DNA of 64,000 nucleotides from Actinomycetaceae bacterium zg-1166 (GTDB lineage: Bacteria > Actinomycetota > Actinomycetes > Actinomycetales > Actinomycetaceae). This document shows, piece after piece, positions 1 to 64,000 of this stretch. The notes under the pieces were generated by a model. That model was given only the letters and a program-made list of their open reading frames with translations. It did no database searches and had not been told where the DNA came from. The number at the start of each line of letters is the position of its first letter. Within the stretch, counting starts at the first letter, position 1. The position numbers and the translations under genes were made by a program. The stretch is taken from contig CP064953.1 in the NCBI GenBank assembly GCA_015679245.1, positions 744,001 through 808,000 of the forward strand. Reading direction: 5' to 3'.

Positions 1-544
1 GAGTGCGTGCAACATTGGGAATTGAGTTGGGTTGAGACTTCTCTACGTTAATCGCGATTTTGCCACTCCCTTCAGGTGCTTCCACAAGGTTTCCGGGCTG
101 GATGATGGTGTAGGTAAGGTCGGTATTCTGGATGAGCCACTGATCCGCAAAATACTTGGCAATGTTGTAATTTGTGAGATTGATAAGGTTGGGATCTGTC
201 CATTTGTCTGGTTCGGTTGCAAATACCGATGACAGCATGACAAAACGGGTAATCTCGACCGTGTGTGCTGCCTGCATGAGTTTTACTGCTCCAAATGCAT
301 CAGTTTGGAGCAGATCTTTGCCACGTGAACCTGCCGTGAAGTAGACGGCATCATTTTCTGCGATAACTTTGCTGAGATCGGCAGTGCTCTCGTGGAGATC
401 CATGTGAACTGGTGTGACACCTTCGAGACGAATAACCTTGTCAGGCCGACGAGCCCCAGCAGTGACGTAGTGGCCGAAATGGACGAGTTCTTTTATCATC
501 TCTCCGGCTACACGTCCGGTAGCTCCTGCAACGAAGATTTTCAT
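1..544 (-). CDS. NAD(P)-binding (SDR/NmrA-like) oxidoreductase, 3' part missing
   Basis: The frame opens with ATG at 544, nine bases after a GGAGG site, and is still open at the window edge, so the C-terminus lies outside. The protein begins MKIFVAGATGRVAGEM, a beta-alpha-beta NAD(P)-binding fold with a GATGRVA glycine motif. A YNIAKYFAD segment further on resembles the YxxxK helix of extended or atypical SDRs. About 181 residues are visible. NmrA and atypical SDR proteins of this kind usually have 210-280 residues and are oxidoreductases or redox-sensing proteins, but the substrate cannot be read from the sequence. It is transcribed away from the GntR gene and has its own leader. Confidence 0.75.
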   Translation of the reverse strand, partial: MKIFVAGATGRVAGEMIKELVHFGHYVTAGARRPDKVIRLEGVTPVHMDLHESTADLSKVIAENDAVYFTAGSRGKDLLQTDAFGAVKLMQAAHTVEITRFVMLSSVFATEPDKWTDPNLINLTNYNIAKYFADQWLIQNTDLTYTIIQPGNLVEAPEGSGKIAINVEKSQPNSIPNVART

Positions 545-673
545 CGAAAATACCTCCTTTAAGATCCTCTCGTGTCATGTGCGGATGAGCGTATCTGCGA
601 GATAAATTTTCCTCGTTCACCGCGTACGCATTCAAGATACGTGGGTATGCCGATGGAGTTATGCACAACGTTA

Positions 674-1462
674 TTACTGTAGTGCGGTGGCTTCTGCGAA
701 AAGTGTGAAGGTTACCTGATATCGGTTGGCATCGTAGAGATGGCGGCCAAATTCTACGATACGTCCGCTCTCTTCGATGCTTGTTCGTTCGGTGGTGACG
801 AGGGGTGAGCCTTCGGCTAGGTGTAGGAGTTCTGATTCGCGAGTGCCAGCAAGTTTGGCACCTACGCGTTGGGTGGCTGAGGCGAGTTTGATTCCTGCAT
901 CGCGTAGGCAGTGGTAGAGGCCATGGCGTGAAAGATCTGTAAAACTTGGGGCAAACTCAATGGGAAGAATATTCGTCATAATGCCGAGAGGTTCGTCGTT
1001 ACTCCATCGGAGGCGTTCGATCTTTACGATCTCTGTCCCCTTCGTGCAGCCGAGGAGTTCAGCGCGCCCCTCGTCGGCTAGGGAGACTTCGTAACTTAGG
1101 ACGTCGGTGCGGGGCTTGAGTCCGGCATCTTTGAGATCATCGTAGAGGCTTGTGAGGCCGATTTTGCGGTGAATGTGGGGGAGCGTGACGCGGGTGCCTG
1201 AACCTCGTCGTCGTGCGAGAAGGCCTGCAGCTACAAGGTCGTGGAAGGCACGACGAACAGTTGGGCGCGATACGTGGAGGCGTGCAGAGAGGGTTACTTC
1301 GTCTTCGAGGAGTTGGCCAGCGGGTAGTTCTCCGGAAAGAATGAGCGCACTGATCGGCTCAGAAACTTGGGTATGGAGAGGGATCGACGAGTCACGATCG
1401 ATCGTGATATCGACGAGGTAGGGTTCGTCGAGTGAGTTGCTTGCCATGGTATGAGAATACAT
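674..1462 (-). CDS. GntR family (HutC/UTRA type) transcriptional regulator
   Basis: The protein has an N-terminal winged helix-turn-helix (IPLHTQVSEPISALILSGEL, then a recognition helix SRPTVRRAFHDLVAAGLL) followed by a UTRA ligand-binding domain, the HutC subfamily layout. It is divergent from the kinase-aldolase-permease-dehydrogenase operon at 1642-6524 and is probably its repressor, with the pathway substrate or a phosphorylated intermediate as inducer. The start is uncertain. ATG at 1462 is used here; the frame extends to an ATG at 1513, and 1447 is also possible. None has a well-spaced ribosome site, so leaderless translation from 1513 cannot be excluded. Confidence 0.85.
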   Translation of the reverse strand: MYSHTMASNSLDEPYLVDITIDRDSSIPLHTQVSEPISALILSGELPAGQLLEDEVTLSARLHVSRPTVRRAFHDLVAAGLLARRRGSGTRVTLPHIHRKIGLTSLYDDLKDAGLKPRTDVLSYEVSLADEGRAELLGCTKGTEIVKIERLRWSNDEPLGIMTNILPIEFAPSFTDLSRHGLYHCLRDAGIKLASATQRVGAKLAGTRESELLHLAEGSPLVTTERTSIEESGRIVEFGRHLYDANRYQVTFTLFAEATALQ

Positions 1463-1530
1463 GAGATGGAGGAGAATTCTCCGTTGCGGCAAGGAAAACA
1501 ACGTTGGCAGCATCGTGTTTTTACTAGCAG

Positions 1531-1559
1531 TTGGCAGAGATGTTCGAACGTGCTATTCT
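1531..1559 (+). promoter_or_regulatory. Promoter with overlapping operator-like palindrome for the kinase operon
   Basis: TTGGCA at 1531-1536 and TATTCT at 1554-1559 are 17 bp apart, and TG one base before the -10 makes an extended -10. A palindrome GTTCGAAC at 1542-1549 lies exactly in the spacer, where a bound repressor would block RNA polymerase. The site is 80-110 bp before the kinase start and beside the divergent GntR gene. The promoter elements are seen directly; that GntR binds the palindrome is inferred. Confidence 0.6.
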
Positions 1560-1641
1560 AAATGTAATGACAAATTTTGCTCATCAGTTTGCCATGTCAG
1601 GTGTTGAGTTGTTTTGGCGCACAAGGATGTGAGGAAAAGCC

Positions 1642-2613
1642 ATGACTGTTCATGATGTACTAACAATCGGACGCTGCGGTGTCGATATCTACCCCCTTCA
1701 AACGAATTGCACCCTCGAAGAAGTCACCACCTTCGGAAAATTCCTCGGAGGGTCACCGACCAATGTAGCCGTAGCCGCCGCCCGTCTCGGTGACGATTGC
1801 GCCACACTCACCGGAGTAGGTGAGGATCCCTTTGGGCGTTGGGTTCGCCTTGAAATGCGCCGCCTTGGCGTGAGCGACGAATTCGTGTTTGTCGATCCGA
1901 ATCTCAACACTCCTGTGACATTCTGCGAGATTATCCCACCCGATCACTTCCCCTTCTTCTTCTACCGTCAACCTTCAGCACCAGACCTCCAAATCACGAG
2001 CGAGCATCTTCCCCGCGAAACAGTGAAGAAAGCCAAGCTCATGTGGGTTTCAGGCACTGGCCTATGCGAAGAACCTTCGTATGCAAGCCATATTGAAGCA
2101 CTTAACCTTCGTGGCCGAACCACGCACACAGTGTTCGACATGGACTGGCGTCCAATGTTCTGGAAGGATACGAGCGAAGCGCGTCGCCGCTATGCCGAAG
2201 TACTTGAGTTCGCCACCGTTGCTGTGGGCAACCGTGAAGAGTGTGAAATCGCTGTTGGCGAGTCACATCCCGATCGTGCAGCAGACGCTTTGCTTGAACG
2301 CGGAGTCGAACTCGCCATTGTCAAACAAGGTGGGGAAGGAACCCTTGCAAAAACAGCCACCGAGCGCATCGAAATTCCTGTCCAGAAATGCACAGTGATG
2401 AACGGCGCAGGTGCCGGCGACGCCTTCGGAGGAACCCTCGTTCACGGTCTTCTGCAAGGCTGGGAACCGCGCAGAATTATTGAAGCTGCCAACACCGCCG
2501 GAGCAATTGTTACCTCTCGCTTGGAATGCTCTACTGCCATGCCAACCGAAGAAGAAATTAACCGCGTACTTGCCGCAGGAACCACCGATATCCTGCTCGA
2601 TGCACAGGCGTGA
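1642..2613 (+). CDS. iolC: 5-dehydro-2-deoxygluconokinase, PfkB family (IolC type)
   Basis: A 323-residue PfkB/ribokinase-fold kinase. The N-terminal DVLTIGRCGVDIYPLQ and the segment FDMDWRPMFW are typical of actinobacterial IolC. The C-terminal PfkB signature NGAGAGDAFGG puts the catalytic base at Asp260 and the anion hole in the preceding glycines. IolC phosphorylates 2-deoxy-5-keto-gluconate in myo-inositol breakdown. ATG at 1642 follows an AGGAAAAG site. It is the first gene of a plus-strand operon with an aldolase, a GntP permease and a semialdehyde dehydrogenase. The upper inositol enzymes (IolG, IolE, IolD, IolB) are not in this window, so the real input could be a related deoxy-keto acid. 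Confidence 0.87.
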   Translation: MTVHDVLTIGRCGVDIYPLQTNCTLEEVTTFGKFLGGSPTNVAVAAARLGDDCATLTGVGEDPFGRWVRLEMRRLGVSDEFVFVDPNLNTPVTFCEIIPPDHFPFFFYRQPSAPDLQITSEHLPRETVKKAKLMWVSGTGLCEEPSYASHIEALNLRGRTTHTVFDMDWRPMFWKDTSEARRRYAEVLEFATVAVGNREECEIAVGESHPDRAADALLERGVELAIVKQGGEGTLAKTATERIEIPVQKCTVMNGAGAGDAFGGTLVHGLLQGWEPRRIIEAANTAGAIVTSRLECSTAMPTEEEINRVLAAGTTDILLDAQA

Positions 2614-2631
2614 TTATCGGAAAGCAGTCGA

Positions 2632-3513
2632 ATGAATAGCGAAATTCAGCAGATCATCACCGCACGTCGTCAACCTGGGGCAGCATCCCAAGCTCTCATT
2701 TCACGAAAACTTCCAGACACTCTAGTACCTGAACGCCCATTCCTCGTCATTGCAGCCGACCATCCAGCACGTGGCGCATTTGCTGTCGGCTCAGATCACC
2801 TCGCGATGGCCGACCGCTGGGACTTGCTAGGGCGTATCCGCTCGGCATTAGCAGTGCCGGGAGTTGACGGCTATCTCGGTTGTGCCGACACTATTGAGGA
2901 TCTTGCCCTCCTCGGTGCGCTTGAGAAGAAATGGGTCTTTGGCTCAATGAATCGAGGCGCGATAATCGGTGCAGATTGGGAACTCGATGATAGGCAAAGC
3001 GGATACGACGTCGAAGGAATTGTCGAAGCGAACCTTGCAGGCGGGAAGATGCTCCTGCGTATTGATCCACACGATCGCGGTTCACTTGACACCCTCGAAT
3101 GGGCAGGACGAATGGTTAGTGGCCTCGCACGCGCCCAGAAAATTGCGATGATTGAACCTTTCATGAGCAACCGTCAACATGGGCGAGTAACTAACGACCT
3201 TTCAACCGATGCTGTAGTCACGTCGGTGGCAATTGCATCGGGACTAGGTACAACAAGCTCCTACACGTGGCTCAAGGTTCCCGATACGGAGGACATTGAG
3301 CGCCTCGCACGTTCGACGACACTCCCGATCGTCATTCTCGGCGGCGAAGTTAAGAACGACGAAGAAGCGACATTCGCACGTTGGGAAGCCCTCCTCGAAT
3401 TACCGAACGTAATCGGCCTCGTCATCGGGCGCTCCCTGCTCTACCCGCCCTCGGGACATGTCGAAGAGTCAGTAGCACGGGCTGCTCGGCTTGTCGGCGC
3501 GAAAGAGAACTAG
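2632..3513 (+). CDS. Cgl0159-family (beta/alpha)8 aldolase
   Basis: This 293-residue protein belongs to the Cgl0159 family of TIM-barrel proteins found in actinobacterial inositol clusters. It is thought to take the place of IolJ, cleaving the phosphorylated deoxy-keto-gluconate into dihydroxyacetone phosphate and malonate semialdehyde. Visible features are LVIAADHPARG near residue 40 (strand 1 of DeoC/LacD-like class I aldolases), the segment SSYTWLKVP whose lysine is a candidate Schiff-base residue, and IVILGGEV near the barrel end. It begins 18 bp after the kinase stop, so the two are co-transcribed. The catalytic role is inferred from family and context; no homologue structure was consulted. 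Confidence 0.75.
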   Translation: MNSEIQQIITARRQPGAASQALISRKLPDTLVPERPFLVIAADHPARGAFAVGSDHLAMADRWDLLGRIRSALAVPGVDGYLGCADTIEDLALLGALEKKWVFGSMNRGAIIGADWELDDRQSGYDVEGIVEANLAGGKMLLRIDPHDRGSLDTLEWAGRMVSGLARAQKIAMIEPFMSNRQHGRVTNDLSTDAVVTSVAIASGLGTTSSYTWLKVPDTEDIERLARSTTLPIVILGGEVKNDEEATFARWEALLELPNVIGLVIGRSLLYPPSGHVEESVARAARLVGAKEN

Positions 3514-3620
3514 TCGTAGCGTAAAGCTGCACGTCATATATCAACTGTGCAGAGGATCCATGTGCGAGCCTGGCCTCCTGCTCACCCTACCGTTGTAAAT
3601 CAGTACCAGGAAGGAACAGC

Positions 3621-4982
3621 ATGTCAACGGCGACACTTCTGTTAATTGGCGCAGGCTCGATAGCCTTGCTCCTCTTTTTCATTATTTATTTCAAGATGAA
3701 CGCCACCGTAGCGCTCATCCTTATCTCGGGTCTTACTGCAGTTGTTGCAGGAATCCCAATTACTGATCTCGCTAATCTTCTCATCGGATCATTCTCCAGT
3801 ACGGTTGGCAAACTCGCACTCATCATCGGATTTGGTGCTGTATTTGGGAGAATACTCGAACAATCTGGCGGCGCAGAAGTACTTGCCAACACGATGCTCA
3901 AAACATTCGGAGAAAAGCGCGCGCCACTTGCACTCTCAGTAGCATCCCTTCTCTTTGGCTTCCCCATCTTCTTCGACGCAGGCCTCGTCGTCATGTTCCC
4001 CATCATCTTCACGATTGCACGCCGCCTCAACGGGCCAGTGCTGCTCTACGCTCTTCCAGCTGCGGGAGCATTCCAGGTGATGCACGGCCTCATGCCTCCT
4101 CATCCTGGCCCCGTGGCAGCCGCACAGCTAGCCGGAGTGAACCTCGGCATGGTTCTCATTATGGGTATGCTCGTTTCGATTCCCACATGGTACCTCGCAG
4201 GCTATCGCTTCACTCTTTTCTGGTCGAAAAAGTTCAACGTCAAAATCCCGACGATTCTAGGAACAACCGATCAAGAACGTGAATTGCCGGGCAAACTCCC
4301 CAGTTTCAGCACAGTTCTCGCACTCCTTCTTCTTCCAATTGCCCTCATTGCAGGCAACACAATCTCGACAACACTTCAGACGAACGGCACGATTGCCAAG
4401 ACGAACGCGATCGCCAACCTCCTCCAATTCCTCGGAGATACCGCTGTAGCACTCTTCATCACAACCTTCGTTGCCCTCCTCGTGCTCGGATACTTCCGCA
4501 AGGTTGATTGGGCAAAAGCCAACTCCATTATCGATAACGGATTCAAACCGGTTGTCGCAATCATCATGGTTGCAGGTGTTGGTGGTATGTTCGGTGGAGT
4601 TCTCCGCGAAACAGGAATCGGCACTGCGCTCGCAGACTCTCTCGAACACTTAGGAATGCCGCTCATTGTCTCCGCCTACATCCTCTCGCTCGCTCTGCGC
4701 GTTGCTCAGGGATCGGCAACAGTTGCTATCACAACTACAGCAGGTCTCCTCGGTTCTGCGGTTGCCTCAGCCGATATCAGTGCCATGCAGGCTGCATTAA
4801 TCGTCGTTGCAATGGGTGCGGGATCCTTCTTCGCTTCCCATGTCAACGACTCAGGATTCTGGCTCGTCGGCGGATTCCTCCAAGTAGATACGGCAACAAA
4901 CCTCAAACTCTGGACTGTTGTTTCGTCGGTTATCTCGGTTGTTTCATTCGCGTTCTGTTGCCTCTTCTACGTTCTCGTATAA
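3621..4982 (+). CDS. GntP family gluconate/organic acid:H+ symporter
   Basis: A 453-residue, very hydrophobic protein with about 12-14 membrane segments. It shows GntP family signatures: the segment FFDAGLVVMFPIIF, the LMPPHPGPVAAA loop near residue 158, and FFASHVNDSGFWL near the C-terminus. GntP permeases carry gluconate, keto-gluconates, glycerate and similar hydroxy acids with protons. An AAGGAAC site precedes ATG 3621. Its position between the aldolase and the dehydrogenase suggests that the operon imports a sugar acid rather than myo-inositol, which normally enters through IolT/MFS or ABC carriers. The substrate is unknown. Confidence 0.88.
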   Translation: MSTATLLLIGAGSIALLLFFIIYFKMNATVALILISGLTAVVAGIPITDLANLLIGSFSSTVGKLALIIGFGAVFGRILEQSGGAEVLANTMLKTFGEKRAPLALSVASLLFGFPIFFDAGLVVMFPIIFTIARRLNGPVLLYALPAAGAFQVMHGLMPPHPGPVAAAQLAGVNLGMVLIMGMLVSIPTWYLAGYRFTLFWSKKFNVKIPTILGTTDQERELPGKLPSFSTVLALLLLPIALIAGNTISTTLQTNGTIAKTNAIANLLQFLGDTAVALFITTFVALLVLGYFRKVDWAKANSIIDNGFKPVVAIIMVAGVGGMFGGVLRETGIGTALADSLEHLGMPLIVSAYILSLALRVAQGSATVAITTTAGLLGSAVASADISAMQAALIVVAMGAGSFFASHVNDSGFWLVGGFLQVDTATNLKLWTVVSSVISVVSFAFCCLFYVLV

Positions 4983-5027
4983 GTGGTACGAGCTCACTCA
5001 CTCAAAATTCACCGCAGAGGAGAAAAC

Positions 5028-6524
5028 ATGTCGGTAGTTCATCAGTGGATCGATGGGGCACCCTATGAAGGCACGCCCTTGCGGATCGTTCCGATTGAGA
5101 ATCCCGCAACGGGCAAAAATATCGGAGAGGTAGCTCTCGCTTCCAAGGAGGATCTCGATCACGCAGTCGAGGTTGCCCGCACGGCACAAAAGGCGTGGGC
5201 GCATACCTCACTCGCCAAACGTGTAGCCGTAATGTACAAAATGCGTGAACTTGTGCTGGCTCACCAGGACGATATCGCGAAAGCCATCGTCGCCGAACAC
5301 GGTAAGGATTACTCTGACGCAGTTGGAGAGATCCAGCGTGGGCGGGAAACCCTCGATTTTGCCTGCGGTATTAACGCAGCGATCAAGGGAGAATACTCCT
5401 TCGATGTATCCAGTGGTGTTGACATCCATACGATCAAGCAGCCAGTGGGTGTTGTTGCAGGAATTTGCCCCTTCAACTTCCCTGTGATGGTTCCGATGTG
5501 GATGCATCCGATTGCTCTTGCCTCAGGTAATGCTTTCATCCTCAAACCAGCCACACCTACGCCCACAGCATCCTTCCTTATCGCCGAGCTATATAAGGAA
5601 GCTGGCCTTCCTGATGGCCTGTTTAACATCGTGTGCGGAGGACGTGAAATGGTGACAGACATCCTGGAGCATCCAGGTATTGACGCCATTTCCTTTGTGG
5701 GTTCAACACCAGTTGCGCGCATCGTCCAGGAAAAGGGATGCGCGGCAGGCAAGCGGGTTCAAGCGCTCGGTGGAGCGAATAATCACGCCATCGTCATGCC
5801 CGATGCGGATATCGAATTTGCGGCAAAGCACATCAGCGCAGCTGCTTTTGGTGCTGCAGGAGAGCGCTGCATGGCGCTCCCGATCGTTGTCTCGGTCGGC
5901 GGAATCGGTACGAAGCTCGCCGAGAAGGTTGCTGAGCACGCCAAGACTATCAAGGTTGGCTACGGCATTGATGAAGGCGTCCAGATGGGGCCGGTTATTT
6001 CAGCGAAGGCTAAGGAACGCATTATCGGGATGATTGATCGGGCAGAAGATGCTGGGGCAACGGTTATTCTCGATGGCCGCCGCTTTGTCGTTCCCGGATA
6101 CGAAGGAGGGCACTTCCTTTCTCCGACGATTGTGACCAATGTTCCGCGGGACTGCGATCTGTACACCGACGAAGTATTTGGCCCCGTACTTGCCATTGTT
6201 GAAGCGGAGGATTACGAGGAGGCAATCTCAATCGTCAATGCTCAGCCTTTCGGTAACGGCTCGGCCATCTTCACAAACGACGGTGGTGTCGCTCGTCGTT
6301 TTCAGATGGAGGTCGAAGCAGGAATGGTGGGCGTGAATGTGCCGATCCCTACCCCTGTGGCCTACTATTCCTTCGGCGGGTGGAAGGATTCCTTGCTCGG
6401 TGATCTGCATATTCACGGCCCGGAAGGTCTGAAGTTCTACACTCGAACCAAGGCCATCACCGAGCGTTGGCCAAGCGAATCTGGAACCTACGAGGCCACA
6501 ATGTCCTTCCAGCGTGAGGAGTAA
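5028..6524 (+). CDS. mmsA: CoA-acylating (methyl)malonate-semialdehyde dehydrogenase
   Basis: A 498-residue ALDH-superfamily enzyme of the MmsA/IolA type, which oxidises malonate or methylmalonate semialdehyde to acetyl- or propionyl-CoA with NAD and release of CO2. The nucleophile is Cys281 in AAGERCMALPI, the NAD-fold segment is GICPFNFPVMVPMWM, and the C-terminal FGGWKDSLLGDLHIHGPEG is typical of the family. ATG 5028 is chosen because AGAGGAGAAAAC stands just before it; the frame extends upstream to 4983 without a ribosome site. It is the last gene of the kinase-aldolase-permease operon and uses the semialdehyde that the aldolase would release. Confidence 0.9.
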   Translation: MSVVHQWIDGAPYEGTPLRIVPIENPATGKNIGEVALASKEDLDHAVEVARTAQKAWAHTSLAKRVAVMYKMRELVLAHQDDIAKAIVAEHGKDYSDAVGEIQRGRETLDFACGINAAIKGEYSFDVSSGVDIHTIKQPVGVVAGICPFNFPVMVPMWMHPIALASGNAFILKPATPTPTASFLIAELYKEAGLPDGLFNIVCGGREMVTDILEHPGIDAISFVGSTPVARIVQEKGCAAGKRVQALGGANNHAIVMPDADIEFAAKHISAAAFGAAGERCMALPIVVSVGGIGTKLAEKVAEHAKTIKVGYGIDEGVQMGPVISAKAKERIIGMIDRAEDAGATVILDGRRFVVPGYEGGHFLSPTIVTNVPRDCDLYTDEVFGPVLAIVEAEDYEEAISIVNAQPFGNGSAIFTNDGGVARRFQMEVEAGMVGVNVPIPTPVAYYSFGGWKDSLLGDLHIHGPEGLKFYTRTKAITERWPSESGTYEATMSFQREE

Positions 6525-6546
6525 TAGTTCCATTCCAGACTTGTAC

Positions 6547-6587
6547 GTTGTGTGGGGGCGAAAGATAATCTTTCGCCCCCACACAAC
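6547..6587 (+). terminator. Strong hairpin closing the kinase-to-dehydrogenase operon
   Basis: A perfect 19-bp inverted repeat (arms 6547-6565 and 6569-6587) with a 3-nt loop starts 23 bp after the dehydrogenase stop. There is no T tract after it, as is common for terminators in this phylum, so it acts as a terminator or as a 3' end stabiliser. Confidence 0.7.
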
Positions 6588-6844
6588 TGTGACGTGTGAA
6601 GCATTGTGTTCAACAAGTCTGCCGGTCGCATTGACCTGCCTCACTAGCGTGGCGCATGAAGAAGCATGAGAGGTCAGGTAGTGGGGAGCTTCGTCGTGAA
6701 AGCGGCATAGCTTCCTTTTGTCTCGCTCACCTGTGACGATTCCATACTGCCCTACGAAACGTCTGTGATACTGTCGTGCCGCAGAGTGTACAAAGTTCTA
6801 GAATCGTTCCTTGGATGTCTTCTTACACCGACGAAAGGACACCA

Positions 6845-8236
6845 ATGGCGCTCACCAGTCCGAGTTATACCGTCACAATGCGTGTCCAAGTGGCGACGAA
6901 TCCGCGTGCAACACAACACCTTGTCGAGGCCGTGGTCGATGCGGGTGCCCTCGTCACTGGTATCGATATGGTGGAGTCCTTTGAGGACTACCTCATCATC
7001 GAAGTTACCTGTGATTGCGTGAACTCGGCACACGTGCGTGAGGTTCAAGATCAAATCGAGATGCTGCATCGCAACAAAGTTCTTGAGATTTCCGACGCAA
7101 CTCTTGAAGCACACGAGGGTGGGAAAATCTCGGTGGGATTGAAGAATCCACTGCGCACACGCCAGGATCTCGCCCGCGTGTACACTCCCGGTGTGGCTCG
7201 TGTGTGCAAGAAGATTTCCCGTGACTCTAACTTTGCCAAGCAATACACGATCAAGAAAAATACGGTGGCTGTGGTTACCGATGGAACCGCTGTGCTTGGC
7301 CTGGGTGATATCGGCCCAGAAGCTGCCCTGCCGGTGATGGAAGGCAAAGCAGCCCTCTTCAAGCGCTTCGGTGATGTAGATGCGTGGCCTGTCTGCCTTG
7401 ATACGAAAGACACGGAAGAGATCATCTCCATCGTGAAGGCAATCGCTCCGGTTTATGGTGGGATTAATCTCGAAGATATTTCTGCCCCGCGCTGTTTCGA
7501 AATTGAGGAACGTCTGCGTGAAGAACTCGATATCCCAGTTTTCCATGACGATCAGCACGGCACGGCAATCGTCGTCCTTGCGGCTCTTATCAATGCGCTC
7601 AAGATCGTGGGGAAGAGCATTGAGGACGTGCGTATCGTCGTTTCGGGCGTGGGAGCAGCAGGCTCGGCCATTATCCGCCTCCTTATGCTTCACGGAGCGA
7701 AGGATGTGATCGGGTGTGGGCGCAGTGGAGCTTTAGGTCCCTTCCGCGAAGAAGCCAACCCACACCGTAATTGGCTCGCACAGCACACGAATCCGCGAGG
7801 TATTGAAGGTAGCCTCACCGATGCACTCTGTGACGCGGACGTGTTCATCGGTGTGTCGTCTGGAAATATTCTCACTGGTGAAGATATCGCGACGATGGCA
7901 GATAAAGCGATTGTCTTTGCTCTGGCAAATCCCACTCCGGAGGTGGATCCCAGTGCGGCTGCGCGTTCAGCGGCGATTGTTGCGACCGGACGTTCCGACT
8001 TCCCCAATCAGATCAACAACGTCCTCGTGTTCCCTGGACTTTTCCGCGGAATGCTCGATGCCGGAGTTTCGCGTATCGACGACGAAATGCTGCGTATCGC
8101 TGCTGTTGCTATCGCGGAGGTGGTTTCCGACGAACAGCGCAATTCCAACTACATCATTCCCGGCGTGTTTGATGATCGTGTTGCTGGAGCTGTCTCCAAA
8201 GCTGTAGTGCGCTATTTTGTGCGCGAGGAGGAATAA
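6845..8236 (+). CDS. NAD(P)-dependent malic enzyme with N-terminal ACT-like domain
   Basis: A 463-residue protein with an ACT-like regulatory region at about residues 5-75, followed by the malic enzyme core. It catalyses oxidative decarboxylation of malate to pyruvate and makes NAD(P)H. The core shows [35 protein letters not shown], the metal and substrate segment DDQHGTAI, and the nucleotide-binding [12 protein letters not shown] 6845 follows AAAGGACACC; the open frame begins 23 codons earlier without such a site. It stands alone between two terminator hairpins. The ACT domain suggests control by an amino acid or similar small molecule. Confidence 0.9.
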
Positions 8237-8247
8237 CTAAATAGCTG

Positions 8248-8288
8248 GTAGTGGGTCGGTGGGGGCTCACCGACCCACTACTGTTTTT
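8248..8288 (+). terminator. Rho-independent terminator after malic enzyme
   Basis: Perfect 14-bp arms (8248-8261 and 8268-8281) with a 6-nt loop are followed by TGTTTTT. It lies 12 bp after the malic enzyme stop and separates that gene from the convergent opcA. Confidence 0.9.
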
Positions 8289-8325
8289 GGCGCTATGCCC
8301 TGCTTTCTTTGCTCTCTAGCACAAC

Positions 8326-9282
8326 TCACTGAGAGCGGTGAAACTCCTGAATGTCGAGTAGTTCAAGGCCGTGCAGGAGTACGTCCTCATACGCAGTATC
8401 AGCTGTAGATTCGCGTAGCTCCTCAATGAGCATTGTCTCTAAAGAGCGCATGGGAAGATGCACCTGCTGGGTTTTTCGGCCTGGACGTATCATCTCCCCG
8501 TAGTCTGAGCCGAGGGGGCGATCAAGGATGATGTCACCGCCCTCGCGCGTGAGTACCACTGTAGTGACGGCTTCTCCGCGATTTTCCTCTACCCATGAGG
8601 GAACTTCGAGCCTTCGGCCCAACCATGCGGCAAGAAGATAGGTAGAAGGATGGGTGAGGCTGCCACGTACGAGTGCTGAGGTGATCTCAGTGCACGGCGT
8701 TTCGTCGAGCATCGCTGCCACGTGATTGCGCCAGAGCGTGATTCCGGCCCAGCCGAGATCTGTATCGCCAGGAGTGTAGCCCTCGCGCAGGCGTGCGAGA
8801 GCAGCAGGAACATCCTCGCACTGCTGGCTTGTGGTAATACGACGGGTGGACATAGCTCCCACCTCGGTGGTTGAAGCCGGGGAAGGTGCATCTTGAATCC
8901 ACCATGTCACTATTGGCGTATCGGGGAGGAGGAGTGGACTGACGAGAGTTTCGATATTCGAGGCGGCACCGCCATGTGCGCGCAGAATAACGATTTCGGA
9001 AAGTCCAGCCTCTGGGCCTACTCGAATCTCGGCATCGAGCGAAGCCTTAGTATCGCTCTCAGTTTCCTCTCTTTCGTCAGCCATGACGAGTACGACACGA
9101 AGAGGATGGGCACGTGAAGCTCCAGCCGCAGCCTGGATACCATCACGCACGCCTGCTTCGTCACTAGCGATGACAAGGAGAGTGAGGACACGCCCCAAAG
9201 CTACCGATCCCGTGGTAGTGCGCAGCTGATCGAGGCGGATGCCGACGGCAGCTGACGAAGTTTTATTCATGTGGACGATCAC
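8326..9282 (-). CDS. opcA: Glucose-6-phosphate dehydrogenase assembly protein OpcA
   Basis: A 318-residue OpcA homologue. OpcA is a non-catalytic partner needed for G6PDH activity or assembly in cyanobacteria and actinobacteria. Family marks are PIVTWWIQDAP in the middle and LRVVLVMADE near the N-terminus. GTG at 9282 has GAGGAG six bases before it; the next in-frame ATG is four codons later. It follows zwf on the minus strand after a 143-bp gap that carries two copies of an ACAGGTGAAAGGG-like word. The usual neighbour pgl (6-phosphogluconolactonase) does not follow; the next gene is the convergent malic enzyme. Confidence 0.9.
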   Translation of the reverse strand: MIVHMNKTSSAAVGIRLDQLRTTTGSVALGRVLTLLVIASDEAGVRDGIQAAAGASRAHPLRVVLVMADEREETESDTKASLDAEIRVGPEAGLSEIVILRAHGGAASNIETLVSPLLLPDTPIVTWWIQDAPSPASTTEVGAMSTRRITTSQQCEDVPAALARLREGYTPGDTDLGWAGITLWRNHVAAMLDETPCTEITSALVRGSLTHPSTYLLAAWLGRRLEVPSWVEENRGEAVTTVVLTREGGDIILDRPLGSDYGEMIRPGRKTQQVHLPMRSLETMLIEELRESTADTAYEDVLLHGLELLDIQEFHRSQ

Positions 9283-9425
9283 AAGAACTCCTCACGGTGA
9301 AACAAATTAGAAAAGGCAAGTGTAGGGCGGGTAGATAGGGCATACGGACAGGTGAAAGGGTTGTATGGCATGGATACAGGTGAAAGGGTCGCATGAGCGG
9401 GTGGAATGGTGCAGATAATCCCGAT

Positions 9426-10937
9426 TTAGGGGCGTCTCCAGGTTCGACCATCGCGCGCAAGCATCTCGTCGGCGGCCTGGGGTCCCCATGTTCCGGGGGC
9501 ATAAGTGGCGAGAGTTTCTGGGGAGGATTCCCAGGCTGCTTCAGCTTTGTCGAGGATATTCCAGGAAAGCTCAATTTCACGGGCTTGTGGGAAGAGAGGT
9601 GGCTCACCCAAGAGAACATCGAGGATGAGGCGTTCGTAAGCCTCAGGAGAATATTCGGTGAAGGCGTGACCGTAGGAGAAATCCATCGTCGTATCGCGCA
9701 GGTTCATCACTGCTCCTGGAACCTTCGAACCGAAGGTAAAAGTCATTCCCTCGTTCGGCTGAACGTGGATGACGAGAGTGTTGTGTCCCAAACCGTCTGT
9801 AGAGCTAAAGGGAAGGAACGGCGGATATTTGAAGACGATCGCAATTTCGGAAACACGGCGGCCAAGGCGCTTGCCAGCACGCAAGTAGAAAGGGACTCCA
9901 GACCAACGTCGAGTCTCAATCCCCAGGCGCAGAGCCGCGTAGGTATCGGTAGTGGAGGAAGCGGGAATTCCCTCTTCTTCTCGGTAAGCTCTCACCCACT
10001 GCCCACCTTGCCACCCTGATTCATATTGGGCGCGCACAGCCGATTCACTCACAGATCCAAAGAAGTGCGTGGCTTCCAGCACTTTCTCTTTTTCGATTCG
10101 CAGGGCTTCGGCGGAGAAAGAGGTGGGTTCTTCCATTGCTGTGAGCGCGAGGAGCTGGAGGAGATGGTTTTGAATGATGTCACGAGCAGCACCAATGCCA
10201 TCGTAGTATCCAGCGCGCGAACCAATCCCGATATCCTCCGCCATTGTGATCTGTACATGATCGACATGGTTCGAGTTCCACACTGGCTCAAAGAGTTCGT
10301 TGGCAAAGCGCAACGCAAGGAGATTTTGCACTGTCTCCTTACCTAAGTAGTGGTCGATACGAAAGACGGCACTCGGGTCAAAAACGCTCGTGACAACTTC
10401 GTCGAGCTTCTTGGCGCTGGCCGCATCCGAGCCGAAAGGTTTCTCGATAACGACGCGCCGCCAGGAATGATCTCCACCGTTGTGTAACCCGGCGCGCCCA
10501 AGACCGCCGAGCACAGTGGGGAAGAGTTCGGGTGGAATCGCGAGGTAGAAGGCAAAGTTTCCGGAGGTTCCGCGAGTCTCATCGAGTTCAGCAAGTGTGG
10601 AGCGAAGATCCTCATATGTGCAATCCTCAGTGTATTGACCAGCCACGATCCTCAGCCCCGACATGAGTTGAGAGAGAGTCGTCTCGTTGACCTCGGACTT
10701 TGCACCCTCACGGATAGCTTCTTCGATGACCTCGGGTAGGTCTGGACGAGGCTGACGTGCCACACCGACGATAGAGAAGGAAGGTGGCAAAAGGCCTCGG
10801 TGTGCCAAATCGTAAAGAGCGGGAAGAATCTTGCGTTTGGAGAGGTCACCTGTAATTCCGAAGAGTACGACCCCGCAGGGAGCCGCAATGCGCTGGAGCC
10901 GCGAATCGGGTATAGCACGCAGAAGATTCGTAACCAT
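9426..10937 (-). CDS. zwf: Glucose-6-phosphate 1-dehydrogenase
   Basis: A 503-residue Zwf that oxidises glucose-6-phosphate to 6-phosphogluconolactone, the entry step of the oxidative pentose phosphate pathway. The N-terminal LFGITGDLSKRKILPALYDL is the NADP-binding fold. RIDHYLGKE is the substrate-binding signature with the catalytic aspartate-histidine pair, and PFYLRAGKRL lies near the end. ATG 10937 follows a weak purine-rich site. It lies between tkt and opcA in the same direction. In many actinobacteria tal sits just before zwf, but here it is absent and a 323-bp non-coding gap separates zwf from tkt. Confidence 0.96.
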   Translation of the reverse strand: MVTNLLRAIPDSRLQRIAAPCGVVLFGITGDLSKRKILPALYDLAHRGLLPPSFSIVGVARQPRPDLPEVIEEAIREGAKSEVNETTLSQLMSGLRIVAGQYTEDCTYEDLRSTLAELDETRGTSGNFAFYLAIPPELFPTVLGGLGRAGLHNGGDHSWRRVVIEKPFGSDAASAKKLDEVVTSVFDPSAVFRIDHYLGKETVQNLLALRFANELFEPVWNSNHVDHVQITMAEDIGIGSRAGYYDGIGAARDIIQNHLLQLLALTAMEEPTSFSAEALRIEKEKVLEATHFFGSVSESAVRAQYESGWQGGQWVRAYREEEGIPASSTTDTYAALRLGIETRRWSGVPFYLRAGKRLGRRVSEIAIVFKYPPFLPFSSTDGLGHNTLVIHVQPNEGMTFTFGSKVPGAVMNLRDTTMDFSYGHAFTEYSPEAYERLILDVLLGEPPLFPQAREIELSWNILDKAEAAWESSPETLATYAPGTWGPQAADEMLARDGRTWRRP

Positions 10938-11260
10938 AGGAGTACCTCATGTAGATAACGGAAGATGTTTTTTTGTTATACACGTCTGGCCGCTTTCCCG
11001 TCAGTGACGCCGAGCGCGGCAGATGTGACGTTCGCTGAGGGCGCAGGAGAGTGGCGTGGCACGCAGAGAAGGTGCGTCTGACCTATGCATATGCAGAGAA
11101 CTGTGGAGAGGGGAACTCGTGAACAGCCCTGAGAGGCAAACAGCCTTGAGACATCAAGAATACTTGTGCTCATTCCAAGCAGAGCAAAGTGTCTTATCTC
11201 TGGAACAGAGTGAGGTGGGTCGTGGAGAACCCACAACCCACCTCACTAAGAGTGCTTGAC
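10938..11260. other. Gap between zwf and tkt without a gene
   Basis: No supported gene. It contains the tkt terminator hairpin at 11209-11247. The rest must hold the zwf leader and promoter on the minus strand, but no convincing -35/-10 pair was picked out. This is the place where tal stands in many relatives. Confidence 0.6.
11209..11247 (-). terminator. Hairpin after tkt
   Basis: Arms of 17 bp (11209-11225 and 11231-11247) with one mismatch and a 5-nt loop start 14 bp after the tkt stop on the minus strand. There is no clear U tract. Confidence 0.65.
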
Positions 11261-13324
11261 TCAGGCGAGAGTGCTCTTAGCAGCTTCGACGATGGCTTCG
11301 ACAGTGATGCCGAATTCCTTGAAGAGAAGGCCAGCAGCAGCCGAGGCGCCGTAGTGATCGATACCCACGCTGGCACCCTTATCGCCAACAATGCCAGCCC
11401 AACCGAAGGTGGCACCAGCTTCGACGGAGACGCGGGCTGCAACATCAGGAAGGATCACGCTGTTGCGGTACTCGGCATCCTGAGCGTTGAACCACTCAAG
11501 GCAGGGGAGGGAGATGACGCGGGCACCGATTCCTTCCTTAGCTAGAGCTTCGCGGGCTGCAACGGCGAGTTGAACTTCCGAGCCGGTGGCGAGGAGCTGC
11601 ACATCAACCTTCCCCGTGGGCGAATCAGCGAGCACGTAACCGCCACGGAGGACACCTTCAGTGGAAGTGCCTTCGAGAACTGGCAGGTTCTGGCGAGAGA
11701 GCACAATGCCCGAAGGGCCGCTGGTGTGTTCGATGATGCCACGCCAAGCAGCAGCCGTTTCGTTTGCATCTGCTGGGCGGACGAGAGACAGGTTCGGGAT
11801 TGCTCGGTAAGACCACAGATGTTCAATCGGCTGGTGAGTAGGGCCGTCCTCACCTACACCGATGGAATCGTGCGTCCATACGTACACCGAGGGGACGTTC
11901 ATGAGTGCGGCTAGGCGAACAGCCGGACGCATGTAATCGGAGAACACGAAGAATGTGCCGCCGTAGACACGGGTAAGGCCGTGGATCGTGATTCCATTAA
12001 CAATCGCACCCATACCGTGCTCTCGGATACCGAAGTGGAGAGTGCGACCGTATTCACTGCCTGGCCACTCCTTCGTCACACGGTCGGCGGGAAGGAAGGA
12101 AGGCTCTCCCTTCATCGTTGTGTTATTCGATCCAGCAAGGTCAGCCGAGCCGCCCCAGAGCTCAGGGAGGACAGGGGCAAGGGCAGTGAGGACGTTGCCG
12201 GAGGCCGCACGAGTGGCGATCGAGGTGCCCACCTCGAATGTGGGAAGTTCCTTCTCCCATCCCTTGGGGAGTTCACGCGCAACCAGACGATCGAGGAGAG
12301 CGGCACGCTCCGGGTTAGCTTTGCGCCAGGCAGCGATCTTGGTGTCGTAGAGTTCGCGAGCTTTAGCAGCACGTGAGGCAGCCTGAGTGCGGGTATGTTC
12401 GATGACTTCAGGAGCCACGTCGAAAGACTTCTCTGGATCGAGGCCGAGGATCTTCTTCAGTCCGGCAATTTCTTCTGTACCAAGAGCCGAACCGTGTGCC
12501 TCGTGACTTCCGCGCTTCGTGGGCGAGGGCCAGGCCATGATCGTGGAGAGGCGGATGAAGGAAGGACGATCGGTGACGGCTTTGGCTTCTTCAATGGCGT
12601 CGAAGAGCCCCTGAACGTCTTCTTTGTATTCGGTGCCGCCGTTCGTCCAATCCACGTGCTGAACATGCCAGCCATAAGCTGCATAGCGGGCTTCAACATC
12701 CTCGGTGAAGGCCACCTGTGTATCACCTTCGATAGAGATACGGTTATCGTCCCAGATGGCGATGAGGTTGCCCAGGCGCTGTGTGCCAGCAAGCGAGGAA
12801 GCTTCGGATGTGACGCCTTCTTCAAGACAACCTTCTCCTACCACCGCATAGATGAAGTGATCGAAGGGAGATTCACCTGCGGGTGCCTCAGGATCGAGGA
12901 GACCGCGCTCACGGCGAGCTGCCATTGCCATACCTACGGCAGAGGAAAGCCCTTGGCCGAGCGGGCCAGTGGTGAGTTCCACGCCTTTGGTGTGCCCGTA
13001 CTCGGGGTGGCCAGGGGTGAGTGAACCCCAGGTGCGTAGTGCTTGGAGATCTTCGAGCTCAAGACCATAACCTGCAAAGTAAAGCTGGTTGTAGAGAGTG
13101 ACCGAGGAATGCCCGATCGAGAGGACGAACCGATCACGCCCGAGCCATGTGGGGTCAGCCGGATCATGCTTCATGACCTTCTGGAAAAGAAGGTAGGCCA
13201 TCGGCGAAAGGGAGACAGCTGTACCGGGGTGACCGTTGCCGACCTTCTGAACGGCATCGGCCGCAAGTGCGCGCCCGGTATCAACCGCACGCTGGTCGAG
13301 ATCGGTCCACGTAAGCTCCGCCAT
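11261..13324 (-). CDS. tkt: Transketolase
   Basis: A 687-residue thiamine-diphosphate transketolase that moves two-carbon units between sugar phosphates. Visible segments are GNGHPGTAVSLSP (substrate side), GPLGQGLSSAVGMA, the ThDP motif beginning GEGCLEEGV and ending at the NLIAIWDDNRISIEG region, and HDSIGVGEDGPTHQPIEHL in the pyrimidine-binding domain. ATG 13324 is chosen because AAAGGAG stands six bases before it; the frame could extend to 13369 without a ribosome site. Transcription would run on towards zwf and opcA, although a hairpin follows the stop. Confidence 0.96.
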   Translation of the reverse strand: MAELTWTDLDQRAVDTGRALAADAVQKVGNGHPGTAVSLSPMAYLLFQKVMKHDPADPTWLGRDRFVLSIGHSSVTLYNQLYFAGYGLELEDLQALRTWGSLTPGHPEYGHTKGVELTTGPLGQGLSSAVGMAMAARRERGLLDPEAPAGESPFDHFIYAVVGEGCLEEGVTSEASSLAGTQRLGNLIAIWDDNRISIEGDTQVAFTEDVEARYAAYGWHVQHVDWTNGGTEYKEDVQGLFDAIEEAKAVTDRPSFIRLSTIMAWPSPTKRGSHEAHGSALGTEEIAGLKKILGLDPEKSFDVAPEVIEHTRTQAASRAAKARELYDTKIAAWRKANPERAALLDRLVARELPKGWEKELPTFEVGTSIATRAASGNVLTALAPVLPELWGGSADLAGSNNTTMKGEPSFLPADRVTKEWPGSEYGRTLHFGIREHGMGAIVNGITIHGLTRVYGGTFFVFSDYMRPAVRLAALMNVPSVYVWTHDSIGVGEDGPTHQPIEHLWSYRAIPNLSLVRPADANETAAAWRGIIEHTSGPSGIVLSRQNLPVLEGTSTEGVLRGGYVLADSPTGKVDVQLLATGSEVQLAVAAREALAKEGIGARVISLPCLEWFNAQDAEYRNSVILPDVAARVSVEAGATFGWAGIVGDKGASVGIDHYGASAAAGLLFKEFGITVEAIVEAAKSTLA

Positions 13325-13962
13325 TGCAACTCCTTTGAGTTCGTTGAGTCCCAGCCTGCCTGGAAACACTGTTTTTCATTCTACGCGCCTTGAACCTGGT
13401 GAAAGATGCGATGGTCCCACGTGCAGAGGGTACGTATGCTCGTGCACTATCGCCCAACTTTTTCTTGGCACGACGAATTTGTCAGCGTACGAGTACGTAT
13501 GTGCAGGTACGTGAGTGTAGGTACGTGAGTGCAGAGGCTCGGTAGGTTTGCCTGTCGTGTCGATGCGTACACCACCTCGAATAACAACGAACCCGCATAT
13601 ATAACACGTGGGTGTATGACAACCGTGGGCACGCGTAGTGTAGGCACGCGTACAACCGTGGGTGCGTGTACAACCGTGGGCGTGTGTGTGATGAGATTCG
13701 TCGGGTAGGGAGAATGGGAGGGCAGATAAAGGTTTGTTGTGCAGAAAGGAGCGTACGAGAAAAGAGGGAGATGGGAAAGGGAAGCGTGTAGGAAAAAGGC
13801 AGGGGAGGTGTATTGAAATTGAGTTAGGAGGATGACGAGATTCTTCGGCGGTTATACGTTAATAGATGGTCACACATGAATAGAGGGACTCCCGCAAGTC
13901 TTATAAAAATATGGAGAAGCCATAAGATAAAGGAGTTCCGCAAGTCTTATAAGATTAAGACC
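13325..13962. repeat. Non-coding gap with two short tandem arrays
   Basis: No gene is supported. Positions 13493-13534 hold three 14-bp units of the type GTACGTGAGTGTAG. Positions 13619-13690 hold 18-bp units of the type ACAACCGTGGGTGCGTGT. The strand carrying GT-rich DNA is the plus strand throughout. The stretch just before xerD holds the direct repeat described separately. Confidence 0.75.
13892..13961 (+). promoter_or_regulatory. Duplicated 15-bp word and dyad directly before xerD
   Basis: CCGCAAGTCTTATAA occurs at 13892-13906 and again, identical, at 13938-13952. The second copy runs into a dyad GTCTTA-N6-TAAGAC (13944-13961) that ends one base before the chosen xerD ATG. It could be a duplicated promoter or operator, or a translation-control hairpin. 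Confidence 0.5.
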
Positions 13963-14874
13963 ATGCCCATCAACCAGTTCGATCGCGCGATTTCCCGTTA
14001 CTTCGATTACGTGAGTGTGGAGCGTGCACTTTCTCCGAATACTGTGGGGGCTTATCGTCGTGATCTTGCAATGTATGCAGCTCATCTGGCTTCACGCTCA
14101 AAGGAAGAGCCAGCTCTTATCTGCGAAGAAGACGTCGCCTCCTTTGCCGAAACGCTGGCAGGGAAGGCACCTTCCTCAATTGCACGAGCGATTACGAGTG
14201 TGCGTTCTTTCCACAAATTCCTCTACGAAGAGGGAGCGACGTCTACGAATCCTGCGGCCTTTGTGACCCCACCAAAGCTGCCCGGACGCCTCCCCAAAGC
14301 ACTCACCGTGGACGAGACAGCTCGCCTTATCGAAGCAGCAAAACTGGGGGAGGGAGTAGAAGCTCTGCGTGATGGAGCACTCGTAGAAGTGCTCTACGGA
14401 ACAGGAGCACGAATCTCTGAGGCTGTGGGTTTAGCGATCGACGATATTGACCTTGAAGCTCGCACTATTCGTCTCTTTGGGAAAGGACGAAAAGAGCGCG
14501 TGCTACCGCTAGGAGAGTATGCGGCGCGGGCTGTGGAGGCCTACCTCACGCGGGCACGTCCGGTACTTGCGCGTAAAGGCAAGGGAACAGCTCTGCTCTT
14601 TCTCAACTCTCGGGGGCGTCCACTTTCTCGACAAAGTGCCTGGCATGTTCTTGTACGGGCAGCCGAGCGTGCGGAGTTGAGTGCGCATGTCTCCCCGCAC
14701 ACGTTGCGCCATTCCTTTGCTACACATCTCCTCCAGGGTGGCGCAGACGTGCGTGTAGTTCAGGAATTATTGGGACATTCGTCAGTGATGACCACACAGA
14801 TCTATACCCACCTCACACAGGAGAGTGTGCGCGAGGTGTACGCAAGCGCGCACCCGCGAGCTTTACGTGGATAG
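13963..14874 (+). CDS. xerD: Tyrosine recombinase XerD/XerC
   Basis: A 303-residue tyrosine recombinase with an N-terminal SAM-like domain (residues 1-100) and a complete catalytic set: Arg150 (TGARISE), Lys174 (GKGRKER), His246 and Arg249 (HTLRHSF), His272 (LLGHSS) and Tyr281 (IYTH). This matches the chromosome dimer resolvases XerC/XerD in length and spacing, and XerD is the better guess. ATG 13963 is used because the protein then starts as in relatives; the frame is open to 13876. In many actinobacteria xerD stands next to parA-scpA-scpB, but here that block is 23.5 kb away at 38415. Confidence 0.88.
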   Translation: MPINQFDRAISRYFDYVSVERALSPNTVGAYRRDLAMYAAHLASRSKEEPALICEEDVASFAETLAGKAPSSIARAITSVRSFHKFLYEEGATSTNPAAFVTPPKLPGRLPKALTVDETARLIEAAKLGEGVEALRDGALVEVLYGTGARISEAVGLAIDDIDLEARTIRLFGKGRKERVLPLGEYAARAVEAYLTRARPVLARKGKGTALLFLNSRGRPLSRQSAWHVLVRAAERAELSAHVSPHTLRHSFATHLLQGGADVRVVQELLGHSSVMTTQIYTHLTQESVREVYASAHPRALRG

Positions 14875-15183
14875 GCGGCAACAACCTCGCTCACCGCGAC
14901 TTCGTTTTCACATCCGTAAACCGTGCGCGGATAGGCATATTGAACTGGTGCGGATAAGTGTGCAGAGCCTGGGCAGATATGTGTGTAGAGCTTGGGAGCA
15001 GATAGAGATAAGTGTACGGAGCTGATAGGGACGGATAGGTAACTAGATTGGGTCTGGCAGAGTGAGAGGGTAACTCAGTATCGGCATTTCGCGCTGTGAA
15101 GTTGTGGGTGAGGTCACGTGCGGGGACATGCGGTTGATACGTGGCGCGGTGTACCATCGTTGAGTCGCACTGAGGGTGCGTAC
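14875..15183. repeat. Gap with degenerate 23-28 bp repeats
   Basis: No gene is supported. From about 14940 to 15030 there are three degenerate copies of a unit like GCGGATAAGTGTGCAGAGC. The last 60 bp contain the tRNA-Gly leader, with TTGATA at 15134 but no well-spaced -10. Confidence 0.6.
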
Positions 15184-15259
15184 GCGGATGTGGCTCAGTT
15201 GGTAGAGCATCACCTTGCCAAGGTGAGGGTCGCGGGTTCGAGTCCCGTCATCCGCTCCA
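15184..15259 (+). tRNA. tRNA-Gly (anticodon GCC)
   Basis: A full cloverleaf of 76 nt. The acceptor arm GCGGATG pairs with CATCCGC, the anticodon loop TTGCCAA gives GCC, the T arm is CGGGTTCGAGTCCCG, and CCA is encoded at 15257-15259. It marks the left border of the accessory stretch that ends near 18760. Confidence 0.97.
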
Positions 15260-15590
15260 CTGTCCCGAGTTGGGACATAGTTGACACTATATGTGTTTTG
15301 GGTGAACAGTCAGTGTTCATGTCCTAGGAGTCCTTTGGGTGAGCCGTCACCAGAGAGCAATCCACACAATGTGCGCGAAGCGCTAGCCTGCACGGAACCT
15401 ATGCACAGGTTCATCTGATTGGCGTGTCAATGGTTGCGATTCTCGCCGCGGTCGTGGATAAAGCGAGGTTCTTGTGGCCGGCAGGCGTGCCGACTGGCCT
15501 GGTTGGGCTCTGCGGTGGTGCTGCTTAGGAACCAGACCGGACTTGCTTCCTGGGACTCGCTGCTTTGTTGCTCAGGGCGCAGTTGTTAGC
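15260..15590. other. Gap with a possible insertion-sequence end
   Basis: No complete gene. Right after the tRNA, TGTCCC-N5-GGGACA (15261-15277) and the neighbouring TGTCAACT on the minus strand resemble the ends of IS481-like elements, but no transposase reading frame was found. A short hydrophobic frame near 15424-15528 has no clear start or homologue and is left uncalled. Confidence 0.35.
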
Positions 15591-16517
15591 TCAGTCCTGA
15601 CGCTTCCGACGATGAACCAGGAGGAGTAGTCCACCAGCAACTGCCAGACCGCCAACACCGACAGTCATACCAGTGAGGTTCACACCGGTGGAAGCCAGGC
15701 CTGGACGACTCGGACGATTGGGCACCACCGAAGGGTTCGGATCGACCGAGGGGTTCGGGTTCGGGATCTCCGGAGTAGGCGTGGGGCTCGGTTCCGGGGT
15801 GGGTGTGGGAGTTGGGGGTTCTGGGTTAGGAATGGGGGTCGGGTTTGGGTTCGGCTCATCAACTTCCAACCTGATCCTGAACTCGATAGAGACTTTCTCT
15901 TTCTGAGTGTCATTCCCGTTTTCCATGAACGGGAAAGCAATCCGAGCGCCAAAGGCGAGGGTTTCACCTGGGGGCACCGTCAGCACTGTGGTCTCCCTAG
16001 TGCCGTTGCACCGGAGACTCTCAGCGACCATGCCGCCGCCGTCGTAGGTGATGTTGGCATCCATCCCTGGAGAGTAGAACGTGGTCTTCCCGTCGGGATG
16101 CGGCAGACTCATGAGGAATGGGTCATCCGCGAATGATGCTCCCACGCAGCGCTCATTCGCCCAGGCCATGGCCACGACAACTCTTGCTTCCTGGCTGCCC
16201 GTGTTCTTCACATCGAACCCGCCCATGATCGAACCACCTGGTGACAATGCGAAGGGGCTATCCTGCCCGTCACCAAGCGTCAGTTTCGGAACGCTGTTCG
16301 TCGTCGTCTTGTTCGTGCTGTCCACGCAGAACGTATCTTCGGGGCAGGTTGCTCCCGTCGGCGCGCCACGTTCCTCCGCAACAGCGGCTGTGGTGGAGCC
16401 CAGGGCTAGGGCGCCAGCGAATACCGTCGCACCTAGACACTTTGCGAATCGGCTTGACCTAGGTGCACTCAAACCGCTGCTGGTTTGCTGCGACAGGGGA
16501 ACCAACAACGTCTTCAT
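15591..16517 (-). CDS. Sortase-anchored surface protein with LAXTG signal
   Basis: A 308-residue secreted protein. It has an N-terminal signal peptide with a hydrophobic core (residues 28-45, cleavage likely at AVA/EE), a beta-rich domain at residues 50-215 with five or more cysteines, a proline-rich spacer of PNPTP and PTPEP units (about 220-270), and a C-terminal sorting signal. The last 35 residues hold LASTG, then a hydrophobic helix, then RRKRQD. LAXTG is the motif used by class E sortases in actinobacteria. No sortase gene is in this window. The start follows GAGGAGATCACT. The binding partner and role are unknown. It lies in the tRNA-Gly-bounded accessory stretch. Confidence 0.85.
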   Translation of the reverse strand: MKTLLVPLSQQTSSGLSAPRSSRFAKCLGATVFAGALALGSTTAAVAEERGAPTGATCPEDTFCVDSTNKTTTNSVPKLTLGDGQDSPFALSPGGSIMGGFDVKNTGSQEARVVVAMAWANERCVGASFADDPFLMSLPHPDGKTTFYSPGMDANITYDGGGMVAESLRCNGTRETTVLTVPPGETLAFGARIAFPFMENGNDTQKEKVSIEFRIRLEVDEPNPNPTPIPNPEPPTPTPTPEPSPTPTPEIPNPNPSVDPNPSVVPNRPSRPGLASTGVNLTGMTVGVGGLAVAGGLLLLVHRRKRQD

Positions 16518-17234
16518 AGTGATCTCCTCGGGCGGGTGGAAAAGTATCTGTGCTGGTAGTGTGGGTAATTTTCGCTATTCAACCACCGTTTAGCCCGCAG
16601 CACAACCGCAGTCACATCGTTATGCTCGCGATCCTGCCGTTGCAGCCATGTGTCTAGTTGGCCACAACCACGTGCCGCCCATCAGTCTCTAAACAGCACT
16701 GTGCCTCACCCACTATATTGGTGACGCTATGGCCAATGGTGATCGAATCACTTGCTTACGCTGCTTAGCAAACAACCTGACCGCGGTGGGCTAACCGCAT
16801 ATTAGATAGCTTCTCTTTGCATGAAGAAGTTCTATGGCAAGCGACCGATCATGGGCATATTTCAGCCGAAGCGTGGGATGGGTGAGATCTATTTCAGAGT
16901 GGAAAGGAAACAGCGCAGTGATAAAGAAAGCGTGTGCCTTAAGCGTATGGGTAACTTCTACGCCCATTGGATAAAGCTGTTGAGGATTAGTTGTTGAGAA
17001 TTCTAACTTTGGCTATGAAGTCGCTGATCTGGAATAGTCTAGGCAAACCGCTTGGAACTAAACGTTCCAAGCGGGCGAATCATGTGATTTTCAGAATTGA
17101 ATTCAAACTACATAGTAGTGACATTTCTGTATTCCGGAGAAAGATCAACAGTTGCGACTATCAAGCCACTTGCATTCATCTAGATAGCTAAGTTTCTCTT
17201 AAGTTCTCCTTGATCGAAACTGAGCTGCCTTCTT
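16518..17234. other. Gene-poor, AT-richer accessory DNA
   Basis: No gene is supported. A 66-codon frame at 16991-17191 contains a perfect 11-bp hairpin and no family signature, so it is not called. The region lies between the LAXTG protein (its promoter must be in 16518-16600) and the first broken secreted-protein gene. Confidence 0.5.
17048..17074. terminator. Perfect 11-bp hairpin, possible terminator
   Basis: CCGCTTGGAAC (17048-17058), a 5-nt loop and GTTCCAAGCGG (17064-17074). It lies 160 bp downstream of the minus-strand pseudogene ending at 17235, so it may once have ended that transcript. There is no T tract on either side. Confidence 0.4.
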
Positions 17235-17442
17235 TCATGGTAATTTAAGTCCTTTATCCTCGATCGGAGTAAGGGCACGCTTCTCAGAAGGGACGACGAT
17301 AGTTTCGGATATCTGACTGCCATCAGCAAGGGCTATAATTTTCTGTGTGGACGACTCCAGTGAAGCTGGTGCTAGTAAGAATTAATGCAAGTACAAGTCC
17401 GAGCAAGTGATTGAATGATCGAGTAATCGATCGAGTCTTCAT
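17235..17442 (-). pseudogene. Frameshifted small secreted protein gene
   Basis: From ATG 17442 the frame encodes a signal peptide (MKTRSITRSF, then LLGLVLALILTSTSF) but stops after 39 codons. The +1 frame, joined near position 17365, continues as SLESSTQKIIALADGSQI and on through EKRALTPIEDKGLKLP to a stop at 17235-17237, which would give about 69 residues in all. The length of 208 nt fits a single-base indel. Alternatively the 39-residue product is itself the functional peptide. No family was recognised. It is close to a second broken gene of the same type. Confidence 0.45.
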
Positions 17443-17918
17443 TCAACTCTCACAATAGTGAATTATTATGACCCATGGTATAGAAGTTTATTTACAGGTC
17501 GCGCTTTTAACAAATAAATGGGTGCTAATAAACAATATCCGTCCCTCAGTGCGTATCCACACTGCATCACGAATCCTCAATATCTTGTGATGTTGGCATC
17601 CACGTGAGTGTCTATGCGAGCCGTGTGAGTACTCACAGCGACCTGTTGCGCAATAAGTGCACACACCGCAGCAGTGAACGGAGCTGTTTTCACCATAACT
17701 GTGAAGTGTCTCAAATTTTATTCCTGGGTAAGTGGCTTATTTTAATTATTGTTTGTTGACGCTTCGCGTTCCAAAATTCCTTCTTCTACCTTGACTACTG
17801 TCTGGTAGAGGTAGAAGAACTGTGGGTTAATGGACAAAATGTGGGTCTAATGCTGGCGTGTCGTTAGTTGTGGATAGACGCCCACACTCGCATTTTTATC
17901 TCTGCATATTGCTTGCCT
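17443..17918. other. AT-rich gap between two broken secreted-protein genes
   Basis: No gene is supported. The stretch near 17476-17540 and 17700-17770 is strongly AT-rich. No repeat array or RNA gene was recognised. Confidence 0.4.
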
Positions 17919-18157
17919 CTAGATCCTGTTTTGTCTGATAAGTACCAGCTTAAAGTAGTTCCGATAGTTCCACAAAGTGCTTTTACAATCAATTAAAGTG
18001 GGATCCAGTTCCTCAGATAAACTAGTCTGAGAAATAATTAGTTCATTTTTATTCAGCGGAGTTTTAGGTGTTGGAGTGGATGCCTGAGCAACAGCGTTTC
18101 CTCCAGAACCATCACTATCGAAATAAGAGCGGTGTACATTGGCGTAGTAATCTTCAT
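17919..18157 (-). pseudogene. Second frameshifted secreted protein gene
   Basis: ATG 18157 (AGGATCGAGGTG upstream) opens a signal peptide MKITTPMYTALISIVMVL, but this frame ends after 34 codons. A neighbouring frame continues GGNAVAQASTPTPKTPLNK and runs to the stop at 17919, giving a sensible cleavage site (AVAQA followed by STPTP) and a polar tail with one cysteine. The span of 239 nt is not a multiple of three, as expected after one indel. No family was recognised. It may be a decayed relative of the first broken gene: same strand, same signal-peptide style, 480 bp away. Confidence 0.45.
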
Positions 18158-18765
18158 GACTGTGTTCACCTCGATCCTTACCTTTAATGAGACGCGAATG
18201 TGTTCGTGAAACGCGAATGTGTTCCAATCCACAGGCTATCGTAATGCTGAGGAGTGTGGTGGTTTTGTGAGAATCTCGCCGGTAAGTAGATAGAGCTTCA
18301 AGTGGTCAAAGTGCATTGTTCGGTTGCAATTGACGTGGAAACTTCCACGTCTGTACACACTAGGCGGCCAGAGCCTATTAGTTATAATAGGCTGATATAA
18401 AATATATTCTTTCTGCTTAAGATAGTAATTCATAATTGTGTTTAGAAAATTCTTATCAATTCAGAGGGCGTGCATCACTCATGAGGATTGATACGATTGA
18501 GCTTGCCTTGACGATATTGGCTGTCGCCTGCAACCACATCAGTGCAATCGCCCAACGTACTATGTATCTACCGTACAGTTAGCGCAGTGGTTCATGAGTC
18601 TGGGTGGCGCTGTGGAACCCCAGTGCGTGGATAATGCGGCGAGCTATGAGTATACGGATTATGTTGCACCTGGTCAGCAGTGCCGTACAAGCTCATGTGG
18701 TTCGCTGTAGTCTGATGAACGTGAGCAACTCACATACTTCTCATTTGCCTGGCTGAGGAACACAC
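18158..18765. other. Gap with two perfect 9-bp palindromes
   Basis: No gene is supported. GACGTGGAA-AC-TTCCACGTC (18332-18351) and AGCCTATTA-GTTA-TAATAGGCT (18372-18393) are two perfect inverted repeats 20 bp apart. The right part must contain the promoter of the MHS transporter gene. Confidence 0.5.
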
Positions 18766-20013
18766 ATGACACTCTCTCTACGCCGTCGCTCTATGCTCAT
18801 TGCTGCCAGCGGCACTATCATCGAATGGTTTGATTTCTCGCTCTTTTTCTATCTTGCTACCGCCCTCAGCACAACCTTCTATCCAGGGATGGACTCTTCG
18901 CTACTACTTGTCCTAGGAACCGGAGCTGTTGGCTTTGTCTTTCGTCCGTTGGGAGCGATTGTCTTTGGACATATTGGTGATACTCGTGGACGTACGGTTG
19001 CTCTGGTAACTTCTGCGGGTCTCATGTCTGTGGCGATGCTGGGAATTGCCCTCATGCCCGGTTACAGTGTGCTAGGTATCTGGGGCGGTGTTACCGTCCT
19101 CGCTCTGCGTGCGCTAGCAGGTTTTTCTGTGGGGGCAGAGTACACCGGTATCATGGTCTATCTTATGGAGAGTTCGCGCCCTGATCGCAGGGGTCTAACG
19201 GCTAGTTGGGCTGCTGCCAACTCTGAAATAGGTGCTCTTCTCGCAGTAGGATCAGCCGCCGTGACGACAGCGATTGTGGGTTCACAGGCTCTGTCTGAGT
19301 GGGCGTGGAGGATTCCATTCGTTATCGGAGCACTATTGGCGGCGATTATGCTGCCACTGCGCCGACACATGGTGGAAAGCCCAGTGATTGCCCAGCAGGT
19401 TCATAACGAAACTGACCTGCGGCCACTCGTCTATGCGATGAAACATCAGCGCAAGCCCATGCTCGTCAGTTTTCTCATCTCGACAGTGGGCTCGGCAACC
19501 TACTTCCTCACCATCACGTATCTGCCTACCTATATCGAAACTGTTCACGATGCAGATAGCCAGGCTGCACTCAATTATGGAGTCATTGCTGCTGTAGCTG
19601 CGATTGTGGTGACCCCGCTCTTCGGATTACTTGCGGATCTCGCCGGGCCGCGACGAATCTTTACTGGGATATTGGTAGCTATCATTATGTTGGCAGTTCC
19701 GGGCTATCGCTTATTGGGTTCTTCTGAATACTTTGTCCTTGGGGCTGCTGTGGCGACACTGGCAGTTCCTGCTGCCGCGTGGAGTGCGACGGCGGCAAGT
19801 GCTATTCCAGAACAATTTTCCTCTCGTGGGCGCTATTCGGGCATGGCTGTGGGTTATAACCTTGCGACAGTGCTTTTTGGTGGCCTGACGCCACCACTGG
19901 TGGCATGGCTCATTGAGCTTACTGGACATGCGCTCACACCCGCACTGTATGCCAGCGCAATCACCCTCATCGCAGGAATACCAGCCATTATCCTCATGCG
20001 TGAGACGAGGTGA
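18766..20013 (+). CDS. MHS-family (MFS) metabolite:H+ symporter
   Basis: A 415-residue, 12-helix transporter of the metabolite:H+ symporter family (ProP, KgtP, ShiA, CitA relatives). Typical marks are GTIIEWFDFSLFFYLA in helix 1, the FRPLGAIVFGHIGDTRGR loop between helices 2 and 3, and RALAGFSVGAEYTG in helix 4. Members carry citrate, 2-oxoglutarate, shikimate, proline or betaine with protons; the substrate is not predictable here. It is slightly shorter than the usual 430-500 residues. A GAGGAACACAC site precedes the ATG. It stands alone at the right edge of the accessory stretch. Confidence 0.88.
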   Translation: MTLSLRRRSMLIAASGTIIEWFDFSLFFYLATALSTTFYPGMDSSLLLVLGTGAVGFVFRPLGAIVFGHIGDTRGRTVALVTSAGLMSVAMLGIALMPGYSVLGIWGGVTVLALRALAGFSVGAEYTGIMVYLMESSRPDRRGLTASWAAANSEIGALLAVGSAAVTTAIVGSQALSEWAWRIPFVIGALLAAIMLPLRRHMVESPVIAQQVHNETDLRPLVYAMKHQRKPMLVSFLISTVGSATYFLTITYLPTYIETVHDADSQAALNYGVIAAVAAIVVTPLFGLLADLAGPRRIFTGILVAIIMLAVPGYRLLGSSEYFVLGAAVATLAVPAAAWSATAASAIPEQFSSRGRYSGMAVGYNLATVLFGGLTPPLVAWLIELTGHALTPALYASAITLIAGIPAIILMRETR

Positions 20014-20334
20014 GGTCATAATGGCTACGAGGAAAGCGATATCACACAGGGTCAAGATCTTGCGCATACGCGCTTCCTCAAGGCTGGTTCATGTGCAACT
20101 ATCAAGGCTGGTGCATATCTGACTGTGCATGTCTAACTATTGAGGGAGCCAGAGTCAGTGGTGTGGTTTGTGGGAGAACTTCTTACGTCATAGTCGGTTA
20201 CCTTTTCTTCTTGATATGAGAAGGGTCTTCTCCTTGGTTCGTCGTCGACTGCTTTTATGGCAAACCTCACGGCAGAGAGAACACCCAGTTCTCTACAGCC
20301 AGTTCTCTACAGGTACGAGTGAGAGAATGGGGAT
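20014..20334. repeat. Gap with a 24-bp tandem repeat
   Basis: Two 24-bp units starting TCAAGGCTGGT at 20078-20101 and 20102-20125 are followed by a partial third. The right side must contain the pepN promoter. No gene is supported. Confidence 0.65.
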
Positions 20335-22809
20335 ATGAGCACAGCGAACCTCACACGCGAAGAAACGGCTGCTCGTGCTGCCGCACATACCCTCCATACC
20401 ATCGACGTGGAGCTTGATCTTACTCAGGCTGCCGATCATTCAGTAGCCGGATTTCCCACGCGCACTATCCTCACTTTCGATTCACGCGAGGCCTCAACCT
20501 GGCTCGATTTTCTGGGGTTGGAGGTTCGCTCAATTACGATCAATGGCAAAGAACATCCCGTGTGTTGGGATGGTGCGCGGATCCAATTAACCGGACTTGC
20601 TGCCCACAACATCGTCGAAGTTGAAGCTCTGGGTGCCTATTCACGAAGTGGTGAGGGTCTACACCGTTTCCTTGATCCCGAAGACGGCAACACCTATCTC
20701 TATACCCAATACGAACCGGCTGATTCACGTCGTGTTATGGCCTGTTTCGAGCAACCGGATATGAAAGCCGAAGTTGCATTTACACTCACAGGTCCCTCCT
20801 CATGGCTACTACTGGCCAATGGTGCTGAAGAATCACGTGAGGTGGAAGGAGAAGTGGCACGTGTGTGTTTTGAGCGTACCAGGCCGCTCTCCTCCTATAT
20901 CACTGCTATTGCTGCTGGTCCTTATTATCGTGTAGAGAGTTTGTGGGAGAGGGGAGATCTCAGGATCCCACTCTCGGTGATGTGCCGTGCCTCTCTCGCT
21001 GCTTACCTCGATGCAGAGGAGATTTTCGAGGTGACGAAGCAGGGGCTTGATTTTTATGCCGAGGCTTTCGACTATCCGTACCCATGGGGAAAGTACGATC
21101 AGATCTTTGTGCCTGAATATAACCTCGGTGCGATGGAGAATCCTGGACTGGTCACCTTCACGGAGAAATACGTGTTCCGTGGAGCTGCCACTGTGGCTCA
21201 GCATGAGGGGCGCGCTAACACAATCCTGCACGAGATGGCGCATATGTGGTTTGGCGATCTCGTCACGATGAAATGGTGGGACGATCTTTGGCTCAAAGAG
21301 TCTTTCGCTGACTACATGGGCAGCCATGTGAGCGCTAGCGCCACACGTTTCAGCCAGGCGTGGGTGACCTTCGCGAATTCTCGCAAATCGTGGGCTTATA
21401 CCCAAGATCAGTTGCCCACCACGCACCCGATTGTGGCTGATATTCCCGATCTTGAGGCTGCCAAACTCAACTTCGACGGCATTACCTATGCCAAGGGAGC
21501 TGCTGTGCTCAAGCAGCTCGCTGCCTACGTGGGAACAGAGAACTTCTTTGAAGGAGCGCGTCGCTACTTTAAGGCACACGCTTTTGGTAATACGAGTCTT
21601 GAAGATTTCCTCGCAGCGTTGGAGAGTGCATCTGGGCGCGACATGCATGCGTGGGCATGCTCGTGGTTACAGAGCACGGGAATGTCCACAATTACGTGTG
21701 ACAGCGGCGTGCTTCGCCAAGATCCACCGCGTCCTCATATCCTCAAGGTGGGAGTATATGCACCTGTGGAGGGCAAACTTTCACAGATTGCCAAGCAGCG
21801 CGTGGAGATCACGGAGGAAGAAACACCTATTGAAATTCCGTCCGCGCCCTTCATTCTTCCTAACGACGACGACCTCACCTACGCCAAGATCCGCCTCAGT
21901 GAATCTTCGCTTATGGTGGCGTGTGAATCGCTTGGGCAGCTCCCGGTGATGGAGCGCGGGCTTGTGTGGGCTGCGTTATGGAATGCTACGCGCGATGGGA
22001 GATTCTCCCCAGAAGAATTTCTGCGCCTCGTGCGTCGACATGGCGTGCAAGAAAATAATGTCGGAATCCTCGCTGTGATTGTGAACCATGCTGCCTACAC
22101 TGCAGTTCATTACGTACCGCGAGAACGGCGAAGTGAAGTGGCACGAAACTGGCTCGCCTACACGCATGCAGGTATAGAGGAAGCAGATGGTGATAGCCGT
22201 ATCGCCTGGATCCGTGCCTTTGCTGCTGCAGCAGAGAATAACGACGACGAAGCCACCTACCTTCGTTCCTTGCTAGAAGGAAGCGTTGCGCTTCCTGGGA
22301 ATGTGGAACTTGACGCCGAACTGCGCTGGGCTTTCATTAAGGCTCTCGCGGCCACCGGGAATATCAGTATCTCGCAGATCCGCGCCGAAGAAGCGAAAGA
22401 TTGTACCGCTTCTGGAAAGATACACGCACTTTGCGCTATTTCCTCCTTGCCAGATGTAGACCTACGCCGTGGAGCGTGGGAACGTGCCTGGAACGACACG
22501 TCGATTTCTAATGACCAACTCTCTGCCTTGCTTGCTGGAGTGTGTGCAGGGAGGCAAGGAAGAATGGACGAAAAGATCGAAGAATCCTACTTCTCACGTC
22601 TTCTTCCTACGTGGAGATCACGCTCAATCGAAATGGCACGGCGCCTTGTTCGAGACGGTTTCCCCATTTCAGAAAGTACTGAGCGTGTGGATACCTGGCT
22701 TGAGTCACACCCCGAGGCTCCTGGTGCATTGCGCCGCCTTGTGGTGGAGCAACGTGACCACCTAGCTAGAGCACTCGCTGTGCAGGCCGGGAAAAGTTAC
22801 GGAGAATAG
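20335..22809 (+). CDS. pepN: Aminopeptidase N, M1 family
   Basis: An 824-residue M1 zinc aminopeptidase that removes N-terminal residues from peptides in the cytoplasm. The substrate-binding GAMEN motif starts at residue 265. The zinc site is HEMAH (His299, His303) with Glu322 in WLKESFAD, an exact HEXXH-X18-E. The C-terminal half is the helical ERAP1-like domain of actinobacterial PepN. The length is close to the usual 850 residues. It is followed after 118 bp by the Nif3-like gene in the same direction. Confidence 0.95.
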   Translation: MSTANLTREETAARAAAHTLHTIDVELDLTQAADHSVAGFPTRTILTFDSREASTWLDFLGLEVRSITINGKEHPVCWDGARIQLTGLAAHNIVEVEALGAYSRSGEGLHRFLDPEDGNTYLYTQYEPADSRRVMACFEQPDMKAEVAFTLTGPSSWLLLANGAEESREVEGEVARVCFERTRPLSSYITAIAAGPYYRVESLWERGDLRIPLSVMCRASLAAYLDAEEIFEVTKQGLDFYAEAFDYPYPWGKYDQIFVPEYNLGAMENPGLVTFTEKYVFRGAATVAQHEGRANTILHEMAHMWFGDLVTMKWWDDLWLKESFADYMGSHVSASATRFSQAWVTFANSRKSWAYTQDQLPTTHPIVADIPDLEAAKLNFDGITYAKGAAVLKQLAAYVGTENFFEGARRYFKAHAFGNTSLEDFLAALESASGRDMHAWACSWLQSTGMSTITCDSGVLRQDPPRPHILKVGVYAPVEGKLSQIAKQRVEITEEETPIEIPSAPFILPNDDDLTYAKIRLSESSLMVACESLGQLPVMERGLVWAALWNATRDGRFSPEEFLRLVRRHGVQENNVGILAVIVNHAAYTAVHYVPRERRSEVARNWLAYTHAGIEEADGDSRIAWIRAFAAAAENNDDEATYLRSLLEGSVALPGNVELDAELRWAFIKALAATGNISISQIRAEEAKDCTASGKIHALCAISSLPDVDLRRGAWERAWNDTSISNDQLSALLAGVCAGRQGRMDEKIEESYFSRLLPTWRSRSIEMARRLVRDGFPISESTERVDTWLESHPEAPGALRRLVVEQRDHLARALAVQAGKSYGE

Positions 22810-22927
22810 ATACGCGCACGTACGTGCGTAGTGAGCTGATGATGCATCTACCAGAGAGCACAAAGAGCGACCCTCACGCAGGTGAGCATCACGTATGCTA
22901 CTTGTTCACTGACGAACAGAAAGGGAG

Positions 22928-23716
22928 ATGATGAGTACGAGGATTGGAGAGGTAGTTCGCCACCTCGAAGAAATCTATCCGCCCGCAAGCGCCGAATCAT
23001 GGGATCGTGTTGGACTCGCCATCGGTGATCCCACGTGGCCTGTTCAGACGATCGGCTTTGCCGTGGATCCATGCGAAGCCACTGTGAACGAAGCGATTGA
23101 ACGTGGAGCACGCATGCTCATTACCCATCATCCTCTCTACCTGCGCGGCACTCATTCGGTGGCCGCCACAACTGGGAAAGGACGCTGGACTATTCGGCTC
23201 ATCCAGGCCAACACTGCTCTCTATTGTGCACACACTAATGCAGACGTTGCTGCTTCCACCGCAGCTCTTGCGCAACCACTGGGAGTGCATATCGAGGCAC
23301 CACTTAGCCCTGAAGGTATCGGGGGAGTAGGAACACTCACAGAGCCGATGAGTCTGCGAAGTTTTGCTGAGTGTGTGAGGAATGTGCTGCCGAAGGTACC
23401 TGCCGGAATCCTCGTCGGTGGAGATCTGGAGAAAACTGTGGAGCGTGTGGCGATCTGTTCAGGAGCAGGAGATTCTCTTCTTGCAGCTGCCCGCGAAGCT
23501 GGAGCGGATGTGTACCTCACTGCGGATCTGCGCCATCACCCAGCCACAGATAATCTCTGGGATGGCGGTCCTGCTCTCATCAATATGACTCATTGGGCAA
23601 GCGAATGGCCTCTCTTGGCGAAAATGCGTGAGGCACTCCTTGCCAAACTTGAGGTAAACGTGAACACATATATCTCCGAAATCCCCACTGACCCGTGGAA
23701 TCTCCATCTCCCCTAG
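22928..23716 (+). CDS. Nif3-like dinuclear metal centre protein
   Basis: A 262-residue member of the Nif3/YbgI/YqfO family, which forms toroidal hexamers with a two-metal site. Suggested roles include GTP cyclohydrolase I-like and regulatory functions, but none is settled. The metal ligands are visible in MLITHHPLYLRG, AHTNAD and the C-terminal THWASEWP. It is close to the minimal length and lacks the inserted PII-like domain. AAAGGGAG precedes two adjacent ATG codons (22928 and 22931). In many actinobacteria it stands, as here, directly before the zinc-ribbon coiled-coil gene. Confidence 0.88.
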   Translation: MMSTRIGEVVRHLEEIYPPASAESWDRVGLAIGDPTWPVQTIGFAVDPCEATVNEAIERGARMLITHHPLYLRGTHSVAATTGKGRWTIRLIQANTALYCAHTNADVAASTAALAQPLGVHIEAPLSPEGIGGVGTLTEPMSLRSFAECVRNVLPKVPAGILVGGDLEKTVERVAICSGAGDSLLAAAREAGADVYLTADLRHHPATDNLWDGGPALINMTHWASEWPLLAKMREALLAKLEVNVNTYISEIPTDPWNLHLP

Positions 23717-24002
23717 GGCGAGCCGTAGAGGAGGTGCCAATAATGGTTCTCGGCTCCTGAGAGCGGAAGTCTAGCTCAGCCTCGTGGGAGAGTTGCTGTA
23801 CTTGCCCCGCACTGTACTTCTTTGTCTCTCCTAGGCCAGGTAACAGTGATGAACGTGGAGGATGCGGACTTTGAGATGTATTTTTCCTACAACCTGATGT
23901 GAGTATGAAGATTGCGGTGCTAAGGTGCTGAACTCACAATCGACAAAGAGCACTCCGTGTCAGGTTTCTGCGAGCTGTGCCACTTTCCGATAAGGTCAAA
24001 GC

Positions 24003-24740
24003 ATGGCACAGGCACCTCGATCCGATCAGCTTGCTCTTCTCGATGTCGCAGAGATTGACTCCGCGATTGCACGTCTTGAGCGCGAGAACACGAAACATCC
24101 TCTGCGAGAGAAACTTGGAACACTTCTCAACTCCACAGCCGCGACTGCCCGTGAACGTGATGCCGCTGAGGTGAAGGTAAGTGTACTCGAAGGTGATCTA
24201 GCCACGGCTGAAGCGACATGCGCGAAGCTCCAGGAACAGATTCACGACAAAGAGGAGAAACTTAATTCCGGTGTTGGACTCACCTCGCGCGATCTCCTTG
24301 TTCTCCAAGACGAAATCGCTAGTTTACGTGTGAGCTTAGAAGCTGCCTCCGAAACCGAATTTGCTGCCCTTGACTCCCTGGAAGTAACTCAAGGAGAGGT
24401 GGCACGCCTTGAAGGTGACATCGCCGAACTTGGTATCGCCATTGAGAAATATCGTGCCGAACTTGAAGAGACTGTGGCTCGTATCGAGATGAAACAAACA
24501 GAGCTGCGTGCACAACGCGCAGTTATCTACGAGCCACTGGCTGAAGAATTGAAGAAGATTTATGAGCATTCACGTGCTAGTGGCGGCTACGCCGTTATGG
24601 CACTAGCGCCAAACGGACAGACAGGTCAAGGTGTCGTACTTTCACCTGTTGAAGTTGCCCAGATTCGCTCCCTTCCCGAGGAAGAGATCTATCTCTCTGA
24701 AGATTACGATGCCATCATTATCCGTGTGGATGAACTTTAG
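24003..24740 (+). CDS. DUF164/HP0958-like coiled-coil protein lacking its zinc ribbon cysteines
   Basis: A 245-residue protein, mostly a long charged coiled coil (residues 10-185), with a C-terminal segment of the C4-type zinc-ribbon family. Its position after the Nif3-like gene and before the rnpB region is the usual actinobacterial one. In relatives the C-terminus has two CxxC pairs around a conserved LSPxExxxIR helix. Here that helix is kept (VVLSPVEVAQIRSLPEEE) but both cysteine pairs are replaced (TGQG and SEDYD), and the whole protein has a single cysteine inside the coiled coil. The frame is intact, so this is a domain change and not a truncation. It acts probably as a nucleic-acid or protein-binding scaffold. 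Confidence 0.8.
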   Translation: MAQAPRSDQLALLDVAEIDSAIARLERENTKHPLREKLGTLLNSTAATARERDAAEVKVSVLEGDLATAEATCAKLQEQIHDKEEKLNSGVGLTSRDLLVLQDEIASLRVSLEAASETEFAALDSLEVTQGEVARLEGDIAELGIAIEKYRAELEETVARIEMKQTELRAQRAVIYEPLAEELKKIYEHSRASGGYAVMALAPNGQTGQGVVLSPVEVAQIRSLPEEEIYLSEDYDAIIIRVDEL

Positions 24741-24845
24741 AGCTAAACGTGGAATTCGAGCGGATGAGACACACCGGGAATGTGCATCTGAGGGTGAAAA
24801 GTAACCACGACGAGTAAGTGGTGAGTGAACACAGAGGCCAGTGGC

Positions 24846-25553
24846 TTATGGCCGTTCAACCACGAGTTCGAGGAGAAAATTCTCCCGCGAGCTCTTCTCC
24901 ACCCGCACATCTGCTACAGCTTCAAGGCTACGCGCCACGTCAGCAATCTCCTCACTGTGTGCATCGAGAAGCGCACGGGTGAGAAGCCCACGATAATGCT
25001 TAACCATATGAGAAATAACCTTTCCCTCGCGTGTGCGTGCTTGAACCTGCCACCACTGCCCTTGGGGTTTGCACACCTGGTAGCCGCTTGAACGCATATC
25101 CACCACAGGCTCGTCGTCAAGGAAAGGAATCCTGGAGAGTACGTGACGCCAGTACGAGGACAGTCGCCCGGCTTTGGGAAGGCGCACACCCATGGCAAGC
25201 CGGTAGTGAGGGAGAAGATCCTCGCCGCTTGTGGCACCAAATAATCCAGAGAAGATCGTTACCTCGTCGCCTGGGCGAAGACGAGCCGCATCGTAAAGTA
25301 CACCTGTGTAGAGTTCACGTGCTGGCACGCATGGCGCAGTGAGAAGATCGCGTTGTCTACGTACCTCAGCTTCGCACCGTGAGCCTACACCGAGAATCTC
25401 CAGGGCATCGTCGGCTCTACAGATAGTAGTAAGTTCACTGAGGATCTGCTCACGAGCTGGCGTGAGGGCAGACCACGTGAGTGAGGAGAGATTGAGAGGC
25501 AAGCCAGTTGCGGGAGTGGCTTTGCTTTCTGAGGGTGGAAGCAAGATGCGCAT
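24846..25553 (-). CDS. yaaA: YaaA family peroxide stress protein (UPF0246)
   Basis: A 235-residue YaaA homologue. The start MRILLPPSESKA matches the family N-terminus (usually LLPPSEgK), and YTGVLYDAARL and PFLDDEPVVDMRSSGY are conserved further on. In E. coli YaaA limits iron-driven oxidative damage and binds DNA. ATG 25553 is chosen by this match; ATG 25562 is three codons upstream. The frame stays open as far as 26015, but that part is antisense to RNase P RNA and is not coding. It is convergent with the coiled-coil gene. Confidence 0.85.
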   Translation of the reverse strand: MRILLPPSESKATPATGLPLNLSSLTWSALTPAREQILSELTTICRADDALEILGVGSRCEAEVRRQRDLLTAPCVPARELYTGVLYDAARLRPGDEVTIFSGLFGATSGEDLLPHYRLAMGVRLPKAGRLSSYWRHVLSRIPFLDDEPVVDMRSSGYQVCKPQGQWWQVQARTREGKVISHMVKHYRGLLTRALLDAHSEEIADVARSLEAVADVRVEKSSRENFLLELVVERP

Positions 25554-25687
25554 AGGTGTCATCGTAGTGGGAAGAGACAGAAGGAGGGTGAGGTAGGAGG
25601 AGGGGATGAAAATATCTACGCAGGCCGGAGGAGCGCGAAGTACACGTGTATCGGAGTCGATGGCGGCGAAGAAGGCTGTGCGCAGTG

Positions 25688-25693
25688 TATGAT
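25688..25693 (+). promoter_or_regulatory. -10 element of rnpB
   Basis: TATGAT ends eight bases before the predicted 5' end of RNase P RNA at 25701, the correct distance for direct initiation. The -35 region is weak. Confidence 0.6.
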
Positions 25694-25700
25694 CGTGTGC

Positions 25701-26066
25701 GCGAATGAGTCGGCTAGGCGGCCGCGTGGGTGGCAACACTCCCGAGGAACGTCCGGGCTCCACAGGGAACGGTGGTGGGTAACACCCACCCGGGGTGACC
25801 CGCGGGATAGCGCCACAGAAAATAAACCGCCGGCAATGCCGGTAAGGGTGAAACGGCGGTGTAAGAGACCACCGCACTTCAGGTGACTGAAGTGGCAGGG
25901 CAAGCCCCACCGGGAGCAAGATCAGGCAGCGCGCGGAGGTATCCCGTTTAGCGCGCGGGTGGATCGCTAGAGGTGTACGGCAACGTGCATCGTAGATGGA
26001 TGGTCGCCACCGCATTGCGCACTGCGTTGCGGTACAGAACCCGGCGTATAGGCCGGCTCATTCGCC
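25701..26066 (+). ncRNA. rnpB: RNase P RNA, bacterial class A
   Basis: The catalytic RNA of RNase P, which removes 5' leaders from tRNA precursors. The P1 ends GCGAATGAG...CGG and CCGGCTCATTCGC pair with each other. Core blocks are present: GAGGAACGTCCGGGCTCC (CR-I), ACAGAAAATAAACCGCC, the stretch AAGGGTGAAACGGCGGTGTA, AAGAGACCACCGC, and the 3' CR-V-type block ACAGAACCCGGCGTATAGG. The length of about 366 nt fits class A RNAs. It lies between yaaA and map, reading opposite to both. Confidence 0.93.
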
Positions 26067-26080
26067 TTAAGCTAACTTTC

Positions 26081-26980
26081 CTAGGGGCGTAAGCCACGTG
26101 CAGGGTCGCTGGGAAGCGTGAGGATTTCGGCACCATTTTCTGTCACGACGAAGGTATGCTCGAACTGAGCAGTGCGCCTGCGATCTTTCGTCACTACAGT
26201 CCAACCGTCATCCCACTGTTCCCATTCAATTGTGCCGAGGGTGAGCATTGGCTCGATAGTGAACACCATCCCCACTTCCATGATGGTGTTGTAGGCCGGA
26301 GCCGCGTCGTAATGGGGAACAATAAGCCCTGAGTGGAAGGCTTCTCCGACTCCGTGCCCCGTGTAATCTTCCACGACGCCGTAGTTAAAACGCTTGGCGT
26401 AGGCTTCGATGACACGTCCGATCACATTGATCTCTCGCCCAGGTTTTACGGCCTTCATAGAACGGAGTAACGAGGTAGCTGTGCGTTCGACGAGGAGGCG
26501 CGATTCCTCGTCCACCTCACCTACAAGAAATGTGGCGTTAGTATCCCCATGTACACCATTCTTGTAGGCTGTGACATCAAGATTGATGATGTCGCCCTCA
26601 TTCAGGCGCGTTGAATCGGGAATCCCGTGGCAGATGACCTCGTTAATGGATGTACATAACGACTTTGGATAACCCATGTACCCCAACGTCGAAGGGTAGG
26701 CTCCATGGTCGCACATGTACTCGTGGGCGATCACGTCAAGTTCGTCAGTGGTGATGCCGGGGGCAATTGCGGCAGCTGCCGTGTACATTGCATCGGCGGC
26801 GATCTGTCCAGCCTCACGGATACGCTCAATCGTCTCGGCGTCTTTGATATCCGAGGAGGTCACTACTTCCGGGCCATCGTGGAACATGTATTCAGGTCGT
26901 TCGATCTGCGGTGGTACATGCCGCATGGCAGAGACGTGTCCAGGAACGAGAGTACCGAGAGGTGAACGATCAGCCAACAT
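26081..26980 (-). CDS. map: Methionine aminopeptidase, type I
   Basis: A 299-residue type I enzyme that removes the initiator methionine from new proteins. Five metal ligands are visible: Asp in NLDVTAY, Asp in HGDTNATF, His in GHGVGEAFH, Glu in FTIEPML and Glu in QFEHTF. The first 45 residues are the extended N-terminus with PQIERPEY seen in actinobacterial MapA types. ATG 26980 is used; the frame continues upstream to 27085 through a pair of palindromes, so the longer form is unlikely. No Shine-Dalgarno is visible, so it may be leaderless. Confidence 0.93.
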
Positions 26981-27026
26981 GGATTTAAGTCTAACGTGTG
27001 GGGAATCTCGCGCCACCACCACACTT

Positions 27027-27108
27027 CGTATCACATGGTGGGATACGGCCTGCCCCTGATGGGACTCCTGTTCGTTTAACGGCACCTCGTATCATACGGT
27101 GGGATACG
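27027..27108. promoter_or_regulatory. Pair of CGTATC-N9-GATACG palindromes between panB and map
   Basis: Two near-identical 21-bp sites lie at 27027-27047 and 27088-27108. Each has perfect 6-bp arms CGTATC/GATACG and a 9-bp spacer ending GGTGG, and the likeness extends to GGC on the right. They are 61 bp apart start to start, and 47-128 bp before the map start. They look like a double operator for a dimeric regulator. The regulator is unknown. Confidence 0.55.
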
Positions 27109-27133
27109 GCGGCGAGGCGGCAGAGAAGCCGTG

Positions 27134-27937
27134 CTATTTGAGAAAAGAGTGGCTTTCGTCGGGGAAAGAGCGGTTCTTGACGGCCTCACAGTATTCCTTC
27201 GTCGCTTCGCTGAGAGCGTGACCCACCTGCCCAAATTTGCGAACAAAAGAGGGAACCCACTCAGTCATTCCAGCCATATCAGTCCATACGAGTACCTGGC
27301 CATCCGTATCTACTCCGGCACCGATTCCGATGGTGGGGATATGAAGAATGCGGGTAATACGATGAGCTACCTGTGCAGGAACCATTTCTAGAACGATCGC
27401 AACGGCTCCATTTTCCTCTACGGCGGCGGCATCGTCGACTATCTGTGCCTCGCCAGCATTTCCGCGCCCTTGCACACGCGGACCGCCGAGGCTTGATTCG
27501 GACTGTGGTGTGAATCCGACGTGACCCACCACAGGGATTCCTGCCTCGGTAATGGCGCGGATTGTGTGAGCCTGGCGAACCCCTCCTTCCAGCTTGACAG
27601 CATCGGCTCCCGCCTTCCTGAGTCGCACGGCTGAACGCACAGCCGCAGCGGGAGATTCTTCATAGGATCCGAAGGGAAGATCAGCAACGACGAGGGCACG
27701 TGAGGTTCCACGAGCAACCGCTGCGGTAGCAATCTCAAGTTCTTCGAGGGTGACGGGAACGGTGGAGTTGTAGCCGAGTACCGTATTTCCATAAGAATCA
27801 CCCACGAGGAGCATCTCCACGCCAGCTTCGTCAAAAATCCGCGCCGTAAGGGCGTCGTAACTGGTGAGCATCGTAATCGGCTCACGAGCTTCTTTCATGT
27901 GGATAAGGTGATGTACACGCACGCGTTTCGGTTTCAT
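27134..27937 (-). CDS. panB: 3-methyl-2-oxobutanoate hydroxymethyltransferase
   Basis: A 267-residue PanB, the first committed enzyme of pantothenate (CoA precursor) synthesis, which transfers a hydroxymethyl group from methylene-tetrahydrofolate to ketoisovalerate. Family marks are MLTSYDALTARIFDEAGVEMLLVGDS with Mg-binding aspartate, GGPRVQGRG, and the catalytic glutamate in IVLEMVPA. AAGGAGAGAT stands before ATG 27937. No other pantothenate gene is next to it; map follows after a gap with two palindromes. Confidence 0.94.
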   Translation of the reverse strand: MKPKRVRVHHLIHMKEAREPITMLTSYDALTARIFDEAGVEMLLVGDSYGNTVLGYNSTVPVTLEELEIATAAVARGTSRALVVADLPFGSYEESPAAAVRSAVRLRKAGADAVKLEGGVRQAHTIRAITEAGIPVVGHVGFTPQSESSLGGPRVQGRGNAGEAQIVDDAAAVEENGAVAIVLEMVPAQVAHRITRILHIPTIGIGAGVDTDGQVLVWTDMAGMTEWVPSFVRKFGQVGHALSEATKEYCEAVKNRSFPDESHSFLK

Positions 27938-28086
27938 ATCTCTCCTTAGAACGCGACAATTCTACTCGTGCCTAGGGTGTTACGCCCGGATGAGATGCGG
28001 GCACTAAAATGAGCATGTGGGAAAGTGCCTATACAAAGCAACATGGTTGAACCTGGCAACGTCAAAGAAATAGAAGAGGAGGGGAG

Positions 28087-29262
28087 ATGGAACTTGTCGC
28101 AACAATCGGCGCCATGCATGTGGGTGTCGCCGGCGTGGGTATCATCATCCTTCTCGCGCTCATTCTTCTCCTCGTCGCTCTGCGCCCAGAACGCGAATAC
28201 GCAGATCTTCCGCGTGGCGAGTTCCCTCGTGATGGTCAACCTCATCCCACGCGACGCGCCAGTGCGTCAGAGCCTCCTGTGCGTGCCATCCTTCCGGAAA
28301 TGGAGCCAGCTGAAGCAGCTCTCATTATCCGTGAGGCAGATGCGCCCACGATGCTTATTGCCACACTCGTAGATCTTGCTACTCGCGGCTTCCTTCAACT
28401 TGTCGAGTACCGATATATCCCCGGTAGCTCACCGTCGATTATTCTCATCTACCTCAAGCCTGGGGATGAGACATGCAGCAAAAGTGAGCGAGCTTTGCTT
28501 CGCCTGCTCGCTATTCCAGGAGCGGCAGAGAGTCCTGATTTTGCGAGGGCTTACCCTTTCGATGAACGACGATTTCGTTCTGCCCTAGAGGAGGCAGGAA
28601 TACCATTCCTTGGTTACGCCACAGCGCGTGTGGCCGGACTGCGTCCTTCGCTTTCAAGACTCATGGGTGCGATCACAGCGCAGCATTTGGAGAAAGAGCG
28701 CGGATGGCTCCTTTCTTCCAGGCGAACGGTCGCAGCTCTCGGTGCCATAGAGTTTGTTCTCGGCGGAATTGGAATGGTGACTGCGGGTGTCGCGACGCTA
28801 GTAGGAGTCATCTCTTCGTGGTGGATTCTCATTGGCTTTGTTCTAGCTGGGATGGGTACAGCTACGGTATTCCTGGGAGCCGAACGCAGCCCCGACGGCA
28901 GCGTGGCACGCGATCAGGTAGTGGGATTTCGCCGTTATATCGCTGAGGCCCCTGTGGCTATGGGAGCCACCCTGCCTCGCTTTGGTAGCCTCGCAGCCTG
29001 GGCTTTAGCGCTCGATGCTACTGGGGAATGGGAGGCGAGTTTGCGGCGTTTGGCTGGAAGTTCACCTTCGGAGGTTGCGAAAATCTTCCCGTGGTATGTG
29101 CGGGTGAGTGCACCTGTGATAAATGCACACGATGTCACAGACTTTCTGGCGCTCCTCCTAGCCAGGGTTCACGCCACGCCGGAATCTCGAAGCGAGGGAA
29201 GTCGCCTTGTGGCTCTTGAGCCGGAGAGCAACCCTCAGCTTGAACGCTGGTCTTCGTTCTAG
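28087..29262 (+). CDS. DUF2207-like membrane protein, short form
   Basis: A 391-residue membrane protein with one N-terminal transmembrane segment (about residues 15-33) and a hydrophobic pair near residues 215-260. The central part (EMEPAEAALIIREADAPTML followed by ATLVDLATRGFLQL) matches the cytoplasmic, winged-helix-like region of DUF2207 proteins. The usual extracellular beta domain before it is missing, so this is a shortened form. Its function is unknown; DUF2207 proteins are common single-copy membrane proteins in Gram-positive bacteria. GAGGGGAG stands before the ATG. It is divergent from panB. Confidence 0.7.
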   Translation: MELVATIGAMHVGVAGVGIIILLALILLLVALRPEREYADLPRGEFPRDGQPHPTRRASASEPPVRAILPEMEPAEAALIIREADAPTMLIATLVDLATRGFLQLVEYRYIPGSSPSIILIYLKPGDETCSKSERALLRLLAIPGAAESPDFARAYPFDERRFRSALEEAGIPFLGYATARVAGLRPSLSRLMGAITAQHLEKERGWLLSSRRTVAALGAIEFVLGGIGMVTAGVATLVGVISSWWILIGFVLAGMGTATVFLGAERSPDGSVARDQVVGFRRYIAEAPVAMGATLPRFGSLAAWALALDATGEWEASLRRLAGSSPSEVAKIFPWYVRVSAPVINAHDVTDFLALLLARVHATPESRSEGSRLVALEPESNPQLERWSSF

Positions 29263-29563
29263 CGGTGTAGGGGTGACGCCCTTGTCAACGTTTATAATCC
29301 TGGCTACCTTCGAGTTACCGCCCGCCAAGTACCTTCTGAGCCGATAATGTATCGGTATGACAGCACTCATGCGGTGCCGCACATGGCCAGTGGAGATCCC
29401 AGGTGCGAGTGAGCCTGATCCACCTGATCTTCTCCATTTACTGTCTCGAATCTCCTCACGGTCTATGCTTCCGTATCTCTCTCACGATCTGCGCTGCTAT
29501 GCGCTCCTGCCAGCTAGCCGTGACACAATGAGATAAAGCGGCAAAGGCGGCGAGAGGAGCACG
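29263..29563. other. glnA2 leader region
   Basis: No gene is supported. A consensus TATAAT at 29293-29298 could be the -10 of glnA2, with no clear -35. No GlnR or AmtR site was recognised. Confidence 0.4.
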
Positions 29564-30901
29564 ATGGATCGCCAGCAGGAATACGTGTTGCGCAGTATCG
29601 ACGAGAAAAACGTACACTTCATTCGCCTCTGGTTCACCGACATTGTCGGCACCTTGAAGTCTGTGGCGATTGCACCAGCTGAGCTGGAAGAAGCCTTCGA
29701 AGAAGGTATCGGATTTGATGGCTCATCTATCCAAGGTCTCACCCGGGTCTATGAATCGGATATGCTTGCGCGCCCCGACGCTGCCACCTTCCAGCTCCTA
29801 CCGTGGCGCTCCACGGGTGCGCCGGTAGGAAGGATGTTCTGTGATATCACCACGAGGGACGACGAACCTGCGCGTTCCGATCCGCGCTCAATTCTAAAGC
29901 GTGCACTTTCGCGGGCTGCTGAGATGGGGTTGACCTGCTATGTGCATCCTGAAGTGGAGTTTTACCTCTTCCATCCGCAGGTAGACCCGGAAAAAGAACC
30001 TGTGCCCATCGATAAGGGATCGTATTTCGACCACGTTTCGCGCTCAATCGCTCATGATTTTCGCCGAGAAGCGATTGCTAGCCTTGAAGCGATGGGGATT
30101 TCTGTAGAATTTTCTCACCATGAGGATGGGCCGGGTCAAAACGAAATTGACTTGCGATATTCCGATGCGCTGTCGATGGCCGATAACATCATGACACTCA
30201 AGACGGTGATCCGTGAGGTCGCGATTTCCCAGGGTGTTCATGCTTCCTTTATGCCCAAGCCCCTTGTTCGAGCCCAAGGTAATGGTATGCATACACATAT
30301 CTCGCTCTTTGAGGGCGAACGCAATGTGCTCGCTGATCCTGCCGGACAGTATGGGCTATCTGTCACAGGGCGCCACTTTATGGCAGGATTACTGCGCCAT
30401 GCCCGCGAACTCACTGCCGTCACCAACCAACACGTCAATTCTTATAAGCGACTCTGGGGCGGGGATGAAGCCCCCTCCTACGTGTGTTGGGGTCCAGGAA
30501 ATCGTTCGGCTCTTATTCGTCTTCCTGGTTACCGCCCGCATAAGCCACAATCGGCACGTGTGGAATACCGCTCCATCGATTCGTCGGCTAATCCGTACCT
30601 TGCTTTCGCAGTTCTTATTCACGCGGGACTCGAAGGAATCGAAGGGAAGTACGAACTTCCTGAACCAGCCGATACGGATGTGTTCCTCATGAATGATATG
30701 GAGCGAAGCCTTCTGGGAATTGAGGCTCTTCCTGAATCTTTGGGCGAGGCGATCTCGCTTATGAAGAAGTCTGAACTTGTCGCCAAAGCTCTTGGAGAGG
30801 ACTGTTTCGACTATTTCATCCGCGATAAACGCCACGAGTGGCAGGAGTATCAGCGTCAAGTCACTCCCGCCGAGAGACAGCGTTTCTTCACAAATCTCTA
30901 A
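29564..30901 (+). CDS. glnA2: Glutamine synthetase GlnA2-type
   Basis: A 445-residue type I glutamine synthetase of the short GlnA2 class. Active-site blocks are GIGFDGSSIQGL, the metal glutamates in CYVHPEVEFYLF and HHEDGPGQNEIDLRY, the ATP and glutamate segment ASFMPKPL with NGMHTHIS, and [17 protein letters not shown]. GlnA2 enzymes of actinobacteria are not essential and often lack the adenylylation tyrosine region of GlnA1. It ends three bases before glnE, so the two form one transcript. A second, longer synthetase lies at 51646-53070. Confidence 0.93.
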   Translation: MDRQQEYVLRSIDEKNVHFIRLWFTDIVGTLKSVAIAPAELEEAFEEGIGFDGSSIQGLTRVYESDMLARPDAATFQLLPWRSTGAPVGRMFCDITTRDDEPARSDPRSILKRALSRAAEMGLTCYVHPEVEFYLFHPQVDPEKEPVPIDKGSYFDHVSRSIAHDFRREAIASLEAMGISVEFSHHEDGPGQNEIDLRYSDALSMADNIMTLKTVIREVAISQGVHASFMPKPLVRAQGNGMHTHISLFEGERNVLADPAGQYGLSVTGRHFMAGLLRHARELTAVTNQHVNSYKRLWGGDEAPSYVCWGPGNRSALIRLPGYRPHKPQSARVEYRSIDSSANPYLAFAVLIHAGLEGIEGKYELPEPADTDVFLMNDMERSLLGIEALPESLGEAISLMKKSELVAKALGEDCFDYFIRDKRHEWQEYQRQVTPAERQRFFTNL

Positions 30902-30904
30902 ATA

Positions 30905-33900
30905 ATGCGCACCGAATCTCTCACCTCACTCTTGCGGCGAGCTGGTTTTACCGATCCTGAACGCGCCAAAGTCCTAAGCGAAGGAGAACTCGCTTCTCTT
31001 CATGTGGAGAGTTTTGTTTCTGAATTCGCTAGAGTGGCCGACCCAGATCAAGCGCTCCTCGCTCTTGCACGCCTCACCGAGGAAATACGACACACCGGGA
31101 CAATCGAGAATGAGACCAGCTGTGATGCCGATCTTCAGCGCATCCTCGCAGATACCGCGATGCGTTCGCGCCTCCTTGCTCTGCTAGGAATGTCGAGTGC
31201 TCTCGGCGATTTCCTTATTTCCCATACTTCGCTCCTCACCCGCATTCTTCAGGTGAGGAGCATCGCTGGACTTGAGGAAATGAATACCAGCGAAGAGGAA
31301 ACACGTAGTGAAGTTACGAGCGAGATACGCACGGTGGAATATAGCGACGAAGGAGATGTGAGAATCTTCGACACGCAGACGGAAGTCGCCTCTGGCGCAT
31401 GTGAAGCAATCGTCGGTGAGAAGGAAACCGAACGCCGCCTCGCTCTTGAAGCACTGGGAGCTGATCCGAAATCGCCTATGCCGGTGGCACGTCTCACCGG
31501 ACGTGCAGGCGTGGATGCACTGCGTACTCACTACTTCACACGAATTTCTTCGCTCGCAGCATTTGACCTTACTTCAGAGGATCCAAGAGCCGTAATGCCG
31601 GCTGTGGGAAGGGCGATCGCGGGAATCGTCGGTGCAAGTCTCGAAGCTGGACTTGCGCTTGCGCGAGCAGAGATCCCCGAGGCTAGAAAAGTTGGATTCA
31701 CCGTCATAGCTTTAGGGAAAACCGGAGCCGAAGAACTCAACTACATATCGGATGTTGACGTTATTTTCCTCGCTCGTTCCCTTGAACCAGGCCAATGGGC
31801 ACAGCTACCGAAGGCAGAAATGTCGGACACAAAGCTGGGAGAGGAAGCCACAAAGAAGGGGGCAGCAGGCGCACATGTGCAGGAAGACGAGTTGGAATCT
31901 AGCGAACCTCTCTGTGAAGCGCGCATGTTGGAAATTGCCAGTGCTATTGCCACCCATCTCACGCGCACAGTGAGTGCTCCTGCGGGAGAACCTGCCCTGT
32001 GGATGCTTGACGGAGGTCTGCGCCCTGAAGGCAAGGACGGTCCGCTTGTGCGTACTCTTGCCTCGCATGTGGCCTACTACAAACGCTGGGCTCAGAGTTG
32101 GGAATTCCAAGCCCTTCTCAAGGCACGTCCCATTGCTGGAGATATGGAGCTTGGTGAGGCTTACATGAAGGAACTGTGGCCTGAAGTGTGGAGTGCGGCT
32201 GGGCGCACAGGGTTTGTTGAAGAAACACGTGCCATGCGTGCGAGGGTGGAAGCTCACGTTTGCCCACGTGAAGCTGATCGGCAGATCAAACTCGGCAAAG
32301 GAGGATTGCGCGATATTGAATTCTCGATCCAACTTCTCCAACTCGTTCATGGGCGCACCGATGAATCCTTACGCAAAGCGACTACCCTTAACGCCCTGGC
32401 TGCTCTGCGTGAGGGCGGATATGTGGCACGCAAAGATGCTCTCGCCCTCGGCGAGGCATATCGTTTCCTGCGCCTACTCGAACATAGAATCCAGCTTCAG
32501 CGTCTTCGTCGTTCTCACCTTCTGCCCGCCTCTCCGGTTGAACTTCGCCGTGTGGCACGCAGTCTCGGAATCTCAGATATTCGAAGTGGTGAGGAACTCA
32601 ACCGTGCGTGGCAAGAAACGCGCACGCGCGTGCGCGCGCTACACAAGGAACTCTATTATCGTCCACTCCTTCCTGAGGCTGCCAAGCTCTCTCCCGACGA
32701 CATCTCCCTGGGAGAAGAAGCAGCCCGTGAACGTTTAGGTGCAATCGGCTACAAGGATCCGCGTGGAGCTGTAGGGCATATTCGTGCCCTCACAAACGGG
32801 ATCTCGCGCACTGCTGCAATTCAACGACAGCTTCTTCCCGTCATGCTTGGATGGTTTGCTGAAGGAGCTAACCCGGATCAAGGTCTTCTCGAATTCCGAC
32901 TCCTCTCGGAGAAAATGGGGAGGACTTCCTGGTATATGCGTACCTTGCGCGATGGAGGAGCAGTCGCACAGCGTCTGTCGCATATCCTCGCTTCCTCACG
33001 TTTTACCGCTGAGCACATCCGCAATTTACCCGAATCAGTGGTGTGGCTCACCCAGACGAGCGAACTTACACCAGTCCCGCAAGAAAAACTTGAAGCCGAA
33101 CTTGCCTCCCTTCTCGCGCGGCGGGAAGAACCACACGATATCGTCGAGGCTGGGCGCTACCTGCGACGGCGCGAACTCCTTCGCACCTCGATGGCTCAAG
33201 GGCTACGCCTTATCACTCCGGAACAGTCACGCAGAGCCCTCAGTAGTGGAGCTGACGTGGCTCTCAACGCCGCACTCCAGGGAGCAACACGCGCCGTACT
33301 CGGGAAGGATGAAGCTCCCTCACGCTACCTACTCGTTGCAATGGGACGGCTTGGAGGGATGGAGATGGGATACGCCTCAGATGCTGACGTCATCTTCCTC
33401 CACGAGCCACGAGAGGATGCTGATCTAGAACAAGCTGAGCGTATCGCCGTGGCAATCGCCTCACAGGTAGCGAGCTTACTGAGCGAAGCGAACTCGGAAC
33501 TTCCCCTCACAGTCGATTACGCCCTACGCCCTGAGGGTAAACAAGGCGTGTTGGTGCGAAGTCTCAGTTCGTACCAGGAGTACTTCCAACGTTGGGCACA
33601 CATGTGGGAGCGACAGGCACTCCTGCGAGCACGACCTGTGGCTGGAAACCCCGAACTCGCTCAACGCTACCTCACAATGGTGGCTCCTTGGCGCTACCCC
33701 GATAAGGGATTAAATCGAGCTGAACGCCTTGAAATTCTCAGGATGAAAGCTCGCATGGAGCACGAAAGAATCCCTAGAGGGATTGAACCCACCCGACATC
33801 TCAAACTTGGCCCCGGAGGTATCTGTGATGTGGAGTGGACGGCTCAACTACTTCAACTTGAACACGCTGGGGCCTATCCGAAGCTGCGCACCACCTCCAC

Positions 33901-34204
33901 AATTGCTGCACTTAAAGCCGCAGCACAGGAAGGAATCCTGAGCGACGAAGACGAGAAAATTCTGACCGATACGTGGAGGAGAGCTTGCGAATTGCGCGAC
34001 CTTAACCTCTTGGCCACCGGGCGCACACAAGCTGTCAAAGTGGACGTACTTGCTCATAGCCTGGAAGAACTGGCCGCTATCGCTGCACTCGATGGGCGTG
34101 AACCATCGGCTCGTCACGATATCGAAGAAGAATATCTGCGTGCGGCACGGCGCTCGCGACGAGTTGTGGAAAGAGTATTCTTCGGACGCGAACAGGACGA
34201 GTGA
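30905..34204 (+). CDS. glnE: Glutamine synthetase adenylyltransferase/deadenylase
   Basis: A 1099-residue bifunctional enzyme that switches glutamine synthetase off by adding AMP to a tyrosine and on by removing it. Two nucleotidyltransferase domains are visible, each with its metal motif: GKTGAEELNYISDVDVIFLA in the N-terminal deadenylase half, and GRLGGMEMGYASDADVIFLH in the C-terminal adenylylating half. Each is followed by a regulatory helical segment (GKGGLRDIEFSIQLLQL and GPGGICDVEWTAQLLQL). The frame carries an acidic insertion around residues 115-165 and another near 300-340. It starts three bases after the glnA2 stop. The likely main target is GlnA1 at 51646-53070. Confidence 0.95.
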   Translation: MRTESLTSLLRRAGFTDPERAKVLSEGELASLHVESFVSEFARVADPDQALLALARLTEEIRHTGTIENETSCDADLQRILADTAMRSRLLALLGMSSALGDFLISHTSLLTRILQVRSIAGLEEMNTSEEETRSEVTSEIRTVEYSDEGDVRIFDTQTEVASGACEAIVGEKETERRLALEALGADPKSPMPVARLTGRAGVDALRTHYFTRISSLAAFDLTSEDPRAVMPAVGRAIAGIVGASLEAGLALARAEIPEARKVGFTVIALGKTGAEELNYISDVDVIFLARSLEPGQWAQLPKAEMSDTKLGEEATKKGAAGAHVQEDELESSEPLCEARMLEIASAIATHLTRTVSAPAGEPALWMLDGGLRPEGKDGPLVRTLASHVAYYKRWAQSWEFQALLKARPIAGDMELGEAYMKELWPEVWSAAGRTGFVEETRAMRARVEAHVCPREADRQIKLGKGGLRDIEFSIQLLQLVHGRTDESLRKATTLNALAALREGGYVARKDALALGEAYRFLRLLEHRIQLQRLRRSHLLPASPVELRRVARSLGISDIRSGEELNRAWQETRTRVRALHKELYYRPLLPEAAKLSPDDISLGEEAARERLGAIGYKDPRGAVGHIRALTNGISRTAAIQRQLLPVMLGWFAEGANPDQGLLEFRLLSEKMGRTSWYMRTLRDGGAVAQRLSHILASSRFTAEHIRNLPESVVWLTQTSELTPVPQEKLEAELASLLARREEPHDIVEAGRYLRRRELLRTSMAQGLRLITPEQSRRALSSGADVALNAALQGATRAVLGKDEAPSRYLLVAMGRLGGMEMGYASDADVIFLHEPREDADLEQAERIAVAIASQVASLLSEANSELPLTVDYALRPEGKQGVLVRSLSSYQEYFQRWAHMWERQALLRARPVAGNPELAQRYLTMVAPWRYPDKGLNRAERLEILRMKARMEHERIPRGIEPTRHLKLGPGGICDVEWTAQLLQLEHAGAYPKLRTTSTIAALKAAAQEGILSDEDEKILTDTWRRACELRDLNLLATGRTQAVKVDVLAHSLEELAAIAALDGREPSARHDIEEEYLRAARRSRRVVERVFFGREQDE

Positions 34205-34536
34205 GTGGGTGTGCGCTGTTGGGTGAGTAGGTGTGTGCCGTTAGACGAGTGGGTGTGTGCCGCTGAAACAATGAAACCGCTGATTGCGCACAGAGATTAG
34301 GCCACATAGGGATAGGCCACAGGGAAAGCCTGCCCTGAGAGCAGAACAGACAGAAAATGAGCGAGGCAGAAAACCCCGGTAGTTCAGTAGCTCGCCCTTG
34401 GAGAGGGAACGAATATTCATACGAGTGAACTGTTTACGCCTGCGCATCTTCTCGGAATCTCAACCTGTACGGAGTCTTTACCCTGAGGCAGCGTAAGGTG
34501 GATGTAATACCGTGCACTCGCGAGCAAAGGAGCATC
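34203..34536. repeat. Three tandem 22-bp units at the glnE stop, then a non-coding gap
   Basis: Units of the form GAGTGGGTGTGTGCCGTTAGAC stand head to tail at 34203-34224, 34225-34246 and 34247-34268, beginning inside the glnE stop codon. The rest up to 34536 has no supported gene and contains the leader of the phosphatase gene. Confidence 0.8.
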
Positions 34537-35184
34537 ATGCGCATCCACCTCATTCGACACGGCGAGACTGTGAATAACCTGGCGCACGCCATTGATACGG
34601 GTTACCCAGGTGCACATCTCAGCGACTTGGGGCGTGCGCAGGCGGCGAGTCTCGTCGATCGTCTTGCGGGGGAGAACTTCGATGCACTGTATGTTTCGTG
34701 TCTGCGCCGCACACATGAAACTGCTATGCCGTTGGTTGCAGCCACTGGTCTTACTCCGATTCCACGTCATGGTCTACGTGAAATTCAGGCCGGGAGCTGG
34801 GAGATGAAGACGAGCGAGGAAGATTTTGAGGGTTACTTTTCCACCCTCGTGCGGTGGATCCGTGGGGATGTACATTTGCGTCAAGGTGGGGGAACCAGTG
34901 GGCAGGAAGTGCTTGAGCGCTACGATGCCGTGATAAGTGAAATTGAGGAGAGTGGCGCTGAGAATGTAGCTGTGATTTCTCATGGTGCTGTAATCGGTTT
35001 CTGGACTGCTGTGCGTGCGGCGGGTGTGTACGAAACGTCGGTACTGGATAATCACTTGCAGAATACGGGAGTGTGCGTGATCGAAGGGTCACTGTGTAAA
35101 GGGTATCGGGCTGTGTCTTGGATGGGGAAGAAGATAGGTGAGGTATTTGGTAAACCTGACGCTTCCCCTCAGGCGACGCACTAA
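34537..35184 (+). CDS. Histidine phosphatase (phosphoglycerate mutase-like)
   Basis: A 215-residue protein of the histidine phosphatase superfamily. The N-terminal LIRHGETVNN carries the phospho-accepting histidine and arginine, and the second catalytic histidine is in VAVISHGAVIGFW. The segment ALYVSCLRRTHETA supplies the second conserved arginine. The length suits CobC/GpmB-like phosphatases; the substrate is unknown. ATG 34537 follows AAAGGAGCATC; the frame extends 13 codons upstream without a site. It is convergent with the ABC cassette. Confidence 0.85.
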   Translation: MRIHLIRHGETVNNLAHAIDTGYPGAHLSDLGRAQAASLVDRLAGENFDALYVSCLRRTHETAMPLVAATGLTPIPRHGLREIQAGSWEMKTSEEDFEGYFSTLVRWIRGDVHLRQGGGTSGQEVLERYDAVISEIEESGAENVAVISHGAVIGFWTAVRAAGVYETSVLDNHLQNTGVCVIEGSLCKGYRAVSWMGKKIGEVFGKPDASPQATH

Positions 35185-35243
35185 CTCGTGAGCCAATAGC
35201 GAATAGTTATATATCTTTTGCCTGGGGAAAGGTGTGGCGTCGG

Positions 35244-35855
35244 CTATAGCTGAGCCTCATGCTGTCGAGAAAAGGGGAGTGCACTGTGTTCGTATGAAAA
35301 GAATCGAGAGAGAGCCAGTGTCAGAAGGAGAAGTACAAGAACTACTATGCGCAGGTGTGGTGAGGAGCCAGGAAGAGTGAGTGCCCACGACTTAGCGCTA
35401 CCATAGCCGTCGGTTCCCAGAAGCCACACAATAATGGCAATGCAGAAAGGTGGCAGCCAAGACAAGGTAGGAAAGATATTGAGAAAGAGTGCGGTGAGAA
35501 GTGTGTAGAAAGCAAAAGTGTAGCTCACATCGAGGAATGAGGGACTCCCACAGGAGGCTACGCTGCAACAAGCGAGGCTGCAGAGAGAAGAGAAGAGCAG
35601 ATCCTCAACGAAGTGCCGAAAGGCGTAGGGATCGTAGCTTCTTGGGGTGACGTGCCGTCGCGAATGAATAATGATGAGTGGAAGAGAAACGAAACTGAGG
35701 AGGAGCGGCCAAAGGCGGCTGTATGCTCCCAAACGGCCAGGTACAGGATGGAGGTCGCTAGGGAGTAGTGCGATGCAGAGGCCAAGCAGGAGAAGAAATG
35801 CGGCAGATAGTGTATATCCCCTCATTCGCCACAGGCTTAGAACGTGGGAGTGCAT
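35244..35855 (-). CDS. Integral membrane protein of the secreted-protein/ABC cassette
   Basis: A 203-residue protein with five to six predicted membrane helices. Three short loops contain clustered cysteine and serine (CSLACCSVASCGS). No family was recognised. ATG 35855 is chosen because it overlaps the upstream permease end (stop at 35837) by 19 bp; the frame itself extends to 35945. The position and overlap suggest a further subunit of the same ABC complex or an immunity-type membrane protein. It ends the cassette. Confidence 0.65.
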   Translation of the reverse strand: MHSHVLSLWRMRGYTLSAAFLLLLGLCIALLPSDLHPVPGRLGAYSRLWPLLLSFVSLPLIIIHSRRHVTPRSYDPYAFRHFVEDLLFSSLCSLACCSVASCGSPSFLDVSYTFAFYTLLTALFLNIFPTLSWLPPFCIAIIVWLLGTDGYGSAKSWALTLPGSSPHLRIVVLVLLLLTLALSRFFSYEHSALPFSRQHEAQL

Positions 35856-37018
35856 GATCTGAGTGCCTCGTAGGACTGTTGTATGAGAGTGCGGCTCTGG
35901 TCTGTTTCTGATTCGAGAAGAGCCTGGGGAACTGAATCTCTCCACTCATCTTTGACAGAACGATTTCCAGTTGCGTAGATAAGTATTGTAAATTCTCTAT
36001 CCAACATAGTCGTATCACAGTTGGGAGATGGATACATGTCGATAACTGTTTGGTTCAAGAGTTCAGGATTCTTCACAGCGAGCCACACATCCAGATAAAG
36101 GGTATTCTCATCAAATCTTCCTTTTTTCTGTGTAAATGTGTGTGGCGTAGGTAGTGAAGCAGTATCAAAAACTTTAAGTGTGGCTTCATAGTTATCCATT
36201 ATCGTGGAAAGCATTTTACGATAACCAAGACCAACACAATATGTTCGGTGTGATGGAGATGTCTGGCAGTAGAGATCTTCAGCAATATAGATTGAATTTC
36301 GGAGTGAAATTCGTGAGCTTGCACATACAAGTGTACATATGAGTAAGAGTAAAATTAGACGCCACCGAGGTTGTGTTGATCCATCGAACCATACTGCAAG
36401 GGTTATGCAACTAATGAAAATAATCTCTTGAAGGAAATAGTAGGAAAGGTGGGGTGCTAATCCAACAAGTGATGATGTCGCTCCTCCTGTATTTACGAGG
36501 ATTGAAAGATCGCTATTGTAAAGATATGTAGTGAGGAAGAAGATTGAGAAACCGACAACCGGCGCTATCCAATAGTGCGTATAAGTTTGTCCTAGAAGAA
36601 ATCCAATAAGCGTATTGAGATAAATAAAAGTGAGTGTAGATATTGGTGGAAGTACGAGTCGGAGATCTGGAATGCCGGGCATCGAAGTTATTAACGTGAT
36701 GAGGAGAACTGCTATAAGGCCAAGAATCCAGATAGCCATAATGGGAAAGAATAGTGTGAAGCTCTCTTGAAGAGCAGCAGTGTATCGACGTTGACGAAGA
36801 ATAAAGATGTGAGGCGATTTGCGGCGGAAATTCACAGCCCATCCGCAAGAAATGGCTGCAGCTATTGGGCCAATAATGACATTGGAGAAACAATATACTT
36901 CAATAGTAGCGGCCCATTCATAGCGCCAGAAAAAGGAGCGCAGTGTGATGTGTGGGACGAGTAAGACTGCCGTTGCAAGTACTCCTATAAGCCACGGGCG
37001 CGCCCAGAGAGCCTTCAT
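35837..37018 (-). CDS. ABC-type permease with large extracytoplasmic C-terminal domain
   Basis: A 393-residue membrane protein with about seven helices in residues 1-250, then a 140-residue polar C-terminal domain after the last helix (LILLLLICTLVCASS). The polar part has four spaced cysteines (YCQTSPSHRTYC, SPNCDTT and SCTPTF) and is probably outside the cell. It overlaps the ATPase gene by 4 bp, which marks it as the partner permease, although it does not look like FtsX, ABC-2 or bacteriocin-type DUF1430 permeases. It resembles no family I can name. The gene is visibly AT-richer than the flanking genes, a sign of transfer. Confidence 0.7.
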   Translation of the reverse strand: MKALWARPWLIGVLATAVLLVPHITLRSFFWRYEWAATIEVYCFSNVIIGPIAAAISCGWAVNFRRKSPHIFILRQRRYTAALQESFTLFFPIMAIWILGLIAVLLITLITSMPGIPDLRLVLPPISTLTFIYLNTLIGFLLGQTYTHYWIAPVVGFSIFFLTTYLYNSDLSILVNTGGATSSLVGLAPHLSYYFLQEIIFISCITLAVWFDGSTQPRWRLILLLLICTLVCASSRISLRNSIYIAEDLYCQTSPSHRTYCVGLGYRKMLSTIMDNYEATLKVFDTASLPTPHTFTQKKGRFDENTLYLDVWLAVKNPELLNQTVIDMYPSPNCDTTMLDREFTILIYATGNRSVKDEWRDSVPQALLESETDQSRTLIQQSYEALRSCTPTF

Positions 37019-37728
37019 GAGAGGTGTCCTTCTATAAGTGAGCGACGAAGCTCGTCGAGTGAGGGTTTCTCATTATCGGCGTAGGAGCGTTGTGTAGCAT
37101 TTCCCTCATGTAGAAGTATGAGGTTCTCAGCAAGCTGCGAAGCCTGGTCAAGGGAGTGTGTAGAAAGAATAACTATGCGGTTCCTTGAGATACGTGTAAG
37201 TGTTTCATTGAGGTGCTCTTGTTGGAGAGGGTCGAGGCCTGAAGCGGGTTCATCGAGAATAATGAGCTGAGGGTTGTGGACAATTGCTTGTGCGATAAAT
37301 ACTCGTCGTTGTGTTCCTCCTGAAAGCTGTGTGAGCTTTGTGTCAAGGTGAGTAGTAGTAAAAGTAAGTTCAGTAGCTTTATTTATATTCGACTTCCATG
37401 TGGCACGTGGTACTCGTTGGAGCCAGAGTTGGTACTCAAGGCACTCTTGCACACGGAAGTTTCCAGGGAAACTCGGAAACTGCGGTAAATAGCCTATGTG
37501 GCTTCGGATGAGCGACAGATTATTCGCAGAGTATAACGTTTCGTTAAGATATATATTGCCGCTCTGTAGTGGGAAAAGTGTAGCAATGAGGGAAAGCAGC
37601 GTACTTTTCCCGGCGCCATTCTCGCCTAGAACAACAGAAATACCGTCTCTGAAGGAGAGATTGAGGCTATGAAGAATCTCAAAATCTCCGTAGCTGTGCG
37701 AGAGGCCGATAATATTGAGTTTATTCAC
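37015..37728 (-). CDS. ABC transporter ATP-binding protein
   Basis: A 237-residue ATPase with Walker A GENGAGKST (residues 35-43), Q-loop near GYLPQFPSFPG, signature LSGGTQRRV and Walker B LIILDEPASGLD, and a switch histidine in STHSL. This is the CcmA/bacitracin-exporter style of subunit. It overlaps the permease gene by 4 bp and lies 28 bp after the small secreted-protein gene. It powers export, or removal from the membrane, of a substrate, likely that secreted protein or a product it protects against. The direction is inferred from the absence of a binding protein. Confidence 0.9.
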   Translation of the reverse strand: MNKLNIIGLSHSYGDFEILHSLNLSFRDGISVVLGENGAGKSTLLSLIATLFPLQSGNIYLNETLYSANNLSLIRSHIGYLPQFPSFPGNFRVQECLEYQLWLQRVPRATWKSNINKATELTFTTTHLDTKLTQLSGGTQRRVFIAQAIVHNPQLIILDEPASGLDPLQQEHLNETLTRISRNRIVILSTHSLDQASQLAENLILLHEGNATQRSYADNEKPSLDELRRSLIEGHLS

Positions 37729-37755
37729 CGCAACCTCACTCCTTATGAACCAAAT

Positions 37756-38214
37756 TTAATAGTCAATGGTGAGAAGGGCAGGCTCTGTGCATGAATCTGG
37801 AACTGGCCATCCCATCTGCGCACATCCTGCCATTTCTCCTCGCATCTTTGTGTGATTCCATGGCATCGTGCGTCGTAGAATTTTACGTATTGTGGTGTTT
37901 TCTACTTCAGGTGTGGAAAGTATGCCTTGATGAACCCAATCTGTTTTTCCATCTACCTTCTGTCCATATGAAAAGAAAGAAGTGTATCCATACACGGAGT
38001 TTTTGTCATATGAACGGTCTGTCACGGTCATGAGAGAATGTGCTGTTCCAGCCTCATTCGTAAAGTTTCCTCGGGCCTCAACTCGAACTATCCCGCGATA
38101 TGTGGATGTTCGTGGCCCCCATGACTGAGCGAAACTTGGAGCTGTAAGGCACGAGATAAGGATGAGGAATGCGAGGATTCCAGGCTGTAGTCGCTTTTGT
38201 GGGTAGGTGTTCAT
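37756..38214 (-). CDS. Small secreted protein of the ABC cassette, bacteriocin-like
   Basis: A 152-residue precursor with a signal peptide (positive KR at 7-8, hydrophobic core 12-25, cleavage probably after Ala29 in SFA/QSWGP). The mature part of about 123 residues begins QSWGPRTSTYRG, has many aromatic and beta-prone stretches, and ends with two cysteines in the segment from GCAQMGWPVPDSC to LLTIDY that can form one disulfide. The layout recalls lactococcin 972-type systems (a secreted product followed by a membrane protein and an ATPase), but the sequence is not that family. The start is ATG 38214 with AAGGGGGTC before it. No function is proven; a bacteriocin or surface-interacting protein is a guess. 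Confidence 0.75.
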   Translation of the reverse strand: MNTYPQKRLQPGILAFLILISCLTAPSFAQSWGPRTSTYRGIVRVEARGNFTNEAGTAHSLMTVTDRSYDKNSVYGYTSFFSYGQKVDGKTDWVHQGILSTPEVENTTIRKILRRTMPWNHTKMRGEMAGCAQMGWPVPDSCTEPALLTIDY

Positions 38215-38237
38215 GATGACCCCCTTGTGGTTCTCAT
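38211..38237 (-). CDS. Eight-codon leader frame overlapping the secreted-protein start
   Basis: ATG 38237 with its own AAGGAGG site encodes MRTTRGSS and stops with TGA at 38213-38211, overlapping the ATG of the secreted-protein gene (ATGA). Its ribosome site and start (ACAAGGAGGTCATCATGA) are nearly a copy of those of the main gene (ACAAGGGGGTCATCATGA), 23 bp away. It may be a leader frame for coupled translation, or only the result of a local duplication. Confidence 0.4.
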   Translation of the reverse strand: MRTTRGSS

Positions 38238-38252
38238 GATGACCTCCTTGTG

Positions 38253-38296
38253 CGAGACGAGACTTACTTCACACCGAGACGAGACTTACTTCACAC
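38253..38296 (-). repeat. Perfect tandem 22-bp repeat upstream of the secreted-protein gene
   Basis: CGAGACGAGACTTACTTCACAC occurs twice without a gap at 38253-38274 and 38275-38296. It lies 40-80 bp before the start of the secreted-protein gene, where a regulator could bind twice. Confidence 0.75.
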
Positions 38297-38414
38297 TCAA
38301 AGTATAGGGTGCCTTCCTACCGCATGTCGTGAGTTTTGAGAAGCAGCTCCTCGATTTGCTGTTCGTTTGCTTGTTCATTCTGCGCAGGGGCGCCAACATG
38401 CCTAAGATAGAGGG

Positions 38415-39266
38415 GTGGCAGATCAAGAGGCACTTCTTCCAGGATTCGACAGCGCAGACTTCCCCATGCCGGCACCCTTAGATTCCCACGGGCCGGCACG
38501 TATTATCGCGATGTCTAACCAGAAGGGTGGCGTGGGGAAAACGACGACGACAATCAACCTCGCCGCAGCTCTTGCCGGGTATGGTCGGCGCGTGCTTATC
38601 GTCGATTTCGATCCACAAGCTGCTGCAAGTGCGGGGCTTGGCGTCAATTCGCGTGCCATGGAACGCACAATCTACAACGAACTCATCGCCGCGAAACCAG
38701 ACATACGCTCCATTATCGTGCCTACCGCTGTGGAAGGGCTCGATGTCGTACCGGCGAATATCGATCTTTCTGCCGCAGAAATCGTGCTGATTAACGAGGT
38801 CGCCCGTGAGCAAGCCCTCTCTCGCGTGCTGCGTCCTGTACTCGACGAGTACGACCTCATCATCGTCGATTGCCAGCCTTCCCTCGGTCTACTCACTGTC
38901 AATGCCCTCACTGCCGCGCACGGCGTCATCATCCCTCTTGAAGCCGAATACTTCGCCATGCGTGGCGTCGCACTTCTTACCGAGCAAATAGCGCGTATTC
39001 AGGATCGCCTCAATCCACGCCTCACCCTGGATGGCGTTCTTCTCACAATGATCGACCTACGCACGCTTCATTCACGTGAGGTTATGGCATCGGTGAAGGA
39101 AGGGTTCGCAGAGAAGGTGTATCAGACCTACATCTCTCGTACTGTCAAGTTCCCTGACGCAACGATTGCCGCCCAACCGATCACGAGTTACGCCCCGAAC
39201 CATCCGGGTGCTGTGGCTTATCGCCAACTTGCTCGCGAAGTTATCGCTAGAGGCCAGTGCGCCTGA
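38415..39266 (+). CDS. parA: ParA/Soj-type chromosome partitioning ATPase
   Basis: A 283-residue deviant Walker ATPase with QKGGVGKTTTTINLA as Walker A, IVDFDPQ, and LIIVDCQPSLGLLTVNAL as Walker B. The start is GTG 38415 with GATAGAGG before it; other GTG or ATG codons in the first 25 residues are possible. It heads the plus-strand block parA-scpA-scpB-rluB-tyrA/cmk-der. In this position, next to scpA rather than parB, the actinobacterial protein is a second ParA family member and is thought to help chromosome segregation together with SMC-ScpAB. The partner ParB is not in the window. Confidence 0.92.
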   Translation: MADQEALLPGFDSADFPMPAPLDSHGPARIIAMSNQKGGVGKTTTTINLAAALAGYGRRVLIVDFDPQAAASAGLGVNSRAMERTIYNELIAAKPDIRSIIVPTAVEGLDVVPANIDLSAAEIVLINEVAREQALSRVLRPVLDEYDLIIVDCQPSLGLLTVNALTAAHGVIIPLEAEYFAMRGVALLTEQIARIQDRLNPRLTLDGVLLTMIDLRTLHSREVMASVKEGFAEKVYQTYISRTVKFPDATIAAQPITSYAPNHPGAVAYRQLAREVIARGQCA

Positions 39267-39270
39267 GTCA

Positions 39271-40095
39271 ATGTCCGAGGCTCTCTTTCAACTTGACGAT
39301 CGAGGCCGTGAGGCCTTCGCTGTTGAACTCGACGTTTTCCAAGGTCCGTTTTCTGTCTTGCTCTCGCTGATTGCGAAGAAGCGCCTCGATGTCACCACGG
39401 TGGCACTTTCGTCTGTCACTGACGAATTTATTGCCTTTCTCGGTAAGCAATCTCGCCTCGATCTCTCTCAACTCAGCGAATTCCTTGTTGTTGCTGCCAC
39501 TCTCCTCGACCTTAAACTCGCGATGCTCCTGCCTCGTGAGGAGGTAGACGAGGAGGTGTTTGAACTTTTGGAGCGGCGTGATCTGCTCTTTGCCAAGCTC
39601 CTGCAATACAAGGCATTTAAAGAAGTAGCAGAGGATTTTGCCGCAGTGTTGAGTGAGCAAAGTAAATGTGTAGGGCGAGATGTTCCACTCGAAGAGCACT
39701 TTGCTTCGATTCTTCCTCCCATACGTTTAGGTTTGACCCCCGAAGAATTCGCCCTTCTCGCCACACAAGCCTTCGTTCGTGAGACATCTTCTCCCGAAGT
39801 GGCGACGAGCCACCTGCACAACCCGCAAGTTTCTGTGGCCAGTCAGATTCCTCTCCTCCGTAGGGCGTTGCGGCACGCTCCAGCCACGTTCCACGAACTC
39901 TGCGTGGGAAGCCCGAACCTTGCTACGATCGTCGCCCGCTTCATGGGGATTCTCGAACTCATCCGTGCTGGTGAGGTAGAGATCCGCCAAAATGAAGCAC
40001 TTAGCGCACTCCATATCACCTGGGTGGGAGAGGGCACCGAGGAGAACGCAGAAAACAACAAAGACGCAAGTGAGAAAGAAAGTGAGGAAAGCTGA
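39271..40095 (+). CDS. scpA: Segregation and condensation protein A
   Basis: A 274-residue kleisin that bridges the SMC heads in chromosome condensation. The N-terminal VFQGPFSVLLSLIAKKRLD is the conserved SMC-neck helix, and LSEFLVVAATLLDLKLAMLLP follows. The C-terminal winged helix (LVRAGEVEIRQN-like segment IRAGEVEIRQNEAL) closes the fold. ATG 39271 lies four bases after parA; the frame is open to 39166 inside parA, which is unlikely to be used. It ends two bases before scpB. Confidence 0.93.
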   Translation: MSEALFQLDDRGREAFAVELDVFQGPFSVLLSLIAKKRLDVTTVALSSVTDEFIAFLGKQSRLDLSQLSEFLVVAATLLDLKLAMLLPREEVDEEVFELLERRDLLFAKLLQYKAFKEVAEDFAAVLSEQSKCVGRDVPLEEHFASILPPIRLGLTPEEFALLATQAFVRETSSPEVATSHLHNPQVSVASQIPLLRRALRHAPATFHELCVGSPNLATIVARFMGILELIRAGEVEIRQNEALSALHITWVGEGTEENAENNKDASEKESEES

Positions 40096-40097
40096 GT

Positions 40098-40766
40098 ATG
40101 CTGACCCAGGAGACTACTGGAGCAAGCCGCGGTAAAGCTGAAACTTTCACCAGCATAGGCGATACTGTTCCCGTTCTTACTCACGAGGAGAACGCGGGCG
40201 AGAACGTGGAACGCCTCCTTGGAGCCCTTGAAGCGCTTCTGCTTATCGCACGCGAACCCATGAGTATTGTCACTCTCGCTAGGGCTGTGAGTCTCTCTCA
40301 GGCACGCACTGAGAGCCTTGTGCGCCAGATCGCACGTGAACTTGACGGTAGTGAGGGTGGGCGAGTGCACGGCTTCCACCTACGGGAAGTAGCCGGAGGC
40401 TGGCGTTTGTACACCAACCCAGCCTATTCAGACATCGTCGGCTCATACGTGGTGGAAGGTGAATCAGGAAAGCTCACAATACCCGCCCTCGAAACTCTTG
40501 CTGTGATCGCTTACCGGCAGCCTGTGACGCGCGCGCAGATAGCGGCAATTAGAGGTGTTAGTGTAGATTCGGTTGTTCGGACACTTCAGACTCGCGGATT
40601 AATTAGCGAAGTGGGAGCCACAGAAACAACCGGAGCCATCTTGTATGGCACGACACCATTTTTCCTCGAAGCTATGGGACTCGCTTCTCTGAGCGATCTC
40701 GCGCCATTGGCACCCTACTTGCCCGAGGCATCCGAGCTAGATGAGGTAGCAAAGGAACTGCAATGA
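40098..40766 (+). CDS. scpB: Segregation and condensation protein B
   Basis: A 222-residue ScpB with two winged-helix domains that bind ScpA. The signature LETLAVIAYRQPVTRAQIAAIRGVSVDSVVRTL is complete (residues about 130-160). The first 40 residues are a variable extension. It starts 2 bp after scpA and overlaps rluB by 4 bp. Confidence 0.94.
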   Translation: MLTQETTGASRGKAETFTSIGDTVPVLTHEENAGENVERLLGALEALLLIAREPMSIVTLARAVSLSQARTESLVRQIARELDGSEGGRVHGFHLREVAGGWRLYTNPAYSDIVGSYVVEGESGKLTIPALETLAVIAYRQPVTRAQIAAIRGVSVDSVVRTLQTRGLISEVGATETTGAILYGTTPFFLEAMGLASLSDLAPLAPYLPEASELDEVAKELQ

Positions 40767-41506
40767 CTGATCTCTATGACCCTCACGGGGAGCGCCTTCA
40801 TAAACTCATGGCACACGCTGGAGTTGGGTCTCGCCGCCTGTGCGAAAACCTCATTCAGCAAGGACGCGTTGAAGTTAATGGTCAGATCGTTACCGAGCTT
40901 GGCCTGCGCGTTGATCCAGCCACCGTGACGATCCACGTGGATGGCAAACCCGTCCAAATCGATCAGAACAAGCTCACTCTGGCCCTCTACAAGCCACCAG
41001 GGGTTGTCTCTACGATGGAGGATGAGATGGGTCGCCCTGCGCTCTCGCAGTATGTGGAGACTCGCAGTGAGCGCCTTTTCCATGTGGGGCGCCTCGACCA
41101 GGAGACTGAGGGCCTTATCCTCCTTACGAACGATGGAGAGCTCGCTCATCGCCTCACTCATCCTTCTTATAACGTGCCCAAAACTTATATCGCACGTGTT
41201 GAGGGAACTGTGACGCGGGGTTTGGGTCGAGTACTCGAAAAGGGAATCACTCTTGAGGATGGGCCTGTACGTGTGGACAAATTCACGCTGCGGGAGGCGG
41301 CACTTCGTAACTCCATCGTCGAGATCACTCTCCATTCTGGGCGTAACCGCATTGTGCGCCGTATGATGGCCGAAGTCGGGCATCCGGTGATGGAGCTTGT
41401 GCGCACCAAGTTCGCGACGATTGAGGTAGGTCACCTTAAACCGGGGCGTACCCGCGTGGTTGGCGGCAGTGAACTTTCAGCTCTCATGCACTCAGTAGGT
41501 ATGTGA
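40763..41506 (+). CDS. rluB: 23S rRNA pseudouridine synthase, RluB/RsuA family
   Basis: A 247-residue enzyme with an N-terminal S4 RNA-binding domain (residues 9-60, GVGSRRLCENLIQQGRVEVN) and the RsuA/RluB catalytic domain. The catalytic aspartate is in the motif VGRLDQETEGLILLTNDGEL. The family converts uridine to pseudouridine in ribosomal RNA; here most likely position 2605-type of 23S rRNA. It overlaps scpB by 4 bp and the following gene by a TGATG or GTGATG junction. Confidence 0.93.
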   Translation: MTDLYDPHGERLHKLMAHAGVGSRRLCENLIQQGRVEVNGQIVTELGLRVDPATVTIHVDGKPVQIDQNKLTLALYKPPGVVSTMEDEMGRPALSQYVETRSERLFHVGRLDQETEGLILLTNDGELAHRLTHPSYNVPKTYIARVEGTVTRGLGRVLEKGITLEDGPVRVDKFTLREAALRNSIVEITLHSGRNRIVRRMMAEVGHPVMELVRTKFATIEVGHLKPGRTRVVGGSELSALMHSVGM

Positions 41507-43284
41507 TGCCAGGTTCAGTTCACATCATTGGTGCCGGGCTTCTCGGCGCCTCGATCGGTCTGCGTCTGCGCCAGTTGGGAACAAAGGTCTACCTCGAAGA
41601 TGCCTCTCCTGCAGCACAAGCCCTCGCACGAGATTTAGGTGCAGGGCGTATTGCCGATGAGGAGGCTCTCGACGAATCCTGTGTGAGCTTCGTCGTCGTT
41701 GCTACACCTCCTGATGTGGTAGCCGAAGTTGTGCGTGCGGCTCTTGAGCGTTTTCCCCACGCTGTTGTTATTGACGTCGCCTCGGTGAAAGAGCGAGTGC
41801 TTGATGAGATCACAGATCATCCGCAGGCTCGGCGCTATGTGGGTTCGCATCCTATGGCTGGGCGCGAACGTTCAGGGGCTATTGCCGCCGATGCTGACCT
41901 CTTCATCGGACGCCCGTGGGTGATTGTTCCGAGTTCGGTGAGTGAGGAAAGTGCCGTCGAGGCTGTGCGTGCCTTTGCCCTTGATATGGGTGGATTGCCC
42001 ATCCAGATGCAGGCTCGTGCCCACGATCGTGCTGTCGCACTTGTTTCTCATATGCCTCAACTCATGTCCTCTCTTGTGGCTGGTGCGCTGCGCGCCAGCG
42101 ACCCCGAGGCTTTGGAACTAGCTGGGCAGGGTTTGCGAGATGTCACTCGTATCGCACACTCAGATTCGGCGCTCTGGGCTTCGATTGTGGCAGGCAATGC
42201 GCAGGCTGTGGTAGCCGTGCTACGGCCACTCTCCGAGGAACTCACACGCCTTATCTCCGCTCTTGAACCGGGAGTTGAAGATCCCTTTGCTCACGGAGTT
42301 CTGGCGGGAGTTTCGCGCGTGGTGGCCCGTGGCAACGAAGGCGTAGTGAAGATCCCGGGTAAGCACGGGGGTGCTGCTCAACGCTACTCCGAAGTTTTTG
42401 TTTTGGTTCCTGATCGCCCTGGCGAACTCGGACGCCTCTTCACCGAAATTGGTGAAATTGGTGTGAATATTGAAGATCTTCAGCTCGAACATTCTGTGGC
42501 ACAGAAATTTGGGCGTGCGATGGTTTCCGTAGATCCAGTACAGGCGAGCCACCTTGCCGAGGCTCTTGAAGCTCGTGGCTGGCAAGTGATTGTCGAAGGT
42601 AGGGAGAAACGTATGAACCTTGTCATTGCTATTGATGGCCCTTCCGGTTCTGGAAAATCCACTGTGGCTCGTGCCGTAGCTACGAAGCTGGGTCTTGCCT
42701 ACCTAGATACGGGGGCGATGTACCGGGCGGCTGCCTGGTGGTGCAAGCGTCACGACGTGGTGTGGGAGGACGAGGCTGCTGTGGCACGCCTTGTGCGTGA
42801 TATGAGCCTCGATATGCCGATAACCCCCGAAGAACAGACGATTATGTGCAACGGCGAGGAAATCACCCAGGTAATTCGCACCTCGGAGATCTCGCTCACT
42901 GTGCCGATCGTTGCCAGAAACTTGGCTGTACGAGCAGAACTGCGCAAGCGTCAGCGGGAGATCATCGCTGCTCAACCACGAGGAATCGTCGTCGAGGGAC
43001 GTGACATCACAACAGTTGTCGCTCCTGACGCCAAGGTGCGCGCTCTCATTACTGCCTCAGAAGAAGCACGGCTTCGCCGACGCGCCCTTGATGTACGAGG
43101 TGAGGCGAGTGAGGGCGCAATGGAAGCAACGCGTAAGGAAGTGGTGGATCGCGATAAGTCCGATGCCACCGTTTCACAGTTCCTTACAGCTCCCGAGGGC
43201 GTGAGCCTCATTGACTCCTCAGATCTGAGCATCGAGGAAACCGTGGAAGCTGTGATTGCACTTATCCCCAAGGAGGCCATGTGA
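41506..43284 (+). CDS. Prephenate dehydrogenase-cytidylate kinase fusion protein
   Basis: One open frame of 592 residues covers two enzymes. Residues 1-365 are a TyrA-type prephenate dehydrogenase (tyrosine synthesis): [15 protein letters not shown] for [15 protein letters not shown] at the active site, and a C-terminal ACT domain ([20 protein letters not shown]). Residues 370-592 are a complete Cmk: [36 protein letters not shown] and the RRALDVR lid. No stop separates them. ATG 42613 after AGGGAGAAACGT could also start a separate Cmk. GTG 41503 is an alternative start. Adjacent tyrA and cmk genes are common in this phylum; a single continuous frame is less usual. Confidence 0.9.
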
Positions 43285-44759
43285 GCGAGAATTCTCAGAC
43301 TCACGATCATCGTGAGGAAAGCGAGGATCTTCAGCGCCTTGAACTCCTTCGCAATAACCTCGATCTCTACGAACTGAACGAGGAAGATCTTGCTGTTCTC
43401 ACTGGTAGCGACGATGAGGATTTTTCCTCTGCTGGTCAAGCTCTGCCGGTACTTGCGGTTGTGGGACGCCCAAATGTGGGTAAGTCTTCTCTGGTCAATC
43501 GCATTGTCGGCAAGCGTGTGGCTGTAGTGCAGGATATCCCCGGCGTGACGCGCGATCGCGTGTCTTATCCCGCCTCATGGAATGGGCGTGATTTCACGCT
43601 ACTTGATACAGGCGGCTGGGAAGTGGATGTAGCAGGCATCGACGCTTCAGTGGCACGCCAAGCCGAATACGCGATCGAAAACTCGGATGCTGTTGCCCTC
43701 GTCGTCGATGCCACGGTGGGAATCACACATACCGATGAACAGATCGTACGGCTTCTACGCGGGGTGACCAAGCCCGTCATTCTTGTAGCCAATAAAGTAG
43801 ATTCGGCTATGCAGGAATCCGATGCTGCCGTATTGTGGGGGCTTGGGCTTGGCGAACCCCATGCGATTTCTGCACTACACGGAAGAGGAATGGGCGATTT
43901 ACTCGACATAATCCTTGAGATTCTTCCTCAAGAATCAGCCGTTGCTGGACTTGCGCCCGGATCTGGTCCACATCGCATCGCCCTCATCGGGCGACCGAAC
44001 GTGGGAAAGTCCTCACTCCTTAACCAACTTGCGGGAGCTGAGCGCGTCGTTGTCGACCCGCTTGCAGGGACGACCCGCGATCCGGTGGACGAAGTGATTT
44101 GGCTGGATGATAAGCCGTGGACCTTCGTAGATACGGCAGGGATTCGTCGTCGTGTCCATCAGACGAAAGGGGCAGACTTCTACGCTTCTTTACGCACTCA
44201 GTCTGCTCTGGAAAAAGCAGAACTGGGACTTGTGCTCCTCGATGCTTCCAGTCAGATCACTGAGCAGGATATTCGAGTGATTCAGCAAGTGGTGGATGCG
44301 GGGCGTGCTCTTGTGCTTGTGTGCAACAAGTGGGATCTTGTGGATGAGGAGCGTCAGTGGACTCTCACAAAGGAACTTGAGCGTGAACTTGTGCAGCTGC
44401 AATGGGTTGAGCGCGTCAATCTTTCAGCCAAGACGGGATGGCATACAAACCGTCTTACTCGTGCCATGAATGAGGCTCTTAACTCCTGGCAAACACGCAT
44501 CCCTACTGGGCGTCTCAACTCCTTCTTAGGAGAACTCGCGTCGGCTCATCCCCATCCGGTACGAGGAGGAAAGCAGCCTCGGATTCTCTTCGCCACGCAG
44601 GCGCGTTCCTGTCCGCCGCGCTTCGTTCTCTTTGCCTCAGGCTTCCTTGAAGCCGGGTACCGCCGTTTTATTGAGAATCAGCTGCGTGCTCAGTTCGGCT
44701 TTTCTGGCACACCAATCGAGATTTCTGTGCGCGTGCGTGAGAAACGTCGGCGCCGTTAG
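43281..44759 (+). CDS. der: Ribosome biogenesis GTPase Der (EngA)
   Basis: A 492-residue protein with two tandem GTPase domains, each with [10 protein letters not shown] (G1; residues about 61 and 236), a DTGGW and DTAGI G3 motif, and NKxD G4 motifs (NKVD, NKWD), plus a C-terminal KH-like domain. Der is required for 50S subunit assembly. It has a long acidic N-terminal extension of about 55 residues before the first G1, as is usual in actinobacteria. GTG 43281 overlaps the end of the cmk frame by 4 bp. Confidence 0.95.
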
Positions 44760-44850
44760 GGACGTGGTGCGGTGTAGGGTGCTTCACGGTTGAGCTTCGT
44801 TCTCATCTTGGATTGCTGATACTGTACACACCGCAAGATGAAGGAACCTT

Positions 44851-45702
44851 ATGCTCACCCCTACCTCACCTGAGGCCTATGCAGGTGTGATTCCCCGCGT
44901 GATCTGTGCCGATATGGATGGAACGCTCCTTAATTCGCAGAGCGCGATCCCGGAGGGGTTCTGGCCTCTCCTCGACGAACTCCGCGTGCAATCTATCCCC
45001 TTTGTTGTGGCAAGTGGGCGCCAGTACCAGAGTCTTTGCCACATATTCGGTGCGTATGCGAAGAATATGCCGATTATCGCAGATAACGGCGCTTACGTGA
45101 TGTACGGGGGAGAGGAGATCTCTTCGCGTGTGCTTTCCAGGGAGTTTGTGGTAAGTACAGTGACGTATCTCCATGAACTCATCGCAGAGGGAGCACCCAT
45201 AGCCCTCGTCGTGGCTGGGAAGAAATACGGCTACATCGAGAATGAGGATCCTATATTCATGAGCTATGTCCAGCACTACTACCATTCGCGTAAGTTGTGT
45301 GCAGATATCCTCGATTACGACGACGAGATCGTCAAGATTGCGATTTTTGATTTCTCTGGTGCGCAGACAGGAGTATTTCCTCAGCTCAGGCATCTACAAC
45401 GCACACACGAAGTGGTACTTTCCGGCGAACAATGGGTAGATATTATGGATCCGCGCGTAAATAAAGGCGAAGCGACGCGCGAAATTCTCGCAGCATTCAA
45501 TGTGAAACCTTCCGAGACGGCAGCTTTCGGAGACTTCTTCAACGACAAAGAGATGCTGGAATCTGTAGGTCTTTCCTTCCTTATGGCAAACGGACACCCT
45601 GAGCTGCGATCTTCCGCGCGCTTCGTCGCTCCGAGTAATGATGAAGCTGGCCTTATCCAAACGGTGTGGACGATGCTTGGACAGACCTCTACCCAGAGGT
45701 AG
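44851..45702 (+). CDS. Cof-type HAD phosphatase
   Basis: A 283-residue HAD superfamily hydrolase of the Cof type (IIB cap). Motif I is CADMDGTLLNS with the nucleophilic aspartate, motif II is FVVASGRQ, the lysine of motif III is in DPRVNKGEATREIL, and motif IV is AAFGDFFNDKEML, where the family often has GDxxND. The family dephosphorylates sugar phosphates and cofactors such as HMP-PP and flavin or pyridoxal phosphates; the substrate is unknown here. It stands 91 bp after der in the same direction. Confidence 0.88.
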   Translation: MLTPTSPEAYAGVIPRVICADMDGTLLNSQSAIPEGFWPLLDELRVQSIPFVVASGRQYQSLCHIFGAYAKNMPIIADNGAYVMYGGEEISSRVLSREFVVSTVTYLHELIAEGAPIALVVAGKKYGYIENEDPIFMSYVQHYYHSRKLCADILDYDDEIVKIAIFDFSGAQTGVFPQLRHLQRTHEVVLSGEQWVDIMDPRVNKGEATREILAAFNVKPSETAAFGDFFNDKEMLESVGLSFLMANGHPELRSSARFVAPSNDEAGLIQTVWTMLGQTSTQR

Positions 45703-45834
45703 GTGTCCTTCCTTAAAGTTTTCTGTTTCCTTCTGCTTCCTTCCCATATTTTTCTTTCTTCACACTAGGGTTCTTCGTGAGAGAAGAAGCGTGGTGCGTC
45801 TGTTCACGTATGGCACCAGACCTGGCATTAAGAA

Positions 45835-45853
45835 TTACGGTAGGCTAACCTTA
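45835..45853. promoter_or_regulatory. IdeR/DtxR iron box
   Basis: TTACGGTAGGCTAACCTTA matches the DtxR/IdeR operator consensus TTAGGTTAGGCTAACCTAA at 16 of 19 positions, including the whole central TAGGCTAACCT. It lies 38 bp before the start of the following gene. It predicts repression when iron is plentiful. Confidence 0.72.
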
Positions 45854-45890
45854 CATAATTAGAAGCGGTGGTAAACCCAGGAGATTATTC

Positions 45891-46739
45891 GTGAGTATAA
45901 ATGAGACGTGTTTTCCCCAGCGTGCCGATATTGACGCACGCGTGTGGAGTGCAAAGGCACGCTCCACAGCTCTGCGTCTTCTCATGGGAGCTGGCCGGGC
46001 TCACCTCGTTGCCTACCGTGGTAAAAATGGATGCTGCACACCTGTGGCACACACTTTTGCGCGCACAGGTGAAGTTGTGTTCGCGATTCCTTCCGCCGAA
46101 CTTGCTTTTCTTCCTGCTGATCGACGCGAGGTTCGCGTCTCTATCGAGAAAGAAGCACCTCACGCCGGGGTCTGCGTGGTCGCTGCAGCACTTCATTTCC
46201 TCGGGCAAGCTCAATGGTATGAAGGGGAGGAAGCACAGGCATATCTTGAGGCCGAGGAGTGCGGATCATTCATAGAAGCTGTTATCGCCGGTGGGGGAGC
46301 TCTCGCGATTGTTGAGACATCCCGCGTCTTGATCCACGATTCTCTGGGAGTGACGCCAATTGCTCTAGGGGAACTTACCTGCGAATTTATGGAGGTTGTT
46401 GAAAAATCTCAAGCTAGTGGGCTTGACGAGTACGCCGCAGTGGATATGGCGAATGAGGCTGGGCTGCTTTCCTCAGCTGTGGTGCTTGATGCTCTCATGC
46501 TCGGGACATTACAAGGAGCCGTTCTTGCCTCGCAGGATGTCAGTACCCTCGTTGAGGAAGAAATAGGAATGGTGTGCGTGGATGTGGATTCCACGGGTCT
46601 CACGCTCATGTATGTCTCAGATATGGAGGCTTCGACGATTTTTCTTCCTTTCACTCGACCGGTGCGATCATTGATGGCTCTCCAAGCTGAGCTGGGTATG
46701 ATGTGCGGGCGTTTGCCTGTACTGGGATTTTCTAGTTGA
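45891..46739 (+). CDS. Iron-regulated protein with DUF2470-like C-terminal domain
   Basis: A 282-residue protein with a predicted split-barrel (PNPOx-like) N-terminal half and a DUF2470-like end (VCVDVDSTGLTLMYV, then TIFLPFTRPVRSL). Proteins of this layout include haem-degrading and haem-binding members (HugZ/HutZ relatives). The match is by pattern only, so haem use is a hypothesis. It starts with GTG 45891 after an AGGAGATTATTC site and lies 38 bp after a clear IdeR-type box, which fits a role in iron or haem supply. The neighbours are unrelated. Confidence 0.5.
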   Translation: MSINETCFPQRADIDARVWSAKARSTALRLLMGAGRAHLVAYRGKNGCCTPVAHTFARTGEVVFAIPSAELAFLPADRREVRVSIEKEAPHAGVCVVAAALHFLGQAQWYEGEEAQAYLEAEECGSFIEAVIAGGGALAIVETSRVLIHDSLGVTPIALGELTCEFMEVVEKSQASGLDEYAAVDMANEAGLLSSAVVLDALMLGTLQGAVLASQDVSTLVEEEIGMVCVDVDSTGLTLMYVSDMEASTIFLPFTRPVRSLMALQAELGMMCGRLPVLGFSS

Positions 46740-47115
46740 GAGAGTCCAGAACCTGAAGGAATCGTGGTGGCTCTTCCGGCAACACGTCATCCTTCCAGTC
46801 TCTTCCGCGCAGAGTGCGCTCTTTACTCAGATTTACCTCTCTATGTGCACCTATAAACTCTTTTCTCTCCGCTCTTATGCCTCGTTGAGTTCAGCTCAAA
46901 TTCTGCATTGCACTGGGGCGTTCGAGGTTAAGACGCATTTGTATCTATTAATCCGGTTTTTGTCTTTCTATCAATGCGAGACATGATGCCGGTTTCCTCT
47001 ATCGGGTGCAGCATCATGTATGACGTGTGCGCCTATGCCGCTTCTTTTTAGGCACTTTAGACGTGTCCGTATATGCAGGATTGGGTGAGGAGAGCGGAAC
47101 AGAACATCTTGCGTA
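46740..47115. other. Non-coding gap with a 9-bp stem structure
   Basis: No gene is supported. ACATGATGC (46981-46989) and GCATCATGT (47011-47019) form a perfect 9-bp stem with a 21-nt loop. It is not beside any gene end and has no assigned role. Confidence 0.45.
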
Positions 47116-47116
47116 C

Positions 47117-47148
47117 AAAAGCGCCGACCCGGAAGAACCGGGCCGGCG
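47117..47148 (-). terminator. Rho-independent terminator of the DUF1540 gene
   Basis: On the minus strand an 11-bp GC-rich stem (arms 47138-47148 and 47122-47132, one G-U pair, 5-nt loop) is followed by C and UUUU. It lies 24 bp after the gene stop. Confidence 0.85.
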
Positions 47149-47171
47149 TAGGAGGTAAGAGGAAATACGGT

Positions 47172-47450
47172 TCAGCGTACCTCGAAGGTGGCGCAGGTGG
47201 CCGTATCGGAAACGGTGATCTTTCCTGCGGTGCAGAGGAGATCTTCGTTATGGGCACACTCAAGGCGCTGACATGCACCCACGGTGCCAGTGGTACCACT
47301 GACGCCACCGCGTGCGTCGAGTTTGAGGAAAGTGCCGCAAGAAGCCTTGCCTTCGCTGCCGGCCATTGTGATAGCGAGTGCGGTGCAGCCGCCGTTGTTG
47401 AATGCACAGGATGTAGTTGCGCAAGAAAGAACTTCAGTATGTGCGGACAT
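47172..47450 (-). CDS. Protein with two DUF1540 cysteine motifs
   Basis: A 92-residue protein made of two copies of the DUF1540 pattern. The first has cysteines at 10, 15, 22 and 38 (CATTSCAFNNGGC then SCGTF), the second at 60, 65, 73 and 86 (CQRLECAHNEDLLC then TCATF). DUF1540 is a small, probably metal-binding or disulfide module of unknown function. AGGAGGCTCTC stands before ATG 47450 and a terminator follows, so this is an independent gene. It is on the strand opposite to a longer cysteine-free frame that is discarded. Confidence 0.87.
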   Translation of the reverse strand: MSAHTEVLSCATTSCAFNNGGCTALAITMAGSEGKASCGTFLKLDARGGVSGTTGTVGACQRLECAHNEDLLCTAGKITVSDTATCATFEVR

Positions 47451-47952
47451 GAGAGCCTCCTACAGTTGTTGTCCACGAACTTGACAGTATTAAATCTAGA
47501 AAAATAGGTGATTCTTTTCTAGAAAGGTATTCCTAACACATGAGCTACTTTCGTATTGCAGTGCTACAAAAACCGTGTGATATCAACGAAAAGTCAATTT
47601 AGCTATATTTTGTTTGCATATATTCAGACGAGTACATCAGACCGTCTGAGTTATGTTCGTATTTCCTAACTTTCCCATAAAGAATAAGGAGCAATTTAGA
47701 TAAATAAGTTGTGCGTAATTGAGAGACGATATGGAAATGTGCGGTTGGGAATACGTGGTGTGCCACGCCAGGCACATACGTTAGGTGTATGCCGGGTGCT
47801 ACGCCTAACGTCACGCCAGGTGCCATGCCAAACGTCACGCCAGGCACTACGTCAGGTACATGTCAGGCACCACGTTAGGTATCGTAATCAACGGTGTTAC
47901 TGAGGAGCGAAAGAGAGGAAAATTCGGAATAATCCAGAAAATCTGGAGACTT
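47451..47952. repeat. Gap with a 24-bp tandem array
   Basis: From about 47755 to 47880, degenerate 24-bp units of the type ACGTCACGCCAGGCACTACGCCAG stand in tandem (five to six copies). The minus-strand frame over them reads PGVTFGMA, PGVTLGVA and PGIHLTYV, an effect of the repeat and not evidence of a protein. The rest holds the DUF1540 promoter on the minus strand and nothing else I can support. Confidence 0.7.
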
Positions 47953-47999
47953 TTATGCCTTCAAGCCCGGCGAGAAAAGTGCCGGACTTGAAGGCATAA
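47953..47999 (-). terminator. Terminator hairpin of the ABC permease operon
   Basis: Arms of 19 bp (47953-47971 and 47981-47999), one G-U pair on the minus strand and a 9-nt loop, starting 10 bp after the permease stop. Confidence 0.8.
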
Positions 48000-48008
48000 C
48001 TCTCACAG

Positions 48009-50672
48009 TTATTCCGTGGCTAGTGCCTCCACAGGGCTCACCTGTGCAGCGCGCCGTCCAGGAAGTATCGAGGCGAGGAGTGCCGCGAGGATAGCCACAA
48101 GGAACACTCCAATGATCTCGAGCCAGGGGATCGTGACAACGAGCACCTCGACATTAAGTGGCAATGACATCAAACCGATCCAACCGAAGAGAACTCCGAT
48201 CCCTGTGCCAAGCATTGCTGCGGTGAGAGCGATAAGAACAGATTCGATGGCAAGCATACGCATCATCTGCTTCTTCGTGAGGCCAAGTGCCCGCAATAGA
48301 CCGTTCTCACGAGTGCGCTCGGCTACCGAGAGCGAGAGGGTATTTGCCAAACCTACAAGCGCCACGAGCACACTTACTCCGAGCAAAGCCATGACCACGA
48401 GAAGCGCACTATTAATGGCGCTCGTATATTGCTCGCGTTCCTGTGCAGCACCATAGGCACCAAGCCTGGGACTAATATTCTGAATCTGACGAATCATCTC
48501 ACCGGCGCTGGCATTATCGTTCAGTTTGACTTGCACGCTCGTCGATCTACCGTGAGGTGAACCTAAGCGGTGAAGATCATCGTGGGTGAGCCACACCGTA
48601 TCTGAATTCGTGATCCATGAGGTTACCACAGGCTTAAAAGTGCGACATTCGCGCACACCACAGAGCTCTACGGGTGCATCTTTGCCCTGGAGACGTGCGA
48701 ATAAGTCCGAGACGAATACCTCACCTGCCTTTGGGGTAGAGATCGGTGAATGTGCAAATCTTGCGAGATTGTCCGCTGCGTGTGCGAAGATCGTAACCCC
48801 GGAATGCGTGGTAGGAGCAGTGGTATCCGGGAAGTTTTCGCCTGCTGACGAATCTGCCGTTTCACTTTGTGTATGAGGCTCAACTGAGCTTGCAGAAGAA
48901 TCTTCTTTCACTGCCGTACCCGCACCAGGAAGTGAGCCGTCTGGATTCACCTCTACCTCACCCGTTTCGGCTGAATAATCTGGCCACTTATCAGAAGCAT
49001 GACGTAGAACTACCGGACTTTCTTCTATAAGTCCAGCTGCTTGCACCCCTGAGAGTGAGGAGATCTTTGCGAGTTCGGACTCGCTGATTGAGCCACGATC
49101 CGAATTTACTGTGAGGTCAAAGGGACGATGAATATCCACCTCAGTGGTCAGAGTATCGCTGAGGGAACGCGCGCCAGCGAGCATCGTCACGATCAATGCC
49201 ACACCGATTGCTACAGCTGTGCCTGTGGCGGCTGTACGTCCAGGGTTTCGCACAGCGTTACGTGCGGCTAGGCGCCCCAACTGAGAACGGAACATTCCAC
49301 CTACAAGACGGGTGAAATAGGGAATCACTACAGAAGTCAGCACAATTGCAGCAACAAAAGCCAGCATCGAACCGGCCAAGGCCAGAAGGAAACCTTCGAC
49401 ACTGGGATTATCCGGTATCTCACGCATCTTGCGGGTACCGTCCCATATAGCAGCACTACCTCCAAGAGCCAACAGTGTTCCCAGAATCGCTGCACGTGTG
49501 TGACTCTTACGTGCAGTTGCCTGAGTATCTTGCAAGAGTGCAGCGAGTGGTGAAATTTTCGTTGCCCCACGAGAAGGTGAGAGGCCAGCAAGCGCTGTGA
49601 GAAGTGTGCCGATAACGAGGACGATAATCACCGATCCAGGAGTGATTGCTGCAAGTGCCTCACCTACAGAAGCTGCAAGGCCACCAGCAATAAGTCCCAC
49701 ACTGGTAAGGGTCGCCCCTAGCCCAACACCGAGGAGGGAGGAAACGAATCCAACGACAAGCATTTCGGCGAGGAGAAGACGGCGCACCTGACGTCCACTC
49801 GCGCCGATACACCGCAGCAGAGCAAGTTCACGGCGGCGTTGCTCAACAATCACTTTAAAGGTGGTAGAGACAACGATGAGCGCCACAACTAGGGCGATTG
49901 CAGGGAATACGAGGAGCATAGCTGTGGACATCGTCGAATTCACGCCGGATCTGCTCAGTTGTTCGCTCACGACGGTATGTGCCGCTGTTGCCACTTCAGC
50001 CTCAGATTTCACTCGCGAATTAATGGCAGAAGCAAGAGCATTTTCGCCTTCTGAGTCTAAAGGAGAGGGGGCAAGAACGAATGCTTGGTGGGTGTGAAGT
50101 TCTGGGTCGAGGGCGCGCAGGCCTTCTGCCGTCATCACGGGAGATACAGAGGCGAAAAAGCGCGCCTCAGAGAGTATACCGACCACGTGTAGAGAGGTGA
50201 CTGACTCATTCTCGCTATAGGCCACGCGTGCGTGAATCTGGCTACCGATCTTCGCGTCGAGGAGTGAAGCTGTTTCTGGAGAGAGCGCTACTTCATTTTC
50301 TGCCTCGGGAAGGTGACCTGCAGCAAGTTCGGGACGCGCGAGTGGCTTCGGATTGACTGAGGTCACAAACGTCGTGGCGCGATTGCCGCTCAACGAGAAA
50401 TTCATGATCCCCCCATACTGGGGAACAACTGCGGCAACACCTTCCACACCACGTATGCGCTGCACAAAGTTCTCATTGATCCCGGAATCACTCTCAATCA
50501 CTGCTGAGACCCCGGTGTACTTCTGTGTAATCGATCGTGTGATGTTCTGGTTGAGTGCTTCGCCGAAAGCGAGAGCTGCAAGTACAAAAGCCATTGAAAT
50601 AAGAATTGCGAGGCTCGTTGCTATATAGCGTCGCCCGTGGGCGCGCACATTGGAGCGAAGTATTTTTCCCAT
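48009..50672 (-). CDS. FtsX/MacB-like ABC transporter permease
   Basis: An 887-residue permease with an N-terminal membrane helix, a periplasm-like MacB core domain (residues about 50-240), three FtsX-type helices (260-375), a second set of two helices (395-460), another extracytoplasmic domain (about 500-740) and three C-terminal FtsX helices. This duplicated FtsX layout is typical of actinobacterial LolCDE/MacB-like systems that move lipids, peptides or drugs, or transmit signals. The extracytoplasmic part has a serine- and threonine-rich insertion near residues 585-640. The start overlaps the ATPase stop (TGATG). The substrate is unknown. Confidence 0.88.
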   Translation of the reverse strand: MGKILRSNVRAHGRRYIATSLAILISMAFVLAALAFGEALNQNITRSITQKYTGVSAVIESDSGINENFVQRIRGVEGVAAVVPQYGGIMNFSLSGNRATTFVTSVNPKPLARPELAAGHLPEAENEVALSPETASLLDAKIGSQIHARVAYSENESVTSLHVVGILSEARFFASVSPVMTAEGLRALDPELHTHQAFVLAPSPLDSEGENALASAINSRVKSEAEVATAAHTVVSEQLSRSGVNSTMSTAMLLVFPAIALVVALIVVSTTFKVIVEQRRRELALLRCIGASGRQVRRLLLAEMLVVGFVSSLLGVGLGATLTSVGLIAGGLAASVGEALAAITPGSVIIVLVIGTLLTALAGLSPSRGATKISPLAALLQDTQATARKSHTRAAILGTLLALGGSAAIWDGTRKMREIPDNPSVEGFLLALAGSMLAFVAAIVLTSVVIPYFTRLVGGMFRSQLGRLAARNAVRNPGRTAATGTAVAIGVALIVTMLAGARSLSDTLTTEVDIHRPFDLTVNSDRGSISESELAKISSLSGVQAAGLIEESPVVLRHASDKWPDYSAETGEVEVNPDGSLPGAGTAVKEDSSASSVEPHTQSETADSSAGENFPDTTAPTTHSGVTIFAHAADNLARFAHSPISTPKAGEVFVSDLFARLQGKDAPVELCGVRECRTFKPVVTSWITNSDTVWLTHDDLHRLGSPHGRSTSVQVKLNDNASAGEMIRQIQNISPRLGAYGAAQEREQYTSAINSALLVVMALLGVSVLVALVGLANTLSLSVAERTRENGLLRALGLTKKQMMRMLAIESVLIALTAAMLGTGIGVLFGWIGLMSLPLNVEVLVVTIPWLEIIGVFLVAILAALLASILPGRRAAQVSPVEALATE

Positions 50673-51388
50673 CAGGCCACCTGCGCAATCTGTTTCGCGG
50701 AAGGTGCACGTAGATCGTGGGTGATCGCCCCGTCCCGTACGATAAGTACGCGATCACCCACGGCGGCAGCATGACGATCATGGGTAACCATGATGACACT
50801 CTGCTCTAGTTCATCTACAGCCGTGCGCAGGAGAGAGAGCACATCAGCCGAAGTAGCTGAATCGAGGTTGCCGGTGGGTTCGTCGGCGACGATCACTGCA
50901 GGCCGCATGACGAGGGCACGTGCGATAGCTACACGCTGAGCTTGCCCGCCCGAGAGCTGAGAAGGCAGGTGATGTAGACGCCCCTCAAGCCCAAGGGTGG
51001 CAATAATTTGTGCCTTCCAGGCCTTATCTGGCTTACGCCCAGCGAGGGAGAGGGGAAGATCGATATTCGCGTCTGCATCGAGGGTGGGAATGAGATTGAA
51101 GCTCTGGAAGACGAAACCGATCCTTTCACGACGAAGCCGCGTGAGGGCAAGATCGCCCAGGCCTGTTATTTCGGTGCCTTTTACATACACAGAGCCGGAG
51201 GTGGCGCGATCAAGTCCAGCGAGGATATGGAGCATCGTGGATTTGCCTGACCCAGACGGGCCCATAATTGAGGTGAATTCGCTCGCACCGAAGTCCACCG
51301 TAACACCGTCGAGGGCTGTGACGTGGGTGTGGGTGCTGCCGTAGATTTTTCTCACATCGACGAGGCTGACAACGGGTTGTGTACTCAC
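50672..51388 (-). CDS. ABC transporter ATP-binding protein (MacB/LolD type)
   Basis: A 238-residue ATPase with [19 protein letters not shown] (Walker A), the LSGGQAQRVAIARAL signature, VIVADEPTGNLDSATS (Walker B) and the MVTHDRHAA switch. The sequence DRATSGSVYVKG and the short length are typical of the MacB/LolD class. GTG 51388 follows AAGGAGAAACG. It is co-transcribed with the large permease. A perfect 7-bp palindrome TGCCAGG-TGAA-CCTGGCA lies 26-43 bp before the start. Confidence 0.93.
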   Translation of the reverse strand: MSTQPVVSLVDVRKIYGSTHTHVTALDGVTVDFGASEFTSIMGPSGSGKSTMLHILAGLDRATSGSVYVKGTEITGLGDLALTRLRRERIGFVFQSFNLIPTLDADANIDLPLSLAGRKPDKAWKAQIIATLGLEGRLHHLPSQLSGGQAQRVAIARALVMRPAVIVADEPTGNLDSATSADVLSLLRTAVDELEQSVIMVTHDRHAAAVGDRVLIVRDGAITHDLRAPSAKQIAQVA

Positions 51389-51413
51389 CGTTTCTCCTTG
51401 AGTGTTGAACCTG

Positions 51414-51431
51414 TGCCAGGTGAACCTGGCA
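51414..51431. promoter_or_regulatory. Palindrome before the MacB-like operon
   Basis: TGCCAGG (51414-51420), a 4-nt loop and CCTGGCA (51425-51431). It lies within the leader of the ATPase gene and may be an operator. Confidence 0.4.
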
Positions 51432-51645
51432 ACCCTGATACTTCCATTTAAGACGTGAGTACTGCTGGGGGGAATGAGGTCAAGGCTAGTTCTGCGGTAG
51501 AGCTAGCTCTACATCCCAGGTAAGGAGAAAACGAGGAGGCCGGATGATACGGAGATAGAGGCAGACCAGTGAAGGTGCAGGAATAAGTCTGCTACACCTT
51601 CACCGGCACAGGTAAGAGAAGAGAAAAAGACATATCTCTCGGGAT

Positions 51646-53070
51646 TTAGAGATCGTAGTAGAGAGCGAACTCGTAAGGGTGCGGACGCTGACGCAGAGGT
51701 TCGATCTCGTGGCTCATCTTGTAGTCGATCCACGCATGGATGAGATCTTCAGTAAAGACATCGCCTTCAAGAAGGAAATCGTGATCCTCAGCTAGAGCTG
51801 CAAGAGCTTCGTCGAGCGAAGCAGGGAGCTGATCGATAAGGGCGTGCTCCTCAGGGGGAAGTTCATACAGATCCTTGTCAATCGGTGAAGCTGGCTCAAT
51901 ACGATTGCGGATGCCATCCAAACCGGCCATGAGTTGTGCAGCGAAAGCGAGGTAGGGGTTGGCCGATGGATCGGGAACACGATATTCAATACGTTTGGAT
52001 TTAGGGGAGGAACCCGTCACGGGGATACGGATACAGGCTGAGCGGTTGCGTGCCGAGTAGACGAGGTTGACGGGAGCTTCGAAGCCAGGAACGAGGCGGT
52101 GGAAAGAATTAATTGAGGGATTCGTGAAGGCAAGAAGAGCAGGAGCATGTGCCAAAAGCCCTCCAATGTACCAGCGCGCCATATCTGAGAGCCCGCCGTA
52201 ACCACGCTCGTCGGCGAAGAGAGGCTTGCCGTCCTTCCATAGAGATTGATGACAGTGCATTCCTGAGCCGTTATCGCCGAAGAGGGGCTTGGGCATGAAT
52301 GTTGCGCTCTTACCGGCAGCGAAAGCCGTGTTTTTGATAACGTACTTGAATTTCATCATGTCATCAGCCGCAGCTTTGAGCGTGGCAAAGGTGTAGTTGA
52401 TTTCCTGCTGTCCGCCCGTACCGACCTCGTGGTGGGCACGTTCAACTGTGAGCCCCACTTTTTCGAGGTTGAGAACCATCTCGTCGCGAAGATCGCATTC
52501 CTGATCAGCAGGTCCTACAGGGAAGTAGCCGCCCTTGACAGGTGTCTTGTAGCCAAGGTTGCCGCCATCTTCCCGACGTCCAGTGTTCCACCAGCCTGAA
52601 TCCGAATCGATGGAATAGAAGGAAGAATTGACCTGCGAATCGAAGCGGATATCGTCGAAAACGTAGAACTCAGCTTCGGCACCGATGTACACGGTGTCCG
52701 CAATTCCTGTTGAGCGAAGATAATCCTCAGCCTTCTGGGCAATATTGCGCGGATCACGTGCGTAGATTTCTTCAGTGAAGGGATCGACGATGGAGAAATT
52801 GACGACGAGGGTTTTTTCCTTTCGGAAGGGATCGACGAAAGCGGAGGAAACATCAGGGATGAGTTTCATATCCGATTCGTGAATGGCGGTAAAACCACGG
52901 ATCGACGAACCGTCGAACATAAGTCCCTCAGTGAAGGCATCCTCGGCAAAGGCTGCTACGGGAATCGTGAAATGTTGCATGACTCCAGGAAGATCGCAGA
53001 ACCGGACGTCGATAAATGTGACGCCTTCGTTTTTAGTGAAGGCAATTGCCTCTTCTGCGCTTGAGAACAT
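51646..53070 (-). CDS. glnA: Glutamine synthetase type I (GlnA1)
   Basis: A 474-residue type I-beta glutamine synthetase. Blocks present: [20 protein letters not shown], the metal glutamates in [11 protein letters not shown] and [35 protein letters not shown], and [19 protein letters not shown]. The adenylylation segment [11 protein letters not shown] carries the tyrosine that GlnE modifies in enteric and actinobacterial enzymes. It is thus the expected target of glnE at 30905. ATG 53070 follows AAGGAGGAGAC. It is separated from the DUF4191 gene by 615 bp of non-coding DNA. Confidence 0.97.
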
Positions 53071-53685
53071 GTCTCCTCCTTCGTATGCGCGGACTTCCCG
53101 CGCGCTGGGATTAAGCCTAACTCACGCACGGGAAACTCAGGTTGCGTGTATGCAATACGGATATGAGAGTTGTGGTGCGTGATGTGCGCACATGTTGGAA
53201 TCGGGTCGAACATGTGTGTACCCGATGCCATAACGATTGGAACACTCGGCAACATAGTGGTGTGCACGTATGTGGGATCGGGCAGTGGACAAACGTGGTG
53301 CGGTGCGCGGTGCACAAATCTAGTGGGGTATGCACACATGTGAGATTGGGATGCGTGAGTGAGGAACGGCAAGCCAGGAAGGAAATTCTGCTGTTTCTGG
53401 CACGCATAGTGCGGTTCACGCTAGGGGAAAAGATGAAGGGGCTTCTCGTATGAGTTTGTGCCTGCGCGCGAGACGCGTGTGCATGGAGAAAGCAACCCTC
53501 CCTTTGCACGAGTCCGCGCCTACGCGCAAGACACTCACTGAGATATCCCCACATCCACAGATACAGAAGTGGATATGGCCGACCTGCTTACATCACTGGC
53601 GTACCTGGCTTGGTCGTAGCTACGTCGCAGCGACACTAAGTGCACGTTGTAGAGGATTCGTCGTTTGGAGCAAAGCGCTGGGGGA
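53071..53685. other. Gap upstream of glnA1 with an 8-bp inverted repeat
   Basis: No gene is supported. CACATGTT (53189-53196) and AACATGTG (53209-53216) form a perfect inverted repeat with a 12-bp spacer 120 bp before glnA1. The surrounding DNA is GTG-rich and weakly repetitive. Frames over it are low in complexity and conflict between strands. Confidence 0.5.
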
Positions 53686-54384
53686 TTAGCCTCGAAGGGC
53701 GCGACGGCTCACACGAGTCTTTGTCGGGTCGATACCCTTGGGAATACCAATTGCATTGGAGCCGATCGCTTCAAGACGGCGTGCGAGTGCGGCAACTTCA
53801 GCATTCGAGATGTGCTTCGGGAATTTGCGGATCGTGCGTTCTACCTTCGCAAGGGGGACTTGACCTTCACCGCGGCCTACGAAGACAACGTTGATCGGGG
53901 CGTTGGGAGCCACACGCTTGATAGCTTTGCGTTCATCCTCGACGAGGGAGCGTACACGGTTCTTTGGTCCTTCGGCCACGAGCACGACACCTGCACGACC
54001 GATCGCGCGAAAGACCATATCCTGTGTGCGCGGGTTGAGACGTACTGGTTCCGACTTGACATCCCATCCACGACCGATGTTTTCGATCACTGCTGAGGCG
54101 GCACCCGTCATACCATCGAGTTGGGCGTAGCTGGCTCGACGTACGAGATTGGCTAGAAGCAGCATTGGGATGAGTGTCATAAGGAAAATGCCGAGAATCG
54201 TCCACGTGATCCACGACTTTGTAAGGAAAGCTGGGATGAGGCCGACTGCAAGGCCTGCAAGTGCACCGCCAATGAGAGCCCAGGGGAGCCAAGTGTAGCT
54301 GCGCTTTGTGACGCGGTAGGCCTCGGCCATGTAGTTCCACCAGTGCCGCTTCTTAGGGGCATCTGCCTTGCGATCCTTCGCCAT
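53686..54384 (-). CDS. DUF4191 family membrane protein
   Basis: A 232-residue protein with two membrane helices at about residues 35-82 (LPWALIGGALAGLAVGLIPA and ITWTILGIFLMTLIPMLLL), then a soluble C-terminal domain (residues 85-232) with AASAVIENIGRGWDVKSEPVRLNPRTQDMVFR and PINVVFVGRGEGQVPLAKVER. DUF4191 is found only in actinobacteria, usually near lipoate and glutamine synthetase genes, and has no known function. ATG 54384 follows AAAGGATCACC. The context (glnA1, sucB, lpdA) matches that pattern. Confidence 0.88.
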   Translation of the reverse strand: MAKDRKADAPKKRHWWNYMAEAYRVTKRSYTWLPWALIGGALAGLAVGLIPAFLTKSWITWTILGIFLMTLIPMLLLANLVRRASYAQLDGMTGAASAVIENIGRGWDVKSEPVRLNPRTQDMVFRAIGRAGVVLVAEGPKNRVRSLVEDERKAIKRVAPNAPINVVFVGRGEGQVPLAKVERTIRKFPKHISNAEVAALARRLEAIGSNAIGIPKGIDPTKTRVSRRALRG

Positions 54385-54820
54385 GGTGATCCTTTCAGTA
54401 AATTCCCGTTAGATTCTAGGGGATCGTCCCCGAGGTTCCCAAAGGCGCGCCCTAGTGGGGAGGTACTTGCCTGCTGCTATGGCTGTGACGCTCGTGCGTA
54501 AGTGGCGTTTCCTGCATACTGCGTATCGAGGAGATCGAGGAGTAGGACTGATGAGGAGGGGTGGTGCTCGTTAATACTCTGGTTAATACTCTGGCGGGTT
54601 TGCGCAGTTTTTCCGGTGAGTATCTATGTGGATAATCTGGTGTGGGCTAGCGTACATCTCGGTGGGTATCGCGCGGATATCTGGTGACTATCACGTAGGT
54701 AGCTGGTGCGAGCCACTGCGGATATCTGGCGACTATCACGCAGGTATCCGGCGGGCTGCTAGCGTGGATGTCCGCAACTATCCGGCAGCTTTGTGGTGAG
54801 CAGTTACATGGACATAATGC
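54385..54820. repeat. Gap with a 45-bp repeat pair, where lipoate genes often stand
   Basis: Two 45-bp units starting GCGGATATCTGG occur at 54673-54717 and 54718-54762, with shorter TATCCGG echoes on both sides. No lipA, lipB or other gene is present between sucB and the DUF4191 gene, where they stand in many relatives. Confidence 0.65.
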
Positions 54821-54855
54821 GCTGTGGGGCACCCCCATATGGAGCACCCCACAGC
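54821..54855 (-). terminator. Hairpin after sucB
   Basis: GCTGTGGGG (54821-54829) pairs with CCCCACAGC (54847-54855), and inner pairs close the loop around ATAT. It begins 21 bp after the sucB stop on the minus strand. Confidence 0.7.
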
Positions 54856-54875
54856 AACCTATCGGCGAATCCAGA

Positions 54876-56642
54876 TCAGATACCCAGATCGGCCTCAAAT
54901 TCGCCACATTCGAGTCGCTTCTTTAGATCGGAGAGGTAGCGCCCGGCATCTGCACCATCAACAATGCGGTGATCGTAGGAGAGGGCAAGATAGACCATGG
55001 AACGCAAGCCAATTGTTTCGTTGCCGTCAGCATCACGTACCACGGCAGGACGTTTAACAATTGTTCCTACGCCGAGGATTGCCACCTCAGGCTGGTTGAT
55101 AATCGGCGTATCGAAGAGCGCACCAGCTGAACCCGTGTTCGTGATTGTGAATGTTGAGCCGGAGAGCTCGTCGGGGTTGATCGAACCATCGCGCACACGA
55201 GCAGCAAGATCGTTGATTCCCTTGGCAATACCGGCGATGTTGAGATCGCCTGCATTTTTGATAACGGGAACCATGAGTCCCTTGGGAGCGTCTACGGCGA
55301 TGCCAGCATGTTCATAATCCCAGTAGTGCACATTCTTGCCGTCGATCGTGGCATTGATCTTCGGATGTGACTTGAGAGTATCGACAGCGGCCTTGACGAA
55401 GAAGGGGAGGAAGGTGAGCTTTGTACCTGTCTTAGCTTGGAACTCGTTCTTCTTCGCAGTGCGTAGGGCGACGATCCGTGTCACGTCAACCTCGATCACA
55501 GTGGTGAGTTGTGCGGAGACTTGGAGCGATTCAATCATGCGCTTAGCAATCACCTGGCGCAGGTGGCTCATCTTCTGGGTGGTGCCGCGCAACTCAGAGG
55601 CCTGAGCGCCCTTTGCTGGGGCAGCAGATGGGGAAGGAACGGCAGCCGGAGGAGTTGCCGCCTTAGCGGCAGCTTCCTTCGCTTTGAGAGCTTCTTCCAC
55701 ATCTTGACGACGAATGCGCCCACCGATGCCTGTCCCGGAAAGGGCGGCAAGATCAATACCACCCTCGCGGGCGAGCTTACGCACGATCGGAGTCACGTAG
55801 GCGCCGGCTTCAGTGGCATCAGCAACACTCGGCGTTACTGCAGGAGCTGGAGTAGGAGTAGCTACAGGAGTAGGCGCAGATGCTTGGGCTGGCGGTGCTG
55901 CGGGAGTAGGCGCAGATGGTGGTGCAGGTGTCGGGGCTGCCGCCGGTACTGGTGCAGGTGCAGGTGCAGGAGCCGCCACAGGAGCAGTAGGCTCCTCAAT
56001 AGGTGCGGGAGCCGCCACAACAGACTCACCCACATAAGCAAGTACTGTTCCCACGCCCACAGTCTCATCTTCCTGGACGAGGATCTGCGTGAGGACACCA
56101 GAAGCAGGCGCAGGAACCTCGGTATCGACCTTGTCGGTGGAAACTTCGAGGATAGGCTCGTCTACATCAACGGTGTCGCCCACTTGCTTGAGCCATGTCG
56201 TTACGGTGCCTTCAGTGACGGATTCACCCAAGGCGGGCATCGTCACAGCAACACCTTCACCAGTACTCGGTGTTGGAGCAGGCGTTGGTGTCGGTGTTGG
56301 TGTTGGAGCAGGCGTTGCCACAGGAATTTCCGGCGCAGGTGCAGCCTCAGCAAGTGGAGCAGCACCAGCACTAGCCTCAGCAAGTGGAGCAGCACCAGCA
56401 CCAGAGCCATCACCGATGTAACCAAGGACGGTGCCCACGTCCACTTCCTCGTCTTCCTGGACGAGGATCTGCTCCAGCACGCCTTCAGCTGGTGCGGGAA
56501 CTTCCGTGTCTACTTTGTCAGTGGACACTTCGAGAATGGGTTCGTCGAGGGAAACAGAGTCTCCTACGTTCTTCAGCCAGGTAGTGACGGTTCCACTAGT
56601 AACGGATTCGCCCAGGGCTGGCATTTTGATGGGTTCGGACAT
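54876..56642 (-). CDS. sucB: 2-oxoglutarate dehydrogenase E2 (dihydrolipoyl succinyltransferase)
   Basis: A 588-residue E2 with two N-terminal lipoyl domains (residues 2-77 and about 130-205), each with a lipoylated lysine in STDKVDTEVPAPA. Alanine- and proline-rich linkers separate them from each other and from the E3/E1-binding domain (YVTPIVRKLAREGGIDLAAL), which is followed by a catalytic C-terminal domain that ends with YDHRIVDGADAGRYL. The actinobacterial E2 acts in both pyruvate and 2-oxoglutarate complexes. GGAAGA stands before ATG 56642. It lies 19 bp after lpdA, so E3 and E2 are in one operon; E1 is elsewhere. Confidence 0.95.
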   Translation of the reverse strand: MSEPIKMPALGESVTSGTVTTWLKNVGDSVSLDEPILEVSTDKVDTEVPAPAEGVLEQILVQEDEEVDVGTVLGYIGDGSGAGAAPLAEASAGAAPLAEAAPAPEIPVATPAPTPTPTPTPAPTPSTGEGVAVTMPALGESVTEGTVTTWLKQVGDTVDVDEPILEVSTDKVDTEVPAPASGVLTQILVQEDETVGVGTVLAYVGESVVAAPAPIEEPTAPVAAPAPAPAPVPAAAPTPAPPSAPTPAAPPAQASAPTPVATPTPAPAVTPSVADATEAGAYVTPIVRKLAREGGIDLAALSGTGIGGRIRRQDVEEALKAKEAAAKAATPPAAVPSPSAAPAKGAQASELRGTTQKMSHLRQVIAKRMIESLQVSAQLTTVIEVDVTRIVALRTAKKNEFQAKTGTKLTFLPFFVKAAVDTLKSHPKINATIDGKNVHYWDYEHAGIAVDAPKGLMVPVIKNAGDLNIAGIAKGINDLAARVRDGSINPDELSGSTFTITNTGSAGALFDTPIINQPEVAILGVGTIVKRPAVVRDADGNETIGLRSMVYLALSYDHRIVDGADAGRYLSDLKKRLECGEFEADLGI

Positions 56643-56661
56643 TCTTCCTCAATCTCTCCGG

Positions 56662-58038
56662 TCAGTTATGTGTGTGAAGCGGCTTACCAGCGAGAGCCAG
56701 GATGGCCTCACCAACGGATTCATTCTGTGTGGGGTGAGCGTGAATGAGTCCTTCAAAATCGGCGGGTTCAGCCTGCCACGCCACCATGAGCTGACCTTCA
56801 CCCACTTGTTCTCCCATGCGTGCACCGATGGCATGGAAACCGACGATTGCCCCGCCCTTGAGACGCACGAGCTTGACAAAGCCAGCTGTTCCAAGCATCT
56901 GTGATTTGCCGTTACCGGCAAGATTGAATTCGACAGCTTCCACGTTCTCCTTGCCGTAGATTTCCTCGGCTTTGTTCTGGTTAAGACCCACCGAGGCGAT
57001 CTCGGGGTTACAGTAGGTGACTCGCGGAATGAGGGTTTCGTCAATCACACGCGGGTGTAGCCCGGCGATTTCTTCAGCGACAAAGATTCCCTGGAGGAAC
57101 CCACGATGAGCCAACTGGAGGCCGGGAACGATATCGCCAACAGCGTAGATACCCTCGATGTTCGTACGTAGGCGATCGTCAGTGAGGACGAAGCCGCGAT
57201 CCATGGAAATCCCAACGTCCTCGTAGCCGAGATTGGCCGTGGCTGGGCCGCGACCAATGGCGACAAGGAGGTAATCGGCGGAGTAATTTTTCCCATCCTG
57301 TGTGTACACCGTAACACCGGAATCGCTCTGTTCAACGCGATCAAACATCGTCTTAGTTGCGAACTTGATACCGCGCTTGCGGAAGGCGCGTTCAAGAGTT
57401 TTGGAAACGGCCTCGTCTTCATTAGGGACGAGGTGGGGTAGGCCTTCGATGATCTGCACCTCGGCACCGAAGGAGCGCCATACAGAGGCAAACTCCACAC
57501 CGATGACACCGCCACCTAGGATAATGGCCGAACCAGGAACCTCGTTCATTGTGAGAGCTTGATCGGATGTGATGACACGCCCAGAGATATCTAGACCAAG
57601 AGTTTTAGAGTAGGAGCCTGAGGCAAGGACAACGTTCTTGCCACGGTAGTACGTGCCTCCCACTTCCACGGTATCCTTGGCGACGAGGCGCCCCCAACCG
57701 TGGATTGTCTCTACGCCGCGGCTATCGACGAGACCTGTGAGACCCTTAAACATCTTCTCAATAACGCCGCCTTTGTAGGTGTGCAACGCTGGCATATCGA
57801 TGCCCTCAAAGCTCCCTCGTACGCCAATTGATGAGCCTTCGCGCATCTCGTCGGCGATCTCTGCTGCGTGCAGAAGAGCCTTCGTCGGGATGCAACCGCG
57901 GTGGAGGCAGGTGCCGCCCACTTTGTCACCCTCGATGAGAGCTACTTTCATGCCAAGTTGTGCGGCGCGCATCGCTGTTGCGTAGCCGCCACTTCCTGCG
58001 CCGAGCACTACGACGTCGTAATCTTGCGTGTCTGCCAC
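56662..58038 (-). CDS. lpdA: Dihydrolipoyl dehydrogenase
   Basis: A 458-residue FAD enzyme, the E3 subunit of 2-oxoacid dehydrogenase complexes. The N-terminal GAGSGGYATAMRAA binds FAD, the redox disulfide is Cys44-Cys49 in GGTCLHRGC, the NAD motif is LGGGVIGVEFASVW, and the C-terminal active base is His in HAHPTQNE. ATG 58038 follows AGGGAGAGG. It is upstream of sucB with a 19-bp gap, and its promoter must lie in 58039-58239, facing the small conserved gene. Confidence 0.96.
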   Translation of the reverse strand: MADTQDYDVVVLGAGSGGYATAMRAAQLGMKVALIEGDKVGGTCLHRGCIPTKALLHAAEIADEMREGSSIGVRGSFEGIDMPALHTYKGGVIEKMFKGLTGLVDSRGVETIHGWGRLVAKDTVEVGGTYYRGKNVVLASGSYSKTLGLDISGRVITSDQALTMNEVPGSAIILGGGVIGVEFASVWRSFGAEVQIIEGLPHLVPNEDEAVSKTLERAFRKRGIKFATKTMFDRVEQSDSGVTVYTQDGKNYSADYLLVAIGRGPATANLGYEDVGISMDRGFVLTDDRLRTNIEGIYAVGDIVPGLQLAHRGFLQGIFVAEEIAGLHPRVIDETLIPRVTYCNPEIASVGLNQNKAEEIYGKENVEAVEFNLAGNGKSQMLGTAGFVKLVRLKGGAIVGFHAIGARMGEQVGEGQLMVAWQAEPADFEGLIHAHPTQNESVGEAILALAGKPLHTHN

Positions 58039-58239
58039 GTTCCTCTCCCTTGAGCTAGGAACGAGCTCGCCGAAAGCGAGCCCTGACTATCTAGTCCTTA
58101 CGTCCTAATTATGACCCTTTGTAGGCAAGAGTCACAGCCCTTTCATTGTGCCACGAACTACAGTCTGTGCGTGGCATATTTCGAGGAAAGGAATACAAGG
58201 GCATATTGGCGCGTGTGCGGTAACTAGTACGCTAAGGGC

Positions 58240-58566
58240 ATGGGTCTTTTTTCACGCAAGCGTTCGGGCGATGAGCGCCCCTCGTGGCGCTCACAACGCC
58301 AGGCACACGCCGCTACTGTGGCTCATTTTGGCAATTTTGTTGCGACACACCTGGGAGTAGAAGCCTACTTTGAGCCGGAAACTCCACGTGAGCAAGCGGC
58401 ACTTCTCCTTGTTGCGCGAGAAGGGGAATGGACGCGCAGGCGCGTGCCAGGCTTGCGCGAAGCTGGTGAACTTGCAGCTGATCTAGGCATTCCCTTCTAC
58501 GAAGTTATCAAAACGGGCTATCCCGATTCCATGCGCCGGTGGAACGAACGGCAGCATCGAGGCTAG
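58240..58566 (+). CDS. Small conserved actinobacterial protein, function unknown
   Basis: A 108-residue soluble protein with a basic N-terminus (MGLFSRKRSG) and a single domain (HFGNFVATHLGVEAYFEPET, then REQAALLLVAREGEWTRRRV). Similar small proteins stand beside lpd and pepA in many actinobacteria and are often labelled only as oxidoreductase-like or hypothetical. No enzyme motif is visible. AAGGGC stands before the ATG. It is divergent from lpdA. Confidence 0.65.
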   Translation: MGLFSRKRSGDERPSWRSQRQAHAATVAHFGNFVATHLGVEAYFEPETPREQAALLLVAREGEWTRRRVPGLREAGELAADLGIPFYEVIKTGYPDSMRRWNERQHRG

Positions 58567-58804
58567 CCCGAAGCTAGCTCTCGCTAGGAAAGGTGCGGTG
58601 GGGGAGATATTGCGGCAAGGGAGATGACATGGTGGGAGGTCGCTCATAAAGATGAGGCGATATGAGGGACATGCACGATCTTTCCGCGATCTATGCAGAC
58701 CTTGCCTCCATCTCTGCGGACACGACGAAGATCCGGCTGAGTTGACACTCAAACCGGGCCTTCGACGCGAGGAGATGAAAAAGTACAGCCTTACTTTTTT
58801 GCTC

Positions 58805-60229
58805 TTACTTTGCGAGGTGTCGAAGTAAGGTGCGTACCGCGAACCCAGTTGCTCCTGCGGGAGTGGCACCCCATGCCTTCCCTGTGTTGTAGGAAGGGCC
58901 GGCGATATCAATGTGCGCCCACGGAGTCTCACCCACAAACTCCTTGAGGAAGAGACCAGCGATGAGCATACCGCCGTGGCGTCCACCGGAGTTCTTTATA
59001 TCAGCGATAGGGGAGTTGAGGCAGGTGAGCAGGTAAGCAGGTAGTGGCATTGGCCACATCTCTTCGCCGCTCTTCTCGGCCTCGTTCGCAATCTCACTGA
59101 CGAGTTTCTCAGTTCCCATAAGCCCTGCACAGCGTTCGCCGAGAGCCACGATCTGTGCGCCAGTGAGAGTAGCGACGTCAATCACTTCGTTGGGTTGTTC
59201 TGCCGTAGCCTGCACAAGGCCATCTGCCAGGACAAGGCGGCCTTCGGCATCGGTATTCGTCACTTCTACGGTAGTGCCGTTAGAGATGTGGAGGACGTCG
59301 CCGAGGCGTGTGGCGGTGCCGGAGAGCATGTTCTCCGCAATGCACATCCACGCACTCACACGCACCGGGAGGCCAAGGCGCGCTGCGGCGCACACGACGG
59401 CTGCCACTGTGGCTGCACCCGTCATGTCTGTTTTCATGTCGATAAGACCCTGGTGGCTCTTTAGGCTCATGCCGCCTGAATCGAAGGTAATTCCTTTACC
59501 GACGAGCGCCACATGTCTGCGTGCACCTTCGGGTGCCCATTCTAGACGTACAAGGTAGGAGCCGCGAGCCGAGCCTGCGCCCACGCCGAGAATGCCGCCG
59601 CAGTTATTGGCGGCGAGTTCGTCGTCTCCCCACACGCGCACGGAAACTCCGGCTTTCTGTGCCATACGGGTGGTGGCATCTACGAGTTCGGTGGTGCCGA
59701 GATTTCCGGCTGGGGTGTTGACGAGATCTCGTACCTGGTTCTGTGCGTCGGCAAGGATCTCCACACGAGAAATCTCTTCGGGCGTAGGTGTGAGAGAAGT
59801 CACGATATAAATGTTCTCGGTACGCTTGGCCTTTTCGCTCTTGTACTCGTCGAAACGATAGGCTCCAAGGAGAGCGCCCTCTCCAATTGCCGCGAATTCC
59901 TCGCGCGTGCTATGGGGGAAGTCGATAGCCACCGCGCTGCCAAGATCTTCAGATAGAAGTGCGGCACCGGCACACTCACGAAGGTCAGCGGTAGTGGGAT
60001 TCTCTCCAAGATTCACAAGAAGGAGTACCGTGTTTTCGAGAGTTGGAACGGTAAGTTTCGTGATCGTCGTCTTCTTCGTCGAAGGGGCGAGAGCAGCAAG
60101 CGCGGAGGTGACTTCACGCTGAGCCTTCTCCGTTAGGAGAGCAGATGCAGGTACATTATGAGAGGTGACACCGAGAACAAGGGCAGCCCCGGAGGGCACC
60201 GTGGAATCGGCCACAAGGATTTTTGCCAT
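58805..60229 (-). CDS. pepA: Leucyl aminopeptidase, M17 family
   Basis: A 474-residue cytosolic M17 zinc or manganese aminopeptidase. The N-terminal domain spans about residues 1-150. The metal ligands are in VGKGITFDSGGMSLKS (Lys and Asp) and NTDAEGRLVLADGL (Asp and Glu with the catalytic Arg), and the segment MKTDMTGAATVAAVV carries a further aspartate. ATG 60229 is used; ATG 60238 is three codons upstream, and the frame goes on to 60358 without a ribosome site. No Shine-Dalgarno is seen, so the gene may be leaderless. Confidence 0.93.
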   Translation of the reverse strand: MAKILVADSTVPSGAALVLGVTSHNVPASALLTEKAQREVTSALAALAPSTKKTTITKLTVPTLENTVLLLVNLGENPTTADLRECAGAALLSEDLGSAVAIDFPHSTREEFAAIGEGALLGAYRFDEYKSEKAKRTENIYIVTSLTPTPEEISRVEILADAQNQVRDLVNTPAGNLGTTELVDATTRMAQKAGVSVRVWGDDELAANNCGGILGVGAGSARGSYLVRLEWAPEGARRHVALVGKGITFDSGGMSLKSHQGLIDMKTDMTGAATVAAVVCAAARLGLPVRVSAWMCIAENMLSGTATRLGDVLHISNGTTVEVTNTDAEGRLVLADGLVQATAEQPNEVIDVATLTGAQIVALGERCAGLMGTEKLVSEIANEAEKSGEEMWPMPLPAYLLTCLNSPIADIKNSGGRHGGMLIAGLFLKEFVGETPWAHIDIAGPSYNTGKAWGATPAGATGFAVRTLLRHLAK

Positions 60230-60263
60230 GTATCTCATTTTAGGCGCTTGAGTGGAGGAAGTT

Positions 60264-60701
60264 GTGAACTCACAGTTTCGAGGCGGTGGCGACACCAGGC
60301 AGTCCACACACGGCTGGCCTTTGTGGTTCCTTCTCGTCCTGGGGGCGTGTGCCCTCATCTTTTCCTTGCGTGCGATCGCAGCCTTCCCCGACGAAACCGC
60401 TGAGGGTAATGTTCTGACCGGCCTTCTCTCCCTTTTTGCTGCAGCACTCTGGGTAGGTGCTGCAGCAGGTGCGATTCACAATGGGCGCCGTATGCGTATA
60501 GCGGCGTGGATTGGCTGGACAGTCAATCTCGTGATGCCACTTGTCGGCTTGGCCATCTCGGATAGCTATGTGTCTCCTGTGAACCCCTGGTATGCGGGGG
60601 GTGCCACCTACTTCTATATCCCCACAGTGCTCTCCCTTGCTGCTCTTATCTGGATGGCCTGGTCGTCGCCTTCACAAATCGCGAGCCGTAACGGAGGATA
60701 A
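60264..60701 (+). CDS. Small four-helix membrane protein upstream of pyrD
   Basis: A 145-residue membrane protein with four predicted helices (about residues 18-36, 50-72, 80-100 and 115-138). No family with a known role is recognised; similar short proteins occur next to pyrD in related organisms. GTG 60264 is chosen because GGAGGA lies five bases before it; an in-frame GTG at 60252 lacks such a site. It ends one base before the pyrD start, so they are translated in tandem. Confidence 0.7.
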   Translation: MNSQFRGGGDTRQSTHGWPLWFLLVLGACALIFSLRAIAAFPDETAEGNVLTGLLSLFAAALWVGAAAGAIHNGRRMRIAAWIGWTVNLVMPLVGLAISDSYVSPVNPWYAGGATYFYIPTVLSLAALIWMAWSSPSQIASRNGG

Positions 60702-60702
60702 T

Positions 60703-61725
60703 ATGTTCTACCGATTCCTCTACGATCATGTCCTCATACACACTGACCCTGAGCAGGCACACCGAGTGGGTATGGGTCTTATCGGATGGTTCGGCCGGAC
60801 CCCTCTAGCTCGCCTTGCAGCGGCGACATGCGGCTACCGAGGAGGGCGGAGTTTCCCTGGGATCTTTGCGAGGCCACTTCCTGGGCGTGTGGGGATGGCC
60901 GCTGGGCAAGATAAGAATGCCAGTGCGATTCTCGGAAGTCTCGCCTTGGGCTTTGCCTTCACTGAGATCGGTACGGTGACTCCACTACCACAACCAGGCA
61001 ACGACACCCCACGTTTGTGGCGCCTTCCTGAGCAGCGTGGCCTTCGTAACCGCATGGGTTTCAATAATGAGGGTGCCGACGTGGTGGCTGAACGCCTGCG
61101 TGAGCTCCGCTCTACCAAAGCTGGCCGTGCAGCCTTTGTAGGCGTGAATATCGGAAAGAATAAATGGGTGAGCGCGGAAAACGCAGCTGCCGACTATGAG
61201 ATATGTGCCAGAAAACTGGCTCGCTATGCAGATTACTTAGTGATTAACGTTTCTTCACCCAATACCCCTGGCCTGCGTGACCTTCAGAATGTCGAGAGCT
61301 TGCATGAGATTGTGCGAGCCACGCGCGCAGGCGCCAACGAAACAGCCGGGCGTCACGTTCCCTTGCTTGTGAAGATCGCCCCGGATTTAGCTGACGAGGA
61401 TGTGCTTGCTGTAGCGCAGATGATAGTTAGCGAGGGTGTGGATGGCGTGGTAGCCACAAATACGACGATCGCGCACAATTACGGTGAGGGTGGACTCTCA
61501 GGTTCTCCCTTAGCTCCGCGTGCTCTCGAAGTGGTGCGCCTTTTGCGCCACGCCCTTGGTGCGGAGAAAGTGATTATCGGTGTCGGTGGAATTTCGAGTG
61601 TAGAGGATGCGATAGCGATGATTGCTGCCGGTGCTGATCTGTTGGAAATCCTTACTGCCTTCGTTTATGAAGGGCCCTTCCTTCCAGGTAAACTCAACCG
61701 CGCTCTCGCTTCTACTGGAGTATAA
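60703..61725 (+). CDS. pyrD: Dihydroorotate dehydrogenase (quinone)
   Basis: A 340-residue class 2 dihydroorotate dehydrogenase, the fourth enzyme of pyrimidine synthesis, membrane-associated and quinone-linked. The N-terminal helix pair (YDHVLIHTDPEQAHRVGMGL) is the quinone channel, GMAAGQDKNA contacts FMN, NRMGFNNEGAD and VNVSSPNTPGLRDLQ line the active site with the catalytic serine, and IIGVGGISSVEDA binds the FMN phosphate. ATG 60703 follows GGAGGATAAT. The frame extends far upstream, which is not used. Confidence 0.96.
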   Translation: MFYRFLYDHVLIHTDPEQAHRVGMGLIGWFGRTPLARLAAATCGYRGGRSFPGIFARPLPGRVGMAAGQDKNASAILGSLALGFAFTEIGTVTPLPQPGNDTPRLWRLPEQRGLRNRMGFNNEGADVVAERLRELRSTKAGRAAFVGVNIGKNKWVSAENAAADYEICARKLARYADYLVINVSSPNTPGLRDLQNVESLHEIVRATRAGANETAGRHVPLLVKIAPDLADEDVLAVAQMIVSEGVDGVVATNTTIAHNYGEGGLSGSPLAPRALEVVRLLRHALGAEKVIIGVGGISSVEDAIAMIAAGADLLEILTAFVYEGPFLPGKLNRALASTGV

Positions 61726-62362
61726 GTGGGAGTAGAGAGTAGAGGCAGGTGTAGAGCGAGATTATTGTTGAAATAAAATTCTGAAACCTCACCGCAACAC
61801 TATTTAAAGAGAGCAACCATTCGCAGAGAACATTCGTGTGCATGAGGAAACACATCGAGAAACTCAGCATCTGAAAGATTGCCTGCGAGCCTATAAAGGC
61901 ACTTTTCCGATTCATCTGTGTGTGCGTGTGTGCGAATCTCATATGTGTGTGCGAATCTCATATCCGTCACACTCATCATCCATCTGTGAAACACTCACGA
62001 AACTTTAGGTTCCTGCGTGTGTGCAATTTTCTCAGGAAAAGCGAGGTGAGTGCTGCTCTCTGGCGTAAGTTCGTTTAGTATGTGCATACCCTGGATACCC
62101 TGGCGCAAGTTTCCTCAGTATCCAGCTTCCTCAGTATCCAGGAAAAGGACGTGGATGAGCATGTCTTTCCGAGACGATAAATATGGGGGCAGCCATCGTA
62201 AATGTGGCTAGCATCATCGTAAATGTGGTGACAGCGTCATCATAAATGCAGCCAGCATCATCATCGGGAAAACTGTGAGGAACGCAGTGCTTGTGAAGCC
62301 TAATGTGCACAGATTCGTCGGCTAGGCTGAATCCGGATATATGGCCGAAAGGATGGATACGA
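61726..62362. repeat. Gap with a 21-23 bp tandem array
   Basis: Four degenerate units of the type CATCGTAAATGTGGCTAGCAT stand in tandem at about 62172-62258. Another pair of short CTCAGTATCCAG words lies near 62115-62140. No gene is supported in the gap. Confidence 0.7.
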
Positions 62363-63607
62363 GTGACCCAGCCGAGGAATGTCGCGCACACACATGCACG
62401 TGAAGGAGCGCAAGGAACAAGCGACGAAAGTACGGCATCGCTCTATACGCGCGTGAGCACGTATGTCGCACGTGTGGGATGGGTCTTTCCCCACACCACA
62501 AGGCTTGGTAAGGATCAGTGGCTCCTACTGTGGCTCATCGCTACAGGAATCTTCGTTCTTACAGGTGTGCTGCGCTTCCTCTCCCTCATGTGGCTCGGGG
62601 ATGGTACCAGTTGGGAACTCCTCTCGCGTTGGGATGGCAAACATTACATACGTATTGCTGACGTCGGCTACTTCACGAAAGATGGCAGCGGCACACCTGA
62701 CCCTGAAATCTACCGTATTCGCCTTGCCTTCTTCCCAGGGCTGCCTGCCCTCATGCGCCTGGGACATGCGATCGGGCTGAGTTACACTTTGGCAGGTGTG
62801 ATGGTGGCCTCAATCTTCGGGGTCGCTATGACGGCAGCGATTATGGCAATCGTTGCACGACTCGGAGCTAGCACCCGTGGGCAGATTGCCGCAGCACTTC
62901 TCGTGCTTGGTGCCCCGCTCTCCGTTACATTCATCATGGTCTATACTGAGGCACCTTTCCTCGCCCTTTCCCTTTGGGCCTGCTATTGGATGATGTCGCG
63001 AAAATGGTGGCATACTGCGGGTTTTGTTTCTGTGGCCGGGGTATTCCGCCTGACGACGATTGACCTATGGCTTGCTTTTGGAATCGTCGTTGCTTTCACC
63101 GCCTGGCGGAACTGGCAGGCGTGGGTTGCGTGGTTAATTTCCCTAGTGCTCCTTGCCGGATATCTTGCCTACGCTTCAAGCTATACCCGCGATATCGGCG
63201 GCTACTTCGGTCTACAGGCGCGCGGTTGGCGCTCTTCCTTCGATTTTGGATATTCGAGTGTGAAATGGACAGTGCGCTATCTCCACAGTTCAGGGCAATT
63301 CGGGGTGATGGTAGCAATTGGCGCGATGGTGGCGGCACTTGTGGTTTGTGTGCTCACCTTCGGGCGCACTCCCTGGCCACTTTGGCTTTTTGGGGCGGGT
63401 GTGGCTGCGAATATTCTGCTGTCAGGCGGAATCATGACATCGCGTCCCCGGCTCTTACTCCCGGTACTGGCGGCGTTGCTTCCTGCTGCGGCAAGGTGGG
63501 CTGAGCAGACGAGCCGACGCAACCTTCTGGTGCTCGCTACCGTGTGGGTACTTTTCGGAGCCTTCATCTCGGCGCATATGCTCGCAGTCTTTAAGTATGC
63601 GATTTAG
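62363..63607 (+). CDS. PIG-V-like membrane mannosyltransferase
   Basis: A 414-residue membrane protein with about ten helices. After the first helix comes SRWDGKHYIRIADVGYF, which matches the luminal or extracytoplasmic catalytic loop (RWDxxHYxxIA) of PIG-V and related GT-C glycosyltransferases. They use polyprenyl-phosphate sugars and act on cell-surface glycolipids or proteins. Later FRLTTIDLWLAF lies in a conserved loop. GTG 62363 is used because AAAGGA stands ten bases before it; the frame goes up to 62303. The donor and acceptor are unknown. The gene stands alone. Confidence 0.75.
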   Translation: MTQPRNVAHTHAREGAQGTSDESTASLYTRVSTYVARVGWVFPHTTRLGKDQWLLLWLIATGIFVLTGVLRFLSLMWLGDGTSWELLSRWDGKHYIRIADVGYFTKDGSGTPDPEIYRIRLAFFPGLPALMRLGHAIGLSYTLAGVMVASIFGVAMTAAIMAIVARLGASTRGQIAAALLVLGAPLSVTFIMVYTEAPFLALSLWACYWMMSRKWWHTAGFVSVAGVFRLTTIDLWLAFGIVVAFTAWRNWQAWVAWLISLVLLAGYLAYASSYTRDIGGYFGLQARGWRSSFDFGYSSVKWTVRYLHSSGQFGVMVAIGAMVAALVVCVLTFGRTPWPLWLFGAGVAANILLSGGIMTSRPRLLLPVLAALLPAAARWAEQTSRRNLLVLATVWVLFGAFISAHMLAVFKYAI

Positions 63608-63927
63608 ACGTGGAGCTAGTGAGAGCTAGTTGACGCTAGTTCTGGATGGGAACTTCACAGTGGAGTAACGGAGGAGGGGCAACGCTGGAGGGGTAGGGGA
63701 GCGCAGTGTGAAAGTACAGGTGGCGCCCTCGGGCTTGTGCTCAGATTGATCGGGCGATCTGGAGATCTGGGATCGGATGCCGTGAACTTCACGGTAGCGG
63801 GTGCTGGCTGATCGTAATTCGGGGATCGGATTGTGTTTCACCTCATCCAGCCCTCGCATATTTTGTGATACTTCGACGAAACTGTTACGATTCTGAAGTT
63901 GCCTCAACCTGTGGTTGCGTGAGGCAT
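63608..63927. other. Gap before tRNA-Val without a gene
   Basis: No gene is supported. The only clear element is the tRNA-Val promoter at 63863-63891. Near 63613 a short CTAG-containing word repeats three times. Confidence 0.5.
63863..63891 (+). promoter_or_regulatory. tRNA-Val promoter
   Basis: TTGTGA (63863-63868) and TACGAT (63886-63891) are separated by 17 bp. Initiation would be near 63898, 30 bp before the tRNA. Confidence 0.6.
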
Positions 63928-64000
63928 GGGCCTATAGCTCAGTTGGCTAGAGCGCCACGTTTACACCGTGGATGTCAGGGGTTCGAGTCCCTTTGGGCCC
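63928..64000 (+). tRNA. tRNA-Val (anticodon TAC), truncated at the window end
   Basis: GGGCCTA pairs with TGGGCCC in the acceptor arm (one G-T pair). The anticodon loop TTTACAC gives TAC. The T arm is AGGGGTTCGAGTCCCT. All 73 nt up to the acceptor stem are present; the discriminator base and any CCA are beyond the window. Confidence 0.95.

Follow-up and report, generated by a model that had tools for sequence, protein, structure and literature searches.

Our analysis revealed a four-gene cassette in which a small Sec-secreted protein, here called SEC, is followed by a three-part ABC transporter. This cassette recurs across actinobacteria and is apparently undescribed. We estimate the probability at about 50% that it encodes an exported antibacterial (bacteriocin-like) protein together with LanFEG-like ABC self-protection, with SEC as the presumed active agent and the transporter as the presumed source of immunity. 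The cassette was found in the window, that is, the whole stretch of 64,000 nucleotides analysed from a host genome of 1.92 Mb in a single contig, and all four of its genes lie on the minus strand inside 35244-38214. The first-pass annotation had proposed it as a candidate for an undescribed system, and this still holds, as SEC matched no known family and the cassette is found again in other actinobacteria.

SEC (152 aa; 37756-38214) is followed after 27 nt by the ABC ATPase (237 aa, with a GTG start; 37015-37728), which matches PF00005 with E = 1.5e-27. The ATPase gene overlaps by 4 nt that of the ABC permease (393 aa; 35837-37018), which has an external C-terminal domain. The permease gene in turn overlaps by 19 nt that of the second membrane subunit, TM2 (203 aa counted from the ATG, with six predicted transmembrane (TM) segments and no Pfam match; 35244-35855). 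These coordinates confirm the order described earlier, namely an ABC ATPase, a permease with an external C-terminal domain and a second membrane protein on the strand of the secreted protein, overlapping or nearly so. The neighbours of the cassette are glnE, a histidine phosphatase and parA/scpA/scpB. Since parA begins at 38415, on the opposite strand, the cassette does sit just before it, as had been stated.

Upstream of SEC, tandem duplications of 22 and 23 nt lie back to back at 38206-38296. The 23-nt repeat (38206-38251, minus strand) is imperfect and copies the ribosome-binding site and start of SEC; it makes an eight-codon leader ORF, MRTTRGSS, with its ATG at 38237 and with a TGA that overlaps the ATG of SEC (ATGA). 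The 22-nt repeat (38253-38296, minus strand) is perfect, with two copies immediately upstream of the operon, and might be a regulatory site. A promoter and terminator scan found nothing above shuffled sequences.

SEC is predicted to be soluble. It has no lipobox, and its signal peptide, of approximately residues 1-29, has an AxA-type cleavage site. The mature protein carries the motif CAQMGWPVPDSC (Cys131 and Cys142) and a C-terminal Tyr, which bears out the earlier description of a secreted protein with two C-terminal cysteines. In the aligned homologues, the invariant positions include Trp32, a Gly/Asn/Val core and the C-terminal Tyr. The motif C-x-Q-x-G-x-PV-x-D-x-CS is common to all SEC proteins except that of G201, which has no cysteines; in the window copy, Thr replaces the last Ser. 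Neither SEC nor the tested homologues matched any Pfam or NCBIfam family, and PF09683 gave no match at E≤1 for SEC and ten aligned homologues. A comparison with the PDB by sequence returned antibody chance matches only. The AF2 model of SEC, predicted like the other structures from alignments only three deep, is all-beta and of moderate confidence (mean pLDDT 68.3). Its Foldseek search yielded generic beta-sandwiches and no solved structure at E≤0.001, so the model does not indicate an antibacterial fold. The first-pass annotation had staked its case on SEC lying outside known families, and no match to one was found.

Among 213 genomes of the host family, Actinomycetaceae, nine had homologues of SEC (family A), the window genome counted; so did 2 of 394 other genomes of the class sample and 1 of 247 Streptomyces genomes, and none was found among the other 245 genomes of the phylum sample. 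Two Streptomyces plasmids also carried them. None came up in phage records or in viral contigs. SEC, ATPase and permease were arranged in one order and on one strand at ten loci (the window, A. naeslundii, A. bowdenii, G009, G195, G270, G252, NZ_CP085174, NZ_CP070262 and G201), and nine of the ten also had TM2, which was not detected at the G201 locus. These ten loci are distributed over two bacterial families of one class and the two Streptomyces plasmids, A. naeslundii and A. bowdenii being Actinomycetaceae like the host. The available G252 sequence has the signal-peptide start of SEC out of frame, and this copy may therefore be broken. The arrangement is beyond chance: some ten other genomes or plasmids share the gene order, their proteins being 20-45% identical. 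The distance matrices of SEC and permease correlate (Mantel r = 0.76, p = 0.0001; r = 0.70 without G201), which indicates that the two travel together. Both tests proposed in the first-pass annotation, a search for known families and a search of the SEC neighbourhood in other genomes, came out in favour of an unannotated, recurrent secreted-protein/ABC cassette that is like lactococcin 972 yet distinct from it: SEC adjoins a homologous ABC set elsewhere.

The three transporter genes, hereafter the triad, represent a broad actinomycete transporter family. The best NCBIfam scores of the ATPase were to PQQ/GldA/DrrA-type exporters, all under the cut-off. For the permease and TM2, Pfam and NCBIfam gave nothing usable except DUF7224. 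Seven TM segments were predicted in the permease when counted across homologues, and this odd number places its C-terminus (about 150 residues) outside the cell. The external domain (residues ~240-393) contains Cys 251, 261, 334 and 389; across 11 aligned permeases three of these never vary, and the fourth departs only in G252, where the alignment is shifted. In the window permease itself Pfam DUF7224 (PF23866) was not detected at the curated cut-off; close homologues scored 14-22 bits against a cut-off of 27, and weak matches were seen in 7 of the 11 permeases. However, window-type permeases aligned with Streptomyces DUF7224 permeases over their full length (hhalign 99.7%, E = 1e-26, 382 columns), and profile comparison thus assigns the window permease to this uncharacterised family. 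DUF7224 was present in 22 of 297 class genomes, mostly in ATPase-permease-TM2 triads like that of the window, and no mention of it was found in the literature searched. In the permease tree, SEC-A loci fell mainly into one group with moderate support (87/88) and the window permease stood beside that of G092 (100/99); the deep order is unsure because of long branches. At L106 (G155; 4659-10422), two DUF7224-type ATPase-permease sets stand in tandem.

Lactococcin 972 (Lcn972) and LanFEG are the nearest working analogues of the cassette, which failed every sequence test for belonging to either one. Lcn972 loci consist of a secreted protein and ABC immunity genes (PMC4055356; PMC11796350), and lactococcin 972 and streptococcin B, like SEC, are small Sec-exported proteins whose genes stand before ABC genes with a presumed role in immunity. 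However, hhalign of SEC with the lactococcin 972 family (PF09683) gave a probability of 2.6%. Actinobacterial Lcn972 loci have one permease of ~690 aa and then an FtsE-like ATPase, whereas the window has an ATPase, a 393-aa permease and a 203-aa TM2, and its permease showed no homology to the ~690-aa ones. The window ATPase scored 107.9 bits on TIGR03608 (Lcn972 type), with a cut-off of 254.85. Membership in the lactococcin 972 group was therefore rejected, as neither PF09683, nor a single permease of ~650-700 aa, nor a TIGR03608 ATPase was found; the earlier view that the arrangement recalls lactococcin 972 with different protein families agrees with the failed sequence tests for SEC, permease and ATPase. 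Another actinobacterium (L116 of G311; 5576-8551) has a 692-aa permease preceded by two lactococcin 972-type genes in tandem, each encoding two cysteines.

LanFEG is built from a single ATPase and two subunits of six TM segments each (PMC5786555). In LanFEG transporters such as NisFEG, which stand beside a secreted antimicrobial, the two ~6-TM subunits differ, and the cassette matches this subunit plan; its permease differs in having seven TM segments, one extra, and the external Cys-rich domain. The window ATPase was also below TIGR03740 (LanFEG; 101.2 bits against 309.75), and the cluster context of LanFEG was missing, with no lantibiotic precursor or modification genes adjoining the cassette. 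BceAB has a single permease of ~10 TM segments, whose external domain is placed between TM7 and TM8; the cassette has instead a 7-TM permease with its external domain at the C-terminus, and a second membrane subunit.

The GC content of the cassette is 46.4% and that of its flanks 54.8%. The first-pass annotation was right that the cassette is AT-richer than its neighbours, but its suggestion that this reflects transfer did not hold. Thirteen of 14 homologous cassettes are AT-richer than their own flanks, by 3-12 points; AT-richness therefore belongs to the cassette as such and was rejected as evidence of recent transfer. Moreover, an orthologous triad in G092, of the same genus, sits near the same glnE-phosphatase pair. 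The cassette can move, since it is carried on plasmids. In three congeners (L126-L128), parA follows xerD and the glnE-phosphatase pair is elsewhere; in the window genome parA follows the cassette, with a rearrangement breakpoint between cassette and parA (34498-38415).

Other triads adjoin small signal-peptide proteins with 2-4 cysteines, which fall, by sequence, into two or more families not related to SEC: family B (ESRRWWDNND...C...) and family C (CYxxW..., three members, one of them possibly frameshifted). With a crude signal-peptide filter, which has false positives, 21 of 35 triads had a secreted-type ORF upstream, where 0.23 would be expected in a stretch of equal length; some of the 35 loci had been picked through SEC. 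Homology between SEC-A and SEC-B was rejected; their alignment is limited to the signal peptide and adjoining half (86%), and the two are therefore treated as unrelated. Used as a query, family B matched in 41 of 224 Streptomyces genomes (18%). Among family-B loci inspected in 40 genomes, the full triad was adjacent in 38, the ATPase only in one, and none of it in one. All five family-B plasmid loci inspected had the order secreted protein, ATPase, permease and TM2, and in named plasmid records every cassette part except the ATPase is labelled hypothetical. Family-B loci show two gene orders, and at some of them two to four secreted genes surround one triad. One triad, at L173 (Streptomyces G654; 3618-8677), has four secreted genes of family B around it, in tandem and divergent arrangement. 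It may be, at somewhat below even odds, that at least three sequence-unrelated families of Sec-exported, disulfide-bonded beta-proteins each have a partner in a DUF7224-type ABC transporter of three parts, which recognises them by its external domain. They would then form a widespread, undescribed modular antibacterial and self-protection system of actinomycetes, in about a fifth of Streptomyces species and on linear plasmids.

Triads without SEC stay intact under purifying selection, and SEC without a triad is rarer. G043 has the triad at the same site as A. naeslundii and lacks SEC except for its last codons; SEC is likewise lost in G040, which shares its site with G009. Both triads are intact and full length with dN/dS of 0.12-0.30; since these values are pairwise, some of the constraint may be older than the loss of SEC. 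G092 has its orthologous triad (permease 41% identical) without SEC, and G069 has a truncated SEC and then an intact triad. Conversely, an intact SEC stands beside a decayed triad (ATPase and TM2 remnants) in G051, and Streptomyces G784 (L110; 5999-6460) has a family-A SEC without an adjacent triad. In A. israelii the entire cassette has decayed. The triad-only loci resemble pneumococcal scb loci with BC-only (immunity-only) alleles, where 27.5% of strains keep scbBC only (PMC11796350).

This asymmetry bears on an unlikely alternative, that SEC is an extracellular transporter subunit, like NosD with NosFY, which caps or gates an ABC-2-type exporter of another substrate (lipid, polysaccharide or protein). 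The tight adjacency and co-divergence of SEC and triad would fit such a partner, but several lineages keep an intact triad without SEC, one keeps SEC without the triad, and unrelated secreted proteins occupy the same slot. The permease model weakly matched NosY and ABCG in Foldseek, but not significantly (E≥0.29), and since this model is poor (pLDDT 50.7) the matches were not counted as evidence. It is improbable, too, that the cassette encodes resistance to the bacteriocins of others and not a bacteriocin of its own, with SEC sequestering the foreign antimicrobial in the way of the LanI lipoprotein and the triad pumping it out. LanI with LanFEG is a known pairing (PMC5786555) and the distribution is patchy and partly plasmid-borne; however, SEC, soluble by prediction and without a lipobox, would diffuse away, and no antimicrobial biosynthesis genes were recognised adjoining the window cassette. 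SEC might instead serve the cell's own physiology, as a surface protein or a signal outside the cell that the transporter exports or recycles. This would suit a small exported protein and the multiple copies of family B in Streptomyces, but is very improbable given the patchiness within genera (SEC-A in 9 of 213 family genomes, family B in 18% of Streptomyces) and the repeated loss and decay.

For an antibacterial protein with self-protection, the course of events would be as follows. SEC is made and, as its signal peptide shows, exported by Sec. Outside, its two conserved cysteines would form a disulfide and SEC, a predicted beta-sandwich, would bind a surface target. Actinobacteria in the neighbourhood are probably what it acts on, with the membrane or a cell-wall precursor as a possible site. 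The producer's permease may recognise SEC through its external Cys-rich domain, and the LanFEG-like ATPase-permease-TM2 complex would then remove it from membrane or target. The triad is the durable half, in that secreted proteins are lost, duplicated or swapped for unrelated ones and the transporter stays. The persistence of SEC beside the decayed triad of G051 and without an adjacent one in G784 weakens the reading of a strictly self-lethal toxin. Mean identity was higher for SEC (38%) than for the permease (25%), unlike in many arms-race toxins, which counts against the antibacterial reading.

The pairing of secreted protein and transporter is strict, at 38 of 40 loci, and would remain a testable puzzle without an antibacterial role. 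If the antibacterial reading is right, many sequenced Streptomyces and Actinomyces would harbour a protein antimicrobial that has escaped annotation and comes with its own protection transporter, DUF7224 would gain a role, and the cassettes would offer small, directly testable proteins and selectable immunity genes.
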